Shown piece after piece: positions 1 to 64,000 of a stretch of 64,000 bases of DNA. A program made the position numbers and the translations under genes. Source of the stretch: an uncultured Alphaproteobacteria bacterium (GTDB taxonomy: Bacteria > Pseudomonadota > Alphaproteobacteria > HIMB59 > GCA-002718135). The notes under the pieces are model-generated. The model was not told where the DNA came from, searched no databases, and was given only the letters and a program-made list of their open reading frames with translations. Positions within the stretch are counted from its first letter, which is position 1; each line of letters starts with the position of its first letter. The DNA lies in contig CACIXR010000002.1 in the NCBI GenBank assembly GCA_902590695.1, positions 1-64,000 of the forward strand. The letters are read 5' to 3'.

Positions 1-2
1 CT

Positions 3-578
3 ATAAAGCAACTTCAGCAAATGTTTACTTATGATGATTACTTTAAGGAATTAATTGAAAACTCTTCTATTAGAGAAGTTGCAGAAATAGTTTTACGAGA
101 AAAAGCTGAGCCCAAAAATTTACAATTTTTTAATAAACCACCAGGAATTGGAAAGCCAACACCACCACATCAGGATGGTTATTACTTTATGTTAAAAAAA
201 CACAATGCCGTTACTTGTTGGTTAGCTCTAGAAAAAGTAGATGAAGAGAATGGATGTATTCATTATGTAAAAGGTTCTCATAAATCTGAATACAGACCAC
301 ATGGTAGATCCAATGTATTAGGTTTTTCTCAAGGTATTACTGATTTTGGAAATGAGGAAGATAAAATGAACACAGTCTCTTTTCCTGGAGAGCCAGGAAC
401 TTTTTTAATTCACAATGCTAAAACAATACACTGGGCTGAAGGAAATAAATCTCAAACAAGAACTAGAAAAGCACTGGGATTTATTTATTATGGAGAAAGC
501 GCAGAAATAAATCAAGAAGCACATGATGCTTATCAAGAAAAACTTCGAAAAGAAATGAAGGAGAAAAATCTTATATGA
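3..578 (+). CDS. Phytanoyl-CoA dioxygenase (PhyH) family protein, 5' end outside the window
   Basis: HQDG...H motif (PPHQDGYYF, NAKTIHW). The frame stays open upstream of ATG 21 (IKQLQQ-MFTYDD) and aligns with the middle of the downstream paralog (TLMQMQKLEEYDAF), so the true start lies outside the window. Confidence 0.85.
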   Translation: MKQLQQMFTYDDYFKELIENSSIREVAEIVLREKAEPKNLQFFNKPPGIGKPTPPHQDGYYFMLKKHNAVTCWLALEKVDEENGCIHYVKGSHKSEYRPHGRSNVLGFSQGITDFGNEEDKMNTVSFPGEPGTFLIHNAKTIHWAEGNKSQTRTRKALGFIYYGESAEINQEAHDAYQEKLRKEMKEKNLI

Positions 579-1354
579 ATTTTAATACCAACACCCCTGA
601 ATTAAGTGATCTAAAAAAAATTTATGATGAAAATGGTTATAATCATATTCCTGAACTTTTCTCGAAGTCTGATATGGAGCTTATAAATAATGAGTTTGAT
701 AGATATATTAAAGACTGTGTTCCTAAAATGAAAGAAGGGGAAGTGTATTACGTTGATAAAGAAAACAAAGATACTTTAATGCAAATGCAAAAGTTAGAAG
801 AATACGATGCTTTCTTTCATGATCTATTTCACAATAGTAAAATAAAAGAATTAGCTGCGAACGCTTTAGGTGAGGATGTTATACCTAGAGCAATGGAATA
901 CTTTAATAAACCTCCTGGTAATAGCAATCCTACTCCACCTCATCAAGATGGTTATTATTTTAATTTAGATAATGATAAAGCTGTTACTGGTTGGCTTGCA
1001 CTTGAAGATGTTGATGATGAAAATGGATGTATCCATTATGTTAAAGGTTCACATAAATATGAAGGATACAGACCACATGGCAAATCAGAAATTTTAGGTT
1101 TTTCAAAAGGGGTAACTGATTTTGGAACTGAAGAGGATAAAAAAAATACTATAAAGTTTGAAGGTAAAGCTGGAATGTTTTTAATGCACCACGCTAAAAT
1201 TATTCATTTTGCTGATCCCAATAAATCTAAAACTCGATCACGAAGAGCTTTTGGTTTTGTTTATCATGGTGTTTCTGCAAAACACGACAAGCAGAAAGAG
1301 AAAATGGAACAAGAACAATTAAAAGCAGAATTAAAATCAAAAAACAAATTATAA
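575..1354 (+). CDS. Phytanoyl-CoA dioxygenase (PhyH) family protein, tandem paralog
   Basis: Full-length ORF with PTPPHQDGYYF and HHAKIIHF metal-ligand motifs; ATGA overlap with the upstream gene; strong similarity to ORF 3-578. Confidence 0.88.
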   Translation: MNFNTNTPELSDLKKIYDENGYNHIPELFSKSDMELINNEFDRYIKDCVPKMKEGEVYYVDKENKDTLMQMQKLEEYDAFFHDLFHNSKIKELAANALGEDVIPRAMEYFNKPPGNSNPTPPHQDGYYFNLDNDKAVTGWLALEDVDDENGCIHYVKGSHKYEGYRPHGKSEILGFSKGVTDFGTEEDKKNTIKFEGKAGMFLMHHAKIIHFADPNKSKTRSRRAFGFVYHGVSAKHDKQKEKMEQEQLKAELKSKNKL

Positions 1355-1355
1355 A

Positions 1356-2276
1356 ATGAACAATAGAAAAGTTTATATTTCTGGTGATATTGTACCAGAA
1401 GTAGATGCTAAAATTTCAATATTTGATAGCGCTGTACTTTTAGGTGATACAGTTACTGAATCTACTAGAACATTTAATTTCAAACCATTCAAATTAGATG
1501 AACATTTAGAAAGATTATATAAATCATTTAAATTAACACGTATCGACCCTCAAATAACAATAGAGGAAATGAAAAAGGTTAGTCTTGAATTATTAGAAAT
1601 TAATAAAGATAATTACAAGGCTAATGAGGATTGTTGGCTTGTGCACAATATTTCTCGAGGACATTCAATCACTGGAGGTAATCCAGCTTTGCAAGTCTCT
1701 AAGCCAACTGTTATGATTTATACTCAACCTATGAATCTTGTTTTGTGGGCTCCTTTTTATACTAAAGGTTGTCATGCAGTAACTCCTCCTACTAGAATGG
1801 TACCCTCACAATCCTTAGATGCAAGAATTAAAAATAGAAGTCGTCTTTTTTACACGTTAGCTGAAATTGAAGCTAAATTAGTTGATCCTGATGCACAAAG
1901 TGTCATTCTTGATATTCATGGAAATGTTGCAGAAAATAAAGGTGGTAATATATTTATGATCAAAGATGGAAAGTTAATTACACCAACCACTACTAATTGT
2001 TTGGAGGGGCTTACAAGAAATTCAACAATGGAAATAGCCCGATCTTTAGACATTGAAGTGATTGAAGCTGTTATTCAATCTTATGACTTAGCAACTTCTG
2101 ACGAAATGTTTATTACTAGTACGCCATACTCAATAATGCCTGCAACAAAGTTTAATGGAATGCCAATTGCCGATGGAAATGTTGGTCCAGTAACTAAGAA
2201 ATTGATTCAAGGATGGAGCGATAGAGTGGGTGTAGATATTATTAAGCAAGCAGAAGATCAATTACATAAACATTAA
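1356..2276 (+). CDS. Class IV aminotransferase (branched-chain / D-amino acid aminotransferase-like)
   Basis: SLDARIKNRSRLFYTLAEIEA and NVAENKGGNIFMIKDGKLITP are typical fold-type IV PLP motifs. Confidence 0.85.
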   Translation: MNNRKVYISGDIVPEVDAKISIFDSAVLLGDTVTESTRTFNFKPFKLDEHLERLYKSFKLTRIDPQITIEEMKKVSLELLEINKDNYKANEDCWLVHNISRGHSITGGNPALQVSKPTVMIYTQPMNLVLWAPFYTKGCHAVTPPTRMVPSQSLDARIKNRSRLFYTLAEIEAKLVDPDAQSVILDIHGNVAENKGGNIFMIKDGKLITPTTTNCLEGLTRNSTMEIARSLDIEVIEAVIQSYDLATSDEMFITSTPYSIMPATKFNGMPIADGNVGPVTKKLIQGWSDRVGVDIIKQAEDQLHKH

Positions 2277-2277
2277 G

Positions 2278-3195
2278 ATGAAAACACTAGAGAAACCAAA
2301 TGGAATTTGGGGAACTATTCTTTTGCCAATTAATAATAATCAAATTGACTGGATTGCCTTTGAAGAACAGATTCATATTTTATGTGACTCCAAAGTTTCT
2401 GGTATCTATACTAACGGTACCGCTGCAGAATGTCATAATCAAACAGAACAAGAATTTGATAAATTATCGGAAATAGTTTCAACAATTGCATTAAAAAAGA
2501 ATAAAAAATTTCAACTTGGTTTAAGTCATACTAATCCAAGAATTTGCCAAGAAAGAGCAAAGCGGATGGTAAGTTTAAAACCAAATGGATTTCAAATTAC
2601 CTTACCAGATTGGTGGCCTCCAACTTTTAATGAGTCAAAGAATTTTATTTTAGGTATGCAAGAGGTGGTTGAGGATATTTATATGATTTTATACAATCCT
2701 CCTCATGCAAAAGTCCTGCTTTCTCTTGAAGAGATTAGATTATTAAAACAATCTGTTCAAAATCTTGTAGGAATTAAATGTGCAGGGGGTGATGAGCAAT
2801 GGTACTCACAAAGAAGAGAATTATTAGATGATTTTTCGGTATTTGTGCCTGGACATACGGTTGTATATGGAAAACCTTTAGGAGCAAATGGATCTTATTC
2901 CAATGTTGCATGTTTAAGTCCAAATGGCGCTGTTAAAATTTGGGATTTAATCGAGAAAGATTATGAAAAAGCACAAGAACTAGAAGCAAAAGTCCTAAAC
3001 TTTATGAAACAATATATTTTACCTTTTGCTAATAAATTATCAAACACTGGTTTAGATAAATTACTTGCTTCTGTTGGCGGATGGGGACCAGTTTCCGAAA
3101 AAGTTCTCTGGCCTTATGATGGAGCAACTACAGAAGATGTAAAAAAAATAAAAATACATGCAAATAATGAATTAGAAGAAATACTAAATGTCTAA
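2278..3195 (+). CDS. Dihydrodipicolinate synthase / N-acetylneuraminate lyase family protein
   Basis: GIWGTILLPINNNQIDW, GIYTNGTAAECHNQ, VGIKCAGGDE are DapA-family TIM-barrel signatures. Confidence 0.8.
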   Translation: MKTLEKPNGIWGTILLPINNNQIDWIAFEEQIHILCDSKVSGIYTNGTAAECHNQTEQEFDKLSEIVSTIALKKNKKFQLGLSHTNPRICQERAKRMVSLKPNGFQITLPDWWPPTFNESKNFILGMQEVVEDIYMILYNPPHAKVLLSLEEIRLLKQSVQNLVGIKCAGGDEQWYSQRRELLDDFSVFVPGHTVVYGKPLGANGSYSNVACLSPNGAVKIWDLIEKDYEKAQELEAKVLNFMKQYILPFANKLSNTGLDKLLASVGGWGPVSEKVLWPYDGATTEDVKKIKIHANNELEEILNV

Positions 3196-4675
3196 AAATA
3201 TTTTTCTCTCAGGTATATATCATGAAACCCATACATTTTTAGGTGAACCAACTACTTTAAAAGATTTTATTATTTTTCATGATGAAGAAATAATTAATGA
3301 AAACACTGGGAATGGATCTCCAACAGATGGTTTTATAGAATATGCTTCTGGTCAAAATTGGAATATAATTCCAGGAATTCAAATGTCAGCCAGACCTTCA
3401 GGTACTGTTGATGAAGAATCAGAAAACTATTTTAAAAAAAATTTCTTTGAAAAATTAAAAGTTTCTTATCACAACATAGATGCTATTTTCTTAGTTTTAC
3501 ACGGAGCTATGGTAAGCACTAACCATGATGATTTTGAGGGAGATTTTCTCAGAGATATTCAAAGTTTTTTATCAAAAGAAAATATATCTATTCCTATTGT
3601 TGCTGTTTTAGATTTACACGCCAATGTTTCAGAAAATATGATTAAGTATAGTACATGTGTTTATGCATATAGAAAAAACCCTCACAGTGATTCTAGAGAA
3701 ACAGCAGTTAAAGCTGCATCAATTTTAAATGACCTTTTTCTAGATCCTAATGTAAAACAAGTACATCTGGATACAAAATATATTTTACCTCCAACAGGTG
3801 TCGGTACAGCAAATGATCCAATGAAAACAATTTTAGAAGAAGCATTAAAAATTGAGAAGAAAGATCCAGAGATCATATGCATTAATGTTATGGCAGGATA
3901 TTCATACGCCGATATTCCAGATTGTGGTTTTAGTATAAATTGTTGTACCAGAGGAAAAATTAGTGATGCAAAAAATTACCTAGATAAATTGGTCAATATA
4001 CTAGAAGCAAAAATTAAAGATGGTTATCCAAAAGAAAATTCTCTGGATGAAGCTCTAAATGTGATTGATAATATTACAGAAATTAAAAAACCTATTTTAC
4101 TAATTGAACCAGCTGATAATATTGGTGGAGGAACACCAGGAGATGCTACTGATTTATTAGATCGATTATTACAAACTAATCATAACGGGATCGTTGCTAT
4201 AATTAATGATCCTGAAGCTGCAGATGCTTGTCATAAAGCTCATATTAATAATGAAGTTCAGCTACATATAGGTGCAAAATTTGATGCATTTCATGGTAAA
4301 CCTATTTTTATTAAAGCAAATTTAGAAAGAATTTCTGATGGAAGATTTGAACTTGAAAATAAACAATCTCACTTAGCTTCAATGATGGGAACAAAAATTA
4401 ATATGGGCCCTTCAGCTGTATTAAAAAATGATCAATTAACCTTATTGTTAACATCAATTAAAACACCACCAATGGATTTAGGTCAACTAACTTCACAAGG
4501 TATTAATCCTAGAGATGCAAAATTAATAATAATTAAAGCAGCTGTATCTCATAAAGATGCTTATGATCCAATTGCATCTCAGAGTTTTTATATTGATAGC
4601 CAAGGTCTTTGTACAAGTAATTTAAAAAGATTGCCTTTTAAAAAAATTGGAAATAAAATTATATCTTTAGATTAG
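3188..4675 (+). CDS. M81 family metallopeptidase (MlrC-like)
   Basis: GIYHETHTF, LVLHGAMV, AVLDLHANVS, EPADNIGGGTPGD motifs; overlaps the upstream gene. Confidence 0.88.
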   Translation: MSKNIFLSGIYHETHTFLGEPTTLKDFIIFHDEEIINENTGNGSPTDGFIEYASGQNWNIIPGIQMSARPSGTVDEESENYFKKNFFEKLKVSYHNIDAIFLVLHGAMVSTNHDDFEGDFLRDIQSFLSKENISIPIVAVLDLHANVSENMIKYSTCVYAYRKNPHSDSRETAVKAASILNDLFLDPNVKQVHLDTKYILPPTGVGTANDPMKTILEEALKIEKKDPEIICINVMAGYSYADIPDCGFSINCCTRGKISDAKNYLDKLVNILEAKIKDGYPKENSLDEALNVIDNITEIKKPILLIEPADNIGGGTPGDATDLLDRLLQTNHNGIVAIINDPEAADACHKAHINNEVQLHIGAKFDAFHGKPIFIKANLERISDGRFELENKQSHLASMMGTKINMGPSAVLKNDQLTLLLTSIKTPPMDLGQLTSQGINPRDAKLIIIKAAVSHKDAYDPIASQSFYIDSQGLCTSNLKRLPFKKIGNKIISLD

Positions 4676-5991
4676 TTTAATCGTTTAAAACCGTTATGTG
4701 CAATAGGGCCCTCTAATAAATCCATAATATTTTTTCCATCCTCACACTCTTTTATCATTTGAAAAATAGGGCGTATATTTTCAATGTAACCATCAATGAT
4801 ATCTTTTGTGTGTGCAGTACAAACATAGACTGCAGTTGCAGCAAGATAACCTTTTTTAAGCATTTCTTGAGTAATAAATGTTTTATAGGCCAATGCATTT
4901 TCACTTTTAAATGAAAATGTTGTCAGTGCCGCTAATCCACTAATAGTAATTGGAAGATCAAATTCTTTAGACAACTTCATCCACTCACTATTTACGTATT
5001 CACCAATTTTTGTAATTTTTTCCCATGATTTTTCTTTATCCATAACTTTTAGTGTCGCAAGACCAGCACTAGATCCAATTCGTTCAGTCCAAAAGGTGCT
5101 ACTTATAAAAGATTTTTCTGCTGCTTGCATTACCTCTCTTTTACCAAGGACTGCAGTTACAGCATATCCATTTCCAAGAGCTTTTCCAAACATTGCAACG
5201 TCAGGCTCAACATCATAAAGCATATGCAAGCCACCATAATTTTTTCTAAATCCTGATGTACATTCATCAAATACTAAAACAATATTATTATCATTTGCTA
5301 ATTTTCTAACTCTTAGTAAAAAATTATTTTCTGGTTCTTTGTTTCGGTAAACTTCCATTTTGATAACGCCTATGTTTTTAGTTTTGACTAAGTTTTCTAG
5401 TTTATCAAAATTATTATATTCGAATGGATATACACTTCCTTTGAGATTTTGTGGTACACCATGAGGATCTAAACCTGGTAGAAGGTGACCATCTAACCCT
5501 TTTGAGTCAGATAAATTTGAAGCTAAGTACCAGTCGTGCCAGCCATGATATCCACAAAATGCTACATTATCTCTTCCAGATGCAGCTCTTGAAAGACGAA
5601 TAGCGACTGAATTAGCTTCACCTCCTGATCTTGCAAATCTTGCCATATCAGCCCATGGATGTAGTTCAACTAATCTTTCCGTGAGCTCAACTTCTTCCGG
5701 GGCATTTAGGGAAGACATATTTCCATTTCCGACTGTTTCTTTGACAGCTTCATCGACTTCTGGATGACTATAGCCAAGTGAATTAGTTCCTGGCATCATT
5801 AAGGTATCTATATATTTATTTCCATCGAGATCCCATACTTCACAACCTCTTGTTTTAGTAAAATAAGCAGGCCAATGTTCAGGTAAAAACATTTCAGGTC
5901 TTTTTGATAAAAGCATATTTCCACCAGCAACAATTTGCTTTGCTTTAGAATATAATTTTTGTCCTTTTCCCATTTTAATTAACCTATGCAA
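4672..5991 (-). CDS. Class III aminotransferase (glutamate-1-semialdehyde aminomutase-like)
   Basis: ARSGGEANSVAIRLSRAASGRDNVAFCGYHGWHDW, VFDECTSGFR, DVAMFGKALGNGY. Confidence 0.88.
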   Translation of the reverse strand: MHRLIKMGKGQKLYSKAKQIVAGGNMLLSKRPEMFLPEHWPAYFTKTRGCEVWDLDGNKYIDTLMMPGTNSLGYSHPEVDEAVKETVGNGNMSSLNAPEEVELTERLVELHPWADMARFARSGGEANSVAIRLSRAASGRDNVAFCGYHGWHDWYLASNLSDSKGLDGHLLPGLDPHGVPQNLKGSVYPFEYNNFDKLENLVKTKNIGVIKMEVYRNKEPENNFLLRVRKLANDNNIVLVFDECTSGFRKNYGGLHMLYDVEPDVAMFGKALGNGYAVTAVLGKREVMQAAEKSFISSTFWTERIGSSAGLATLKVMDKEKSWEKITKIGEYVNSEWMKLSKEFDLPITISGLAALTTFSFKSENALAYKTFITQEMLKKGYLAATAVYVCTAHTKDIIDGYIENIRPIFQMIKECEDGKNIMDLLEGPIAHNGFKRLN

Positions 5992-6023
5992 TTTTCATTA
6001 AAAGCACAATCAGTTTCTTGTGT

Positions 6024-6905
6024 TTATAGCAAAACACCCATTTTTGATGCTTTTACTCCAAGAGATGACTTTACTACTTTTACGTGAAACAATTTAGGTT
6101 CTTTTTTCAAATTTTTTTTTACGAGCTCTAAATAACCTTGTGCCATTCCAATACTTCCACCAAGAATAATTATGTCTATATCAAATATAGCTTTCAAATT
6201 TGCACACAGTTCTGAGACAGATTTGGCAGATAGATCGATTATTTCTTTCGCCCATTTTTTATTTTGAAAACTAAGCTTAAAAATTTCTTTAGCACTAATA
6301 TTTTTATGACCTTTTTGTTTAGCAATTTTACTCATTGCTTTACCAGAAGCGATACTTTCAAAAGTTCCAATTCTACCACTCCCACATTTTGTTTTTGTTA
6401 ACGTTGAAGTTGTAAATCCCAAATGTCCTGCTAATCCATTTTCTGAGAGAAGAGGTTTATTGTTTAAAATTACACCAACTCCTATACCACTTGAAATTGT
6501 AATATATCCCACACGTTTGTATTTAAAACCTTTTCCATAATTTGCTTCTCCCAAAGCTGCAGCTGTTGCATCATTTATTATTGTAGAAGCTGTATTAAAT
6601 TTTTTTTCTATAAGTTTTTTAAGGGGTATTTTGAAATTTCCTAAATTTTCTTTATTTATTGGGTACCAATTTCCGTATTGGTCAACCCTTCCTGTAATAG
6701 CAATGCCTATTTTTTTAGATTTAGATATATTTAAGTTTTTAATATTTTTTTCAATTTGTTGAATGTAATTATTTGCTATTTTATGTATTGAAGTTGGCTC
6801 AGTAATAGTTTTTTTAAACTTTCCTTTAATTATTTGAGATACTGATATCTTCGTTGCTCCAAAATCAATTGCGATACCTGATTTGTTAAATATTTTTTTA
6901 TTCAT
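6024..6905 (-). CDS. ROK family sugar kinase (N-acetylmannosamine kinase-like)
   Basis: GIAIDFGATKISVSQI, NDATAAALGEANYGKG, GHLGFTTSTLTKTKCGSGRIGTFESIASG; adjacent to nanE. Confidence 0.82.
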   Translation of the reverse strand: MNKKIFNKSGIAIDFGATKISVSQIIKGKFKKTITEPTSIHKIANNYIQQIEKNIKNLNISKSKKIGIAITGRVDQYGNWYPINKENLGNFKIPLKKLIEKKFNTASTIINDATAAALGEANYGKGFKYKRVGYITISSGIGVGVILNNKPLLSENGLAGHLGFTTSTLTKTKCGSGRIGTFESIASGKAMSKIAKQKGHKNISAKEIFKLSFQNKKWAKEIIDLSAKSVSELCANLKAIFDIDIIILGGSIGMAQGYLELVKKNLKKEPKLFHVKVVKSSLGVKASKMGVLL

Positions 6906-6906
6906 T

Positions 6907-7581
6907 TTAATTTTTAATTTTTTTTACAAACCAACTCGTAATATTATCAATACGCGTAATAGCACTTCCAATTGTAACTGCATCTGCTCCTGCTTGTATA
7001 GCTTGCTTTGCAAGCTCCGGAGTGTTGTAACGACCTTCAGCCATTACAAAGCAATTAAGTTTTTTAAATTCTTTAATTAATTTTATATTTGGTTTATCCG
7101 TATCTTTTACTTGTTTACCAACATAGCCAGCAAGTGTTGTTCCAATAATATCTGCACCCTCTAAAATAGCTTTTTTAGCATCATCTAGATTTGAGCAATC
7201 TGCCATAGCTAAACGATTTGCTTTTTTAATTTTTAAAATAATTTCTTTTGTTGGAAAAGGCCTTTTCCTATTTGTGGCATCATACGCTATAATATCTGCA
7301 CCACTATTAATAATTTGATCGACATCCTTTAAGAGAGGCGTAATTCTAACTTTATAGTTATCTAAGTCATTTTTTATTATGCCAATGATTGGTAAAGAAA
7401 TATTTTTTTTGACTGCTCGTATATTTTTTTCTCCTTCAATTCGCACGCCACCACAACCTCCTATAATTGCAGCTTCTGCCATTGAAACAACAATAGACGT
7501 CTTGTCTTGAGGCCCACCCTCATTAGGCTGACATGATACAATGATTTTATTTTTTAATTTTTTTAAAATATTTTTTTTCAC
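6907..7581 (-). CDS. nanE: N-acetylmannosamine-6-phosphate 2-epimerase
   Basis: IVSCQPNEGGPQD, GGVRIEGEKNIRAV, LPIIGIIKNDLDNYKVRITP, ADIIAYDATNRKRP match the NanE pattern. Confidence 0.9.
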   Translation of the reverse strand: MKKNILKKLKNKIIVSCQPNEGGPQDKTSIVVSMAEAAIIGGCGGVRIEGEKNIRAVKKNISLPIIGIIKNDLDNYKVRITPLLKDVDQIINSGADIIAYDATNRKRPFPTKEIILKIKKANRLAMADCSNLDDAKKAILEGADIIGTTLAGYVGKQVKDTDKPNIKLIKEFKKLNCFVMAEGRYNTPELAKQAIQAGADAVTIGSAITRIDNITSWFVKKIKN

Positions 7582-7589
7582 AAAGTTAA

Positions 7590-8519
7590 TTATAATGCTT
7601 TTAAAAATTTTATTTCTGAAAGATCATTTTCCGACATTAATTTTTTTAAATCATCTTTTATTCCCTTTTCTATCTCTGTATTGACAATACTTGAAAAAGG
7701 CTTCCTTACATACCCTGAATCAATTCCCATCCAACTTAATCCCATTTTAATAAATGGATAACCTGATTTTTTTAAAGCATACAAAATGATCATATTTACT
7801 TTGTCTTGTAATTTTTTTGCCTCAACAACATTACCATTTTTCATATTTTGAAAAATTCCTACAAACATTTCTGGCATTAAATTATAAAACGATCCAATCA
7901 TACCATCAGCACCTGATATCAGACCAGAGATAGCCATTTCATCCATACCAGAATAAATTTTAAAATATGCTCCAATCTCCTTTTTTATTTTCTCAAAATT
8001 AAAATGAGTTGCTGCCGTATATTTAACTCCTTTAATATTATCTATAGCGGCCAATCTTTTTAACATATCAATGTCCAGCAAATTTGCGTGACTAATATTA
8101 TATATAATAATTGGCAAATGTGAGGATTGAGCTATGTCACTATAATAATTATAAATCTCTTCATTAGAAAAATTGTAATAAAAAGGTGGCAATGCTGATA
8201 ATGCGTCGACTCCAGCATGAGTGGCATATTTTGTTAGATCAGTTGTAATTTTAGTTCCAATAGATCCAACATGCGCAATAACAGGAACTCTGCCATTTAC
8301 TTCTTCAACAATAACATCAAGCACATCTTTTTTTTCTTCTGGTGACATTAAAAAAGTTTCACCTGTACTACCAGTTACGTACAAGCCATTAATATTTTCG
8401 GCTATTAAATGATTGATAATTTTTCTTAAACCTTCCTTGTTTATAGTTTCATCTTTATTAATCGATGTGATCATAGCAGGCATAACACCATTTAGATCTT
8501 TTGGATCATATTTAGACAT
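7590..8519 (-). CDS. N-acetylneuraminate lyase-like / DHDPS family protein
   Basis: DLNGVMPAMITSINKDETINKEGL, GLYVTGSTGETFLMSPEEKK, PIIIYNISHANLLDIDML, IKGVKYTAATHFN; next to nanE and a ROK kinase. Confidence 0.85.
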   Translation of the reverse strand: MSKYDPKDLNGVMPAMITSINKDETINKEGLRKIINHLIAENINGLYVTGSTGETFLMSPEEKKDVLDVIVEEVNGRVPVIAHVGSIGTKITTDLTKYATHAGVDALSALPPFYYNFSNEEIYNYYSDIAQSSHLPIIIYNISHANLLDIDMLKRLAAIDNIKGVKYTAATHFNFEKIKKEIGAYFKIYSGMDEMAISGLISGADGMIGSFYNLMPEMFVGIFQNMKNGNVVEAKKLQDKVNMIILYALKKSGYPFIKMGLSWMGIDSGYVRKPFSSIVNTEIEKGIKDDLKKLMSENDLSEIKFLKAL

Positions 8520-9527
8520 TTAGCTAATTTCGGGTAAATCAATTAAGTGGCAAGATGCATAGTGTTCATTACCATTTGTTGAATATTTTTTTAATGTTGG
8601 TACCTCAGTTTTACAAATGTCAGTTGCTTTAGGACACCGAGGATGAAAAGGACAGCCTTTAGGTGGATTAACTGGACTTGGTACATCTCCTTCCAAAACA
8701 ATTCTTTTCGTTTGTTTGTCAAGATCTGCAACTGGGATAGCTGAAATCAAAGCTTCAGAGTAGGGGTGAAGAGTATTATTATATAGATCTTCAGAATCAC
8801 AAAGTTCAACAATTCTCCCAAGATACATAACAGCAATTCGATCACATAGATATTCTGTTACACTCAAATCATGAGTAATGAAAAGGTAGGTTAGATTTTT
8901 TTCTTTCTTAAGTTGCATTAATAATTTTAGTACTTGTGCTTGAATTGATACATCAAGAGCACTAACCGCTTCATCACAAACTATAAGTTCCGGCTCAAGA
9001 CATAAAGCTCTGACAATACCAATTCTTTGTCTTTGTCCTCCTGAAAATTCGTGAGGATATCTATCCATATATTCTCTGCGCATATTTACTGCTTCTAGGA
9101 GATCACCAATAATTTTTCTTCTTTCCTCTTTTGATTTTATACCAAATTTTTTTAATGGATCTTGAAGCGAGCCAAAAATTGTAAACGAAGGATTAAGAGA
9201 GGAGTGCGGATCTTGAAAGACTATTTGTAACTTCTTTCGAAATGGATCCATATCTTTTTTTTCTAAAGATGTTAATTCTGTCTCATTATCATCTAGTGAA
9301 ATATATTTTACTTCTCCATCTGTAGGTTCTACCAATCTTAGGATGGCTTTACCAAGAGTTGTCTTTCCACAACCACTTTCTCCAGCTAGACCTAAAACTT
9401 CACCTCTAAAAATATCTAAATCCACACCATCAACAGCCAAAACATGTCCTACAACACGATTAAACACACCTGCTTGTACTGGAAAATGTACTTTTACACC
9501 GCGTAATTTAAGTATCTCTTTTTTCAT
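8520..9527 (-). CDS. Dipeptide/oligopeptide-type ABC transporter ATP-binding protein (DppF/OppF-like)
   Basis: Walker A GESGCGKTTLGKA, SGGQRQRIGIVRAL, C-terminal oligo_HPY region (GCPFHPRCPKATDIC). Confidence 0.93.
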   Translation of the reverse strand: MKKEILKLRGVKVHFPVQAGVFNRVVGHVLAVDGVDLDIFRGEVLGLAGESGCGKTTLGKAILRLVEPTDGEVKYISLDDNETELTSLEKKDMDPFRKKLQIVFQDPHSSLNPSFTIFGSLQDPLKKFGIKSKEERRKIIGDLLEAVNMRREYMDRYPHEFSGGQRQRIGIVRALCLEPELIVCDEAVSALDVSIQAQVLKLLMQLKKEKNLTYLFITHDLSVTEYLCDRIAVMYLGRIVELCDSEDLYNNTLHPYSEALISAIPVADLDKQTKRIVLEGDVPSPVNPPKGCPFHPRCPKATDICKTEVPTLKKYSTNGNEHYASCHLIDLPEIS

Positions 9528-10537
9528 TTATATTTCTCAAAAAATTGTTCGTACTTGTGACATCTTACTTGGTGAGTTTCATTTATTTGTGTGATTTCTG
9601 GCATCACATCACAACTTTCTGTTTGCCAATTGCACCTTGGAGCAAATTGACAACCAATAGGTCTATTATAGGGATCAGGCGTTGATCCTTTAATAGGATT
9701 AATATCTTGATTTTTCCCTCTTCCAAGTACAGGTACTGATTCTAAAAGAGCTTTAGTATATGGGTGTGTTGGTCGTCTTAAAACATCATCTGCTGTTCCA
9801 GCCTCAACAATGTTTCCCATATACATTACTGCAACATTATCAGCTAACTCTGCTACAACTCCCATATCATGCGTTATAAGTATAATAGCTGTATCATTTT
9901 CTTTTTTTAATTTATCCATTAGCTCAAATATTTGTGCTTGAATTGTAACATCTAGAGCTGTTGTTGGCTCATCCGCAATTAATATTTTCGGATTACAAGC
10001 CATGGCCATTGCTATCATTGCTCTTTGCCTCATCCCGCCAGAATAACTGTGAGGATATTCATCAACTCTTTTTTCTGGAAGTGGTATGCCCATGTCATTG
10101 AGAAGAGAAATACACTTTTCCCTTATTTCTTTTTTATTGAGATTAGTATGATACTTAAGATTTTCACTTATTTGAAATCCGACTGTGTACACAGGATTAA
10201 GTGCTGTCATTGGATCTTGGAATATCATTGCAATATCTGAGCCTCTAATCTCCCTCATTTCTTTTCCATTTTTTTCTAATTTTTCAATATTGATAATTTT
10301 ATCATCTTTTTGAAATTTAATTTCACCCTCTTCAATTCTTGATAGTGTTGGAAGTAATTGCATAATTGTAGCTGCGGTAACACTTTTACCACAACCACTT
10401 TCACCAACGATACAAAGTGTTTTACCTTTTTCAACATCAAAGGAAACTCCATTAACCGCTTTGTTGCATCGATTATTCGTATAAAAAAAAGTTTTAAGAT
10501 CTCTAACTGAAAGCGCTATATTATTTTTATCTTCCAT
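9524..10537 (-). CDS. Dipeptide/oligopeptide-type ABC transporter ATP-binding protein (DppD/OppD-like)
   Basis: GESGCGKSVTAATIM, YSGGMRQRAMIAMAMA, IGCQFAPRCNWQ. Confidence 0.93.
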   Translation of the reverse strand: MEDKNNIALSVRDLKTFFYTNNRCNKAVNGVSFDVEKGKTLCIVGESGCGKSVTAATIMQLLPTLSRIEEGEIKFQKDDKIINIEKLEKNGKEMREIRGSDIAMIFQDPMTALNPVYTVGFQISENLKYHTNLNKKEIREKCISLLNDMGIPLPEKRVDEYPHSYSGGMRQRAMIAMAMACNPKILIADEPTTALDVTIQAQIFELMDKLKKENDTAIILITHDMGVVAELADNVAVMYMGNIVEAGTADDVLRRPTHPYTKALLESVPVLGRGKNQDINPIKGSTPDPYNRPIGCQFAPRCNWQTESCDVMPEITQINETHQVRCHKYEQFFEKYK

Positions 10538-10539
10538 TA

Positions 10540-11454
10540 CTAACCTTGCTGTGATGGATCTGTTGAATCTCGTAGACCATCTCCTATAAAATTAACACAA
10601 AGAACAAAAACTGAAATAACAATTCCAACTGGTCCCCACATCCACCAATAGTTTTGTAAAATTAAAATATCTTGTGCAACATTTAAAATATTTCCCCATG
10701 TAGGAATATTTAACGGTACCCCTAAACCTAGAAAACTTAGTCCTGCTTCTGTTAAAATAAACATTGCCGTTGATAGAGTAATATTGACCATTATAGGACT
10801 TAATGCATTCGGCAACATATGTTTGTAGCATATCGTAAATGTAGATAAGCCAAAACTTCTTAGTGCTTGAACATATTCCTCCTCTCTTAAAGACAACATT
10901 CTAGCTCGAGCAAGCCTGTACATACCTCCCCAACCTGTAAGGATAAATATAGCCATTAAATTAAATAAACTTTGACCTGTGATGGATACGAGTAATAAAA
11001 CTAAAATAATTTGAGGGAAAGACATAAATATTTCAGAAATTCTAAGAGCAATAACATCAATCCAACCACCTTTATATCCTGCGTAACAACCAACCGCTAT
11101 TCCCACAACAGCTGATAGAATAGCACTTCCTAAACCGATAAATATTGAAACTCTGCCTCCAAATAAGACCCTTGTAAACACATCTCGTCCTGTACTATCT
11201 GTTCCAAACCAATGATCAAACGATGGCGGTTGTCTCATAGAACGTAAATCTACTCGCATTGGATCATATGGTGAGAGAAGAGGAGCAAAAATAGAAGCTA
11301 AAATAATTATTGTAAAAATGATTAAACCTAAAACCGCTAAACGGTTATTTAAAAATTTATTAACTATTCTACTTCTTTTTTTTGTAGAAAAAGTTTTTTC
11401 CTCTTCACGTTTTCTTATTTGATCAAATTTCTTATCTAGCGAAGACTTTGCCAT
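10540..11454 (-). CDS. ABC transporter permease (DppC/OppC-like)
   Basis: HWFGTDSTGRDVFTRVLFGGRVS, EAGLSFLGLGVPLNIPTWGNIL. Confidence 0.92.
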   Translation of the reverse strand: MAKSSLDKKFDQIRKREEEKTFSTKKRSRIVNKFLNNRLAVLGLIIFTIIILASIFAPLLSPYDPMRVDLRSMRQPPSFDHWFGTDSTGRDVFTRVLFGGRVSIFIGLGSAILSAVVGIAVGCYAGYKGGWIDVIALRISEIFMSFPQIILVLLLVSITGQSLFNLMAIFILTGWGGMYRLARARMLSLREEEYVQALRSFGLSTFTICYKHMLPNALSPIMVNITLSTAMFILTEAGLSFLGLGVPLNIPTWGNILNVAQDILILQNYWWMWGPVGIVISVFVLCVNFIGDGLRDSTDPSQQG

Positions 11455-12419
11455 TATTCTTTTCCTAACCTAACTCTTGGGTCAATTAACGCTGTTAAAA
11501 CATCTATTATTAAACTTGCTGTAAGAACAACAAAAACATACATTAGTGAAATTGTCATAACTAAAGGATAATCAGAAGCGCGCACAGAGCGAATGAACAT
11601 ACTCCCAATTCCTGGCCATTGGTAAACTTGTTCGATAATAGTTGATCCCCCTATAAGTAAAGGTAGACGAAAACCAATTAGTACAACAACTGGTGTTAGG
11701 GCTACTCTAAATCCGTGTAATATATTTACTCTCCACTCAGGCATTCCTTTTGATCGAGCAGTAGTAATAAATTCTCGTGCTAAAACATCTAACATTGATG
11801 AACGTGCATAACGCATAGCTCCTGCAGTCATCATTAATGCCAATACTAATGAGGGGAGAACAATATTTGGTATACGATCCCAAAGTGTTTCATAATGAGG
11901 TAGTAATCTACCTCCAACGGGAAGCCACTTTAATTCGATAGCAAATAAAAGAATAGCTACAAGTCCAAAAAAAAATTCAGGTATAGAAACTCCAGCCATT
12001 CCAGCAACCGTAAGAGAATTATCAGTACCGGAACCTCTTTTAAGAGCACTAATAACTCCTAAAGAACATCCTAAAATTGTTGAGAAAAATAATGCTACCA
12101 TAGATAGCTCTAAAGTTGCAGGAACTGTTTTTACCATTATTTCAGAAATAGCAACACCACCTGCCATGGAATAACCCATGTCTCCTTGAACCATGCTAGT
12201 TAACCAAATCCAGTATCGTGTAAGGAAACTTTGATTTAGCCCATACGCTTCACGCATTGCATCAAGTTGTTCCGCAGTAATTGTTGATGCGAGTTCAGGA
12301 CTGATCATATGTGAAACAGCATCGCCTGGTGATAATTCTAATCCTGAATAAACAAGAAAACTTATGACAAGCAACATCGGAAAGAAAATAAATAAACGTT
12401 GAATAATATAAGTGGTCAC
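11454..12419 (-). CDS. ABC transporter permease (DppB/OppB-like)
   Basis: MTTYIIQRLFIFFPMLLVISFLVY, ARSKGMPEWRV, PGIGSMFIRSVRASDYPLVM. Confidence 0.92.
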   Translation of the reverse strand: MTTYIIQRLFIFFPMLLVISFLVYSGLELSPGDAVSHMISPELASTITAEQLDAMREAYGLNQSFLTRYWIWLTSMVQGDMGYSMAGGVAISEIMVKTVPATLELSMVALFFSTILGCSLGVISALKRGSGTDNSLTVAGMAGVSIPEFFFGLVAILLFAIELKWLPVGGRLLPHYETLWDRIPNIVLPSLVLALMMTAGAMRYARSSMLDVLAREFITTARSKGMPEWRVNILHGFRVALTPVVVLIGFRLPLLIGGSTIIEQVYQWPGIGSMFIRSVRASDYPLVMTISLMYVFVVLTASLIIDVLTALIDPRVRLGKE

Positions 12420-12439
12420 TTTTACTTTCCGTTATTATT

Positions 12440-12473
12440 AAAAAAAGAAAGCTGAGGCGTATGCCTCAGCTTT
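12440..12473 (-). terminator. Rho-independent-like hairpin between the substrate-binding protein gene and the permease genes
   Basis: Perfect 11-bp stem AAAGCTGAGGC-N4-GCCTCAGCTTT (12448-12473), followed on the minus strand by TTTCTTTTTTT. Confidence 0.85.
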
Positions 12474-12487
12474 AATGATTAAATTAA

Positions 12488-14095
12488 CTATGGTTTTGGA
12501 TACTGCATAATCCACATCATACGAGTATAAGGGATATCAACAGCTTTAGTTCCCATGTTGTCCATAGCATCTAGTGCAGCAACATCGGCTACGTTTTTAG
12601 TAAATCCGTAGTCCATTTTTCCTGCAGCAGCATTCTTAATTAAGTTACCATCACCATCATAACTTGGGTAAGCAATGATATCAAAACCAGCTTTACCGCC
12701 ATGATAGCCGTCAAAAGGTTCGAACTTCGCAAAGTCGTTCATTTTAACTTCAGTAATTTTGAATGCTCCAGATCCTATTGGCTTTTGCCAGAAATCACTT
12801 TGTTGGAATTTCAAAGGATCAACATCACCTAATAAGTGCTTAGGTAAAATAGCAAATTGAGTGAACGTAGTTAAGATGTTAGGATCAATTTTTGTTAATT
12901 CTAACGTAATAACTCTGTCTGCAATATTGTATTTAATACCTGCAACATCATCAGTTGAGCCGTCTTTAAATGCATCAGCACCTTTGATTGATCCAACTGT
13001 GTTTCCAATTAGAGCGTGCATTTGAGGTGCTTTCATAGCAGTACGAATACTCCATGCTACATCCTCAACAGTTACATCATTTCCATCATGGAAAGTAAGA
13101 CCATCTTTTAGTTTAAATGTTAAACTTAAACCATCAGCAGCTAGCTCATAACTTTCACAAGCTGAACATCCAACTGGTTGTAACGCACCATCAGCAACTA
13201 ATAGTCTATCGAATACAACTTTGTTGTGTATCCATAAACCAAGATTGTACCAAGGCTGTTCAAAGAATTCAACTGGACCAGTGTTAGTTTGTAATGTACC
13301 ACCACTTACGTTCCAATCAGTAATACCCCAGTTATAGTTATACTGAGCGTTACCATATGCTCCACCATTTCTATCAACTTTATTACTCTCATAGATGAAT
13401 AATTTTTGATAGTATAATGGACAAATGTTAACTTTTTCCATTTGATATTCTTGTATTTCAAAGAAAGCAGGTTTTAGAACTTCTGGATCTGCACTTGAAT
13501 TGATTTTTTCAATTAGTGCATCCATTTTTGGATCACCAGGAGTTTGTGGGTTTAGACCTGTTTTAAAAGTATTGTAATACTCTTGCATTGCAATTGCTGC
13601 ACGAGCACCATAACCTAAGTCATAGTCAACAGCAGCTGGTCCGTTCACACCATCATCAGGAACTGAATTAAGTTGTGCACCAACATCACCTTGTAATAGA
13701 CGGTAAGTCATTTTAACACCAACGTCAGCAAAGTATGCTTGAATTGCTGCCATGAAGTCAGCTGTTAGCTGATCTCCATAATAGAATACCATATCAAGTT
13801 CTCTATTAGAGTCCCAATTTGCTTCTGCCAACAGTTGACGAGCTTTTTCAGGATTGTAACTGTAATCAGGTAGATTTGGAGACTTCATTGGACCGTTTGG
13901 TAATAAACTATCCGCCATTATGATTTGATCTTCAAATAATGTTTCACCGATTGTTTTCATGTCAATAGCCATACACAAAGCTTGTCTAACACGAGGATCG
14001 GATAATTGGTTACTGTTTGTAGGTTGAGCTGAAGCTGATGAAATGAACATCAGATGAGCTAACACTGCAACTATAACCACATATAGTTTTTTCAT
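12488..14095 (-). CDS. ABC transporter substrate-binding protein, SBP_bac_5 family, apparently circularly permuted
   Basis: Start at ATG 14095 with AGGAGG upstream; signal peptide MKKLYVVIVAVLAHLMFISSASAQ. The canonical C-half (DPRVRQALCMAIDMKTI...YNWGITDWN) then precedes the canonical N-half (FFEQPWYNLGLWIHNKVVFDRLLVADG...LTFHDGNDVTVEDVAWSI...RMMWIMQYPKP). The ORF track start at 14134 is longer than needed. Confidence 0.88.
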   Translation of the reverse strand: MKKLYVVIVAVLAHLMFISSASAQPTNSNQLSDPRVRQALCMAIDMKTIGETLFEDQIIMADSLLPNGPMKSPNLPDYSYNPEKARQLLAEANWDSNRELDMVFYYGDQLTADFMAAIQAYFADVGVKMTYRLLQGDVGAQLNSVPDDGVNGPAAVDYDLGYGARAAIAMQEYYNTFKTGLNPQTPGDPKMDALIEKINSSADPEVLKPAFFEIQEYQMEKVNICPLYYQKLFIYESNKVDRNGGAYGNAQYNYNWGITDWNVSGGTLQTNTGPVEFFEQPWYNLGLWIHNKVVFDRLLVADGALQPVGCSACESYELAADGLSLTFKLKDGLTFHDGNDVTVEDVAWSIRTAMKAPQMHALIGNTVGSIKGADAFKDGSTDDVAGIKYNIADRVITLELTKIDPNILTTFTQFAILPKHLLGDVDPLKFQQSDFWQKPIGSGAFKITEVKMNDFAKFEPFDGYHGGKAGFDIIAYPSYDGDGNLIKNAAAGKMDYGFTKNVADVAALDAMDNMGTKAVDIPYTRMMWIMQYPKP

Positions 14096-14227
14096 ATTTC
14101 CTCCTATTGAGTAAAATACGCTACTAGCTAGCATATAAGATGCATATAATCATAATGTAGAGATATAGACAAGGTATAATATTTCATTAACGCAAGATAA
14201 CTAAGTTATTGAAATTATCGATAAAAA

Positions 14228-15214
14228 TTAGTTTTTAATACTAACTCTTTTAAGCATTTTTTCATGCATTTCTTTAGATCCATCATGATAAGTTCCAAAC
14301 CATTGATCAAAAGGAATCATGAGATTTCCGTAATTTACCTCAAAATATTTATGATGAAGATAATGATTATAATTACTGAGATCTATTGCTCTCTTATCAT
14401 TGATCATCATTTGCTTAAAACCTATATGACCATTTGCTGATCCTAAGCCCGCATGAAATAAATGATAAGTAGCATGTAGTGGATGTGAGAGAATAACCCA
14501 ATGAATGATAACACCAGAAAAATATAATAAATGTTCAATAGGATGCATTGATAGGCTAGACCAAGGTCCAGGATTAACATTTCGATGATGAACAGAATGA
14601 GCAATTTTGTACATAAATTTAAAATGCAAGAATCGATGAATTAAATAAAAGTGAGCATCTCTAAATGCTGGAATTAGTAAAAGAATAATAAAGAAATAAA
14701 TTGGTGCTTCACTAAATTTAATAAAAGGTACCAAACCAGAAGCATAAAACCAAAAAGATAAAACCTCGTAAGCTGTCCAAATAGGAACACCCCAAAATAA
14801 ACTCCAAAATAAATTATCAAATATTTGTTTATTAAATGTAAATATCTTTTGAATTTTTTCTGGCCAGTTTGGATTAAATTTAAATTTTATTCCTTGAGAT
14901 TTTTTTACATAAAGTGGAATATGAATTAAACTAAAAAAAATTGTACCTATTACATAGTTCCTAATTAAGATTTCAGATATCCAACCTGGCGAAAGATTTT
15001 TCATTTCGGAAAGTGCAGGTGTAAAAAAATAGTAAGCGATAAACGCAACAGCTAAGTAAACAAGATTCCAAGAAAAAATATATGAAAAGATAAACCAATC
15101 TAAAATTTTTCTTAAATTAAAAGGAAGTATCCAAATTGGATTTTTATCAGCCGCTTCTTTAGGAACGAAATGACCTCTTTTATCTCTATATCCAAAATTT
15201 TCTTCTTTGATCAT
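14228..15214 (-). CDS. Sterol desaturase / fatty acid hydroxylase family membrane protein
   Basis: Histidine clusters HFYLIHRFLHF, HSVHHRNVNPGPW, HYLHHKYFEVNYG. Confidence 0.87.
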   Translation of the reverse strand: MIKEENFGYRDKRGHFVPKEAADKNPIWILPFNLRKILDWFIFSYIFSWNLVYLAVAFIAYYFFTPALSEMKNLSPGWISEILIRNYVIGTIFFSLIHIPLYVKKSQGIKFKFNPNWPEKIQKIFTFNKQIFDNLFWSLFWGVPIWTAYEVLSFWFYASGLVPFIKFSEAPIYFFIILLLIPAFRDAHFYLIHRFLHFKFMYKIAHSVHHRNVNPGPWSSLSMHPIEHLLYFSGVIIHWVILSHPLHATYHLFHAGLGSANGHIGFKQMMINDKRAIDLSNYNHYLHHKYFEVNYGNLMIPFDQWFGTYHDGSKEMHEKMLKRVSIKN

Positions 15215-15271
15215 CTTATTTTATTTTTTTACTATATTTAGTATTTAATGCAATATTTTGATAATACCATT

Positions 15272-16840
15272 TTAACTCAGCTTAAATTCTTTTTTAAATT
15301 CACTAATTGTTAATACCTCATTAATTGGTTTGTCCCAACGAATGCGGTGTATTCTAGGGAATCTCATTGCTACGCCCGACTTATGTCTAGTACTTGGAAA
15401 CACATCATCGAAGGCTACTTCTAATATAATCTCTTTTTTTACTTCTCTCACAGGACCAAATTTATTGATAGTATTATTCCTAATAAATTTATCTAATACT
15501 AAAAGTTCTTTGTCAGTGTAACCAGAATAAGCCTTTCCAATTGGAACTAATTCACTCTCTTTCCAAACACCAAAAGTAAAATCTGAATAATATGACGACC
15601 TTTTGCCATGTCCTCGTTGAGCATACATTAAAATAGCATCAACTAGTTTTGGATTTTTTTTCCATTTGTACCAATACCCCTTTTTTCTCCCTGGTAAATA
15701 TTCACTATTTTTGAGTTTAATCATGACTCCTTCATTCAAATCATCATGAAAATTATTTTTATATTTTGTTAGTTCTTTCCAGGTTGAAAAATTAATGATT
15801 GAAGATAAATCAATTTGATTAGTTTTATTTTCTTTTTGAAATTTTTCTAAATATTTTCTTCTTTCAAGAAGAGAAAATTTTCGAAGATCTTTTCCTTTAT
15901 AAAAAAGGATATCATAAGCTCGTATGAAAACAGGAAACTTGTTTTGAAGATCTTTTGATGCCTTTTTTCTATTTAACCTTTGTTGTAGATCATTAAAACC
16001 TGAGGGTTTAAAATTTCTCCCTACAAGTAATTCTCCGTCAATAACCGCATCACCTTTAGTAGTTTTAATTATTTCTGGGAATGCAGATGATATGTTATCA
16101 CCTGTTCTTGAGTATAGTGAAACACTTTTTGATGAAACCATAAGCTGAACTCTAATCCCATCCCATTTATATTCTGCTTGAAATTCATTAGCGTCTAATC
16201 TTTTAAAATCTTTTTCCTCATCAATAGGATTAGCAAGCATCATAGGATGAAATAATTTTTTAAAATCTATTTTTGGTTTTGATGTTTCATTTTTTAACCA
16301 TTGAAATAAATTTTGATATGGAAATTCTAGACCATGCCAAATTTCCTCAATCTCATTTACAGATTTATTATACAGATCAGCTAAGGCTGTTTTTACTAAT
16401 CTTTCCGAGACTCCAATTCGCAGTCCACCCGTGCAAATTTTAATTAAAGTCCACCTTTCGTTATTAGATAGTTCGCTCAAAATTTTACTAAACTCTGTAT
16501 TAATTTCAGACTTTTTAATTTTTTTTATATTTTCTATTAAGGTAGATAAATTTTGCGATTTACCCTCTTTTTTTGTTGGCCAAATTAATGATATTGTTTC
16601 TGCTAAATCCCCAACATAGTCATATGAGTAATCAAATAAATGTTGATCTACTTGTTTATAGACTAGCTCTCTAAGTTTAGATGCTTTAATAAATTGAAAT
16701 GAAAGTTGGTTAGATAAAATTGCAAGCGCATATGCACGGTTGATATCAAGTATTTTAAAATAATCTTGAAGTAATTTAATTTTGGTATTTCGACTTGGTG
16801 TTAAAATCAAATTGTGAAGTAAGGAAGAAAATTTTTTCAT
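15272..16840 (-). CDS. ATP-dependent DNA ligase (ligase-associated repair module)
   Basis: Active-site EYKWDGIRVQLM, GELLVG, GVMIKLKNSEYLPGRKKGYWYKWKK; neighbours are the other three module genes. Confidence 0.92.
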   Translation of the reverse strand: MKKFSSLLHNLILTPSRNTKIKLLQDYFKILDINRAYALAILSNQLSFQFIKASKLRELVYKQVDQHLFDYSYDYVGDLAETISLIWPTKKEGKSQNLSTLIENIKKIKKSEINTEFSKILSELSNNERWTLIKICTGGLRIGVSERLVKTALADLYNKSVNEIEEIWHGLEFPYQNLFQWLKNETSKPKIDFKKLFHPMMLANPIDEEKDFKRLDANEFQAEYKWDGIRVQLMVSSKSVSLYSRTGDNISSAFPEIIKTTKGDAVIDGELLVGRNFKPSGFNDLQQRLNRKKASKDLQNKFPVFIRAYDILFYKGKDLRKFSLLERRKYLEKFQKENKTNQIDLSSIINFSTWKELTKYKNNFHDDLNEGVMIKLKNSEYLPGRKKGYWYKWKKNPKLVDAILMYAQRGHGKRSSYYSDFTFGVWKESELVPIGKAYSGYTDKELLVLDKFIRNNTINKFGPVREVKKEIILEVAFDDVFPSTRHKSGVAMRFPRIHRIRWDKPINEVLTISEFKKEFKLS

Positions 16841-17826
16841 TCTATTTCCTCATCACTTCTTCCTTGGATAGAAAGGGGCTTTGAAACAAGATTTTGTTTC
16901 TTACAATAATAAACCAAAGCATCTTCCTGACCATGCGTTATAAGAATATTTTTCGCTTTTGATTTTTTAATTGTATCTAGTAATTCATTCCAATCGCTAT
17001 GATCACTGATAACTAACGGTAATTCAATACCTTGTTGCTTTGCTCTTTGCTTAACTGTCATCCATCCACTTGCCATGCAAATAATAGGATTAGGAAATCG
17101 TCTTGACCAACGATCCTTTAATGCTGAAGGAGGGGCAATAATTATTTTACCTTCATAAAAATTTTTATCTTTTGAAGAGACTTTTTCAAACTTTCCAATA
17201 TTAATTTTTTCTTTTAAATAATATTGGCATAACTTTTCTAGAGAGCCATGAATATAAATTGTTTCATTATATTTCTGCTGGCGTAAAAGATTCATCACTC
17301 TTTGTGCTTTGCCAAGAGCATAAGCGCCAACAATATGACAATTATGTTTATTTATCTTTACAGATCGTATGAGTTTTTGAATTTCATCTTTGGGATCTGG
17401 ATGTTGAAATATAGGTAAGCCAAATGTTGCTTCGGTAATTAAAGTATCACATTTAACCAGTTTGAAATTTTTACATGTTTCATCTTTTCCTACTTTATAA
17501 TCACCTGTGATGACTAAACGGTGATTATTTTTTTCAATTAAAACTTGAGCACTCCCTAAAATATGTCCGGCAGGGTGAAGTGTAAAATCATAGTTTTTAA
17601 TTGAGTATTTTTGTCCGTATTTAAGAGAAGTAAATTTCTTCGCACATTTATCTCCGTAGCGAATTTTCATTATGTCTATTGTCTGTCTAGTAGCAATTAC
17701 ATGATCATGTCCAAATCGGGCGTGATCTGCGTGACCATGTGTAATAATTGCTGTTTTTTTCGGCAATATTGGATCTATATGTACATTTATATCTTTGATA
17801 AATAGCTGATGGTTAATGAAATCCAT
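16837..17826 (-). CDS. Ligase-associated DNA exonuclease (metallo-beta-lactamase / beta-CASP fold)
   Basis: ITHGHADHARFGHD, PAGHILGSAQVLIE, VITGDYKVG, SDHSDWNELLD. Confidence 0.9.
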   Translation of the reverse strand: MDFINHQLFIKDINVHIDPILPKKTAIITHGHADHARFGHDHVIATRQTIDIMKIRYGDKCAKKFTSLKYGQKYSIKNYDFTLHPAGHILGSAQVLIEKNNHRLVITGDYKVGKDETCKNFKLVKCDTLITEATFGLPIFQHPDPKDEIQKLIRSVKINKHNCHIVGAYALGKAQRVMNLLRQQKYNETIYIHGSLEKLCQYYLKEKINIGKFEKVSSKDKNFYEGKIIIAPPSALKDRWSRRFPNPIICMASGWMTVKQRAKQQGIELPLVISDHSDWNELLDTIKKSKAKNILITHGQEDALVYYCKKQNLVSKPLSIQGRSDEEIE

Positions 17827-20259
17827 ATGAATATAAATAAATCGAATCCCTTATTATTACACCCCTTAAACAAGTGGATGAAGAAAAAAAAATGGTCCTG
17901 GTTTCCTCATCAAATTGAAACCTTTCATCATGTTCGAACTGGATCTGATGTTGTTGTATTTGCTCCTACTGGTGCTGGCAAAACGTTAACAGGGTTTATT
18001 AATCCAATATATGATTTAATAAAATTAAAAAAATTTAAAGGCCTTCATACTCTCTATATTTCTCCATTAAAATCTCTTGCCAACGATATTGTGAGAAATT
18101 TAGAGAAACCTATTAAAGAGCTTGATTTAAATATTTCATTTCAAGTAAGAACAGGAGACACAACACCATATAAAAAACAAAAACAAAAACAAAAACCTCC
18201 TAATATTCTTATTACAACTCCAGAGTCACTTGCATTGTTAAATTCGTATGAGAATGCAAAAGAATTTTTTCACAATCTGAAATATATAATTATTGATGAG
18301 ATACACACTTTTTTGGATAATAAGAGAGCTGATCTTCTAAGTTTAAATATTGAAAGACTACAAACTTTCTCTCCAAATTTACAACGAATAGGGTTGTCAG
18401 CAACTCTCAAGAATAAACAAGACGCCAAAAAATGGCTTTGCCGCAAAAAACCAAAAATAGTTTCTTATGAAAATTCAGTTTTACCTAAGATTAGAATTTT
18501 AGAATCAAAAGAACGTATTCCTTGGTCTGGTCATATGGCTACGTATTCTATTAATGAAATCTATAAAGAAATAATGCAATCAAAATTAACTATTATTTTT
18601 GTTAATACGAGGGCGCAAGCCGAATATATATTTAAAAACTTATGGTTAATTAACAAGAAAAAATTAAAAATTGCTGTTCACCATGGTTCATTAGAAAAAA
18701 ACTTACGATTAAAAGTAGAAAATAATCTTAGCAAAGGATTAGTTGACTGTGTTGTTGCGACTTCTTCTTTAGAACTCGGATTAGATTATGGAGATGTAGA
18801 AAAAATTATTCAAGTTGGAGCACCTAAAGGAATTAATAGATTATTACAACGTGTAGGAAGATCAAATCATAATTTAAATACACCTTCAAAAGCAATTTTA
18901 GTACCCACTAATCGTTTTGAATTTATCGAAGCAAAAGCTGCTATTGAAGAAATAAAAAAAAATAACTTAGATAAAATAGATTTAAAAGAAGGAAGTTTTG
19001 ATGTTGTAGCGCAACATATTTTTGGAACGGCTTGTTCAGGGCAATTTGAAATTAATGATCTCTACAAAGAAATTATCAAAGCATATCCATACAAAAAATT
19101 AAAACTTAATGACTTCAAACAATTGATTAATCTTATACAAGATGGCGGATATGTTTTAAAAAATTATGATCAATTTAAGAGAATTTTCCAATTGAGAGAA
19201 AATAAAAATATTTATAAGCTAGTAAATAGAAGAGAAACACGAAAATACCGCATGAATGTTGGAACAATAATTGAAAATCCGATGTTAAAAATAAAACTTG
19301 GAACAAAAACGTTAGGGAATATAGAAGAAGTTTTTATTCAAAATCTTTCTCAAGGTGACTCATTCATATTTGCCGGTCAAATACTAGAATTTCAATCAAT
19401 GAAAAATAATTTAGTACAAGTTAAAAGAAGTAAATCTTTAATTTCAAAAATTCCATCATACTCTGGAGGCAGAATGCCATTATCAACAAATTTGGCTAAC
19501 TCAGTTAGAGCTTTATTGGCAAAAAGTAATATGTGGGATTTATATCCAGAGCAAATTACTGAATGGTTAAAAAGACAAAAAAATATATCTAAAATACCTA
19601 AAAAAGATGAATATCTAGTGGAACAATTCCCCCGAAAAAAAAATTTTTATACTGTTATCTATACTTTTGCAGGATGGCATGCCAATCAAACACTAGGATT
19701 TTTATTGCTTAGAGGCTTTAAGGAATTTAACTATAAACCTCTAGGTTTTGTCGCAAATGATTATGCTATTGTTTTATGGTCGTTAAAAGAAGTTAAACAA
19801 ATTAAGACAATTCTAAATTTAGGATTGTTAGATAAACATTTAGATAATTATCTTGAAGAAACTTCAATAGTCAAAAGATTGTTTAGAGATAATGCAATTA
19901 TATCTTGTTTAATAGAAAGAAGGTTACCAGGGATGGAAAAAACTGGAAAGCAAGTTTTATTTAGTTCTGATCTAATTTATACAGTTCTCAAAAAAAATGA
20001 ACCAGATCACATTCTTCTAAAATCATCATATGAAGACGCAAAAAAGAATATGATTGATTATGATAGACTTAGAGAAATCTTAAAAAAAATTGATAAAAAA
20101 ATTATATTAAAAAAACTCACAAGTATCTCACCATTGGCTGTTCCAATTATTCTTGAAATAAATAGAGAAAATTTATCAAAAAAGGAAACTGATGAATATA
20201 TTTTAGAAGATTTAGAAAATGAAATATTAAAAGAGGCTAATGTACTATCAATTAATTAA
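17827..20259 (+). CDS. Ligase-associated DEXH-box (Lhr-like) helicase
   Basis: FAPTGAGKTLTG, IIDEIHTF, GLSATL, VATSSLELGLDYGDVEKIIQVGAPKGINRLLQRVGRSNH. The ORF track starts at 17809; in-frame ATG 17827 abuts the divergent start codon. Confidence 0.92.
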   Translation: MNINKSNPLLLHPLNKWMKKKKWSWFPHQIETFHHVRTGSDVVVFAPTGAGKTLTGFINPIYDLIKLKKFKGLHTLYISPLKSLANDIVRNLEKPIKELDLNISFQVRTGDTTPYKKQKQKQKPPNILITTPESLALLNSYENAKEFFHNLKYIIIDEIHTFLDNKRADLLSLNIERLQTFSPNLQRIGLSATLKNKQDAKKWLCRKKPKIVSYENSVLPKIRILESKERIPWSGHMATYSINEIYKEIMQSKLTIIFVNTRAQAEYIFKNLWLINKKKLKIAVHHGSLEKNLRLKVENNLSKGLVDCVVATSSLELGLDYGDVEKIIQVGAPKGINRLLQRVGRSNHNLNTPSKAILVPTNRFEFIEAKAAIEEIKKNNLDKIDLKEGSFDVVAQHIFGTACSGQFEINDLYKEIIKAYPYKKLKLNDFKQLINLIQDGGYVLKNYDQFKRIFQLRENKNIYKLVNRRETRKYRMNVGTIIENPMLKIKLGTKTLGNIEEVFIQNLSQGDSFIFAGQILEFQSMKNNLVQVKRSKSLISKIPSYSGGRMPLSTNLANSVRALLAKSNMWDLYPEQITEWLKRQKNISKIPKKDEYLVEQFPRKKNFYTVIYTFAGWHANQTLGFLLLRGFKEFNYKPLGFVANDYAIVLWSLKEVKQIKTILNLGLLDKHLDNYLEETSIVKRLFRDNAIISCLIERRLPGMEKTGKQVLFSSDLIYTVLKKNEPDHILLKSSYEDAKKNMIDYDRLREILKKIDKKIILKKLTSISPLAVPIILEINRENLSKKETDEYILEDLENEILKEANVLSIN

Positions 20260-20893
20260 TTTTGGTAATGAAGAATTTCATGCTTACCCAGATAAATCTC
20301 TTTATTGGAAAAGACTAAATACTCTGATTGTATCAGATTTACATATAGGAAAATCTATTAGTTATGCAAAGAATAAGCAATTCTTACCTCCTTATGATAC
20401 AAAAGAAATATTAAGCAAAATTTTTGTTAGTTTAGATAAGATTAAACCAAGTAATTTAATAATAGTTGGTGATTTATTACATGACGTTTTTTCAACATTG
20501 AGTTTAAAAGATCAAGATCATAAAAATCTTAGTCAATATATGAAAAATACTGATTTCATATGGATCAAGGGAAATCATGATAAAAATATACAAATTGAAG
20601 GTTTTAAAAATTTTACAAATTACAAAATTGATAAATTATTATTTACACACATACCTATCGAAACATCCTTATTTCAAATTTGTGGTCACTATCATCCAAA
20701 GGTAAAAATTTCACACAGAGGAAAAACTATTTTTAAAACATGTTTTATACATAATGAAAAAATATTCATTTTACCAAGTTTTGGAATATTAACGGGAGGA
20801 TTGGATATCCATAATAAACAAATAAGTGATGTATTAGGTAAGAATAATTTGAGTATTTATCCTGTGGGACAGGATAAAGTTTATAAATTATAA
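20240..20893 (+). CDS. Ligase-associated metallophosphoesterase (PdeM-like)
   Basis: LIVSDLHIGKS, IIVGDLLHD, WIKGNHDKNI, ICGHYHPKV; overlaps the helicase 3' end. Confidence 0.88.
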   Translation: MYYQLINFGNEEFHAYPDKSLYWKRLNTLIVSDLHIGKSISYAKNKQFLPPYDTKEILSKIFVSLDKIKPSNLIIVGDLLHDVFSTLSLKDQDHKNLSQYMKNTDFIWIKGNHDKNIQIEGFKNFTNYKIDKLLFTHIPIETSLFQICGHYHPKVKISHRGKTIFKTCFIHNEKIFILPSFGILTGGLDIHNKQISDVLGKNNLSIYPVGQDKVYKL

Positions 20894-21309
20894 TTAAAGT
20901 AATTATTAATCACGATCCCAATTAGAATTACAAAATTCAATACAAATAATAAAGCTGAAAGCAAATGCATATATTTAAAACTCGAAGATGCTTTTTTATC
21001 CCCTTCTAATTCTTTATCTTTAAAATTATTAATTTTGGGTGTTAAATAATTTCTATTAATAATAAAACTTACAGCCACTACTATTAATAAAATAGAATTT
21101 AAAATATTACCTGAAACATAACTTAGGATTAAAGATAAAAAAGCTATTATAAACCCAAATAAAAACATTCGAGGAAAAATTATTCTTAAAAATTTACTGC
21201 TGGCATTAGTACTTAATGTGGCAAAGACTGAGGGCGAGACAACAGCCATAAAGAAAATCATAGACCCTATAAGGATTGTTACAAAAAAATTAAGAGTATA
21301 AATTATCAT
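20881..21309 (-). CDS. Small membrane protein, DUF4149/TMEM205-like
   Basis: Four predicted hydrophobic segments with a PSVFATL motif near the first. Confidence 0.6.
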   Translation of the reverse strand: MIIYTLNFFVTILIGSMIFFMAVVSPSVFATLSTNASSKFLRIIFPRMFLFGFIIAFLSLILSYVSGNILNSILLIVVAVSFIINRNYLTPKINNFKDKELEGDKKASSSFKYMHLLSALLFVLNFVILIGIVINNYFNYNL

Positions 21310-21348
21310 TGGTTAAAATTGCTCTTTTATAAAGAGCAATTGTAATAG

Positions 21349-21816
21349 TTATGAATTATCAATTGCTGATTTTAATTTTCTATATTCTATAGAATTAGTT
21401 CCAGCTAAAGTTTCTAACTTTAACAGCATTTCATTTGCTTTATTCATCTTTCCAAGTGTGATGTAAAGCTCACCTAGATATTCGTGTGCACCTAAATGTT
21501 CAGGGTTTGCTTCTAATGCAATTTGATATGCATCGAAAGCTTTGTCTAAATTTGGCTCACTATGTTTTCTGTAACTAAATCCAAGTAAATTATACACATC
21601 AGCTTTTTTATCACCAAGATCTTTACGCTTAGCCATTTTTTCAAGCAATTTGATCGATTTATCAAATTTCTTGTAATAAACCAATTCGTACGCTTTATCG
21701 TAAAGCTTAGTAACTTGTTCACCTGCAGATATACTTGAGCTACTGTCGTCTGAGCTTGCAGCAGCAAATACACCAGAACTAATAAATAATAATGTAAGTA
21801 ATATTCTAATCATCAA
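21349..21816 (-). CDS. Secreted tetratricopeptide-repeat protein
   Basis: Signal peptide; DVYNLLGFSYRK, AFDAYQIALEANPEHLGAHEYLGELYITLG. Confidence 0.82.
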   Translation of the reverse strand: MMIRILLTLLFISSGVFAAASSDDSSSSISAGEQVTKLYDKAYELVYYKKFDKSIKLLEKMAKRKDLGDKKADVYNLLGFSYRKHSEPNLDKAFDAYQIALEANPEHLGAHEYLGELYITLGKMNKANEMLLKLETLAGTNSIEYRKLKSAIDNS

Positions 21817-21870
21817 AATCAGATATGTTTCTTTAAACTAATTTCAATATTCGTTTGTGAATTAATTTAA

Positions 21871-22329
21871 TTAATGGCAGGCAATATTATATTTTTTTAA
21901 TCTGTAATAATTATATGGCCACGGCGTTACAAAGCCTGCAAGAAGCATTATAGGTATTACCCACCATACAAGTTTAGCACCACCCATAATGATCCAGTCA
22001 ACTGCATTCATGGCTATTTCCATAGATACCATTGAAATTAAACTCATTCCTATGGCTGTTTTAAAAGCTTTGCTGATAATCATTTGTCTTGATAAAACGA
22101 CAGTCTCTAAAATGATGCTAGTAATAATACCATTAATGATTGCTAGGATCATAATATAAAGAGTAGGCCAAGGAATGCCAGTTAATTGAAAATAGAGTAT
22201 GGTTCCAAAATCGCCAATACTACATCCTAGTAAACACCAAGCAGTATTTTTAGCACTTCTTCTCCATGTATGTTTACATTTCCAATGAAAACGTGGAGCT
22301 GGTTTTTTTAATGTTTCAGCAACAGACAT
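21871..22329 (-). CDS. DUF4396-like membrane protein
   Basis: GCSIGDFGTILYF, TSIILETVVL, AMNAVDWIIMGG, multiple TM segments. Confidence 0.65.
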   Translation of the reverse strand: MSVAETLKKPAPRFHWKCKHTWRRSAKNTAWCLLGCSIGDFGTILYFQLTGIPWPTLYIMILAIINGIITSIILETVVLSRQMIISKAFKTAIGMSLISMVSMEIAMNAVDWIIMGGAKLVWWVIPIMLLAGFVTPWPYNYYRLKKYNIACH

Positions 22330-22333
22330 TAAA

Positions 22334-23749
22334 TTATATTCCTTGTTTAAATTCGAACATATTATTTATATCATTAATTTCATAACTATCAATTGTACCA
22401 TTCGTCCATTTGATTGTTATATTTTTAATGATTTCACCTTCACGTAAACCGTAATGTGCTACTGGTTCCATTTGACATAAATATCCTGAGCCTGCATCAA
22501 TAGTCTTTGCATGATTTCTTAAATTCGTATTTAATGTCACTGTTGCACCTCTAGCTGGAGCACCAAAAGTATTTAGAGGCTTGATTCTAATAAAATTTGT
22601 ATTTGATACATTTGCCTTAAATAAACTGAGTGGCTGAGTTCCAGATTCACCATGAGAAATAAGTAATTCTAGAATTCCATCACCATCAATATCAGCAACA
22701 GCAGCACCGGTTCCTAAACCCTGAGCTTCAAGTGCTTCTTCTAATTTAATTTCTTCTAGGTTTCCTCCATCAAGTATACGAAAGAGTTTATTTGGTTGAC
22801 CGATATTATTTAAAAAAATTTCATCATAACCATCATTATCAAAATCTGCCGATATAACTGTTCGTATTCTACTAGGTGATCTAAAATCTAATGAAGACAT
22901 ATCGAGAAAAGATTCTTTTTGTTTTACAAAAATACGATGATAACCTTCCCAGTTACTTGTTATAATATCAAGTTCACCTCTATATAAAAAATCAGTTAAA
23001 GCAGTTCCGCGACCATTTTGAAAAGTATCTTGCACATTTTTTTCAATCGCAATATCATTAAAATTGCCATTAATATTTTTATATAAAAAATTTGGACCCC
23101 TCTCATTAGCTGCAAATATATCCATATTATCAGAAACTATATGTCCTGAAATTACTGCTCTTCCACCAGTTATTTGATCTATTCCAAGCATTGGAGCTAA
23201 ATCTTCAACTTCATTTTCTTCAATTTCATAAAATCTAGTAGGACCTCCATAATTAGCAACATATATACCATACTTTCCTGATCCATTTCTATCTACACAA
23301 ACAACAGATCTGCCTGCGGTTAAATTTAAATTTTCTAAATTTTTTTCTAACTCAAAATAATCGAATATTTTGTTATTGTTATCCAGTAATCTATCAGAGT
23401 ATTTTTTTTCTCCACTATACGTATCAGTATTTAAGAAATAAATCTCTTCAAAACCATCCTGATCAATATCACAAGCTGATACACCAATAGTATTCCTATC
23501 TTCATCAACGAATAAAGGATCTTGAATTATGTTAATTAGTTTTCCATTTTTATAGCTAAGAGCTAGATTAGAGTAACCAAAACCTGCAACAATAAATTCG
23601 TAACTTCCATCTTTATCAAAGTCAGTTACTGAAATTCCATAACTTAATCGATCATTATTATTTTCAATTATATTTGAAATATTAGAAAAAAATTCTGCCT
23701 TCGCCATACTAGATATTAATAAGATAAAAATAAAAAATAACTTACTCAT
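22334..23749 (-). CDS. Secreted FG-GAP/VCBS repeat protein with ASPIC/UnbV-like C-terminus
   Basis: DFDKDGSYEFIVAG, DIDQDGFEEIYFLN, DFDNDGYDEIFLNN, DIDGDGILELLISHG repeats; C-terminal GARGATVTL-like segment and IKWTNGTIDSYE. Confidence 0.85.
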   Translation of the reverse strand: MSKLFFIFILLISSMAKAEFFSNISNIIENNNDRLSYGISVTDFDKDGSYEFIVAGFGYSNLALSYKNGKLINIIQDPLFVDEDRNTIGVSACDIDQDGFEEIYFLNTDTYSGEKKYSDRLLDNNNKIFDYFELEKNLENLNLTAGRSVVCVDRNGSGKYGIYVANYGGPTRFYEIEENEVEDLAPMLGIDQITGGRAVISGHIVSDNMDIFAANERGPNFLYKNINGNFNDIAIEKNVQDTFQNGRGTALTDFLYRGELDIITSNWEGYHRIFVKQKESFLDMSSLDFRSPSRIRTVISADFDNDGYDEIFLNNIGQPNKLFRILDGGNLEEIKLEEALEAQGLGTGAAVADIDGDGILELLISHGESGTQPLSLFKANVSNTNFIRIKPLNTFGAPARGATVTLNTNLRNHAKTIDAGSGYLCQMEPVAHYGLREGEIIKNITIKWTNGTIDSYEINDINNMFEFKQGI

Positions 23750-23761
23750 TTCAAGTTTTTT

Positions 23762-24451
23762 TCAATTTGCCAATCTAATAAAAATGTCGCCCATTCCAAA
23801 ATTAAGTTCTTCAAGAGGCATACTATTTCTTGCTTCGCACATAGGGCCAGTTATCTGGTCATTTTTTATGTAATCAATATCGTAAGCATCACATATTTTT
23901 GCATTATGCAATACTCCAATAACAAGTTTATTATCTACTGAGTATGTATATTCTTTATTTAATTCATTACCTTCACAAAAATAATCTCTATTAACAAGTT
24001 CAGGAAAATCATTTTTATTGCATGGATTATCAATAACGATTGTATAGATATCTTTTGATTGATCTTTAAAATCAATGTTAATTTTTTTTGTTTCTGAATA
24101 TTTCATTACATCGCATAAACAAGGCCAACAACATTTATAATATTGACCACAAATACTTTCATCATTTTCTAAATTAGTAAGAAAAATTTCATCTGGTTGA
24201 GCATCTGGAGGAATTATAGAGCCTGAAACAGCACAGTATAACTTGTTAAATTGCATAAACTCTTCATATTCTAAGTTTTGATCTAAAATATATTTAAAAA
24301 ATCTTGGTCCTGCTGCATTTCTATTCCCATCAGGGAAGATAGTTGACCAATCATTAACAAGTCTTTCGTACAACTTTTCTGTGTTAGCATTGACCTGAGA
24401 AAGTGGTAAAAATATTGATAAGAATAAAATTATAGTAATTAATTTTCTCAT
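23762..24451 (-). CDS. Secreted cysteine-rich protein of unknown function
   Basis: Signal peptide; CGQYYKCCWPCLCDVMKY motif. Confidence 0.6.
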   Translation of the reverse strand: MRKLITIILFLSIFLPLSQVNANTEKLYERLVNDWSTIFPDGNRNAAGPRFFKYILDQNLEYEEFMQFNKLYCAVSGSIIPPDAQPDEIFLTNLENDESICGQYYKCCWPCLCDVMKYSETKKINIDFKDQSKDIYTIVIDNPCNKNDFPELVNRDYFCEGNELNKEYTYSVDNKLVIGVLHNAKICDAYDIDYIKNDQITGPMCEARNSMPLEELNFGMGDIFIRLAN

Positions 24452-24602
24452 AAAAATTAAATAGGTTTAGCTTTAAAAATGTAAATCCCTTGCCTTGAAT
24501 CAATACTGATCACTTTTTCTGCTTTTTATTCCTTTTTATGGTAATGTCGCACTCGAAGAATTTGACTTATTTTGTGCTAAATACTAGAGAGTAATCATAA
24601 TT

Positions 24603-24677
24603 TGGGGCGTCGCCAAGCGGTAAGGCACCGGTTTTTGGAGTCGGCATTCGTAGGTTCGAATCCTACCGCCCCAGCCA
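24603..24677 (+). tRNA. tRNA-Gln(UUG)
   Basis: Acceptor TGGGGCG/CGCCCCA, anticodon loop TTTTGGA (TTG), T arm GGTTCGAATCC, encoded CCA. Confidence 0.95.
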
Positions 24678-24680
24678 AAT

Positions 24681-25271
24681 TTAAAATTCTTTTTGAATTT
24701 TGTTTAGAGAGTTAACACTCTTCCAATATAAATCATCAAATCTTTGGAAAAAGCTAATATTAATTATTTCTTTTTCTTTTACACCCCAAATATATTTTTT
24801 ATCTATCCAACCTTTGTAATTTCTTGATGACACTAAACACCAATCAATTTTACATTTTTCTAAAAAAACAATATTTCCCTTTCCTATTTCTCCAATAATA
24901 TTGCCCTTCAAAGTGTTTAATAATTTAATAGTATTATTATCATTTGATAAAATAATGCCTGTTCTAGTACCGGATATTAAACTTTTATGAATCCATCCAA
25001 AATTTTTCTGAAAATCTTCTACTTTTCTCCAATCTTCATACTCTTCTACTACTTTCAAGGGGTAATATTTTTTTATGTATTTAATTTCAATAGGGTAATT
25101 CTTACTTGGACCAACACGTATATTCGCATCATTAGATTTTAAAGATACATACCTTGGAATTTCTAGACCAGTTTCCTTACCAATATCTGCATTACTTTCT
25201 TGGCTAAAAATTATAATTGAAATGAATGCTATTACAATTTGCATACTAAATTTTTTATAAAGTAGCATAGG
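24681..25271 (-). CDS. Secreted bacterial SH3-domain protein
   Basis: YVSLKSNDANIRVGPSKNYPIEIKYIKKYYPLKVVEEYEDWRKVEDFQKNFGWIHKSLISG. The ORF-track start (TTG 25313) lies in a tRNA-like fragment; the internal ATG near 25271 is preferred. Confidence 0.8.
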   Translation of the reverse strand, partial: PMLLYKKFSMQIVIAFISIIIFSQESNADIGKETGLEIPRYVSLKSNDANIRVGPSKNYPIEIKYIKKYYPLKVVEEYEDWRKVEDFQKNFGWIHKSLISGTRTGIILSNDNNTIKLLNTLKGNIIGEIGKGNIVFLEKCKIDWCLVSSRNYKGWIDKKYIWGVKEKEIINISFFQRFDDLYWKSVNSLNKIQKEF

Positions 25272-25298
25272 ATTTATATAAAGTGTATAATATTTTAA

Positions 25299-25313
25299 GC
25301 GCCTGTAGCTCAA
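25299..25313 (+). pseudogene. 5' fragment of a tRNA-Arg-like gene (relic)
   Basis: gcgcctgtagctcaa is identical to the first 15 nt of tRNA-Arg at 30483; with the preceding aa the identity is 17 nt. No remaining cloverleaf follows. Confidence 0.6.
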
Positions 25314-25358
25314 GATATAAAATCTGATGGTTTTTTAATATGGAAAATAGAAAAAAAC

Positions 25359-25439
25359 ATGCTTGGGAGATTGGATCAAACTCAACTTGAAAGAGGAAGA
25401 AGGCTTATAGCTAAGAGGGAAAAGCTGCGTGGTTCGTGA
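25359..25439 (+). CDS. Candidate 26-aa small ORF MLGRLDQTQLERGRRLIAKREKLRGS
   Basis: Short ORF in an otherwise non-coding gap with protein-like, basic composition; no clear ribosome-binding site. Confidence 0.2.
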   Translation: MLGRLDQTQLERGRRLIAKREKLRGS

Positions 25440-25454
25440 AGATGAGTTTGATCC
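25373..25454. repeat. 12-bp perfect inverted repeat GGATCAAACTCA ... TGAGTTTGATCC
   Basis: Arms at 25373-25384 and 25443-25454, enclosing most of the candidate sORF. Confidence 0.75.
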
Positions 25455-25457
25455 TTA

Positions 25458-25937
25458 TTAAATCTTAAATAGTTTAATTTCAAAATCATTTATTTTGTAA
25501 TTGTTGCCTTTAGAAACTATTTTATGACCTTCTTTTTGTAGTATTTTTTTTTGGGCATTAATACCGCCAGGATATTTTTCATTAACATAACCATTAGTTT
25601 TAATAGTTCGCCAATAAGGAGTAACTCTTTTTTTCCCCTCTCTCAATTCCTCTTCTGCTGCTCTAGCAACTACATTAACAAATATCCCAGTTACAATTGG
25701 ACAAGCTGTTGTTGTTTTATATTTTGTAGCAAATTTTTCTCTGATCTGATTAATGGTCATTAATTTTCCTTTGGGTACTTTTTTCATTAAATCATTTACC
25801 TCTAAAGGAGTAGGCATGACAAACTTCCCTATCCCCCAAGATTTTTCTAGCTTCTTAGGAATTGTTTTTATTTTAGGAAAATCCTTTTTATCATTAAGTC
25901 TCTTTCTATACTTAAATGAATCTTCTATTTCTTTCAT
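25458..25937 (-). CDS. MGMT / alkyltransferase-like domain protein
   Basis: GKLMTINQIREKF, TTTACPIVTGIFVNVVARAAEE, RVTPYWRTIKTNGYVNEKYPGG; no PCHR motif. Confidence 0.6.
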   Translation of the reverse strand: MKEIEDSFKYRKRLNDKKDFPKIKTIPKKLEKSWGIGKFVMPTPLEVNDLMKKVPKGKLMTINQIREKFATKYKTTTACPIVTGIFVNVVARAAEEELREGKKRVTPYWRTIKTNGYVNEKYPGGINAQKKILQKEGHKIVSKGNNYKINDFEIKLFKI

Positions 25938-26085
25938 TAGGACAAATTTTTAGGACTCATAAATTAATTATACTCCTCGTAAATCTTTTCTCTTTCTAGT
26001 TTATTCATACCTTTGGTTCGTTCAATAAATTCATTTCTAAGTTCTCGTGTTTTAAATCAGTTTAAGTTGATAACATAGGATTGTT

Positions 26086-26694
26086 TTATTTGTTTTTATT
26101 CAGTAGTTTAATTAATAATTTTGAATATTCTCTGGCATCATCTATGGCTTTATGTGTATGTTTTGTATTATCATGCAATTCTAGAGAGTAATCATCTCTA
26201 CCTATGTCTTTATAATCTTTTTGCAGCACAGCAGCAGCATAGGATTTGATATCAAAGGCTGCTTGTCCATTCTTATCAAAAAAAGGCATAGAGAAAGGAA
26301 TTTTTTCTAATCGTTCTACAAGAAAAGTTTGAATATACCAATTGATCCACATAAAATCTAATGGAGCTGGATGAGCAGCCATAATTCGTGGGGTTGGTAA
26401 CGTAAGAAGCCAATCACCAAATTTGTTCATTCCTTCTTTGGGTGAGACTTGATGATGTTGAGTATATTTTAAAGCTTCTGGCGCTTCTGTTGTAAACCAA
26501 TGCATAGTAGCGGGGTGAGGTTTGGCATTTTCTAGTGGCAAGAAATTAATTTCACATTCTCCAAATTTTTTTCCTGCTTTATTAACGGCTACAGCACCAA
26601 GGCTTATCATAGAATGTGGTCCAGGAATAGGTCCGTCTGCTTCTATGTCACACACAACATAAGTAGTCATAGTTGAATTATTACCACTAACCAC
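26086..26694 (-). CDS. 3'-5' exonuclease (DnaQ/RNase T-like)
   Basis: VVCDIEADGPIPGPHSMISLGAVAV, HKAIDDAREYSKLL (DEDD-type). Confidence 0.82.
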   Translation of the reverse strand: MVSGNNSTMTTYVVCDIEADGPIPGPHSMISLGAVAVNKAGKKFGECEINFLPLENAKPHPATMHWFTTEAPEALKYTQHHQVSPKEGMNKFGDWLLTLPTPRIMAAHPAPLDFMWINWYIQTFLVERLEKIPFSMPFFDKNGQAAFDIKSYAAAVLQKDYKDIGRDDYSLELHDNTKHTHKAIDDAREYSKLLIKLLNKNK

Positions 26695-26782
26695 GGAGAT
26701 TGTTAAGTGATATGATTATCCAAAAGATTTCATACACGTATAATTGACATTTTAATATAACTATATTACTAGTTATATCATT

Positions 26783-27100
26783 ATGAAAAAAATTGATTTA
26801 ATAGCTAAGGGATTTAAGGCTATTGGTTCCACTCCACGTTTAGCTGTTTTTTTAGAACTCGTAAAAGCTGGGAACACCGGATTATCGGTTGGAGAAATAC
26901 AAGAGCAGCTAGATATTCCTCTTTCCACGCTTGCTCATCATCTACGATTTTTGGAGAATGCTGAACTCATCCATCAAGAAAAAAAAGGACGATCCATTTT
27001 TACTTACGCAAATTTTCATCAAGCAGAATTACTTGCAAGCTATGTATTAAAGGAATGTTGTCGTAACGAAAAACAAACTCCAAAAAGAAAAACCGCATGA
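26783..27100 (+). CDS. ArsR family transcriptional regulator
   Basis: Helix-turn-helix STLAHHLRFLENAELIHQEKKGRSIFTYANF. Confidence 0.9.
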   Translation: MKKIDLIAKGFKAIGSTPRLAVFLELVKAGNTGLSVGEIQEQLDIPLSTLAHHLRFLENAELIHQEKKGRSIFTYANFHQAELLASYVLKECCRNEKQTPKRKTA

Positions 27101-28140
27101 ACTACGCAAACTTCATCTCAGCTAATTTTTTTCATTCAAATTATAAAAAAATCAGATCAGTCTGGTTGATTACCTTATCTATTGTTTTGATTATTGGCAT
27201 CATGGATATAAGTAATTTGCCGTCCATCATCACCAAAGCATTATCTGCTCTAATGGGAACTATTCCTTTTATCTTGATTGCTATTTTATTAATTGCTTCT
27301 CTTAAAGCATCGGGTGCTGAACGTATTATTTCCAAATCGTTTCAAGGAAGAGAAATTAATATGATTTTTTTGTCCACTATAGTTGGCGGGCTTGCCCCTT
27401 TTTGTTCTTGTGAAGTTATTCCATTTATTGCCAGTATGTTAGCATTAGGTGTACCTCTCTCAGCGGTTATGGCATTTTGGTTGTCATCTCCGTTAATAGA
27501 CCCGCCTGCATTATTAATCACTGCCTCTGCGCTTGGCTGGGAATTCGCAATAGCCAAAACTCTCTCAGCTCTCTTTCTAGGTTTATTAGGAGGTTTTGGT
27601 ATTTTTATATTTTCAAAAATGGGATTATTTAGCTCTCCATTAAAAGTAATGAATAATGCACAAAGTTGCTGTTCGGTAAAATCTTTTACGAACAAAACTA
27701 TTTGGAAGTTTTGGCAAGACAAACAACGCATGCAATTTTTCTGGTCTGAGTTTTCCTCAAATGGAATATTTCTACTTAAATGGTTAACACTAGCCTATCT
27801 GCTTGAAGCAATCATGATTATTTATATTCCCACACAACTAATTGGAAGCATCGTGGGAGGAAATGGATTATTTTCTATTGTTGTCGGAGCATTCATCGGT
27901 GTTCCCGCCTACCTGAATTCCTATGCAGCTCCCGCTGTAGTATCAGGATTGCTAGAACAAGGATTAAGTGCAGGTGGGGCATTAGCCTTTCTTGTGGGAG
28001 GTGCTATTTCTAGTATACCAGCTATGACTGCTGTTTGGTCACTGGTCAATAGAGCAACTTTTACGGCATATTTATTTTTTGGTTTAGGAGGCGCTATAAT
28101 GTGCGGTATATTTTTTCAAATATATGCTGTTACTTTTTAG
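27097..28140 (+). CDS. Permease (ArsP/UPF0718-like)
   Basis: GGLAPFCSCEVIPFIASMLALGVPLSAVMAFWLSSPLIDPP; overlaps arsR-like gene by 4 nt. Confidence 0.82.
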   Translation: MNYANFISANFFHSNYKKIRSVWLITLSIVLIIGIMDISNLPSIITKALSALMGTIPFILIAILLIASLKASGAERIISKSFQGREINMIFLSTIVGGLAPFCSCEVIPFIASMLALGVPLSAVMAFWLSSPLIDPPALLITASALGWEFAIAKTLSALFLGLLGGFGIFIFSKMGLFSSPLKVMNNAQSCCSVKSFTNKTIWKFWQDKQRMQFFWSEFSSNGIFLLKWLTLAYLLEAIMIIYIPTQLIGSIVGGNGLFSIVVGAFIGVPAYLNSYAAPAVVSGLLEQGLSAGGALAFLVGGAISSIPAMTAVWSLVNRATFTAYLFFGLGGAIMCGIFFQIYAVTF

Positions 28141-28147
28141 TTCTAAA

Positions 28148-28238
28148 ACCAACCAAGGAGATTGTTTAGTTCTAATCAGTGTAAAAACATCTAGAATATG
28201 TTAAAATGAATAAATGGTGGTACCATGGTGGTACCATG
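28148..28238 (+). repeat. 91-bp direct repeat, copy A, ending in tandem ATGGTGGTACC element
   Basis: Ungapped alignment by eye to 30344-30434 with about 14 mismatches; last 25 bp identical. Confidence 0.9.
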
Positions 28239-28253
28239 CAATAGGGACGTATT

Positions 28254-28292
28254 ATGAAACTAACAAATAAAATAGTTGAACAACATATTTAA
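28254..28292 (+). pseudogene. Candidate truncated integrase start (MKLTNKIVEQHI*)
   Basis: AGGGACG followed by ATG and 12 codons; peptide resembles N-termini of DUF4102-type tyrosine integrases (from memory, not searched). Confidence 0.25.
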
Positions 28293-30070
28293 AAGCTACA
28301 TATCTCTTTTTTAACAATCTTCCATTGACCATCTAACTTGCCAGTTTTTTTATTACACCAATTATTTTTAAAAGGAAAAACTAAGAAAAGATAATCTTTA
28401 TTATTTTGATTTATTTTACCAAAATATAAATTTTTGTCTAAATTAGAAGGTAATTTATCCTTTGATTTTACTTTTTCTCCACTTAATCTTAGAATATGGG
28501 TAAGTAGTTTATAATCATCTTCATTATAATTCTCAAATTCTTGTAATTGCCAGGTGAATTTCTTTAGATCAATTATTTTATTAAAATTGGTTATTCTACT
28601 TAAAGAACTCTCTGAGCTTTCTAATAGTAAATTTGCATAAATATAAAATTTATTTTTACCCAAAGCGATGAAAGATGGATTATTTGTATTATCCCATTGT
28701 CTATTAGTTGTTTTTTTATTTCCTCCACCAACTATTTTAAAAACATTATTAGTTTTTTGAATAATATAGAGTCCACGTGGGTATGGCTTTTCATCATCTT
28801 TAACAATAATAGAAAGGATATATTTATTATTTTCTATATCATTAATTTTTATAGCAGGATTTTTATTAAATATGTCAATTTGAGAATTTATTATTCCTTT
28901 TTTAGATAAAAAACATTGAGTATTTAATCCCATATGCTGACTATTTGCTTCTTCTAGAAAAGACAAAGGAAAATATTTTGATAGTTTTGTTACATTTTCA
29001 TGATTTGGAAAACGTGAAGCATAAGCATAAAACCAAAGCATACGGCTACCATATCCATTTATTACTTGATTATAATAAGTTAAATCTTTCCAATTTTGAG
29101 TGCGACCCTCTTGTCCAATTAATTCTTTAGCATAGTTGAACATTAAATTTTTATCTGACAATGCATCAGCAAAGAATTTTACGGCATCATGAATATTTTT
29201 ATTATTTTTTTTTGATTTATAGGAATAAAGATCATAACCTTGAATATAATACGCTTCAGCTATTCCAATTATATCATTTAAATTATGAGCATAATACTTC
29301 CAAGAATGTGACCCTCGCACCGCTTCTTTCCATAATGCTCCATCTTTTTTTAAATCATCAATTATAAATTTATAATATTTAGAACCATCAATAAAATCGT
29401 TATTATTGTTTTTTAATATTGAATAAAGAGTTTTTACTTGAATACCTGAAGAAGTATGATTTTGACATCCACCGGTCTCTTTTTTTTCTATGAATTTATC
29501 ATTATGTATACATTGTTTAGTATTCATAGTTTTATGAGATCTATAGGGCTTATATACTTTATCTATCCATTTTAATATTTTATCAAAATCACTACTATTA
29601 ATTTGATTATTAATTTTTAAAACAGACAAAGAATATAAAATAATATCTAAATTATCTTTTGTATTCAAAAGCGTGTTCATAAAGTAAACATCATTTTTAT
29701 TCTTAGTTTTTGTCATATAATTATTTTTTGCTAAATGCAAAATTGCTTCTTTAATATTTTTTGCATCTAAATCACTTTGAGTTTGATAATATTTTGACAT
29801 GTATGAAAAAAGACTGAATGGAATAAAATTCCATTCTTTTATATTTTCATCATCTGTGTTTTTTGGAATCTTCTTATTTAAAAATTGACTAATAGAAATT
29901 GTATTTTTGTTTCTAGATACACAAAGGCTTTTAATTATTTCTTTATTATTTATTTCACTAAACCTTTCATCAATTGATGGAACTAATTTATATGGTTTAT
30001 TAATTATATAATCATCAGCATATAATTTTAGTGAAAAAAAAATAATTAATAAATAAAAGATATTTTTCAT
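28289..30070 (-). CDS. Secreted protein, possibly alginate-lyase-like
   Basis: Signal peptide; RGSHSWKYYAHNLNDIIGIAEAYYIQGYDLY and following helices resemble the alginate lyase superfamily; remainder unrecognised. Confidence 0.5.
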   Translation of the reverse strand: MKNIFYLLIIFFSLKLYADDYIINKPYKLVPSIDERFSEINNKEIIKSLCVSRNKNTISISQFLNKKIPKNTDDENIKEWNFIPFSLFSYMSKYYQTQSDLDAKNIKEAILHLAKNNYMTKTKNKNDVYFMNTLLNTKDNLDIILYSLSVLKINNQINSSDFDKILKWIDKVYKPYRSHKTMNTKQCIHNDKFIEKKETGGCQNHTSSGIQVKTLYSILKNNNNDFIDGSKYYKFIIDDLKKDGALWKEAVRGSHSWKYYAHNLNDIIGIAEAYYIQGYDLYSYKSKKNNKNIHDAVKFFADALSDKNLMFNYAKELIGQEGRTQNWKDLTYYNQVINGYGSRMLWFYAYASRFPNHENVTKLSKYFPLSFLEEANSQHMGLNTQCFLSKKGIINSQIDIFNKNPAIKINDIENNKYILSIIVKDDEKPYPRGLYIIQKTNNVFKIVGGGNKKTTNRQWDNTNNPSFIALGKNKFYIYANLLLESSESSLSRITNFNKIIDLKKFTWQLQEFENYNEDDYKLLTHILRLSGEKVKSKDKLPSNLDKNLYFGKINQNNKDYLFLVFPFKNNWCNKKTGKLDGQWKIVKKEICSF

Positions 30071-30096
30071 TAAATAACTTTTAGAACAAAAAAAAA

Positions 30097-30249
30097 TTAA
30101 ATTATTATTACAAAATTGTAGTTATATATTTTACCAACAATAAAAAGTCCTGTTGAAACGGAAAACACTATTCCAATAGCATAAATTAAAGTCCCTATTC
30201 CTACTTCACTAAGCTCTAGAGAAGTTCTAATTAAAGCAAAATTTATCAC
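30097..30249 (-). pseudogene. Short hydrophobic ORF remnant
   Basis: Reads ...VINFALIRTSLELSEVGIGTLIYAIGIVFSVSTGLFIVGKIYNYNFVIII* with no ATG start; upstream in-frame stop. Confidence 0.35.
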
Positions 30250-30343
30250 TATTGCAAAGAGTATTTAGTGAACACTCTACTAAACATTCTTCATATTTAA
30301 ATTTAAATAGGTTCACTGTCTTAACCTATTAATTTATCCCATC

Positions 30344-30434
30344 ACTAACTAAAGAAATTGTTCAGTTCTAATAAGTGTAAAATTAATTGAAATATGTTAA
30401 AATAAATAAATGGTGGTACCATGGTGGTACCATG
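30344..30434 (+). repeat. 91-bp direct repeat, copy B, ending in tandem ATGGTGGTACC element
   Basis: Second copy of 28148-28238, 49 bp upstream of tRNA-Arg. Confidence 0.9.
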
Positions 30435-30482
30435 AACATTGTATGTTCAATAGTAAGTTGATAAAAGGTTGAAAAATAAGAA

Positions 30483-30559
30483 GCGCCTGTAGCTCAATTG
30501 GATAGAGCGTATGACTACGGATCATAAGGTTAGGAGTTCGACTCTTCTCAGGCGCGCCA
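30483..30559 (+). tRNA. tRNA-Arg(ACG)
   Basis: Acceptor GCGCCTG/CAGGCGC, anticodon stem TATGA/TCATA with loop CTACGGA (ACG), encoded CCA. Confidence 0.95.
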
Positions 30560-30615
30560 AAAATTAAATGTTATTATATAAATTTAGTCAAATCTGTATT
30601 AATTAAGTAAATAAA

Positions 30616-31638
30616 ATGATTACTGATATTAATTCTAGAAAAATAAAAAGTGATAATCATTTATCAAATTTATTTATTAACGCAAATTTCAGTAATCTAT
30701 CAATTAATTGTAATATACTTAAAGGTAACTTTTTTTCTGATTCATTTTACTATTTTCCAATTACAGAGAATAATGAAACATTTTCATCGTTATTTGCCAG
30801 AGATCTTAACAATATTTCTCATTTTTATTCACAAAAATTTTTTGATAATTTTAAAGATAATAAGAATTCATTAAAAAAGTTTAACGAATTATATGTTCTT
30901 GGATCAAATGCGGGTAATAATTATTATTCAAATTTACTACAATTTCTTCCAAGGATTTTTTTTAATAAAAAAACAAATCTAAAACTAGCAATTCATAGAA
31001 ATTCATCAAATAAATATAGAAACTTTATTGGAAGTATTTTAAATTCTCTAAATATTGAATTTATATTTGTGTTTCTAGACGACGATTTTTATCATTTTAT
31101 AGATTCTGAATTTCCTCAGTTTTTGAGCATGAAGGATTCAATTGAAATGTTAAAAAAATTTATAAATCCAAAAACTAATGTAGAAATTAGTAAAAAAATA
31201 TATGTAACAAGAGAAGGATCTAGTTATAGAAAAATTTTAAATGAAGGTGATGTTATCACTATTTTGAGAGAAAGGGGATATAAGGTTATTAATCCTCAAT
31301 TGTATGAAATAAATGAGCAAATAGAAATCTTTTCAAATGCTGAAAAAATCATTGCCCCACATGGATCTAATTTAGCAAATATAATTTTTTGCAAACCCGG
31401 AACTGAAATTTTTGAGATTACACCATCTTTTAAAGATAACGAAAAAATTCTTGAAGACAGATATTTAAATTTATCTCTAATCAATAATCTTAAGCATAAT
31501 AAAATTGTTTCTGATACAGTTAATCTTGAAAATCATTCTAATTTAGCAAAAAAATATATTCACAAAAATGTTTTGTCACAAAGCAATTACTATAAAAATC
31601 TAATTGTTAAAATTCAGGAGCTAGGTAATATAATTTAA
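30616..31638 (+). CDS. Glycosyltransferase family 61 (DUF563-like) protein
   Basis: IYVTREGSSYRKILNEGDVITILRERGYKVINPQ, KIIAPHGSNLANIIFCKPGTEIFEI. Confidence 0.8.
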   Translation: MITDINSRKIKSDNHLSNLFINANFSNLSINCNILKGNFFSDSFYYFPITENNETFSSLFARDLNNISHFYSQKFFDNFKDNKNSLKKFNELYVLGSNAGNNYYSNLLQFLPRIFFNKKTNLKLAIHRNSSNKYRNFIGSILNSLNIEFIFVFLDDDFYHFIDSEFPQFLSMKDSIEMLKKFINPKTNVEISKKIYVTREGSSYRKILNEGDVITILRERGYKVINPQLYEINEQIEIFSNAEKIIAPHGSNLANIIFCKPGTEIFEITPSFKDNEKILEDRYLNLSLINNLKHNKIVSDTVNLENHSNLAKKYIHKNVLSQSNYYKNLIVKIQELGNII

Positions 31639-31639
31639 C

Positions 31640-32671
31640 CTAACAATTTTTTAAAAAAACTGGAATTACAACACTAATATTAGTTTCTAAATTTCTGCAA
31701 ATGTTTTCAAGTGAATATTTATTATTAGTTTGATCTTCGTACTTAACTAATAAGTTTGATATAATTGAATTGCTTACTTTATTTTCATAAATTTTGTAAT
31801 CTTCAAATTTATTTTCCTTTATTATTAATTCGATAAGTGTTTCGTAATTTAAAATATCGTCAATCAAAAAATTATTTTTTGCCTGATTACTACTATAGAT
31901 TAAAGCTCCAATATTAGTTTTTAAATTTGAAATTTCAATTTTACGACTTTTTGAAACTTTTGTTATAAAATCAGTATAAACATCATCAACGATATTTTGT
32001 AAGTGTTTGATTTCATCACTTTTAGGTCGTCTAAATGGATTAAACAAATCTTTTCCTTCTCCAGCATTCTGGTTAAAAACTTCTATTCCTTCTTTAGTTT
32101 CAATTGTCTGACCGAAAATTCCTGAAGATAGACTTGTCGGTGTATTATAGTAAAACCAACTTGGCCCACTGACTCCTATGCTACCAATAATAGATCCATA
32201 TGACGCAAATATCTTATCAGCTGTAGTTGCAACCCAATATCCACCAGATGCTAAAATTTCTTTTGTAAAAAAATATACTTTAGTGTTTGTACTTTTCTTA
32301 AATTCATAAATCATTTGTTCTAATTCAGCAGTAGCGCTTACTGTTCCCCCTGGAGAATTAATGTTTATAATTAGAACCTTGATTTGAAGTTCTTTTAATT
32401 CTTCTAAATAAGATTTTACCTGTGAAGGATTGATATAATCGTAAAGATTATTTCCTAAAATATTACTGTTATTATTAAATATAGGTCCATTTAAATTAAT
32501 ATTAGCTATAATATTATTTGAGCTAGGTATGCCATCAGTCATTACAAACTGTTTTTTTTCCAGCTCATTAGAAAAATAAAGTACAAAATTAATAATTATT
32601 AAAAAAATTAATAACGCACTCAAAAAACCAAGAGTTCTAAAAAAAACATTGAAAAATAACATTTTTTTCAA
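31640..32671 (-). CDS. Signal peptide peptidase SppA-like S49 protease
   Basis: ININSPGGTVSATAELEQMIYEFK, ASGGYWVATTADKIFASYGSIIGSIGV (Ser/Lys S49 architecture). Confidence 0.9.
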   Translation of the reverse strand: MKKMLFFNVFFRTLGFLSALLIFLIIINFVLYFSNELEKKQFVMTDGIPSSNNIIANINLNGPIFNNNSNILGNNLYDYINPSQVKSYLEELKELQIKVLIININSPGGTVSATAELEQMIYEFKKSTNTKVYFFTKEILASGGYWVATTADKIFASYGSIIGSIGVSGPSWFYYNTPTSLSSGIFGQTIETKEGIEVFNQNAGEGKDLFNPFRRPKSDEIKHLQNIVDDVYTDFITKVSKSRKIEISNLKTNIGALIYSSNQAKNNFLIDDILNYETLIELIIKENKFEDYKIYENKVSNSIISNLLVKYEDQTNNKYSLENICRNLETNISVVIPVFLKNC

Positions 32672-32744
32672 AATATCATAAGTTTGACTAATTCGAATTT
32701 TTTTTTGTTTTCTTCTTGAATAGACTTCAATAATGCTTAAATAA

Positions 32745-32771
32745 CTAGCACTCTCATAATGAGAGTGCTAA
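32745..32771. promoter_or_regulatory. CIRCE operator (HrcA binding site) upstream of groES
   Basis: CTAGCACTC-N9-GAGTGCTAA, one mismatch to the consensus TTAGCACTC-N9-GAGTGCTAA. Confidence 0.95.
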
Positions 32772-32813
32772 TAAAAAATTATTTAATTTCAATTAGTTAA
32801 CAAAAGAGGAAAT

Positions 32814-33119
32814 ATGAAATTTAGACCTTTACATGACAGGGTTTTAGTCAAAAGAGTAGACTCTGATCAAAAAACAGCAGGGGGAATAATTATCCCTGAT
32901 ACCGCCCAAGAAAAACCAATGGAAGGTGAAGTATTAGAAGTTGGTTCTGGAGCAAGAGATGAAACAGGAAAACTAGTACCTTTGGATGTCAAAAAAGGTG
33001 ATAAAATACTTTTTGGAAAATGGTCTGGTACTGAAGTAAAAATGAATGGTGAAGACTTTCTGATAATGAAAGAGTCTGACATCATGGGAATTATAACTTC
33101 AGGTAAGAAAAAGAAATAG
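32814..33119 (+). CDS. groS: Co-chaperonin GroES
   Basis: [44 protein letters not shown]. Confidence 0.98.
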
Positions 33120-33122
33120 TAA

Positions 33123-34817
<1,695 letters not shown>

Positions 34818-34842
34818 TTTTTAATAAAATAATTCTGATAAG

Positions 34843-34869
34843 AGGGCAAATTTATTTGCCCTTTTTTTT
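34843..34869 (+). terminator. Rho-independent terminator after groEL
   Basis: AGGGCAAA-TTTA-TTTGCCCT followed by a T run. Confidence 0.88.
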
Positions 34870-35405
34870 TAAATTAATCGATCTATTAGATTTGTAATTT
34901 TTGTACTATCTGGTTTAGTCATAGAAGACCAAGATTTAACGAGTTGTCCATTTCTATCAAAAAGATATTTATAAAAGTTCCACTTTGGCTTTTCGTTATA
35001 CTTTTCCTCAATCCAGGCATAAATTGGATGAGCACTACTTCCTTTAACATCCATTGGCGATGAAGTAACAAAACCTACTCCATAGTTAACTAAACATATT
35101 TTTTTTATATCTTCAGTATCTGAATATTCTTGATTGAAGGAATTGCTCGTAGTGGCTATTATTGTTAAATCACTTTTTCTGTAGTCTAAAAATAAATTTT
35201 GAAGATCTTCATACTGTGGAGTGAAACCACATCTTGAAGCTGTATTTACTATTAATATTGGCTTACCTGCAAACTTCTCTAAAATTACTTGATTGCCGTC
35301 TATATCTTCAAATGAAAAATCGTATAAATTCACAGTTTCATTTGCTAATAAAGTATTCTTTAAGTTAAGCATAATCAAAAAAACAAGTAAAAATTTAATT
35401 TTCAT
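34869..35405 (-). CDS. Glutathione peroxidase family protein
   Basis: PILIVNTASRCGFTPQYEDLQNLF, WNFYKYLFDRNGQLVKSWSSMTKP. Confidence 0.93.
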   Translation of the reverse strand: MKIKFLLVFLIMLNLKNTLLANETVNLYDFSFEDIDGNQVILEKFAGKPILIVNTASRCGFTPQYEDLQNLFLDYRKSDLTIIATTSNSFNQEYSDTEDIKKICLVNYGVGFVTSSPMDVKGSSAHPIYAWIEEKYNEKPKWNFYKYLFDRNGQLVKSWSSMTKPDSTKITNLIDRLI

Positions 35406-35431
35406 GTTAGTGAGTACTAAATATATCTCTT

Positions 35432-36568
35432 ATGGAAACATTCAATAGCTTTACAGACCTTTTTTTAGATGTTTGGAATAATGGTGTTTTTGGCATAAAT
35501 GCTACTGATATCATAGTAAGTCTTGTAATTTTCCTGCTTTTTTATTTACTTAGAAGACTTATTGCTAGATTTATTCTTAATCGATTATCAAGAATTGTTT
35601 CGAGAACATCTAATCAAGTTGATGATGCTGTCATTGAAGTACTTGATGGACCATTAAAATTTCTCCCTGTTGTTTTAGGTTTTTTTATAGCTTCTTCATA
35701 TTTAGATGTTTCTGATAACAACCAAGACTTTATAGATTTACTAAACAGATCATTAATTACAATTTTTATATTCTGGCTACTGCATCAATTAATTATACCT
35801 TTTTCATTTGTAATAAAAAACTTTGAGTCAAAAATTTCAAAACCTTTAGTAGATTGGACTCTTAAGGGTTTAAAAGTTCTCGTTATTGTTCTTGGAGCTG
35901 TAGCAATTTTAGAATTGTGGGGCATAAGAGTGGGGCCAGTAATTGCAGGGTTAGGTTTATTTGGTGTAGCAGTTGCACTGGGTGCTCAAGATTTATTTAA
36001 AAACTTAATTAGTGGTATCATGATACTAATGGAAAAGAGATTTACTGTTGGTGATGTTATATTAGTTTCAGGCGAAGTAGAGGGAGTTGTTGAACAAATT
36101 GGATTTAGATCTACTTTAGTTAGAAGATTTGATTCAACTCCAGTAATGGTGCCAAATTATAAATTTGCAGAGCAATCTGTAACTAATTACACAAGAAGAC
36201 ATCATAGACGTATAAGATGGCTAATTGGATTAGAATATAGAACTAGCATTGATCAATTAAAAAATATCAGAGACGAGATAAATAATTTAATTGAAAAAGA
36301 TGATAACTTTGCAAAAAATCAAAACGCAAGTTTCTACGTTCGAATAGATAGTTTTTCTGATAGTTCTATTGATATGCTAGTACAAACATTTACTGTTACG
36401 AATGAATGGGCAGAATTTTTAAAAATAAAAGAAAATCTTGCTGTCAAAATAATAGAAATAGTTGAAAATAATGAAGCCAGTTTTGCTTTTCCGAGTCAAT
36501 CACTTTATGTTGAAAAATTATCAGATGAAAAAACAGAAATTTTTAATCCTCAATCTACTAAGAAATAA
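35432..36568 (+). CDS. MscS family mechanosensitive ion channel
   Basis: GVAVALGAQDLFKNLISGIMILMEKRFTVGDVI, VPNYKFAEQSVTNYTRR. Confidence 0.92.
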   Translation: METFNSFTDLFLDVWNNGVFGINATDIIVSLVIFLLFYLLRRLIARFILNRLSRIVSRTSNQVDDAVIEVLDGPLKFLPVVLGFFIASSYLDVSDNNQDFIDLLNRSLITIFIFWLLHQLIIPFSFVIKNFESKISKPLVDWTLKGLKVLVIVLGAVAILELWGIRVGPVIAGLGLFGVAVALGAQDLFKNLISGIMILMEKRFTVGDVILVSGEVEGVVEQIGFRSTLVRRFDSTPVMVPNYKFAEQSVTNYTRRHHRRIRWLIGLEYRTSIDQLKNIRDEINNLIEKDDNFAKNQNASFYVRIDSFSDSSIDMLVQTFTVTNEWAEFLKIKENLAVKIIEIVENNEASFAFPSQSLYVEKLSDEKTEIFNPQSTKK

Positions 36569-37572
36569 TGAATGAAAATAATCGCGTAATTTCTGGCTCT
36601 CTTTTTATATTGGCAAGTATCGCTGTTGCGTTTATTTTAAATTTCTCTCAGCCTATAATGGTCCCATTTGTTTTAGCACTTCTTTTAAGGATATTAATTG
36701 ATCCAATAATTGATTTTCAGACTATAAATCTTCGTGTACACAGATTTATAGCAGTTTTTATAAGTATTTGTTTAATTGTACTTTTATTCTCAATTATAGT
36801 TCCTTTTATTGTTTCTTCTGTAACAACATTCCTGGAGTCTGCAGATGATTATAATAAAAAAGTAATCATTTTAATTGAGGCAGTCATAATACAACTGCAA
36901 CAATTTGAAATTGATATTGATAGAGAAACAATTAGAAATACAATTGCAGAGTTACCCATTACTAATTGGGCTGCAACTATATTAAGTAATAGTGCAAATT
37001 TTATTTCAAAGTTTCTTTTAGTTGTAATTATAACATTATTTTTATTATTAGGAACTCCTTCTAAAAATACTTCAGACGAATGGAATGATATTATTAGATT
37101 AGTAAAAAAATATATATTTACTAAATTTTTAACATCAGCTTTTACAGGCATTGCAGCAGGATTAATTTATTGGTTTTTAGGTCTAGAATTAGCCTTCATT
37201 TTCGGAAGCTTAACATTTATTTTAAATTTCATTCCAGTTATTGGTTCTGTTATTGCTGTTTTACTTCCATTACCAATTGCTTTCCTTCAATACAACGATC
37301 CAACACTAGTTGTATTAATTATAATTTTACCTACGATTATTCATCAAATAGTAGGAAATTTTGTAGAACCTAAAATATTTGGTGAGAGTTTTGGATTACA
37401 TCCAATTACAATTATTTTATCGTTAATATTCTGGGGTATGATTTGGGGCTTTATTGGAGTTCTTCTCGCAGCACCTTTAACTGCAATCATCAGAATTTCA
37501 TTTGAAAGATTTGAAACAACCAAACAAATTGCAAGATTATTAGAAGGTAAGATTCATATAAAAGAAAGCTAA
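36568..37572 (+). CDS. AI-2E family (PerM-like) transporter
   Basis: FIPVIGSVIAVLLPLPIAFL, VGNFVEPKIFGESFGLHPITIILSLIFWGMIWGFIGVLLAAPLTA. Confidence 0.9.
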   Translation: MNENNRVISGSLFILASIAVAFILNFSQPIMVPFVLALLLRILIDPIIDFQTINLRVHRFIAVFISICLIVLLFSIIVPFIVSSVTTFLESADDYNKKVIILIEAVIIQLQQFEIDIDRETIRNTIAELPITNWAATILSNSANFISKFLLVVIITLFLLLGTPSKNTSDEWNDIIRLVKKYIFTKFLTSAFTGIAAGLIYWFLGLELAFIFGSLTFILNFIPVIGSVIAVLLPLPIAFLQYNDPTLVVLIIILPTIIHQIVGNFVEPKIFGESFGLHPITIILSLIFWGMIWGFIGVLLAAPLTAIIRISFERFETTKQIARLLEGKIHIKES

Positions 37573-38039
37573 CCTAGTATTTTCTTACATATGTCATAGC
37601 TAAAACCAGCTCTTGCCATTTTTGCTAATTTTTTTTCATAACTTTCATTTTTTTCCAACAATTTCTTTTTTTTAGCAAATATTTCTGCTGACTCCAATTC
37701 CCAATTATCGTTATCTTGCTTCATTAAGTTTAAATTATTTTGAATTTGAGATTTACTCACTCCTTTTTTAATCAAGTAATTGAAAATAAAATTTTTTGAT
37801 TTTCCAGAATTTGATAAAGAATGAATTTTTGTTGAGCTATATCTATCATCATCAATAAATTTATTTTTTTCTAATTTTAAAATTATACTTTCAATAATAT
37901 CAATGAGTTTTTTTTTCTCAAAATTTGTTAACTTTAATCTTAAAATTTTTCTTTTAAGCACGCTAACTAAATTATTTTTTGAGGAATCGTACTTGCTTAA
38001 GTAATCAACGGCATATTTTAAGAGTTTTTTTTCGTCCAC
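37569..38039 (-). CDS. RecX-like regulatory protein
   Basis: Helical protein with FIDDDRYSS, KSKNFIFNYLIKKGVSKSQI, KMARAGFSYDICKKIL. Confidence 0.65.
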   Translation of the reverse strand: MDEKKLLKYAVDYLSKYDSSKNNLVSVLKRKILRLKLTNFEKKKLIDIIESIILKLEKNKFIDDDRYSSTKIHSLSNSGKSKNFIFNYLIKKGVSKSQIQNNLNLMKQDNDNWELESAEIFAKKKKLLEKNESYEKKLAKMARAGFSYDICKKILG

Positions 38040-38087
38040 TTAATTAATATACAAATAATTTAAATATATTAAAAGAAAACTCCTAAT

Positions 38088-38858
38088 ATGATTTACTATA
38101 ATTATCTTTGTTTTCTTACATTAGTAAAAAAAGAAGTCTTTAGGTTCTTGAAAGTTGGAATACAAACTGTGATTGGACCAGCTATTAGCTCTTTATTATT
38201 TTTAGCTGTTTTTAGTTTAGCTCTAGGTAGATCCGTAAATTCTATAAATGGTATTGATCTTCCTTATTTCATTGCACCCGGTCTAATAATGATGACTATG
38301 TTGCAAAACGCTTTCGCTAATTCTGCATCAAGTATTGGTCAATCAAAATTTCAAGGAAATATTGTAGACATATTAATGGCTCCATTAAATAATGTTGAAC
38401 TAGCATTTGGTTTTATTATTGGCTCTGTTTGTAGAGGTATTGTTTGTGGTATAACTACTACTTTGGGGGTTATGATATTTGTTCCTTTAACTGTTCACTC
38501 TTACACTGCTTTACTATTTTTTACATTAATGGGGTGTACAATGATGGGAACTTTGGGAACAATTGTTGGTATATGGGCAGACAAATGGGATCAACAACAA
38601 GGTATAACTAATTTTATAGTTTTACCTCTTACTTTTTTGTCTGGAACATTTTATTCAATTTCGAGACTTCCAGAGTTTTGGCAGACAGTTTCCTCATTCA
38701 ATCCATTCTTCTATAATATTGATGGTTTCAGATATGCTTTTACGGGAATTTCTGATAGCTCATTAATCCAAGGATCAATCTTCTTAATAATTATTAATAT
38801 TATATTAATTTTATTATGCTATTTTATGTTTCGCAAAGGATATAAAATTAAATTTTAA
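38088..38858 (+). CDS. ABC-2 type transporter permease
   Basis: APGLIMMTMLQNAFANSASSIGQSKFQGNIVDILMAPL, LPLTFLSGTFYSISRLPEFW. Confidence 0.9.
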   Translation: MIYYNYLCFLTLVKKEVFRFLKVGIQTVIGPAISSLLFLAVFSLALGRSVNSINGIDLPYFIAPGLIMMTMLQNAFANSASSIGQSKFQGNIVDILMAPLNNVELAFGFIIGSVCRGIVCGITTTLGVMIFVPLTVHSYTALLFFTLMGCTMMGTLGTIVGIWADKWDQQQGITNFIVLPLTFLSGTFYSISRLPEFWQTVSSFNPFFYNIDGFRYAFTGISDSSLIQGSIFLIIINIILILLCYFMFRKGYKIKF

Positions 38859-38860
38859 AT

Positions 38861-40039
38861 ATGGTTAGTAAACTTTTATCAAACGTGATGCCAACTTATG
38901 GGAACAAATCTCTTGAATTTGCAAAAGGCAAAGGATGTTATTTATACTCTAGTCAAAATACAAAATATTTAGATTTTGCAAGTGGAATAGCTGTAAATTC
39001 TCTTGGTCATTGTCATCCTAAGCTTGTAGAGGCGCTTAATAAGCAATCAAAACAACTCTGGCATGTTTCAAACTTATATAAAATTAAAAAACAGGAACAA
39101 TTTGCAAAATTACTTTGTAAAAATTCTTTTGCAGACAAAGTCTTTTTTACTAATTCAGGAGCTGAATCTATTGAATGCGGAATTAAAATAATAAGAGGAT
39201 ATCATTCATATTACAAGACTAACAAAACAGAGATTATTACTTTTGATGGCGCTTTTCATGGAAGAACTTATGGAGCACTTTCTGCACAAAAAAACAAAAA
39301 ATACTCTAATGGTTTTGGCCCTATGCTTAAAGGGTTTAAACAAATTGAATTTAATAATGAAAAAAAATTAATATCGGCAGTAAACAATAAAACAGCTGGT
39401 ATTATTATTGAACCAATTCAAGGAGAAGGAGGTATTCGTCCCGCCAATCTAAGTTTTTTAAAATTACTAAGAAAAATCTGTAACAAAAAGAAAATCTTAC
39501 TTTTTTTTGATGAGGTTCAGTGTGGATTTGGAAGATCAGGTAAATTATTTTCACATGAATGGGCAAAAATAAAACCTGATATTATGTCTGTAGCAAAAGG
39601 TATTGGATCGGGTTTTCCACTTGGTGCTTGTATGTCAACAAACAAAGCATGTGTTGCAATGACTAAAGGTAGTCATGGATCAACTTATGGTGGTAATCCG
39701 TTAGCTATGAGTGTAGGTTTAGAAGTCTTAAAAATTATCTCTAATAAAAAATTTCTTACAAAAGTTGATAAAACAGCAAGATATTTCTGGAAAAATTTAA
39801 AAAAATTAGAGAATTCATCGAATATTATTTCAGAGGTTAGAGGTGCAGGACTTTTATTGGGAATTAAAACAAATATTAGCAATTTAGATTTTTCTGAACA
39901 ACTTAGAAAAAATAAATTACTAAATGTACCTGCTGCAGATAATACAGTAAGATTAGCCCCACCACTTATTGTATCTTATAAAGAGATTGATAAATCATTA
40001 ACAATAATTAAAAAAAGTTTAAAAGAACTATCAAGATGA
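38861..40039 (+). CDS. argD: Acetylornithine aminotransferase
   Basis: GIAVNSLGHCHPKLVEAL, TNSGAESIECGIKI, FFDEVQCGFGRSGKLF, GSHGSTYGGNPLA; followed by argF. Confidence 0.92.
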   Translation: MVSKLLSNVMPTYGNKSLEFAKGKGCYLYSSQNTKYLDFASGIAVNSLGHCHPKLVEALNKQSKQLWHVSNLYKIKKQEQFAKLLCKNSFADKVFFTNSGAESIECGIKIIRGYHSYYKTNKTEIITFDGAFHGRTYGALSAQKNKKYSNGFGPMLKGFKQIEFNNEKKLISAVNNKTAGIIIEPIQGEGGIRPANLSFLKLLRKICNKKKILLFFDEVQCGFGRSGKLFSHEWAKIKPDIMSVAKGIGSGFPLGACMSTNKACVAMTKGSHGSTYGGNPLAMSVGLEVLKIISNKKFLTKVDKTARYFWKNLKKLENSSNIISEVRGAGLLLGIKTNISNLDFSEQLRKNKLLNVPAADNTVRLAPPLIVSYKEIDKSLTIIKKSLKELSR

Positions 40040-40932
40040 AGCATTTTATTGATATTAATAGTTTTAAAAAAAAAGAAATTGATGAAATTATTTCTCTTGC
40101 TAAAAAAATCAAAAAAAACCCAAAAAAATATTCTTCATCTTGCAAAGATAAAACTCTCGGTTTAATTTTTGAAAAACAATCACTAAGAACCAGATTAAGC
40201 TTTAATGTTGGAATGCAAAAATTAGGAGGTTCTGTTTTAGAATTGCAAAGTAAAGATATTGGTTTTGATAATAAAAGAGAAAAAGTCGAAGATGTTCTTA
40301 ATGTATTAAGTCAATATATTGATTGCGTAATGATAAGAAATAATAATCACAAACAAATAGTAAATTTAAGCAAAGAAAATATTTTGCCGATTATAAATGG
40401 TTTAACTGAAAATAGTCATCCATGCCAAATACTTGGTGATTTTTTAACTCTACAAGAGCATCATAAAAGTATAAAAAATGCTAATATTGCTTGGATAGGT
40501 GATTATAATAATGTCTTACGCTCTCTTATTCATCTCCAAAATATTTATAATTTTAAACTAAATTTAATCATTCCAAATGAAATTTTTAAAAATTATAAAA
40601 AAGAGTTCCAACAATCCAAAAATAAAAATTTAAACCATTTTTTTGATCCTATATTAGGTACAAAAAATTCAAATTGTATAATGACCGATGTTTGGGTTTC
40701 TATGGGTGAAAAAAATAAAAATAAAAAAAAATATTTCAAAAATTATACCGTAGATAAAAAAATTATTAGCAATGCTAAAAATAATGTAATATTTATGCAC
40801 TGCTTACCAGCAAAAAGAGGACAAGAAGTGACATCAGAAGTTCTTGATGGAAAAAATTCTGTAGTATTAATGCAAGCAAAAAATAGAATGTACGTTCAAC
40901 AAGCTATATTAATTTATGTACTTAAAAAGTAG
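40036..40932 (+). CDS. argF: Ornithine carbamoyltransferase
   Basis: EKQSLRTRLSFNVGMQKLGG, NSHPCQILGDFLTL, MTDVWVSMGE, FMHCLPAKRGQEV. Confidence 0.95.
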   Translation: MKHFIDINSFKKKEIDEIISLAKKIKKNPKKYSSSCKDKTLGLIFEKQSLRTRLSFNVGMQKLGGSVLELQSKDIGFDNKREKVEDVLNVLSQYIDCVMIRNNNHKQIVNLSKENILPIINGLTENSHPCQILGDFLTLQEHHKSIKNANIAWIGDYNNVLRSLIHLQNIYNFKLNLIIPNEIFKNYKKEFQQSKNKNLNHFFDPILGTKNSNCIMTDVWVSMGEKNKNKKKYFKNYTVDKKIISNAKNNVIFMHCLPAKRGQEVTSEVLDGKNSVVLMQAKNRMYVQQAILIYVLKK

Positions 40933-41488
40933 TTTTATCTTAATTTTATTTTTGGTACTATCATGTCAACCAGTTGAAATATTAAGACCAATTGAAATTG
41001 ATACTTCAAATCTTGATACTATTTCAATTTATACTAAAAATATTGAAATTAATAACAAATATAATTCTGTTTTTTCCCAAAATAATATTGAAGAACAAAT
41101 CCAAAAATCACCGATTGATGTAATTGTGGAATGGCATAACAAAAACATATTAAAAATTGGAAATGAAAATAAATTAGTTATTAATATTTTAGATGCATCT
41201 ATTACAAAAAATGAAATTGAGAATGTTGATGCAAAAAAATATGAAGAAAAAACTATATATAAATATGAATTATTTTTTTTAGTTGAGTATGAACTTTATG
41301 ATAACAGCGGTTTCCTAAAAGCAAATACAACTGTAGAAACTTCAAGATCTACAACATCTCAAAAATATATATCTTTAAATGAAACTGAAATAATTATTAA
41401 TGATTTATTATTTCAAACTATGAATGATTATATTAATGAAACAAAAAACCAACTGTCAATTTACATGGGAAATTATTTAAGTATTTAG
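40916..41488 (+). CDS. Hypothetical lipoprotein
   Basis: Lipobox LVLSCQPVE; no recognised domain. Confidence 0.6.
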   Translation: MYLKSSFILILFLVLSCQPVEILRPIEIDTSNLDTISIYTKNIEINNKYNSVFSQNNIEEQIQKSPIDVIVEWHNKNILKIGNENKLVINILDASITKNEIENVDAKKYEEKTIYKYELFFLVEYELYDNSGFLKANTTVETSRSTTSQKYISLNETEIIINDLLFQTMNDYINETKNQLSIYMGNYLSI

Positions 41489-42933
41489 CTTCTCCAAAAA
41501 TTCATCGATAATAAAACTAATACTGTAAAAATTTCCAGTCTTCCGATAATCATAGTAAGGGATAATATCCATTTGGCACCATTGTCTAATAAAAAATAAT
41601 TCCCACTAGGCCCTATCATTTCACCTAAACCAGGGCCAACATTTGAAATTGCAGAAGCAGCTGCTGAAAAGGCAGTTAAAAAATCTAAATTGAATAAGCT
41701 TAAACTTACTGCTGATAAAATAAATAAAAATATATACATAAAGAAAAAGCCCATAATGGAGTTATAAGTGTTTTCATTGACTGATTTCCCATTAAATCTC
41801 ATCATCAATACTGCATGAGGTTGGGTCAGTTTCCTTATTTGGGTAATTGCTCCTCTAAAAAGTATTTGCAATCTAAATATTTTAATTCCTCCAGTGGTTG
41901 ATCCTGCACACCCACCAATAAACATAATTATCATCATTATTACAATGCCAAAACTTCCCCAATTAGAAAAGTTACTACTAGTATAACCGGTGCCTGTTAA
42001 AATTGATGTTATATTAAATAAAGCAATTCTAAACGCAGAAATTGTATCTATAGATTGATTAGTAGTTAGCCAAATTGTCGTTAACAAAATAATTATAAAC
42101 AAAATTAGAAAGAATAATTTTATTTGATCATCTTTAAAAATCAATTTTTTTTGATTATGTAAAAATTGCAGATACAAGACAAATGGTAAACTTCCCACCA
42201 ACATAAAAATAATACTTATACTTTCTATTTTAAACGAGTTAAAATATGAAAATGATTCATCATAATTAGAAAATCCACCAGTTGAAATCGTAGTCATTGC
42301 ATGAATGATTGAATCAAAACCTTGCATTCCATTTACAAAATACAAAAAGGCACAAATAATTGATAAAGATACGTAAAGTAGAAATAATTCAATTACAAAT
42401 CGATTAACTTTAGGAATTGTTTTTTCATAAGGATCATCATGTTCCATGTGTAGCAGTTGCATTCCACCAATTTGTAAAGTTGGCAAAATGGCCATTGCAA
42501 GAACAATTATTCCTATTCCTCCGAACCATTGAAGAAGAGATCTCCAAATTAATATACCCTCAGATAAGTTTTCTAAATTATTAATAACAGTTGCACCAGT
42601 TGTAGTAATTCCACTTACTGACTCAAAAAAAGCATCTGTATATGAGAGGGAAGATGATGAATACACAAATGGAATTGCACCAAAAAGAGATATTACTAAC
42701 CATGATGAAATTGTTAATAAAAATGCCTGCCTTATTCCAAGCTTAATATTTTTTTTTCTAAATGAAAAATATAAAATTATTCCAATAAAAAAAGTGATTA
42801 AGCTTGAGTAAAAAAATTGTAACCAATCATAATTACCATAATATAGATCAAAGAACATTGGTATCAGCATTGCTATTGCCTCAATACATATTAGTATTCC
42901 AATTATATTTAATATTGACCTAAAGTCTCTCAT
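41485..42933 (-). CDS. TrkH family potassium uptake protein
   Basis: FESVSGITTTGATVI, TISTGGFSNYDES, GGCAGSTTGGIKIFR. Confidence 0.94.
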   Translation of the reverse strand: MRDFRSILNIIGILICIEAIAMLIPMFFDLYYGNYDWLQFFYSSLITFFIGIILYFSFRKKNIKLGIRQAFLLTISSWLVISLFGAIPFVYSSSSLSYTDAFFESVSGITTTGATVINNLENLSEGILIWRSLLQWFGGIGIIVLAMAILPTLQIGGMQLLHMEHDDPYEKTIPKVNRFVIELFLLYVSLSIICAFLYFVNGMQGFDSIIHAMTTISTGGFSNYDESFSYFNSFKIESISIIFMLVGSLPFVLYLQFLHNQKKLIFKDDQIKLFFLILFIIILLTTIWLTTNQSIDTISAFRIALFNITSILTGTGYTSSNFSNWGSFGIVIMMIIMFIGGCAGSTTGGIKIFRLQILFRGAITQIRKLTQPHAVLMMRFNGKSVNENTYNSIMGFFFMYIFLFILSAVSLSLFNLDFLTAFSAAASAISNVGPGLGEMIGPSGNYFLLDNGAKWILSLTMIIGRLEIFTVLVLLSMNFWRS

Positions 42934-42945
42934 TGTATTTGTGAA

Positions 42946-43338
42946 TTAATTTAAATTATTATTTTCAAATGGTGTATCTAATGAAAACTGAGGTATTTGA
43001 ACATCAAAAGTATTTCCATCATCGCCTTGCATCTCATAACTTCCTTCCATGAAACCTGAAGAAGTAGTTAAAGGTGTGCCACTAGTATACTCAAACTTTT
43101 CACCTGGATTTAATATAGGTTGTTCGCCTACTACACCTTTACCTCGTACTTCTTGAAGAGTACCATTAGCATCAATAATTTTCCAATGCCTGTTTACAAG
43201 CTGTACTTTTTCATTACCTTGGTTATCAATTATTACTTTATAAGCCCAGACATAATGTTGATCTTCAGGCTCAGATTGGTCTTCAAGATAATAAGGCTTA
43301 ACAGTAATATTTATTTTTTTTGTAGTTTTTGAATACAT
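42946..43338 (-). CDS. apaG: ApaG domain protein
   Basis: QHYVWAYKVIIDNQGNEKVQLVNRHWKIIDANGTLQEVRGKGVVGEQPILNPGEKFEYTSGTPL. Confidence 0.95.
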   Translation of the reverse strand: MYSKTTKKINITVKPYYLEDQSEPEDQHYVWAYKVIIDNQGNEKVQLVNRHWKIIDANGTLQEVRGKGVVGEQPILNPGEKFEYTSGTPLTTSSGFMEGSYEMQGDDGNTFDVQIPQFSLDTPFENNNLN

Positions 43339-43378
43339 TGAAAGAAGCTCAATATACCAAAATATTTATAAACAAAAG

Positions 43379-44287
43379 TTAATTTGTTTTTTTTATTTCT
43401 ACTCTTCTATTTGCCGGTTGTTTGGTGTCATCTGGAGTATCTACAGCTAAAGATTCCTCACCTTTGCCTAAAATTTTAATACTACTTTGATTAATTCCAT
43501 AATTAATTAAAATTTCTTTTACAAACTCTGCTCTTTTGATTGATAATAATAAATTATATTTATTTGTTCCTTTAGTATCAGTATGACCAACTACAAGATA
43601 TTCATTAATATCACTTCCATAATTATTTAAAAATTTTTTTATTTTATTTTTACTAACTTCAGATAAATTGAATTGATCAAAATCAAAATAAATTATTTGC
43701 ATTAATTCTTTATTTTCATTTTTAGTCACAATTGTAACTTCATCTTTTGTTTTATTTTCTAAATTATTATCTTTGTTATCTGAAGTTTCCTGATCATTTT
43801 CCTGAGTAGATATTTTTTCATAAATATTATGCATGGCTTTTAAGAAATCATTCTTGCAACTATTAATATCCCAAGTTTGCCAATTTTCCTCCTGTTGCTC
43901 TGACCAGCAATCTAAGGACGAAATAGCTCTTGCCAAATTAATAGGATCAATATTTCTAGCATCTTTATAAATTGTCATAAGGTTTTCATATGCAATTTTT
44001 ATTTCATTAATTTTTTCTTCTGGAATTTTCCAATATGAAATTTCTTCTGGATATATTTCATCAGTTTCTAAACTCTTGAGAGCTTTTTCAGAGTATAATT
44101 TTGCGGAATTCCAATCGTGCATTTCTTCTGCCTCGAAACTAGCTCTTTTTTTGTATTCGGATAGTAAGTGATCTTGAAAGTTTTTTGGTTCTTTATTTTC
44201 CATTTTAGAGAGTTGTTTATAACTAGCTGAACAACCACCTAAAAAAATTAGTAAAGTGATAATAGGTAGTAATAATTTAAATTTCAT
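43379..44287 (-). CDS. OmpA-family (Pal-like) lipoprotein
   Basis: Lipobox FLGGCSA; C-terminal IYFDFDQFNLS, VVGHTDTKGTNKYNLLLSIKRAEFV, ANRRVEI. Confidence 0.9.
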   Translation of the reverse strand: MKFKLLLPIITLLIFLGGCSASYKQLSKMENKEPKNFQDHLLSEYKKRASFEAEEMHDWNSAKLYSEKALKSLETDEIYPEEISYWKIPEEKINEIKIAYENLMTIYKDARNIDPINLARAISSLDCWSEQQEENWQTWDINSCKNDFLKAMHNIYEKISTQENDQETSDNKDNNLENKTKDEVTIVTKNENKELMQIIYFDFDQFNLSEVSKNKIKKFLNNYGSDINEYLVVGHTDTKGTNKYNLLLSIKRAEFVKEILINYGINQSSIKILGKGEESLAVDTPDDTKQPANRRVEIKKTN

Positions 44288-44438
44288 AGATTACAAATAT
44301 CAAAATTTGCTGTCAAAACTAAGACCAAATTTTGACCTAATTAAGGTCCACCATTTTTTTTACATCACCTACATTTTATCATTGCAGAGTATTTAAAGAT
44401 TAAATACAGAAATAGCATATTTATTTAAGGAGTTTATA

Positions 44439-45770
44439 ATGATTAAACATTCTACGTCGGTGGATCAATCGGACAGAAAGGTTCCCTACAATTTAAGACA
44501 AAGTGGTCCTACACCAGTCCAAATGCTTATTTCAACCAGAGTGAGAAAATCACCTTATTGGCATTTGTCAATGGAGGCGGGATGTTGGAGAGCAACAGTT
44601 TATAATAGAATTTATCATCCAAGAGGTTACGTAAAGCCTGAAGATGGTGGAGCAATGGTTGAGTATGAGGCAATTAAAAACCATGTCACTATGTGGAATG
44701 TTGCTGTTGAAAGACAAATTCAGGTTAAAGGTCCTGATGCTGAGGCATTTGTTGATTATGTCATAACAAGAGATGCAACTAAAATATCTCCAATGAGAGG
44801 AAGATATGTTATTCTTTGTAATCAATATGGCGGTGTTTTAAATGATCCTATTCTTTTAAGAATTTCAAAGGACGAGTTTTGGTTTTCATTATCTGACTCA
44901 GATATTGGTTTGTATTTACAGGGTGTAAATCATGATAATAGATTCAATGTTCATATTGATGAAATTGATGTAAGCCCAGTTCAAATTCAAGGCCCTAAAG
45001 CGCATGCTTTGATGAATGATTTAATAGGTGATCAAGTTAAAGTTGATGAAATGCCATTTTATGGACTTGCTGCTGCGAAAGTAGGGGGAAGAGATTGTAT
45101 AATTTCTCAAACAGGTTTTTCTGGAGAAGCAGGATTTGAAATATATTTATATGATTCAACAAAATATGCTGATGATATGTGGAATGCTGTTTTAGAGGCA
45201 GGAAAAAAACATAATCTTATGGTTATAGCTCCAGCTCATCACCGTAGAATTCAAGCGGGAATTCTATCTTGGGGTCAAGATATGGATAATCAGCATAATC
45301 CTTTTCAATGTAATTTAGGTTATCAAGTATCTTTATCTGGTAAAGGTGAGTGGAATAAAACTTCTGATTATGTTGGAAAAACTGTTCTTGAAAAGATGAA
45401 AGCTGATTTAAAAGATGGAAAAAAACCATACAAGCTTCAGTTAGTTGGATTAAGCTTAGGTGGAAAACCTATCGAAGAATATGCTCCTGATTTTTGGCTT
45501 GTTTCAGAAGATGGCAATGAACCTTGTGGATTTATAACTTCTCCCTGGTATCATCCTGAGCAAGGAAGAAACATTGCTATGGGCTATGTACCATTTGATG
45601 GAACTCTAAATAAAAATGGTTTTCCTATTGGAAATTTTGGTCGTAAATTCAAGGTTCATTTACCTGATCAATATGCAGATACACCTGGTGTGCCAGTAGA
45701 TGCAGAAGTTGTGCCAATTCCTTTTACTGAATCACACAACGCTAATACTAGAGAAGTAGTAGATAAATAA
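44439..45770 (+). CDS. GcvT-like folate-dependent methyltransferase/demethylase (not assignable to GcvT proper or DmdA by eye)
   Basis: VERQIQVKGPDAEAFVDYVITRD, GGVLNDPILLRIS, QTGFSGEAGFEIYLYD; 443 aa single-domain protein. Confidence 0.8.
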   Translation: MIKHSTSVDQSDRKVPYNLRQSGPTPVQMLISTRVRKSPYWHLSMEAGCWRATVYNRIYHPRGYVKPEDGGAMVEYEAIKNHVTMWNVAVERQIQVKGPDAEAFVDYVITRDATKISPMRGRYVILCNQYGGVLNDPILLRISKDEFWFSLSDSDIGLYLQGVNHDNRFNVHIDEIDVSPVQIQGPKAHALMNDLIGDQVKVDEMPFYGLAAAKVGGRDCIISQTGFSGEAGFEIYLYDSTKYADDMWNAVLEAGKKHNLMVIAPAHHRRIQAGILSWGQDMDNQHNPFQCNLGYQVSLSGKGEWNKTSDYVGKTVLEKMKADLKDGKKPYKLQLVGLSLGGKPIEEYAPDFWLVSEDGNEPCGFITSPWYHPEQGRNIAMGYVPFDGTLNKNGFPIGNFGRKFKVHLPDQYADTPGVPVDAEVVPIPFTESHNANTREVVDK

Positions 45771-45778
45771 AATATTCT

Positions 45779-45809
45779 AAGAAGCTCTATTTAATAAATA
45801 GGGCTTCTT
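45779..45809. terminator. Bidirectional terminator-like hairpin between convergent genes
   Basis: AAGAAGCTCTATTTA-A-TAAATAGGGCTTCTT, long stem with a G:T pair. Confidence 0.75.
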
Positions 45810-46429
45810 TATCTTAATAAAGCTTTTATTCTATCAATAGAGATATAACCAACAACAAGTTCTTCATTTACAAAAAAAGTAGGAGTACCACGAGCGCCCG
45901 AACCATTAGCTAAAAAAGAACTCAGTCTTACAATATTATTAACACTTTCTTTTGTCATATCGATATTTAATTTAGCATCATTTAACTCAAGGTTTTCAAT
46001 TATCTGTTTTAGTTTTGCATTATTTAAATTTCCTTCAACTTCAAACAATGCATTATGAAAATCAATACCCTTGTTCTGCATGTTTGCAGCTATAACCATA
46101 TTTGCTAGTAATTTAGAAGACTCGCTTAAAATTGGATGTTGCAGGAAGATTATTCTTGTATCCTGTCTTTCGTTTGCAATTTGAAGCAATTCAGGATGGA
46201 CTTTTTTACAGTATCCGCAAAAATAATCCATAAATTCAATAATAGTATTTTTTGCATTTTCATCACCAATTTGAACAATTCCTTCCTCTGGAATAACATC
46301 TAATATTTTTAAATGAAAAGGCTTAGACTCATCAAAAAATAATTCTTTAAGAGTCATTTCAGCCTTAACAGGAAGACAAATAAACGCACTCATTATAACC
46401 ACGAAAATTATTTTTTTGAAGTATCTCAT
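45809..46429 (-). CDS. DsbA/DsbG-like thiol-disulfide oxidoreductase
   Basis: Signal peptide; IEFMDYFCGYCKKVHPEL (CGYC), GARGTPTFFVNEELVVGY. Confidence 0.9.
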   Translation of the reverse strand: MRYFKKIIFVVIMSAFICLPVKAEMTLKELFFDESKPFHLKILDVIPEEGIVQIGDENAKNTIIEFMDYFCGYCKKVHPELLQIANERQDTRIIFLQHPILSESSKLLANMVIAANMQNKGIDFHNALFEVEGNLNNAKLKQIIENLELNDAKLNIDMTKESVNNIVRLSSFLANGSGARGTPTFFVNEELVVGYISIDRIKALLR

Positions 46430-46483
46430 GATTGACCCACCTTATTTAATATGATTAATGAAGTACAGTATTAAATAGTAGTA

Positions 46484-48919
46484 ATGAAATCAAAGTCAAA
46501 AGTAGTTGTCATCGGTGGAGGTGCTGTAGGCGTTAGCACTCTTTATCATTTAGCCAAAAAGGGTTGGTCAGATGTAGTTCTGGTTGAAAGAAAAGAATTA
46601 ACTTCAGGATCAACCTGGCATGCTGCAGGGTTACTTCCATTATTCAATATGAGTTATTCGGTAGGTCAATTGCATAAATACGCAGTCAAACTTTATAAAA
46701 CTCTTGAAGAAGAAACTGGACAAAAAGTTGGTTTTAGTGTGGTTTCAAATATTCGTTTAGCAACTTCTCAAGATAGAATGGATGAGTATTATCAATATTC
46801 AGGAGTTGCAAAAACAATAGGTGTTGATGTTAAATTTTTAACACCTGAACAAGTAAAAGAAATTTGGCCACTTTGTAATACAGATGGATTGATAGGTGCA
46901 ATTCAACATCCTGAAGATGGGTACATTCAACCAGCCGATCTAACTCAGGCTCTTGCAAAAGGAGCAAGAGATAAAGGTGCAGAAATTTATAGAAACACTT
47001 CTGTAACAGGGATTAAAAAAAATAAAGATGATTTATGGATTGTAGAAACTGATAAAGGATCTATTGAATGTGAGCATGTAGTTTCATGTAGTGGTAATTT
47101 TGCGCGACAGACTGGAAAGATGGTAGGGCTTGATATTCCAGTTATACCTGTTGAACACCAATACATAGTGACTGACGATCATCCTGAAATATTAAAAAGA
47201 AAAGAACAAGGACTTCCTGAAATGGGTGTCTTACGAGATTCTGATAGTTCTTGGTACATGCGTGAAGAAAGAGGAGGATTGATATTAGGACCTTATGAAA
47301 AAGGAGCTCCCGTTTGCTATGTAGATGGACCTGACAAAGAATCTGAATTCGAATTATTTCAAGAAGATCTAGAGCGTTTAGAACCTCATATTGAATCAGC
47401 AATGCACCGCGTTCCTATTTTTGGAGAAGTTGGAGTTAAGAAAGTTTACAATGGTGCTATTTGTTATACACCAGACGGAAGTCCAATTGTTGGACCAGCA
47501 TGGGGACTTAAAAATTTCTGGTTAAATGAAGGTCATAGTTTTGGAATTACTGCAGCGGGTGGAGCTGGATGGCAAATTGCCGAGTGGATAGTAGATGGTG
47601 AACCTACAATTGATATGTTAGGTGTAGATCCTAGAAGATTTGGTGATTATGCAACAGAGGCATATTTGATTAAAAAGAATGAAGAAGCTTACGCTAATGT
47701 CTTTACAGTCCACTATCCTGATGAAGAAAGAGAAGAGGGACGTCCATTAAGACAAGCTCCTTGTTATGATAGATTAAAAAATCTTGGTGCAGTTTTTGGT
47801 CAAAAGTTTGGTTGGGAGCGTGCTAACTGGTTTGCACCTTCAAAAGAATTACAAAAAGATGATTGGTCATTTAGAAGATCAAAATGGTTTGAACATGTTG
47901 GCAACGAGTGCTTGAATGTTCAGGATAATGCTGGCCTTCTAGATATGACTGCCTTTGCTAAATGTCGGATTTCAGGACCTGGCGCAGAAGAGTTTCTAGA
48001 CTATTTAGTAGCTAACAAAATTCCTAAAAAAATTGGAAGAGTTAATCTTTGTCATGCATTAAACACTGCTGGAGGAGTTCATTCAGAATTCACAATTGCA
48101 AAAGAAAAAGAAAATTCTTTTTATTTAGTTTCAGCAGGAGCGTTTCAACGATTAGATCATGATTGGATTCATAAATGGATGCCTAAAGATGGATCAGTAA
48201 TTTATGAAAATTTAACTAATAGTATGGGTGTCCTTGTTTTAGCAGGACCTAAATCAAGAGATATTCTCTCTAAGGTTACCAAGACTGATTTATCTAATGA
48301 AAATTTTCCTTGGCTATCGTCAAAAAAAATCAATGTAGGTTTAGCCCCTAGTATTGCTATGCGTATGAATTTTGTTGGAGAACTTGGATGGGAATTACAC
48401 CATCCAATTGAATATCAAAACCATATTTTTGATAAATTAATGGAAGTAGGAAAAGATCATGGACTTAAACCATTTGGTATTAGAGCGATGGAAAGCTTAC
48501 GAGTTGAAAAAACATATAAATTGGTTGGTACAGAAATGTCTATAGAATACGCAGCTTTTGAGTCTGGGTTAGATAGATTTGTACATTTAAATAAAGGGAA
48601 TTTTATTGGAAGAGATTCTCTTGTTAAATGGCAGCAAAATGGTTTTAAAAACAAAATGGTAACTTTAGAGGTTCATGATGTTGAAGATGCGGATGCTTTA
48701 GGTAATAATCCAATCTATATTAATGGAAAGGTTATAGGTCGTGCGACAGGAGGTAACTATGGTTTTAGAGTGAAAAAATCATTAGCTATTGGTATGGTAG
48801 ACCCTCAATTTGCTGACGTTGGTCAAAAATTAGAAATGGATATACTAGATAAAAAATACAATGTAACTGTTATAGAGGATAGTCCTTATGATCCTAAAAA
48901 TGAAAAACTAAAACAATAG
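46484..48919 (+). CDS. FAD-dependent dimethylglycine/sarcosine dehydrogenase (FAD oxidoreductase-GcvT fusion)
   Basis: [47 protein letters not shown]-terminal GcvT domain [13 protein letters not shown]; followed by etfBA and ETF-QO. Confidence 0.88.
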
Positions 48920-48920
48920 T

Positions 48921-49670
48921 ATGAAGTTACTTGTCACTGTAAAAAGAGTCATAGATTATAATGTTCAAATCAGGGTTAAAACTGATGGTTCAGGAGTTGA
49001 AAAAGATAATGTAAAAATGTCTATGAATCCTCCTGATGAAAATGCAGTAGAGGAGGCTCTACGAATAAAAGAAGCTGGTAAAGCAGACGAGATTATAATT
49101 CTTACTATAGGTAATGATAAAGCTCAAGAAACTATACGAACTGCATTAGCAATGGGAGCTGATAGGGGTATACATATTAAAACAGACAATGACCTTGAGC
49201 CTCTAGCTATTTCAAAAATAATTTCTAAAGTTGCTGAAGAAGAAAAACCATCAATTATTTTAATGGGAAAACAAGCTATCGATGATGATTGTAATCAAAC
49301 TGGTCAAATGACATCTGCTTTACTTAATTGGCCTCAGGCTACTTTCGCATCTAAAATTGAAATCGAGGGGCAAAATGCAATTGTTACTAGAGAAATTGAT
49401 GAAGGTTTGGAAAGGATAAAAGTTTCTATACCATTTGTAGCATCATGTGATCTTCGACTGAATGAACCTAGATATGCCTCTTTACCAAACATAATGAAAG
49501 CAAAGAAAAAACCAATTGATACAAAAGATGCATCTTCACTTGGTATAAATATAGAACCTAGGATTGAACAAATAAAAGTAGAAGAACCACCTGTTAGACA
49601 AAAAGGAATTATGGTAAATGATGTTGCCGAACTGGTTCAAAAACTTAAACATGAGGCAAAAGTTATATGA
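48921..49670 (+). CDS. etfB: Electron transfer flavoprotein beta subunit
   Basis: [52 protein letters not shown]. Confidence 0.96.
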
Positions 49671-50620
49671 CAATACTAGTATTAGCAGAGCATAATAATA
49701 TAGATATCAAATCATCAACCTTAAATACTATATTTGCAGCATCCCAAATAGATCAAGATATCCATGTTTTGGTAACTGGCTATGAATGTGAAGAGTTAGC
49801 TAAAAATATCTCTAAATGTGAAAAGGTTTCAAAAGTATATTTAGCCAATAATGAAAAACTTAAAAACCCAATTGCTGAAAACATTGAGCCTATCGTTGTA
49901 TCTTTGGCTAATAATTATTCCCACATAATGGCACCTGCGACAACATTTGGTAAAAATATTTTTCCTAGAATAGCGGTTAAACTAGATATTGCACAAGTTA
50001 GTGATGTTATAAAAATAATAAGCTCCGATACTTTTATGAGGCCAATTTACGCTGGTAACGCTATTGCAACAGTTAAATCAAATGACAAGATTAAAGTAGT
50101 AACAGTAAGACCAACATCTTTTGATCCTGTAGAAACTAGCGGTGGAAAAGAACAGGTCGAAAATATTTCTTTTGATAATGATAGTGGCAGTGTTGAATTT
50201 ATAGATAGAGAAGAATCTCAATCTGAAAGACCAGAGTTAAGTACTGCTCGAGTTGTGATATCCGGTGGCAGAGGATTACAAAGTGCCGAAAATTTTAAAC
50301 TTTTAAATGAAATAGCAGATAAGCTTAATGCGGCAGTTGGTGCTTCTCGTGCTGCTGTAGATGCTGGTTATGTTTCTAATGATTATCAAGTTGGGCAAAC
50401 TGGTAAAGTAGTTGTCCCAGATTTGTATATTGCCGTCGGAATTTCTGGTGCAATACAGCACTTAGCAGGTATGAAAGAAAGTAAGGTAATTGTTGCAATC
50501 AATAAAGATGAAGAAGCGCCAATATTCAATGTTGCTGATTATGGATTAAACGCTGATTTATTTGAGGCATTGCCACAATTATCTTCTGAACTAGATAAAT
50601 TAAATACTATTCAACAATAA
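49667..50620 (+). CDS. etfA: Electron transfer flavoprotein alpha subunit
   Basis: [69 protein letters not shown]. Confidence 0.97.
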
Positions 50621-50643
50621 ATTAATTTATTACAATAAATAAA

Positions 50644-52272
50644 ATGGAAGTAGAACGCGAGTCAATGGACTATGATGTTGTGGTTGTAGGTGCTGGTCCA
50701 TCAGGCCTTTCAACTGCAATTAAACTAAAACAGTTGAACCCAGATGTTAATGTTTGTGTATTAGAAAAGGGATCAGAGGTAGGAGCTCACATTTTAAGTG
50801 GTAATGTTTTTGAAACAAGAGCACTCGATGAATTAATACCTGATTGGAGAAGCAAAGACTCACCAATAAAAACTAAAGTAACAAAAGAAAAGTTTTTATT
50901 CTTATCTAAGAACGGTTCGTTAAATTGGCCTACATGGCTCCTTCCTAGTGTTCAAAAAAATCATAAGAATTATATCATTAGTCTTGCAAATTTATGTAGA
51001 TGGCTTGCAAGTGAAGCTGAAAGTTTAGGAGTAGAAATTTTTCCAGGATTTGCGGCATCTAAAATATTATATTCAGATGATGATCATGTAATTGGTGTTC
51101 AAACTGGTGATATGGGTATTGATAAAGATGGTAACAAAAAAGATAGTTTTGAACCAGGTATTAATATTAAGGCTAAAGTAACAGTATTTGCTGAGGGTTG
51201 TAGAGGTCATTTAGGTAAGGAATTAATTAAAAAATATAATTTATCGAAAGATAAGTCACCACAACAATACGGAATTGGATTTAAAGAAATTTGGGAAGTA
51301 GATGAAAGTCAGCATGAGGAAGGTCTTGTTATGCATACTGCTGGTTGGCCATTAGATAATGCAACTTATGGCGGCAGTTTTTGTTATCATGCTGAAAATA
51401 AACAAATATTTTTAGGATACGTAATCGGTCTTGATTATAAAAATCCTTATTTATCACCTTATGATGAATTTCAAAAATTTAAAACTCACCCAGCAATTAA
51501 GAAAATCCTAACTAATGGAAAACGTATAGCGTATGGAGCAAGGGCACTTATTGAAGGTGGTATTCAAAGTTTACCTAAAATGTATATGCCGGGCGCATTA
51601 CTAGTTGGATGTGATGCAGGCACCTTAAATATGCCAAAGATTAAAGGTTCACATACTGCAATGAAAAGTGGAATTATAGCTGCTGAAACAATTAATGATT
51701 ATTTAAGTAAATCTGTATCTCTTGCAGCATATGAAGATAAATTTAAACATTCATGGCTTTATAAAGAATTGTTTGCAGCAAGGAATGTAAAACCTAGTTT
51801 TAATTGGGGGTTAATACCTGCAATAATATTTACAGGTATTGATCAAATAATTTTTAGAGGTAAGCTTCCTTTTACACTAAAACACAAACATGCTGATCAT
51901 GAAGCTTTACAATTAGCAAAAGATTCAAAAAAAATAGATTATCCAAAATATGATGGAATATTTACTTTTGATAAAACTAGTTCTGTTTATTTGACTGGAA
52001 CTAACCATGAAGCTGATCAGCCAGTTCATTTACAATTAAAGGATAAGGAATTACCAATAAAATTTACTTTAAATGCTTATGATGAGCCATCTCAAAGATA
52101 TTGTCCTGCTGGTGTATATGAGGTTGATAAGACAGATAGTCAAAATCCTAAATTTGTAATTAATGCGCAAAATTGTATTCATTGTAAAACATGTGATATT
52201 AAAGAACCATCTCAAAACATAAATTGGGTTGTACCTGAAGGTAGTGGGGGACCAAATTATGCAAATATGTAA
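50644..52272 (+). CDS. Electron transfer flavoprotein-ubiquinone oxidoreductase
   Basis: VVVVGAGPSGLSTAIKLKQ, FAEGCRGHLGKELI, C-terminal ferredoxin-like NAQNCIHCKTCDIKEPSQNINWVVPEGSGGPNY. Confidence 0.96.
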   Translation: MEVERESMDYDVVVVGAGPSGLSTAIKLKQLNPDVNVCVLEKGSEVGAHILSGNVFETRALDELIPDWRSKDSPIKTKVTKEKFLFLSKNGSLNWPTWLLPSVQKNHKNYIISLANLCRWLASEAESLGVEIFPGFAASKILYSDDDHVIGVQTGDMGIDKDGNKKDSFEPGINIKAKVTVFAEGCRGHLGKELIKKYNLSKDKSPQQYGIGFKEIWEVDESQHEEGLVMHTAGWPLDNATYGGSFCYHAENKQIFLGYVIGLDYKNPYLSPYDEFQKFKTHPAIKKILTNGKRIAYGARALIEGGIQSLPKMYMPGALLVGCDAGTLNMPKIKGSHTAMKSGIIAAETINDYLSKSVSLAAYEDKFKHSWLYKELFAARNVKPSFNWGLIPAIIFTGIDQIIFRGKLPFTLKHKHADHEALQLAKDSKKIDYPKYDGIFTFDKTSSVYLTGTNHEADQPVHLQLKDKELPIKFTLNAYDEPSQRYCPAGVYEVDKTDSQNPKFVINAQNCIHCKTCDIKEPSQNINWVVPEGSGGPNYANM

Positions 52273-52317
52273 TATATTTGAAAAATACTTATTTATTTAA
52301 ATTGATTCATTTTCATC

Positions 52318-53151
52318 ATGAATAAAAATAAAATTGTATTTACATTTGCAACATCGGAAGTAAATTTTATTGGTCAAATATTTATTAAGATTACTGAGTT
52401 ATTAACAGGAAAATTAAAATTAAAAAAATTATATGATGAATATTTATCTGAAAATAGACCGCCTGAGCTTTTTTGGGATGATGCAGTAGATAAATTAAAT
52501 TTTACTTTGATAACTAATTTTCAGGACGGTAGTTACATTCCAAATAAAGGAAAATTAATTGTTATTGCAAATCATGCTTTTGGAGTTGCTGATGGTGTAT
52601 CCATATGTTCAGCAATTTCAAAAGTAAGACAAGATTATAAAATGGTTACACATAAAGTTTTAAGACAAGCGGAGGCAGTAAAAGATAAAATATTACCAAT
52701 TGATTTTAATGAAAATAGAGAAGCTCTGTTAACTAATATTAATACACGTAAAGAAGCTGAAAAAGTTTTGCATAATGAAGGTGTTTTGGTGCTTTTCCCT
52801 TCTGGAACGATAGCGACTAAACAAAACTTAAAAATGAATACAAAAGCTGACGATGGTGAGTGGAAACAATGGGTATCGAAATTAGTCCTTAAAACTAAAA
52901 GCCCTGTGTTACCAATTTTTTTTGATGGTCAAAATAGTCAATTATATCATATTGCTAATAAAATAGGTCAAACCTTTAGATATTCTCTATGTATGTATGA
53001 ACTAAAAAGAAAAATTGGCGATAATATTTATATGTATTTTGGATCTTTAATTCCATATGAAACTCTAAAAAATATTGGAGATATTAAGCAAATTACCGAA
53101 TATCTTAGATTAACCACTTACTCTTTGGATCCACAAATTAGTAAAAATTAA
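52318..53151 (+). CDS. Lysophospholipid acyltransferase family (PlsC-like) protein
   Basis: VIANHAFGVADG, LVLFPSGTIAT, PVLPIFFDGQNS. Confidence 0.8.
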   Translation: MNKNKIVFTFATSEVNFIGQIFIKITELLTGKLKLKKLYDEYLSENRPPELFWDDAVDKLNFTLITNFQDGSYIPNKGKLIVIANHAFGVADGVSICSAISKVRQDYKMVTHKVLRQAEAVKDKILPIDFNENREALLTNINTRKEAEKVLHNEGVLVLFPSGTIATKQNLKMNTKADDGEWKQWVSKLVLKTKSPVLPIFFDGQNSQLYHIANKIGQTFRYSLCMYELKRKIGDNIYMYFGSLIPYETLKNIGDIKQITEYLRLTTYSLDPQISKN

Positions 53152-53189
53152 ATATTTATTTTTTATAACTAGCGCCTTATAGACGTCTT

Positions 53190-53882
53190 ATGGTAGGTTT
53201 TGTTGGTGCGCGTGCAAGAAAAAGAAGAAGAAACAGATATTTATTTATTATATTTATTCTAGCAATATTTGGTATTTTTTTCTATTTACCCTCTATAGAT
53301 TTTACAACAGAAGAAAAACAACCTTTGGATGAAATCATCCCAAGTAATGTTGTCGATGAGTCAAGCTTAAGAAATGAAATAGAAGAGTTAAAACTTGAAG
53401 TATTCCAAAAAGATCAAAGGTTAAAATTTAGAGATGATCAAATTAAAAATCTTCGCAAAGAAATAAATGATTTAAATAAATCGTTTAACACTGTTAAAAA
53501 TGATTATGAACAATCCTTAAGCAACATCTCAGATTTAGAGAATAACTCCATAGAAAACTATTCACAAAATATTGAGCAAATAAATTTGCTTAAAAATCAA
53601 ATTACTAAATTAAAAAAACAATTATCAAAGAATGAAAATTTAGTTCTTAAATTAGAAACTGAATTAGCTAATTCTACATCTGCTGAAAATATAGAAGAAG
53701 TAAATATTGAAAATTCAATATTAAAATCAGAAATTAGCCAAATTAAAGAAAAAAATATTAATTTTGAAAAAGAATTAAATAAATTAAAATTAACAATAGA
53801 AAATAAAGATTTGGAAATTGAAAAAAAAGATCAGAAAATAGAAGAATTAATTTATTTAAAAGATTTACAACATCATGGTTAA
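53190..53882 (+). CDS. Hypothetical membrane-anchored coiled-coil protein
   Basis: N-terminal basic segment plus TM helix, then long Lys/Glu-rich heptad-like region. Confidence 0.55.
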   Translation: MVGFVGARARKRRRNRYLFIIFILAIFGIFFYLPSIDFTTEEKQPLDEIIPSNVVDESSLRNEIEELKLEVFQKDQRLKFRDDQIKNLRKEINDLNKSFNTVKNDYEQSLSNISDLENNSIENYSQNIEQINLLKNQITKLKKQLSKNENLVLKLETELANSTSAENIEEVNIENSILKSEISQIKEKNINFEKELNKLKLTIENKDLEIEKKDQKIEELIYLKDLQHHG

Positions 53883-54365
53883 TTATTTATTTTTTTTTCT
53901 AAATAAATAAGGTTCCTCAAAATCTCCAATCCATATTCCCCTTTTTTTTTGTTTTGCTTCTTCTTCTTCTTCAATATAATCTCTTGAATAATATCGATAA
54001 GCTATCGCCCATCCATTCAGAACCATTGCACTATTTAAATCTAAATTATCTTTATAGCAGACTCCAATAAATCTATTATATCGATCCTTACCCTTTGTGA
54101 TGCATTCAATTTTATTGTTATCAATTAATTCTTTTAAGAAATTTGTTGATTCCACACCACAATTCCAGACTTTACTATTTTTATTACATGTTTGATTTGT
54201 CTCAGGGGCATCAATAGCATGCAGTCTTATTTTATTTTTATTAATATGAATAGTATCGCCATCAATTACTTTTGCTTTTCCAAATATAGTTTTGCCAGAT
54301 GATACTGTGCTTAATGAAATTAAGATTAAAAATAAATTAAATATTAAGATTTTTACTACCATCAA
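53883..54365 (-). CDS. Secreted thermonuclease (SNase) family protein
   Basis: KAKVIDGDTIHINKNKIRLHAIDAPETNQTC, RYNRFIGVCYKDNLDLNSAMVLNGWAIAYRYYS. Confidence 0.9.
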   Translation of the reverse strand: MMVVKILIFNLFLILISLSTVSSGKTIFGKAKVIDGDTIHINKNKIRLHAIDAPETNQTCNKNSKVWNCGVESTNFLKELIDNNKIECITKGKDRYNRFIGVCYKDNLDLNSAMVLNGWAIAYRYYSRDYIEEEEEAKQKKRGIWIGDFEEPYLFRKKNK

Positions 54366-54912
54366 CTAATAAATCATAAACATATTTTGCATGTGATCTG
54401 TTTAAATGTAAATCTAATGAAGTTTCTTCTTTGTCAGTATTATTTCTAATAAAAAGTATTGGAATTTTTATAAATATAGTTTGAGCTACAGAAAAATTAG
54501 TTTCCAAAATTTTTTCTAAGTTCGCGACAAGAAATTTAGAAAGTAAAATAAATACCTTTTTCCCTTCAAGCCTTAAAACAGTTTTATTAAATGAAACATC
54601 AGTTATTGCTGTTTTTTCTGGATTAAGTTTAGACTCTAATAGAGAAATAATATCATCTTTCTCATTTTCTGGTGTTTCGACTAACCATTCATTAGGACCA
54701 AGCCACATAATACTAATATTATTATTAAAAATTCTTACATTTGGCTCAATTGGTAAAACCAGGTTTAATACTGAGCCTATATTTTTCATAAATTCTTTAT
54801 CTGAACTTTTACCTCGTATATTTATTTTACCTGATAGAGCTTTTTCTTCTATTGTTACTCCATTGTAATTTTTTTTATCTATATTCAAAACATTACTGTA
54901 AGTTAAACTCAT
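54337..54912 (-). CDS. soxG: Sarcosine oxidase gamma subunit
   Basis: WLGPNEWLVETPENEKDDIISLLE, LHLNRSHAKYVYDLLVDG; position after the alpha subunit gene. Confidence 0.85.
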   Translation of the reverse strand: MSLTYSNVLNIDKKNYNGVTIEEKALSGKINIRGKSSDKEFMKNIGSVLNLVLPIEPNVRIFNNNISIMWLGPNEWLVETPENEKDDIISLLESKLNPEKTAITDVSFNKTVLRLEGKKVFILLSKFLVANLEKILETNFSVAQTIFIKIPILFIRNNTDKEETSLDLHLNRSHAKYVYDLLVDGSKNLNI

Positions 54913-57899
54913 TGATTAACCCTTTGATTCTCAGGATCAATAAATATTGGACTAGTTATTTCTACTTCAATATTTTCATTTTCCATTGGAGCAATTAAAA
55001 CACTTCCTTTTTTTTCAAGACCACCTTTGATTAAAGCTAAAGCAAAAGAGCTTTTTAAATTAGGTGAATAGTAACTAGAGGTCACGTGACCAACCATTTT
55101 CATAGGTAGGGCAGTTATTTCTTCAACCAATTGAGATCCTTCTTCAAGAATCTTATTTGGATCTTTAGTTCTTAATCCAACTAATTGTTTCCTATCTTTT
55201 TTAATAGTATCACTTCTATATAATGCCCTTTTACCAATAAAATCATATTTCTTTTTACTAACTATCCAGTCCATATCCAGATCTACTGGTGTCACTGATC
55301 CATCTGTTTCTTGACCAACAATAATAAATCCTTTTTCAGCACGAAGTACATGCATCGCTTCAGTACCATATGGCGTAATATTAAATTCCTTACCTTTATC
55401 TATACAAAGTTCCCAAAGATTTTTAGCATAGCCAGATGGCACATTTATTTCATAACACATTTCCCCAGTAAAACTTATGCGCATGACTCTACATTTTATT
55501 CCGTTAATATTAATATTCTTAAAACTCATATGAGGAAAATTTTCTTTTGAAAAATCAAAATCTGGAACTAGCTTTTGCATTAATTTTTTAGAATTGGGGC
55601 CATTTAAGCTTATCGTTCCATAATTTTCTGTTACGGATGTTAAATATACTTCTAACTCTGGCCATTCTGTTTGCAACCAATCTTCTAATTTTGACATTAC
55701 TGATGCCGCATTTCCTGTTGTTGTTGACATAAGATAGTGATACTCATCCAATCTAGTTGTTACACCATCATCAATAACCATTCCATCGTCACCTAACATT
55801 ACACCATATCGACATTTTCCTATTTCTAATTTTGACCATGAATTTGTGTAAACTCTATTTAAAAATTCACTTACATCTCTACCCTTAATATCTATTTTAC
55901 CAAGAGTTGATGCATCTAATATTCCTAGACTATCTCTAGTTGCTTTTACCTCTCTATTTAAAGCAGATTGAAAATTTTCATTCTTTTGAGGATAATACCA
56001 GGCTCTTTTCCATTGGCCTACGTCCTCAAATAAAGCTTTATTATCAATATGCCATTGATGCATTGGGCTTGTTCTCTCTAAATCAAAAAATTCTTTAACA
56101 TGACGTCCAGCAATTGCTCCAAATGTTACTGGTTTATAGGGTAAACGAAATGTTGTTGTACCTAATTCAGAGATTTCAGTATTTGTTAATTCTGATATTA
56201 TTCCAAGTGCATTAACATTACTGGTCTTGCCTTGATCAGTTGCCATTCCTGTAGTTGTATATCGTTTGACATGTTCAATGGATTGAAAACCCTCTTTTAA
56301 AGCCAGTTTAATATCTTTTGCTGTTACATCGTTTTGAAAATCTACAAACATTTTTGTTCTTGAGATGCTGTTCTTTGATGTAATCCAAACATTTTCGTGT
56401 TTGCCATGCTGCACATTATCTGATTTGTAATTTACTTCACCAAGTTCATTTTGCTGATTATCATTTAAATATTTATATGTATCTTCTTCAGTTTTTATTA
56501 ATATTTCATTTAAATTATAGTCACCATTGCAACTACCAACACACAATGTATCTTGATAAACTTCATTAGGAATAAAACTTCCATCTACATCTCTAAATTT
56601 GAGTTTTCCTTTTGATTGAGTAAATAAATGAACAGTAGGAGTCCAGCCACCAGCAATTGCTAAAAGATCGCATTTAATATTAATAGAAGATTTTTCATTA
56701 TTGTTTTCAGTTTTTATTTTTCTTAATTTAACTTCTCTAATTTTTAATCTTCCAACAGTATCACTAATTTCATAACCTTTTAGTATAGTAATACCTAATT
56801 TATTTGCTATTTTAGGGTAATATCCATCACTACCATCTCTTGTATCGACAATAGCCTCTACTTTTATACCTTGTTCAAAAAAATCTATAGCAGTTTCATA
56901 GGCACTATCATTGTTTGTAAAAAAAACTAAATTTTTTCCAGGTGCAACTCCATACTTATTTAAGTATTTTTTCGCACTGTTAGAAAGCATAATACCAGGC
57001 CTATCATTATTGTTAAAAATTATTGGTCTTTCTATTGTGCCTGTTGCTAAAATAACTTTCTTTGATCTAATTTTCCAAATTCTTTCTTTAATATCGTGTT
57101 TTTTATATAATCCTTTTTCTGGATCAATTTCTTGGACAGCTAATAATAAATTATAATTTAAATAAGCAAAACAAGTTGTATTTTTTACTATTTTTATATT
57201 TGAATTTTTAGAAAGTTTATCAACTATTTTATTTTTCCATTCATTAATTGGCAAGTTATCTATTTTAATATCTTGATTTCTTGTAGATAAAATTTCACCT
57301 CCGAGATCGTCTTCTTGCTCAATAAGTAATACTTTATAATTATTATTCGCTGCAATTTCTGCTGAAATTAATCCGCTAACTCCTGCTCCAACAACTAGAA
57401 CATCACAATGATAATGAAAGTGTTCGTATTTGTGGGGATCATCTTTTTTTGGAGATTTACCAAGTCCTGCAGCATGTCTTATAAAAAACTCATATCCCTT
57501 CCAAAACTTTGGCGGCCACATAAAGGTCTTGTAATAGAACCCTGCAGGAAAAAATGGTGATAGTAAATCATTTATAGCGCCTACATCAAATTTTACTGAC
57601 GGCCAATTATTTTGACTAAAAGCTTTTAACCCCTCATATATTTGGACTTCAGTCACTCTTCTATTAGGTTCGGTATGTTCTTTAGTCTCAAGCTGAACTA
57701 TTCCATTAGGTTCTTCACTACCTGCAGTATAAATACCCCGCGGTCGATGATATTTAAAACTTCTTCCTACTAAGTGAACATCATTTGCAAGAAGTGCTGA
57801 AGCCAGGGTATCACCTTCAAATCCAAAATATTCTTTATTATCAAAATAAAACCTAACAGACTTATTATTTTCGAGATTTTTATTATTTTTGTATCGCAT
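54909..57899 (-). CDS. soxA: Sarcosine oxidase alpha subunit
   Basis: FEGDTLASALLANDVHLVGRSFKYHRPRGIYTAGSEEPNGIVQL, DVLVVGAGVSGLISAEIA, C-terminal GcvT domain. Confidence 0.96.
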   Translation of the reverse strand: MRYKNNKNLENNKSVRFYFDNKEYFGFEGDTLASALLANDVHLVGRSFKYHRPRGIYTAGSEEPNGIVQLETKEHTEPNRRVTEVQIYEGLKAFSQNNWPSVKFDVGAINDLLSPFFPAGFYYKTFMWPPKFWKGYEFFIRHAAGLGKSPKKDDPHKYEHFHYHCDVLVVGAGVSGLISAEIAANNNYKVLLIEQEDDLGGEILSTRNQDIKIDNLPINEWKNKIVDKLSKNSNIKIVKNTTCFAYLNYNLLLAVQEIDPEKGLYKKHDIKERIWKIRSKKVILATGTIERPIIFNNNDRPGIMLSNSAKKYLNKYGVAPGKNLVFFTNNDSAYETAIDFFEQGIKVEAIVDTRDGSDGYYPKIANKLGITILKGYEISDTVGRLKIREVKLRKIKTENNNEKSSINIKCDLLAIAGGWTPTVHLFTQSKGKLKFRDVDGSFIPNEVYQDTLCVGSCNGDYNLNEILIKTEEDTYKYLNDNQQNELGEVNYKSDNVQHGKHENVWITSKNSISRTKMFVDFQNDVTAKDIKLALKEGFQSIEHVKRYTTTGMATDQGKTSNVNALGIISELTNTEISELGTTTFRLPYKPVTFGAIAGRHVKEFFDLERTSPMHQWHIDNKALFEDVGQWKRAWYYPQKNENFQSALNREVKATRDSLGILDASTLGKIDIKGRDVSEFLNRVYTNSWSKLEIGKCRYGVMLGDDGMVIDDGVTTRLDEYHYLMSTTTGNAASVMSKLEDWLQTEWPELEVYLTSVTENYGTISLNGPNSKKLMQKLVPDFDFSKENFPHMSFKNININGIKCRVMRISFTGEMCYEINVPSGYAKNLWELCIDKGKEFNITPYGTEAMHVLRAEKGFIIVGQETDGSVTPVDLDMDWIVSKKKYDFIGKRALYRSDTIKKDRKQLVGLRTKDPNKILEEGSQLVEEITALPMKMVGHVTSSYYSPNLKSSFALALIKGGLEKKGSVLIAPMENENIEVEITSPIFIDPENQRVNQ

Positions 57900-57907
57900 C
57901 TTTATTT

Positions 57908-58264
57908 TTAAAATCTATCTTTTTTTGATGTTGATAAATTCCCTGATCCAATACTTGGCTCACCTGAAGGAGTAGCTGGAGTATTTGCTTTTAATTTAGG
58001 AGGAGCTTCTCCCATCTTATATACTGCTAGAATTTCATCGGTTGAGGTATTTCTTGCTAAATTAAACCATTGTCTGCATCCATATTCATGGTTCCATCTT
58101 TCATAATGAATACCTTTTTCGTTCTTTCGCAAGAATAAATATTCTGCCCATTGATCATCAGAGAGTTCAGGAGGATTTTTTGGTCTTGCAATATGAGCCT
58201 CACCTCCACAAGAAAATTCAGCTTGATCTCTTTCTCCACAGTATGGGCAATTTATTAAAAACAT
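57908..58264 (-). CDS. soxD: Sarcosine oxidase delta subunit
   Basis: MFLINCPYCGERDQAEFSCGGEAHIARP, HYERWNHEYGCRQWFNLARNTSTDEILAVYKMGE. Confidence 0.96.
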   Translation of the reverse strand: MFLINCPYCGERDQAEFSCGGEAHIARPKNPPELSDDQWAEYLFLRKNEKGIHYERWNHEYGCRQWFNLARNTSTDEILAVYKMGEAPPKLKANTPATPSGEPSIGSGNLSTSKKDRF

Positions 58265-58267
58265 GAT

Positions 58268-59527
58268 TTAATGTGCTACGGCAGCTGCACCATGTTCATC
58301 AACTAATTCACCACTAGAAAATCTATTTATTGTAAAAGGAGCATTTAATTCATGGGCTTGATCATTAGCTATAGTGTGAGCAAATACCCAACCAGAACCT
58401 GGTGTTGCTTTGAAACCACCTGTTCCCCAACCACAATTAAAATATAGTCCATTTATGTGAGTTTTGCTGATAATGGGGCTTGCATCAGGACATATATCTA
58501 CAATCCCTCCCCAATGACGAAGCATTTTCATTCTAGAAAATATTGGAAACAATTCAACTATTGCCATTAATGTATCTTCAACAATGTTAAAGCCACCTCT
58601 TTGAGTATATGATGTATATCCATCTGTTCCAGCACCAATAACTAATTCCCCTTTATCTGATTGAGATACATACGCATGAATGGTATTGGACATTACTACA
58701 GTGTCAATAACTGGTTTTACTGGTTCTGAAACTAGAGCTTGCAATGGCTTACTCTCTAAAGGTAATTTAATTCCAGCCATATTGGCAATAACACTGGTAT
58801 GACCTGCAGCAGCTATTCCAATTTTATTTGAATTAATAGTCCCTTTTGTTGTCTCAATACCAGTTACATTTCCATTTTTTACATTAATACCAGTTACTTC
58901 ACAATTTTGAATTATATCAACCCCCATCTCATCAGCTCCTCTTGCATAACCCCATGCAACAGCATCATGTCTTGCAGTTCCTGCTCTTCTTTGTAGTGTT
59001 GCTCCTAAAACAGGATATCTAATGTTTGGTGAAGTATTTATTATTGGACAAAATTCTTTAACTTTCTTTGTATCAAGCCATTCACAATCAATATCATTTA
59101 GTCTGTTTGCATGCCACCGTCTTTTTAATTCTCTTACATCATGAAGATTATGAGCAACATTCAAAACTCCTCTTTGAGAAAACATTACGTTATAATTTAA
59201 TTCTTGAGACATACCTTCCCAAAGTTTTAATGCATGCTCGTATAAAGCTGCACTTTGATCCCATAAATAGTTTGATCTAATTATAGTGGTATTTCGCCCT
59301 GTATTCCCTCCGCCTATCCAACCTTTTTCAATTACTGCAATATTATTAATTCCATGGTTTTTTGCTAAATAGTAAGCAGTAGTTAAACCGTGTCCACCAC
59401 CACCGACTATTATTGCATCATAACTTTTTTTTGGTTCAGGACTATTCCACGTCTTTTGCCAATTCTCATGATGATTTAAAGCGTTTCTAGCAATAGAAAG
59501 AAATGAGTATTTATTTTTATTAAACAT
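58268..59527 (-). CDS. soxB: Sarcosine oxidase beta subunit
   Basis: [52 protein letters not shown]. Confidence 0.97.
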
Positions 59528-59547
59528 TATAACTCTTTATAGCAGTT

Positions 59548-61221
59548 TTAAAAAAGACCTTCAATTTCTCCATGGTCATTTAGCTTTATCGAATTTGCCG
59601 CAGGAACACTTGGTAGACCCGGCATGGTCATAATATCTCCGCAAACAACTACTATAAATTCTGCTCCTGATGACAATCTTACCTCTCTAATAGGTAAAAC
59701 GTGGCCAGTAGGGGCACCTTTTAAATTAGGGTCAGTTGAAAAACTATATTGAGTCTTTGCAATGCAAACAGGTAATTTGCCAAATCCTTTAGTTTCAAAA
59801 TCCTTCAATTGTTGACGTACTTTCGTGTCAGCTACAACTTCACTTGCGTGATAAATCTCTTGTGCAATTTTTTCTATTTTTTTGAATAGAGTTAAATCAT
59901 CTTCATATAAAAATTTAAATGTATTTTTATTTTCTTCACAAATATCTATTACATTTTGAGCTAATTTAGTTGCACCATCACCACCATTGGACCAGTGAGT
60001 ACACATAGAAGCCTTGACTCCTTGAGTTGTACAAAAATTTAGAACGGCATCAACTTCAGCTTTAGAATCAGTGACAAAATGATTAATAGCAACAGTTACT
60101 GGTAATCCAAATTTTCTAATATTATTGATATGCCTTTCTAGATTTACTAAACCTTTTTTAAGAGCATTTACATTTTCATTTTTTAAATCTTCTTTTGAAA
60201 CATCGCCATGCATTTTTAGTGCTCTAATTGTAGCTACCAAAACCACACAATCAGGTTTTAAATTTGATTTTCTACATTTTATATCAAGGAATTTTTCTGC
60301 TCCTAGATCAGCTCCAAAGCCTGCTTCAGTTACAACGTAATCACTTAATTTTAAACTAGCTTTAGTTGCAATTACAGAATTGCAACCATGAGCAATATTT
60401 GCAAATGGCCCACCATGAATTATAGCAGGATTATTTTCTAACGTTTGTGTTATGTTGGGCCTAATGGCATCTTTTAATAATACTGTCATTGGACCTTCTG
60501 CCTTTAAATCTTTTGCATAAATAGCTTTTTTGTCTCGTGTATAAGCAATAGTTATATTTCCAATTCTCTCTTCAAGATCTTTTAAATCTTTTGCTAAGCA
60601 GAAAATTGCCATTATCTCCGATGCAACAGTAATATCAAAACCATCTTGTCTAGGATATCCATTTGCAACTCCTCCTAAATCAACAACAATAGATCTAAGT
60701 GATCTATCATTCATATCCATTACTCTCTTCCAAACAACCCTTCTAACATCAATATTTAATTTATTTCCCCAGTAGATATGATTATCAATCAGTGCAGAAA
60801 GTAAATTATGAGCGGATGTAATTGCATGAAAATCTCCAGTAAAATGTAAATTAATTTGCTCCATTGGAACTACTTGAGCATAGCCTCCACCAGCCGCACC
60901 ACCTTTCATACCGAATGATGGACCAAGACTCGGCTCTCTTAAGCAAACTATTGATTTCTTTCCTAGTTTATTAAGACCATCACTTAATCCAACAGAAGTT
61001 GTTGTTTTACCTTCTCCTGCTGGTGTTGGAGTTATTGCTGAGACTAGAACAAGTTTACCATCTTTATTTATATTAAGTGACTCTATGTACTCCAAGTTTA
61101 TTTTTGCTATATGACGACCCATAGGACTGAAGGCTTCAGGTGTGTCTGGTACATCAAGCCCTTTTAGAATTTCACTAATAGGCTTCATTTTAGCTTTTCT
61201 TGCTATTTCAATATCTGACAT
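59548..61221 (-). CDS. fhs: Formate-tetrahydrofolate ligase
   Basis: [67 protein letters not shown]. Confidence 0.98.
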
Positions 61222-61314
61222 GAGACTCCTTAATTATTAGATTCTTATTCTATAAATTAACTTAAATATCAAACAACTTTTGTGTCATTAAAAGATAAAA
61301 AAATTGTGAAGAAG

Positions 61315-62208
61315 CTAATTTAATTCGAATTTCTGTTTATTATTATAAGAAAAATCTGAGTTATTAAATTGATTTAACCACTCTGATGTTTTTTTCATAC
61401 CACCAAATGCATAGAAGTGTATTTTTTCAAGTTTAGAGTCTTTGTTTATTTCGCTATGTTCAGCAAGATCATAAATTAATTTATCAGGAGTGCTCAATGT
61501 TGCAAGTTTAGTTAAGTTAAAAGCCTGTTTTGTAATAAATCTTAAAGAATTTCCAATACCGCAAGACCTTGCATAATTTACTAATGTTTTAATAGAGGCA
61601 GGACCTGGTATCCCAGCGTGGATTGGTAATTTATTTCCAATTTTTACTAAGTGTTTTTCCCAGTCGATTAAAGATTTAGCTTCAAAAAAAAATTGTGTTG
61701 CTAAATACATTTTAAAATCAACATTTTTTGCAAAATCATTCTTCTGTTTAATTGCTAAATCCAAATTTTCATTTGAAATATCTGGGCTTCCTTCGGGATG
61801 TCCAGCCACACCTACAAATTGATAATTATATTTTGAAAGAAAATCTGTTTTTAAAACATCAATTGAGGAAGAGATTTCGCCAGCTTGATTTCCACCACCA
61901 CCAATAATTAAAATTTTTGAACACCCGGATTCATTTGCAAGTTCACCAATATATTTTTCTAAGTCATTTTTATTTACAATAGTTCTCGCAGGCAAATGAG
62001 GTATAACATCATAACCTTCTAATTTTAATTTTTTTGCCGTTCTAATAACATTTTTTGAATTTTCATCTGGTAAATAAGTTATATAAACGTCATGATTTTT
62101 ATTAAGAAATTCAGAAAAGCCTCCATATTTTTCGTAAACATTTGGAGTTGTTTCTATAGAATAACTATTGAGAAAATTTTTAACAATATTAATGGTTTCT
62201 TTAGACAT
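61315..62208 (-). CDS. Methylenetetrahydrofolate reductase (MetF-like)
   Basis: DVIPHLPARTI, ILIIGGGGNQAGE, FVGVAGHPEGSPDISNE, FFFEAKSLIDWEKHL, HAGIPGPASIKTL. Confidence 0.85.
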   Translation of the reverse strand: MSKETINIVKNFLNSYSIETTPNVYEKYGGFSEFLNKNHDVYITYLPDENSKNVIRTAKKLKLEGYDVIPHLPARTIVNKNDLEKYIGELANESGCSKILIIGGGGNQAGEISSSIDVLKTDFLSKYNYQFVGVAGHPEGSPDISNENLDLAIKQKNDFAKNVDFKMYLATQFFFEAKSLIDWEKHLVKIGNKLPIHAGIPGPASIKTLVNYARSCGIGNSLRFITKQAFNLTKLATLSTPDKLIYDLAEHSEINKDSKLEKIHFYAFGGMKKTSEWLNQFNNSDFSYNNKQKFELN

Positions 62209-62241
62209 AAATTTTTAAAGTTTTTTATATTAATTAGATAA

Positions 62242-63177
62242 ATGAACAACAAGTACTTTACTATAATTACTTTTTATCAATTCAAAATAATTAAAGATAA
62301 AAATGATATCATCACTAAACTTAAAGATTTTTGCAAATTTAATAAAATAAAAGGTACAATATTGATTGCTGATGAAGGCATTAATGGAACAATAGCTGGA
62401 TTAGATAAAAACATAAATTCTTTCATTCTATATCTTGAAAATTTTAGTTTTGAGAAACTTAATCTTAAACGATCAAAATATAAATATATGCCATTTCAAA
62501 AACTAAAAATTAGAAATAAAAATGAAATAGTCACACTCAGAACCAAATTTGCTGATCCTACAAAAATATCTGGAAAAAAAGTTAAATACAATGAATGGAA
62601 TCAACTAATTAAAGACAAAGACACTATAGTGATTGATGTAAGAAATGAATTTGAGGTTAAAATAGGATCTTTTGAAGGGGCAATTAATCCAAAAACTAAA
62701 AGTTTCACTGACTTTAAATCTTTTGTTCAAAAAAAACTAAATAAGTCAAAAGACAAAAAAATTGCAATGTTTTGCACTGGAGGTATCAGGTGTGAAAAGG
62801 CTTCATCATATATGATGATGAAGGGTTTTAAAAATGTTGCTCAGTTAGACGGAGGTATACTAAAGTATTTAGAAAAAACTCCAAAAAAAGATTCAATGTG
62901 GAATGGTGAATGTTTCGTATTTGATGGAAGAGTATCTTTGAAAAATGAATTAAAAGATGGAACTTACAAACTTTGTCATGCTTGTCGGTTACCCATTAGT
63001 ATTAAAGATACTTATAATAAATATTATAAACCAGGTGTATCTTGTCGTAATTGTTTTGATAAAACATCTGAAGAAAAGAAAAAAAACTTACTTGAAAGAA
63101 ATAAACAAATTAAACTTGATAAAAAAAGAGGAAATTTTAACCGTTTTATTAAGCAGTCAATTTCTGATTATGAATAA
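62242..63177 (+). CDS. trhO: Rhodanese-domain tRNA uridine hydroxylase (TrhO/YceA-like)
   Basis: GTILIADEGINGTIAG, VIDVRNEFEVKIGSFEGAINPKTKSF, MFCTGGIRCEKASSYMM, CHACRLPI. Confidence 0.92.
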   Translation: MNNKYFTIITFYQFKIIKDKNDIITKLKDFCKFNKIKGTILIADEGINGTIAGLDKNINSFILYLENFSFEKLNLKRSKYKYMPFQKLKIRNKNEIVTLRTKFADPTKISGKKVKYNEWNQLIKDKDTIVIDVRNEFEVKIGSFEGAINPKTKSFTDFKSFVQKKLNKSKDKKIAMFCTGGIRCEKASSYMMMKGFKNVAQLDGGILKYLEKTPKKDSMWNGECFVFDGRVSLKNELKDGTYKLCHACRLPISIKDTYNKYYKPGVSCRNCFDKTSEEKKKNLLERNKQIKLDKKRGNFNRFIKQSISDYE

Positions 63178-63218
63178 ATAATACTTTATTTCATTTAATT
63201 ATTCTGTATAGACACTTC

Positions 63219-63413
63219 ATGGCAAAAAAAACTTCATTCGCTCTTAAACAACTAGTACCTGAAGAAAATCCAAAAACAGGAACTAAGTATATTGTAAGAA
63301 AACCGACAAAAGGATTGAAAGTTGCTGAAAAGCTTCGAATGAAAAAATATGATCCTGTGTTAAAAAAACACGTTTGGTTCGTAGAGAAAAAAATGCCTCC
63401 TCATAGTAAATAA
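63219..63413 (+). CDS. rpmG: Ribosomal protein L33-like (bL33)
   Basis: KGLKVAEKLRMKKYDPVLKKHVWFVEKKMP matches the L33 C-terminal pattern. Confidence 0.8.
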   Translation: MAKKTSFALKQLVPEENPKTGTKYIVRKPTKGLKVAEKLRMKKYDPVLKKHVWFVEKKMPPHSK

Positions 63414-63459
63414 TAGATTTACCTCTTTAATTTATCCTAAATTAACATAATTTAAACTC

Positions 63460-64000
63460 ATGGTAGCCACTTATGGAATTCATTGGTTTAGACAAGATTT
63501 GCGATTACGAGAAAATCCATCTTTATTATCACTTTCAAAAAAAGTTGATCAGATAATTCCAATTTATATTTTAGATTTAAATCAAAGAATTGGATCCACA
63601 TCCAAATGGTGGTTAGAAAAATCCTTAATTAGTTTATATGACTCAATACAAAAACATAATGGCAAACTAAATATATTTGCTGGTGATCCAGAGAAAATTA
63701 TATCTTCAATACTAAAGAATTCAAATGTTAAATGTGTATCCTGGAATAGATTATATGATCCATATTCAATTAAAAGAGATACTAAAATTAAATCTATAGT
63801 TACTTCATCTAAAATAGAATGCGAATCGCACAATGGATATCTTTTAAATGAACCTTGGAATATTAAAAATAAAAGTGGAACCTTTTTTAAAGTATTTACT
63901 CCTTACTGGCGATATTGCGATGAACTACTAAAACTAAAAGATATTAAATTTAAAAATACAAAAATAAGCTACGCCAATTCAAAATTTAAAAATGAAATAA
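63460..64000 (+). CDS. Deoxyribodipyrimidine photolyase / cryptochrome family, truncated by window end
   Basis: ATG 63460 gives MVATYGIHWFRQDLRLRENPSLLSLSKK..., NGKLNIFAGDPEKII, VSWNRLYDPYSIKRD; open at 64000. Absent from the ORF track because no stop lies in the window. Confidence 0.9.
   Translation, partial: MVATYGIHWFRQDLRLRENPSLLSLSKKVDQIIPIYILDLNQRIGSTSKWWLEKSLISLYDSIQKHNGKLNIFAGDPEKIISSILKNSNVKCVSWNRLYDPYSIKRDTKIKSIVTSSKIECESHNGYLLNEPWNIKNKSGTFFKVFTPYWRYCDELLKLKDIKFKNTKISYANSKFKNEI

Follow-up and report, generated by a model that had tools for sequence, protein, structure and literature searches.

A natural circular permutant of a cluster C (SBP_bac_5) binding protein in SAR11, with its new termini predicted at the hinge

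Introduction

Circularly permuted binding proteins have mostly been known as products of engineering or from events inferred in the distant past. A natural case is described in cluster B of the ABC-importer binding proteins, where TpMglB-2 (Tp0684) of Treponema pallidum is a permutant that has been named type Ic, or cluster Bc (PMC4990184). The solved cluster C proteins AppA (1xoc), DppA (1dpp) and AccA (4ra1) have the canonical order and belong to systems with a DppBCDF-type permease in the operon. Lobe 1 of AccA consists of residues 29-280 and 494-521 and lobe 2 of residues 285-489, and two short hinge segments join them (PMC4526662). The SatABCD system of Haemophilus ducreyi has an SBP_bac_5-type receptor for sialic acid, SatA (5z99, 5za4, 5yyb; PMC11364026).

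We describe here a gene found in the window, that is, the whole stretch of 64,000 nucleotides of DNA that was analysed. Its product, called cpSBP, is homologous in both halves and over nearly its full length to AppA, DppA and AccA, and its operon likewise encodes a DppBCDF-type permease, but the halves are swapped, the chain starts ahead of the RVRQA helix, and even the nearest canonical homologues found share at most 33% identity with it. SatA is matched by cpSBP both by sequence and by structural model; it differs in its canonical order, the sequence similarity is weak and it is not the closest solved relative. Like TpMglB-2, the protein is an ABC-importer receptor that is circularly permuted in nature and throughout a clade, but TpMglB-2 has the cluster B sugar-binding fold and another ligand (PMC4990184). 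The cluster B (type I) fold is not that of cpSBP, whose sole Pfam family is PF00496 and whose structural matches are to cluster C. The gene belongs to the SAR11 bacteria. SAR11 is among the most abundant bacterial groups of the ocean.

Results

The two halves of cpSBP are encoded in swapped order

The reading frame lies on the minus strand, begins with the ATG at 14095, ends with the stop codon at 12490-12488 and encodes 535 amino acids plus the stop without interruption. Translation might instead begin at an in-frame ATG at 14134, but AGGAGG directly precedes 14095. The first-pass annotation had placed a start, a ribosome-binding site and a signal peptide here, and all three are present, the signal peptide being recognised by eye.

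12488..14095, minus strand: cpSBP, circularly permuted SBP_bac_5 solute-binding protein (open reading frame, swapped PF00496 order, rotation scan)
14100..14105, minus strand: AGGAGG ribosome-binding site of cpSBP (sequence, by eye)
14024..14095, minus strand: signal peptide, residues 1-24, cleavage SASA/Q or SAQ/P (by eye; kept in orthologues)
13310..14023, minus strand: segment B, residues 25-262, the canonical C-terminal half (HMM 280-499)
12491..13309, minus strand: segment A, residues 263-535, the canonical N-terminal half or lobe 1 (HMM 52-274; long C-terminal strand in the model)

PF00496 matches cpSBP far above its gathering score (171.2 bits vs 32.4). It does so in two stretches of a single 553-codon open frame, profile positions 209-326 at 13688-14017 and positions 7-206 at 12509-13159, both on the minus strand; the C-terminal part of the profile comes ahead of the N-terminal part, as the first-pass annotation had expected, and the halves are not in canonical order. 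Six other PF00496 genes were found in the same genome, and each is matched in one stretch in the normal order. An HMM built from 29 canonical-order homologues gave the same picture, with HMM positions 280-499 matched first (112.5 bits) and positions 52-274 second (113.9 bits). When all 512 circular rotations of the mature protein were scored against it, the best single-domain score rose from 114 bits as encoded to 238 bits at rotations 239-255, an optimum that coincides with the joint already proposed. Re-ordering also turned the PF00496 match into one stretch of 182.6 bits, and the PDB search, too, into single continuous matches. The joint QYPKP/TNSNQLSDPRVRQAL aligns with canonical homologues and no segment is missing. 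The claims of a circular permutation, a full family length and an uninterrupted frame are all supported.

The cut is predicted to fall at the hinge

Canonical homologues run through the joint as ...YLGFN..SP..D.RVRQA..., and the re-ordered protein aligns there with WIMQYPKPTNSNQLSDPRVRQA. In DppA numbering the cut lies at about residues 270-275, between a strand and the RVRQA helix. Segment A ends in the hinge strand ...TRMMWIMQYPKP, while segment B corresponds to lobe 2 together with the lobe 1 C-terminal tail and has 238 residues, against 237 for AccA 285-521 (lobe limits from PMC4526662). From alignment and segment length alone, without structural coordinates, the new termini are inferred to lie at the first crossover. 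The earlier suggestion that they lie at the interlobe crossover is compatible with the published AccA lobe boundaries and with our alignments, and we infer from these that the cut separates the first hinge strand from the RVRQA helix. Of the two connections that join the lobes covalently, one should therefore be open.

An AlphaFold2 model was made from 67 sequences, the canonical relatives being split into separate halves. Its confidence is moderate (pLDDT 72.4, pTM 0.65) and is low at the fusion of segments B and A, mature residues 219-268. It has long strands in the places predicted for the hinge strands, mature residues 201-214 and 491-506. The top 50 Foldseek matches of this model are cluster C-type proteins, SatA among them, over roughly half of the chain (207-273 columns), as a sequential aligner should return for a permutant. 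A native-like fold is inferred.

The architecture that we propose is as follows. The chain would be cut just after the first hinge strand leading from lobe 1 to lobe 2, and the old N- and C-termini, both in lobe 1, would be fused without an added linker. The order along the chain would then be lobe 2, the second hinge strand, lobe 1 and finally the first hinge strand, and the lobes would be linked covalently by one crossover instead of two. The permutation in TpMglB-2 adds a fourth hinge crossover; that in cpSBP should remove one of two.

Two cysteines set the permuted proteins apart. No permuted sequence that extends over these positions lacks them, and none of the aligned canonical halves has them:

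13973..13975, minus strand: Cys41 codon (invariant among the permuted proteins; missing from the canonical homologues aligned)
13421..13423, minus strand: Cys225 codon (with the same distribution)

Both residues belong to lobe 2, close to the cut and to the second hinge strand, and might form a disulfide.

The permuted gene is clade-wide and under purifying selection

The first-pass annotation had left it to an ortholog search whether the order occurs in a single genome or in a clade. It is a clade: 26 of the 110 genomes of the family carry cpSBP in the same order, 24 of them in full length and two as partial matches near a contig end. Among species genomes there are 28 loci with close relatives; most are titled as AG-... 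isolates, which by naming convention we take to be single-cell assemblies, and the others are MAGs. We collected 25 distinct full-length reading frames, 79-100% identical, from independent single-cell and metagenome assemblies. All share both junctions (SAQ/PTNSNQ and DWN/VSGG or similar) and end in YPKP before the stop. Overall dN/dS was 0.044-0.146, which denotes purifying selection, the values for the most distant pairs being rough because dS is high there. Low dN/dS, conserved junctions and a conserved operon bear out the proposal that the gene is functional, as far as genomic signs can do so. No relative was found among the viral contigs searched. A contig of a MAG titled Gammaproteobacteria breaks off in a cpSBP after its first 54 residues (L066:5001-5162); the genes beside this fragment are unlike the SAR11 neighbourhood, and the contig may be chimeric, placed in the wrong bin or the result of a transfer.

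cpSBP heads an operon with permease, ATPase and probable sialic-acid genes

The genes and the structural element downstream of cpSBP are these:

12448..12473, minus strand: hairpin between the cpSBP stop and dppB (-19.8 kcal/mol, z -7)
11454..12419, minus strand: DppB/OppB-type permease (NCBIfam Opp2B/Opp4B; syntenic)
10540..11454, minus strand: DppC/OppC-type permease (NCBIfam Opp4C)
9524..10537, minus strand: DppD-type ATPase
8520..9527, minus strand: DppF-type ATPase
7590..8519, minus strand: NanA, N-acetylneuraminate lyase (above the NCBIfam PRK04147 cut-off; best PDB matches are NanA enzymes)
6907..7581, minus strand: NanE, N-acetylmannosamine-6-phosphate epimerase (above the NCBIfam cut-off; Pfam PF04131)
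6024..6905, minus strand: NanK-like ROK kinase (best NCBIfam match N-acetylmannosamine kinase, below cut-off; PF00480)
4672..5991, minus strand: class-III aminotransferase (HemL-like), the last gene of the conserved cluster (PF00202)

This gene order is conserved wherever contigs reach. The stem of the hairpin is kept by compensating changes in divergent relatives, and it is probably an internal terminator or attenuator. The terminator announced after cpSBP is this conserved hairpin, which lies inside the operon, ahead of dppB. Internal terminators are known to determine how much binding protein is made relative to permease (PMC9045158).

The protein has what a transport receptor of this type should have, a secretion signal (by eye) and adjacent, co-inherited dppBCDF genes for an Opp/Dpp-type permease and its ATPases. 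The family genomes with the DppC permease are precisely the 26 that carry cpSBP, and none of the 110 has a close DppC without the permuted protein. With NanA, NanE and a NanK-like kinase encoded downstream, the arrangement is also that of an SBP_bac_5-type receptor accompanied by sialic-acid catabolic genes, of the SatABCD kind, and the likely substrate is therefore a sialic acid.

Several features of the surroundings may be recorded. The aminotransferase gene remains the neighbour of nanA in lineages without nanE and nanK at that place as well. Where carriers have sufficient flanking sequence, the operon is immediately preceded by a gene of the fatty acid hydroxylase family (14228-15214), homologues of which, 42-48% identical, are present in genomes without the operon. 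On its other side the operon is adjoined by two plus-strand genes, a second DHDPS-family gene (2278-3195) and an M81/MlrC-like gene (3188-4675), which by eye are syntenic in the divergent locus L120 too.

No canonical-order sister was found

A canonical-order sister of cpSBP was absent from drawn samples of about 290 genomes of the class and about 400 of the phylum and from plasmids, and from one scan for close relatives among 85,462 species genomes; the closest canonical homologues that turned up share no more than 33% identity with cpSBP. The second NanE loci of three genomes (G382, G006, G389) were considered as places where a canonical SatA might be encoded and rejected, as they are amino-sugar islands with another ABC family. 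Read by eye, these SAR11 islands (L128, L129, L131) contain a second NanE/NanK pair, a SIS-domain isomerase, another ABC importer and an N-acetylglucosamine-6-phosphate deacetylase-like gene, a content that points to amino-sugar uptake.

Discussion

Our reading is that cpSBP is a working, natural permuted cluster C protein of SAR11 and that it most likely serves as receptor for a DppBCDF-type importer whose ligand is N-acetylneuraminate or a closely related sialic acid. We give this a probability of roughly 0.85, with fold, binding and transport inferred. The imported sialic acid would then be degraded by NanA, NanK and NanE. No earlier report of a permuted SBP_bac_5 or cluster C protein was found in the literature searched, in which subscription journals were thinly covered. 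Natural permutation was already known in cluster B; what appears to be new, judged from sequence, is a cluster C binding protein of an ABC system that is circularly permuted by nature and cut at the hinge.

That the swapped order is an artefact of assembly or amplification might be thought of because some of the records are draft single-cell or metagenome assemblies. We consider the chance of this to be vanishingly small: the 25 distinct full-length frames come from many assemblies with different contig ends, and mis-assembly is ruled out because independent assemblies share both junctions. How the order arose is less clear. We infer a tandem duplication followed by trimming of the outer halves, but no intermediate was found, and gene fission followed by fusion, or transposition of a block, stays in play as the less favoured route since neither a duplicated intermediate nor a canonical sister has come to light. 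Nothing decisive speaks against fission or transposition; the retained signal peptide and the seamless joints fit duplication and trimming without proving it.

The ligand is the other point on which readings may differ. The permuted protein could serve a peptide or another 2-keto-3-deoxy acid cleaved by a NanA-like enzyme, the sialic acid being only a guess from the neighbours: the permease belongs to oligopeptide-type families, the closest solved relatives are peptide-binding proteins, and transfer of a ligand by homology is weak because canonical homologues are at most 33% identical. NanE and NanK are, moreover, missing between NanA and the aminotransferase in the divergent carriers L120, L122 and L123, so the ligand could differ among lineages; NanE homologues are encoded elsewhere in the genomes of divergent carriers without the operon copies (G006, G036, G389). 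We nevertheless hold another ligand to be less likely, given that NanA scores above a curated cut-off, that NanE is present in 24 of 26 carriers versus 3 of 84 other genomes (Fisher p 8e-19, uncorrected for phylogeny and with incomplete genomes) and that SatA demonstrates the ability of SBP_bac_5 proteins to bind sialic acid (PMC11364026). The predicted loss of a covalent crossover could also be taken to mean that cpSBP has been recruited as a sensor or scaffold, the permutation being tolerated since hinge closure no longer matters. This is very improbable in view of the strict linkage to its own permease genes, of purifying selection on both halves and of the fact that the permuted TpMglB-2 still changes conformation upon ligand binding (PMC4990184).

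If cpSBP is a sialic-acid receptor with a single crossover, a disulfide between Cys41 and Cys225 might replace the lost restraint and tune opening for scarce sialic acids in this SAR11 clade. This is speculation, and we would not expect it to prove right in this form.

The titles and abstracts searched held nothing specific on sialic-acid uptake by SAR11, to which the cpSBP operon points. A living clade possesses a cluster C receptor of swapped order that works by all genomic signs and has its new ends, as predicted, at the hinge. Such a clade can serve as a natural experiment on whether the venus-flytrap closure of these proteins requires two hinge strands.
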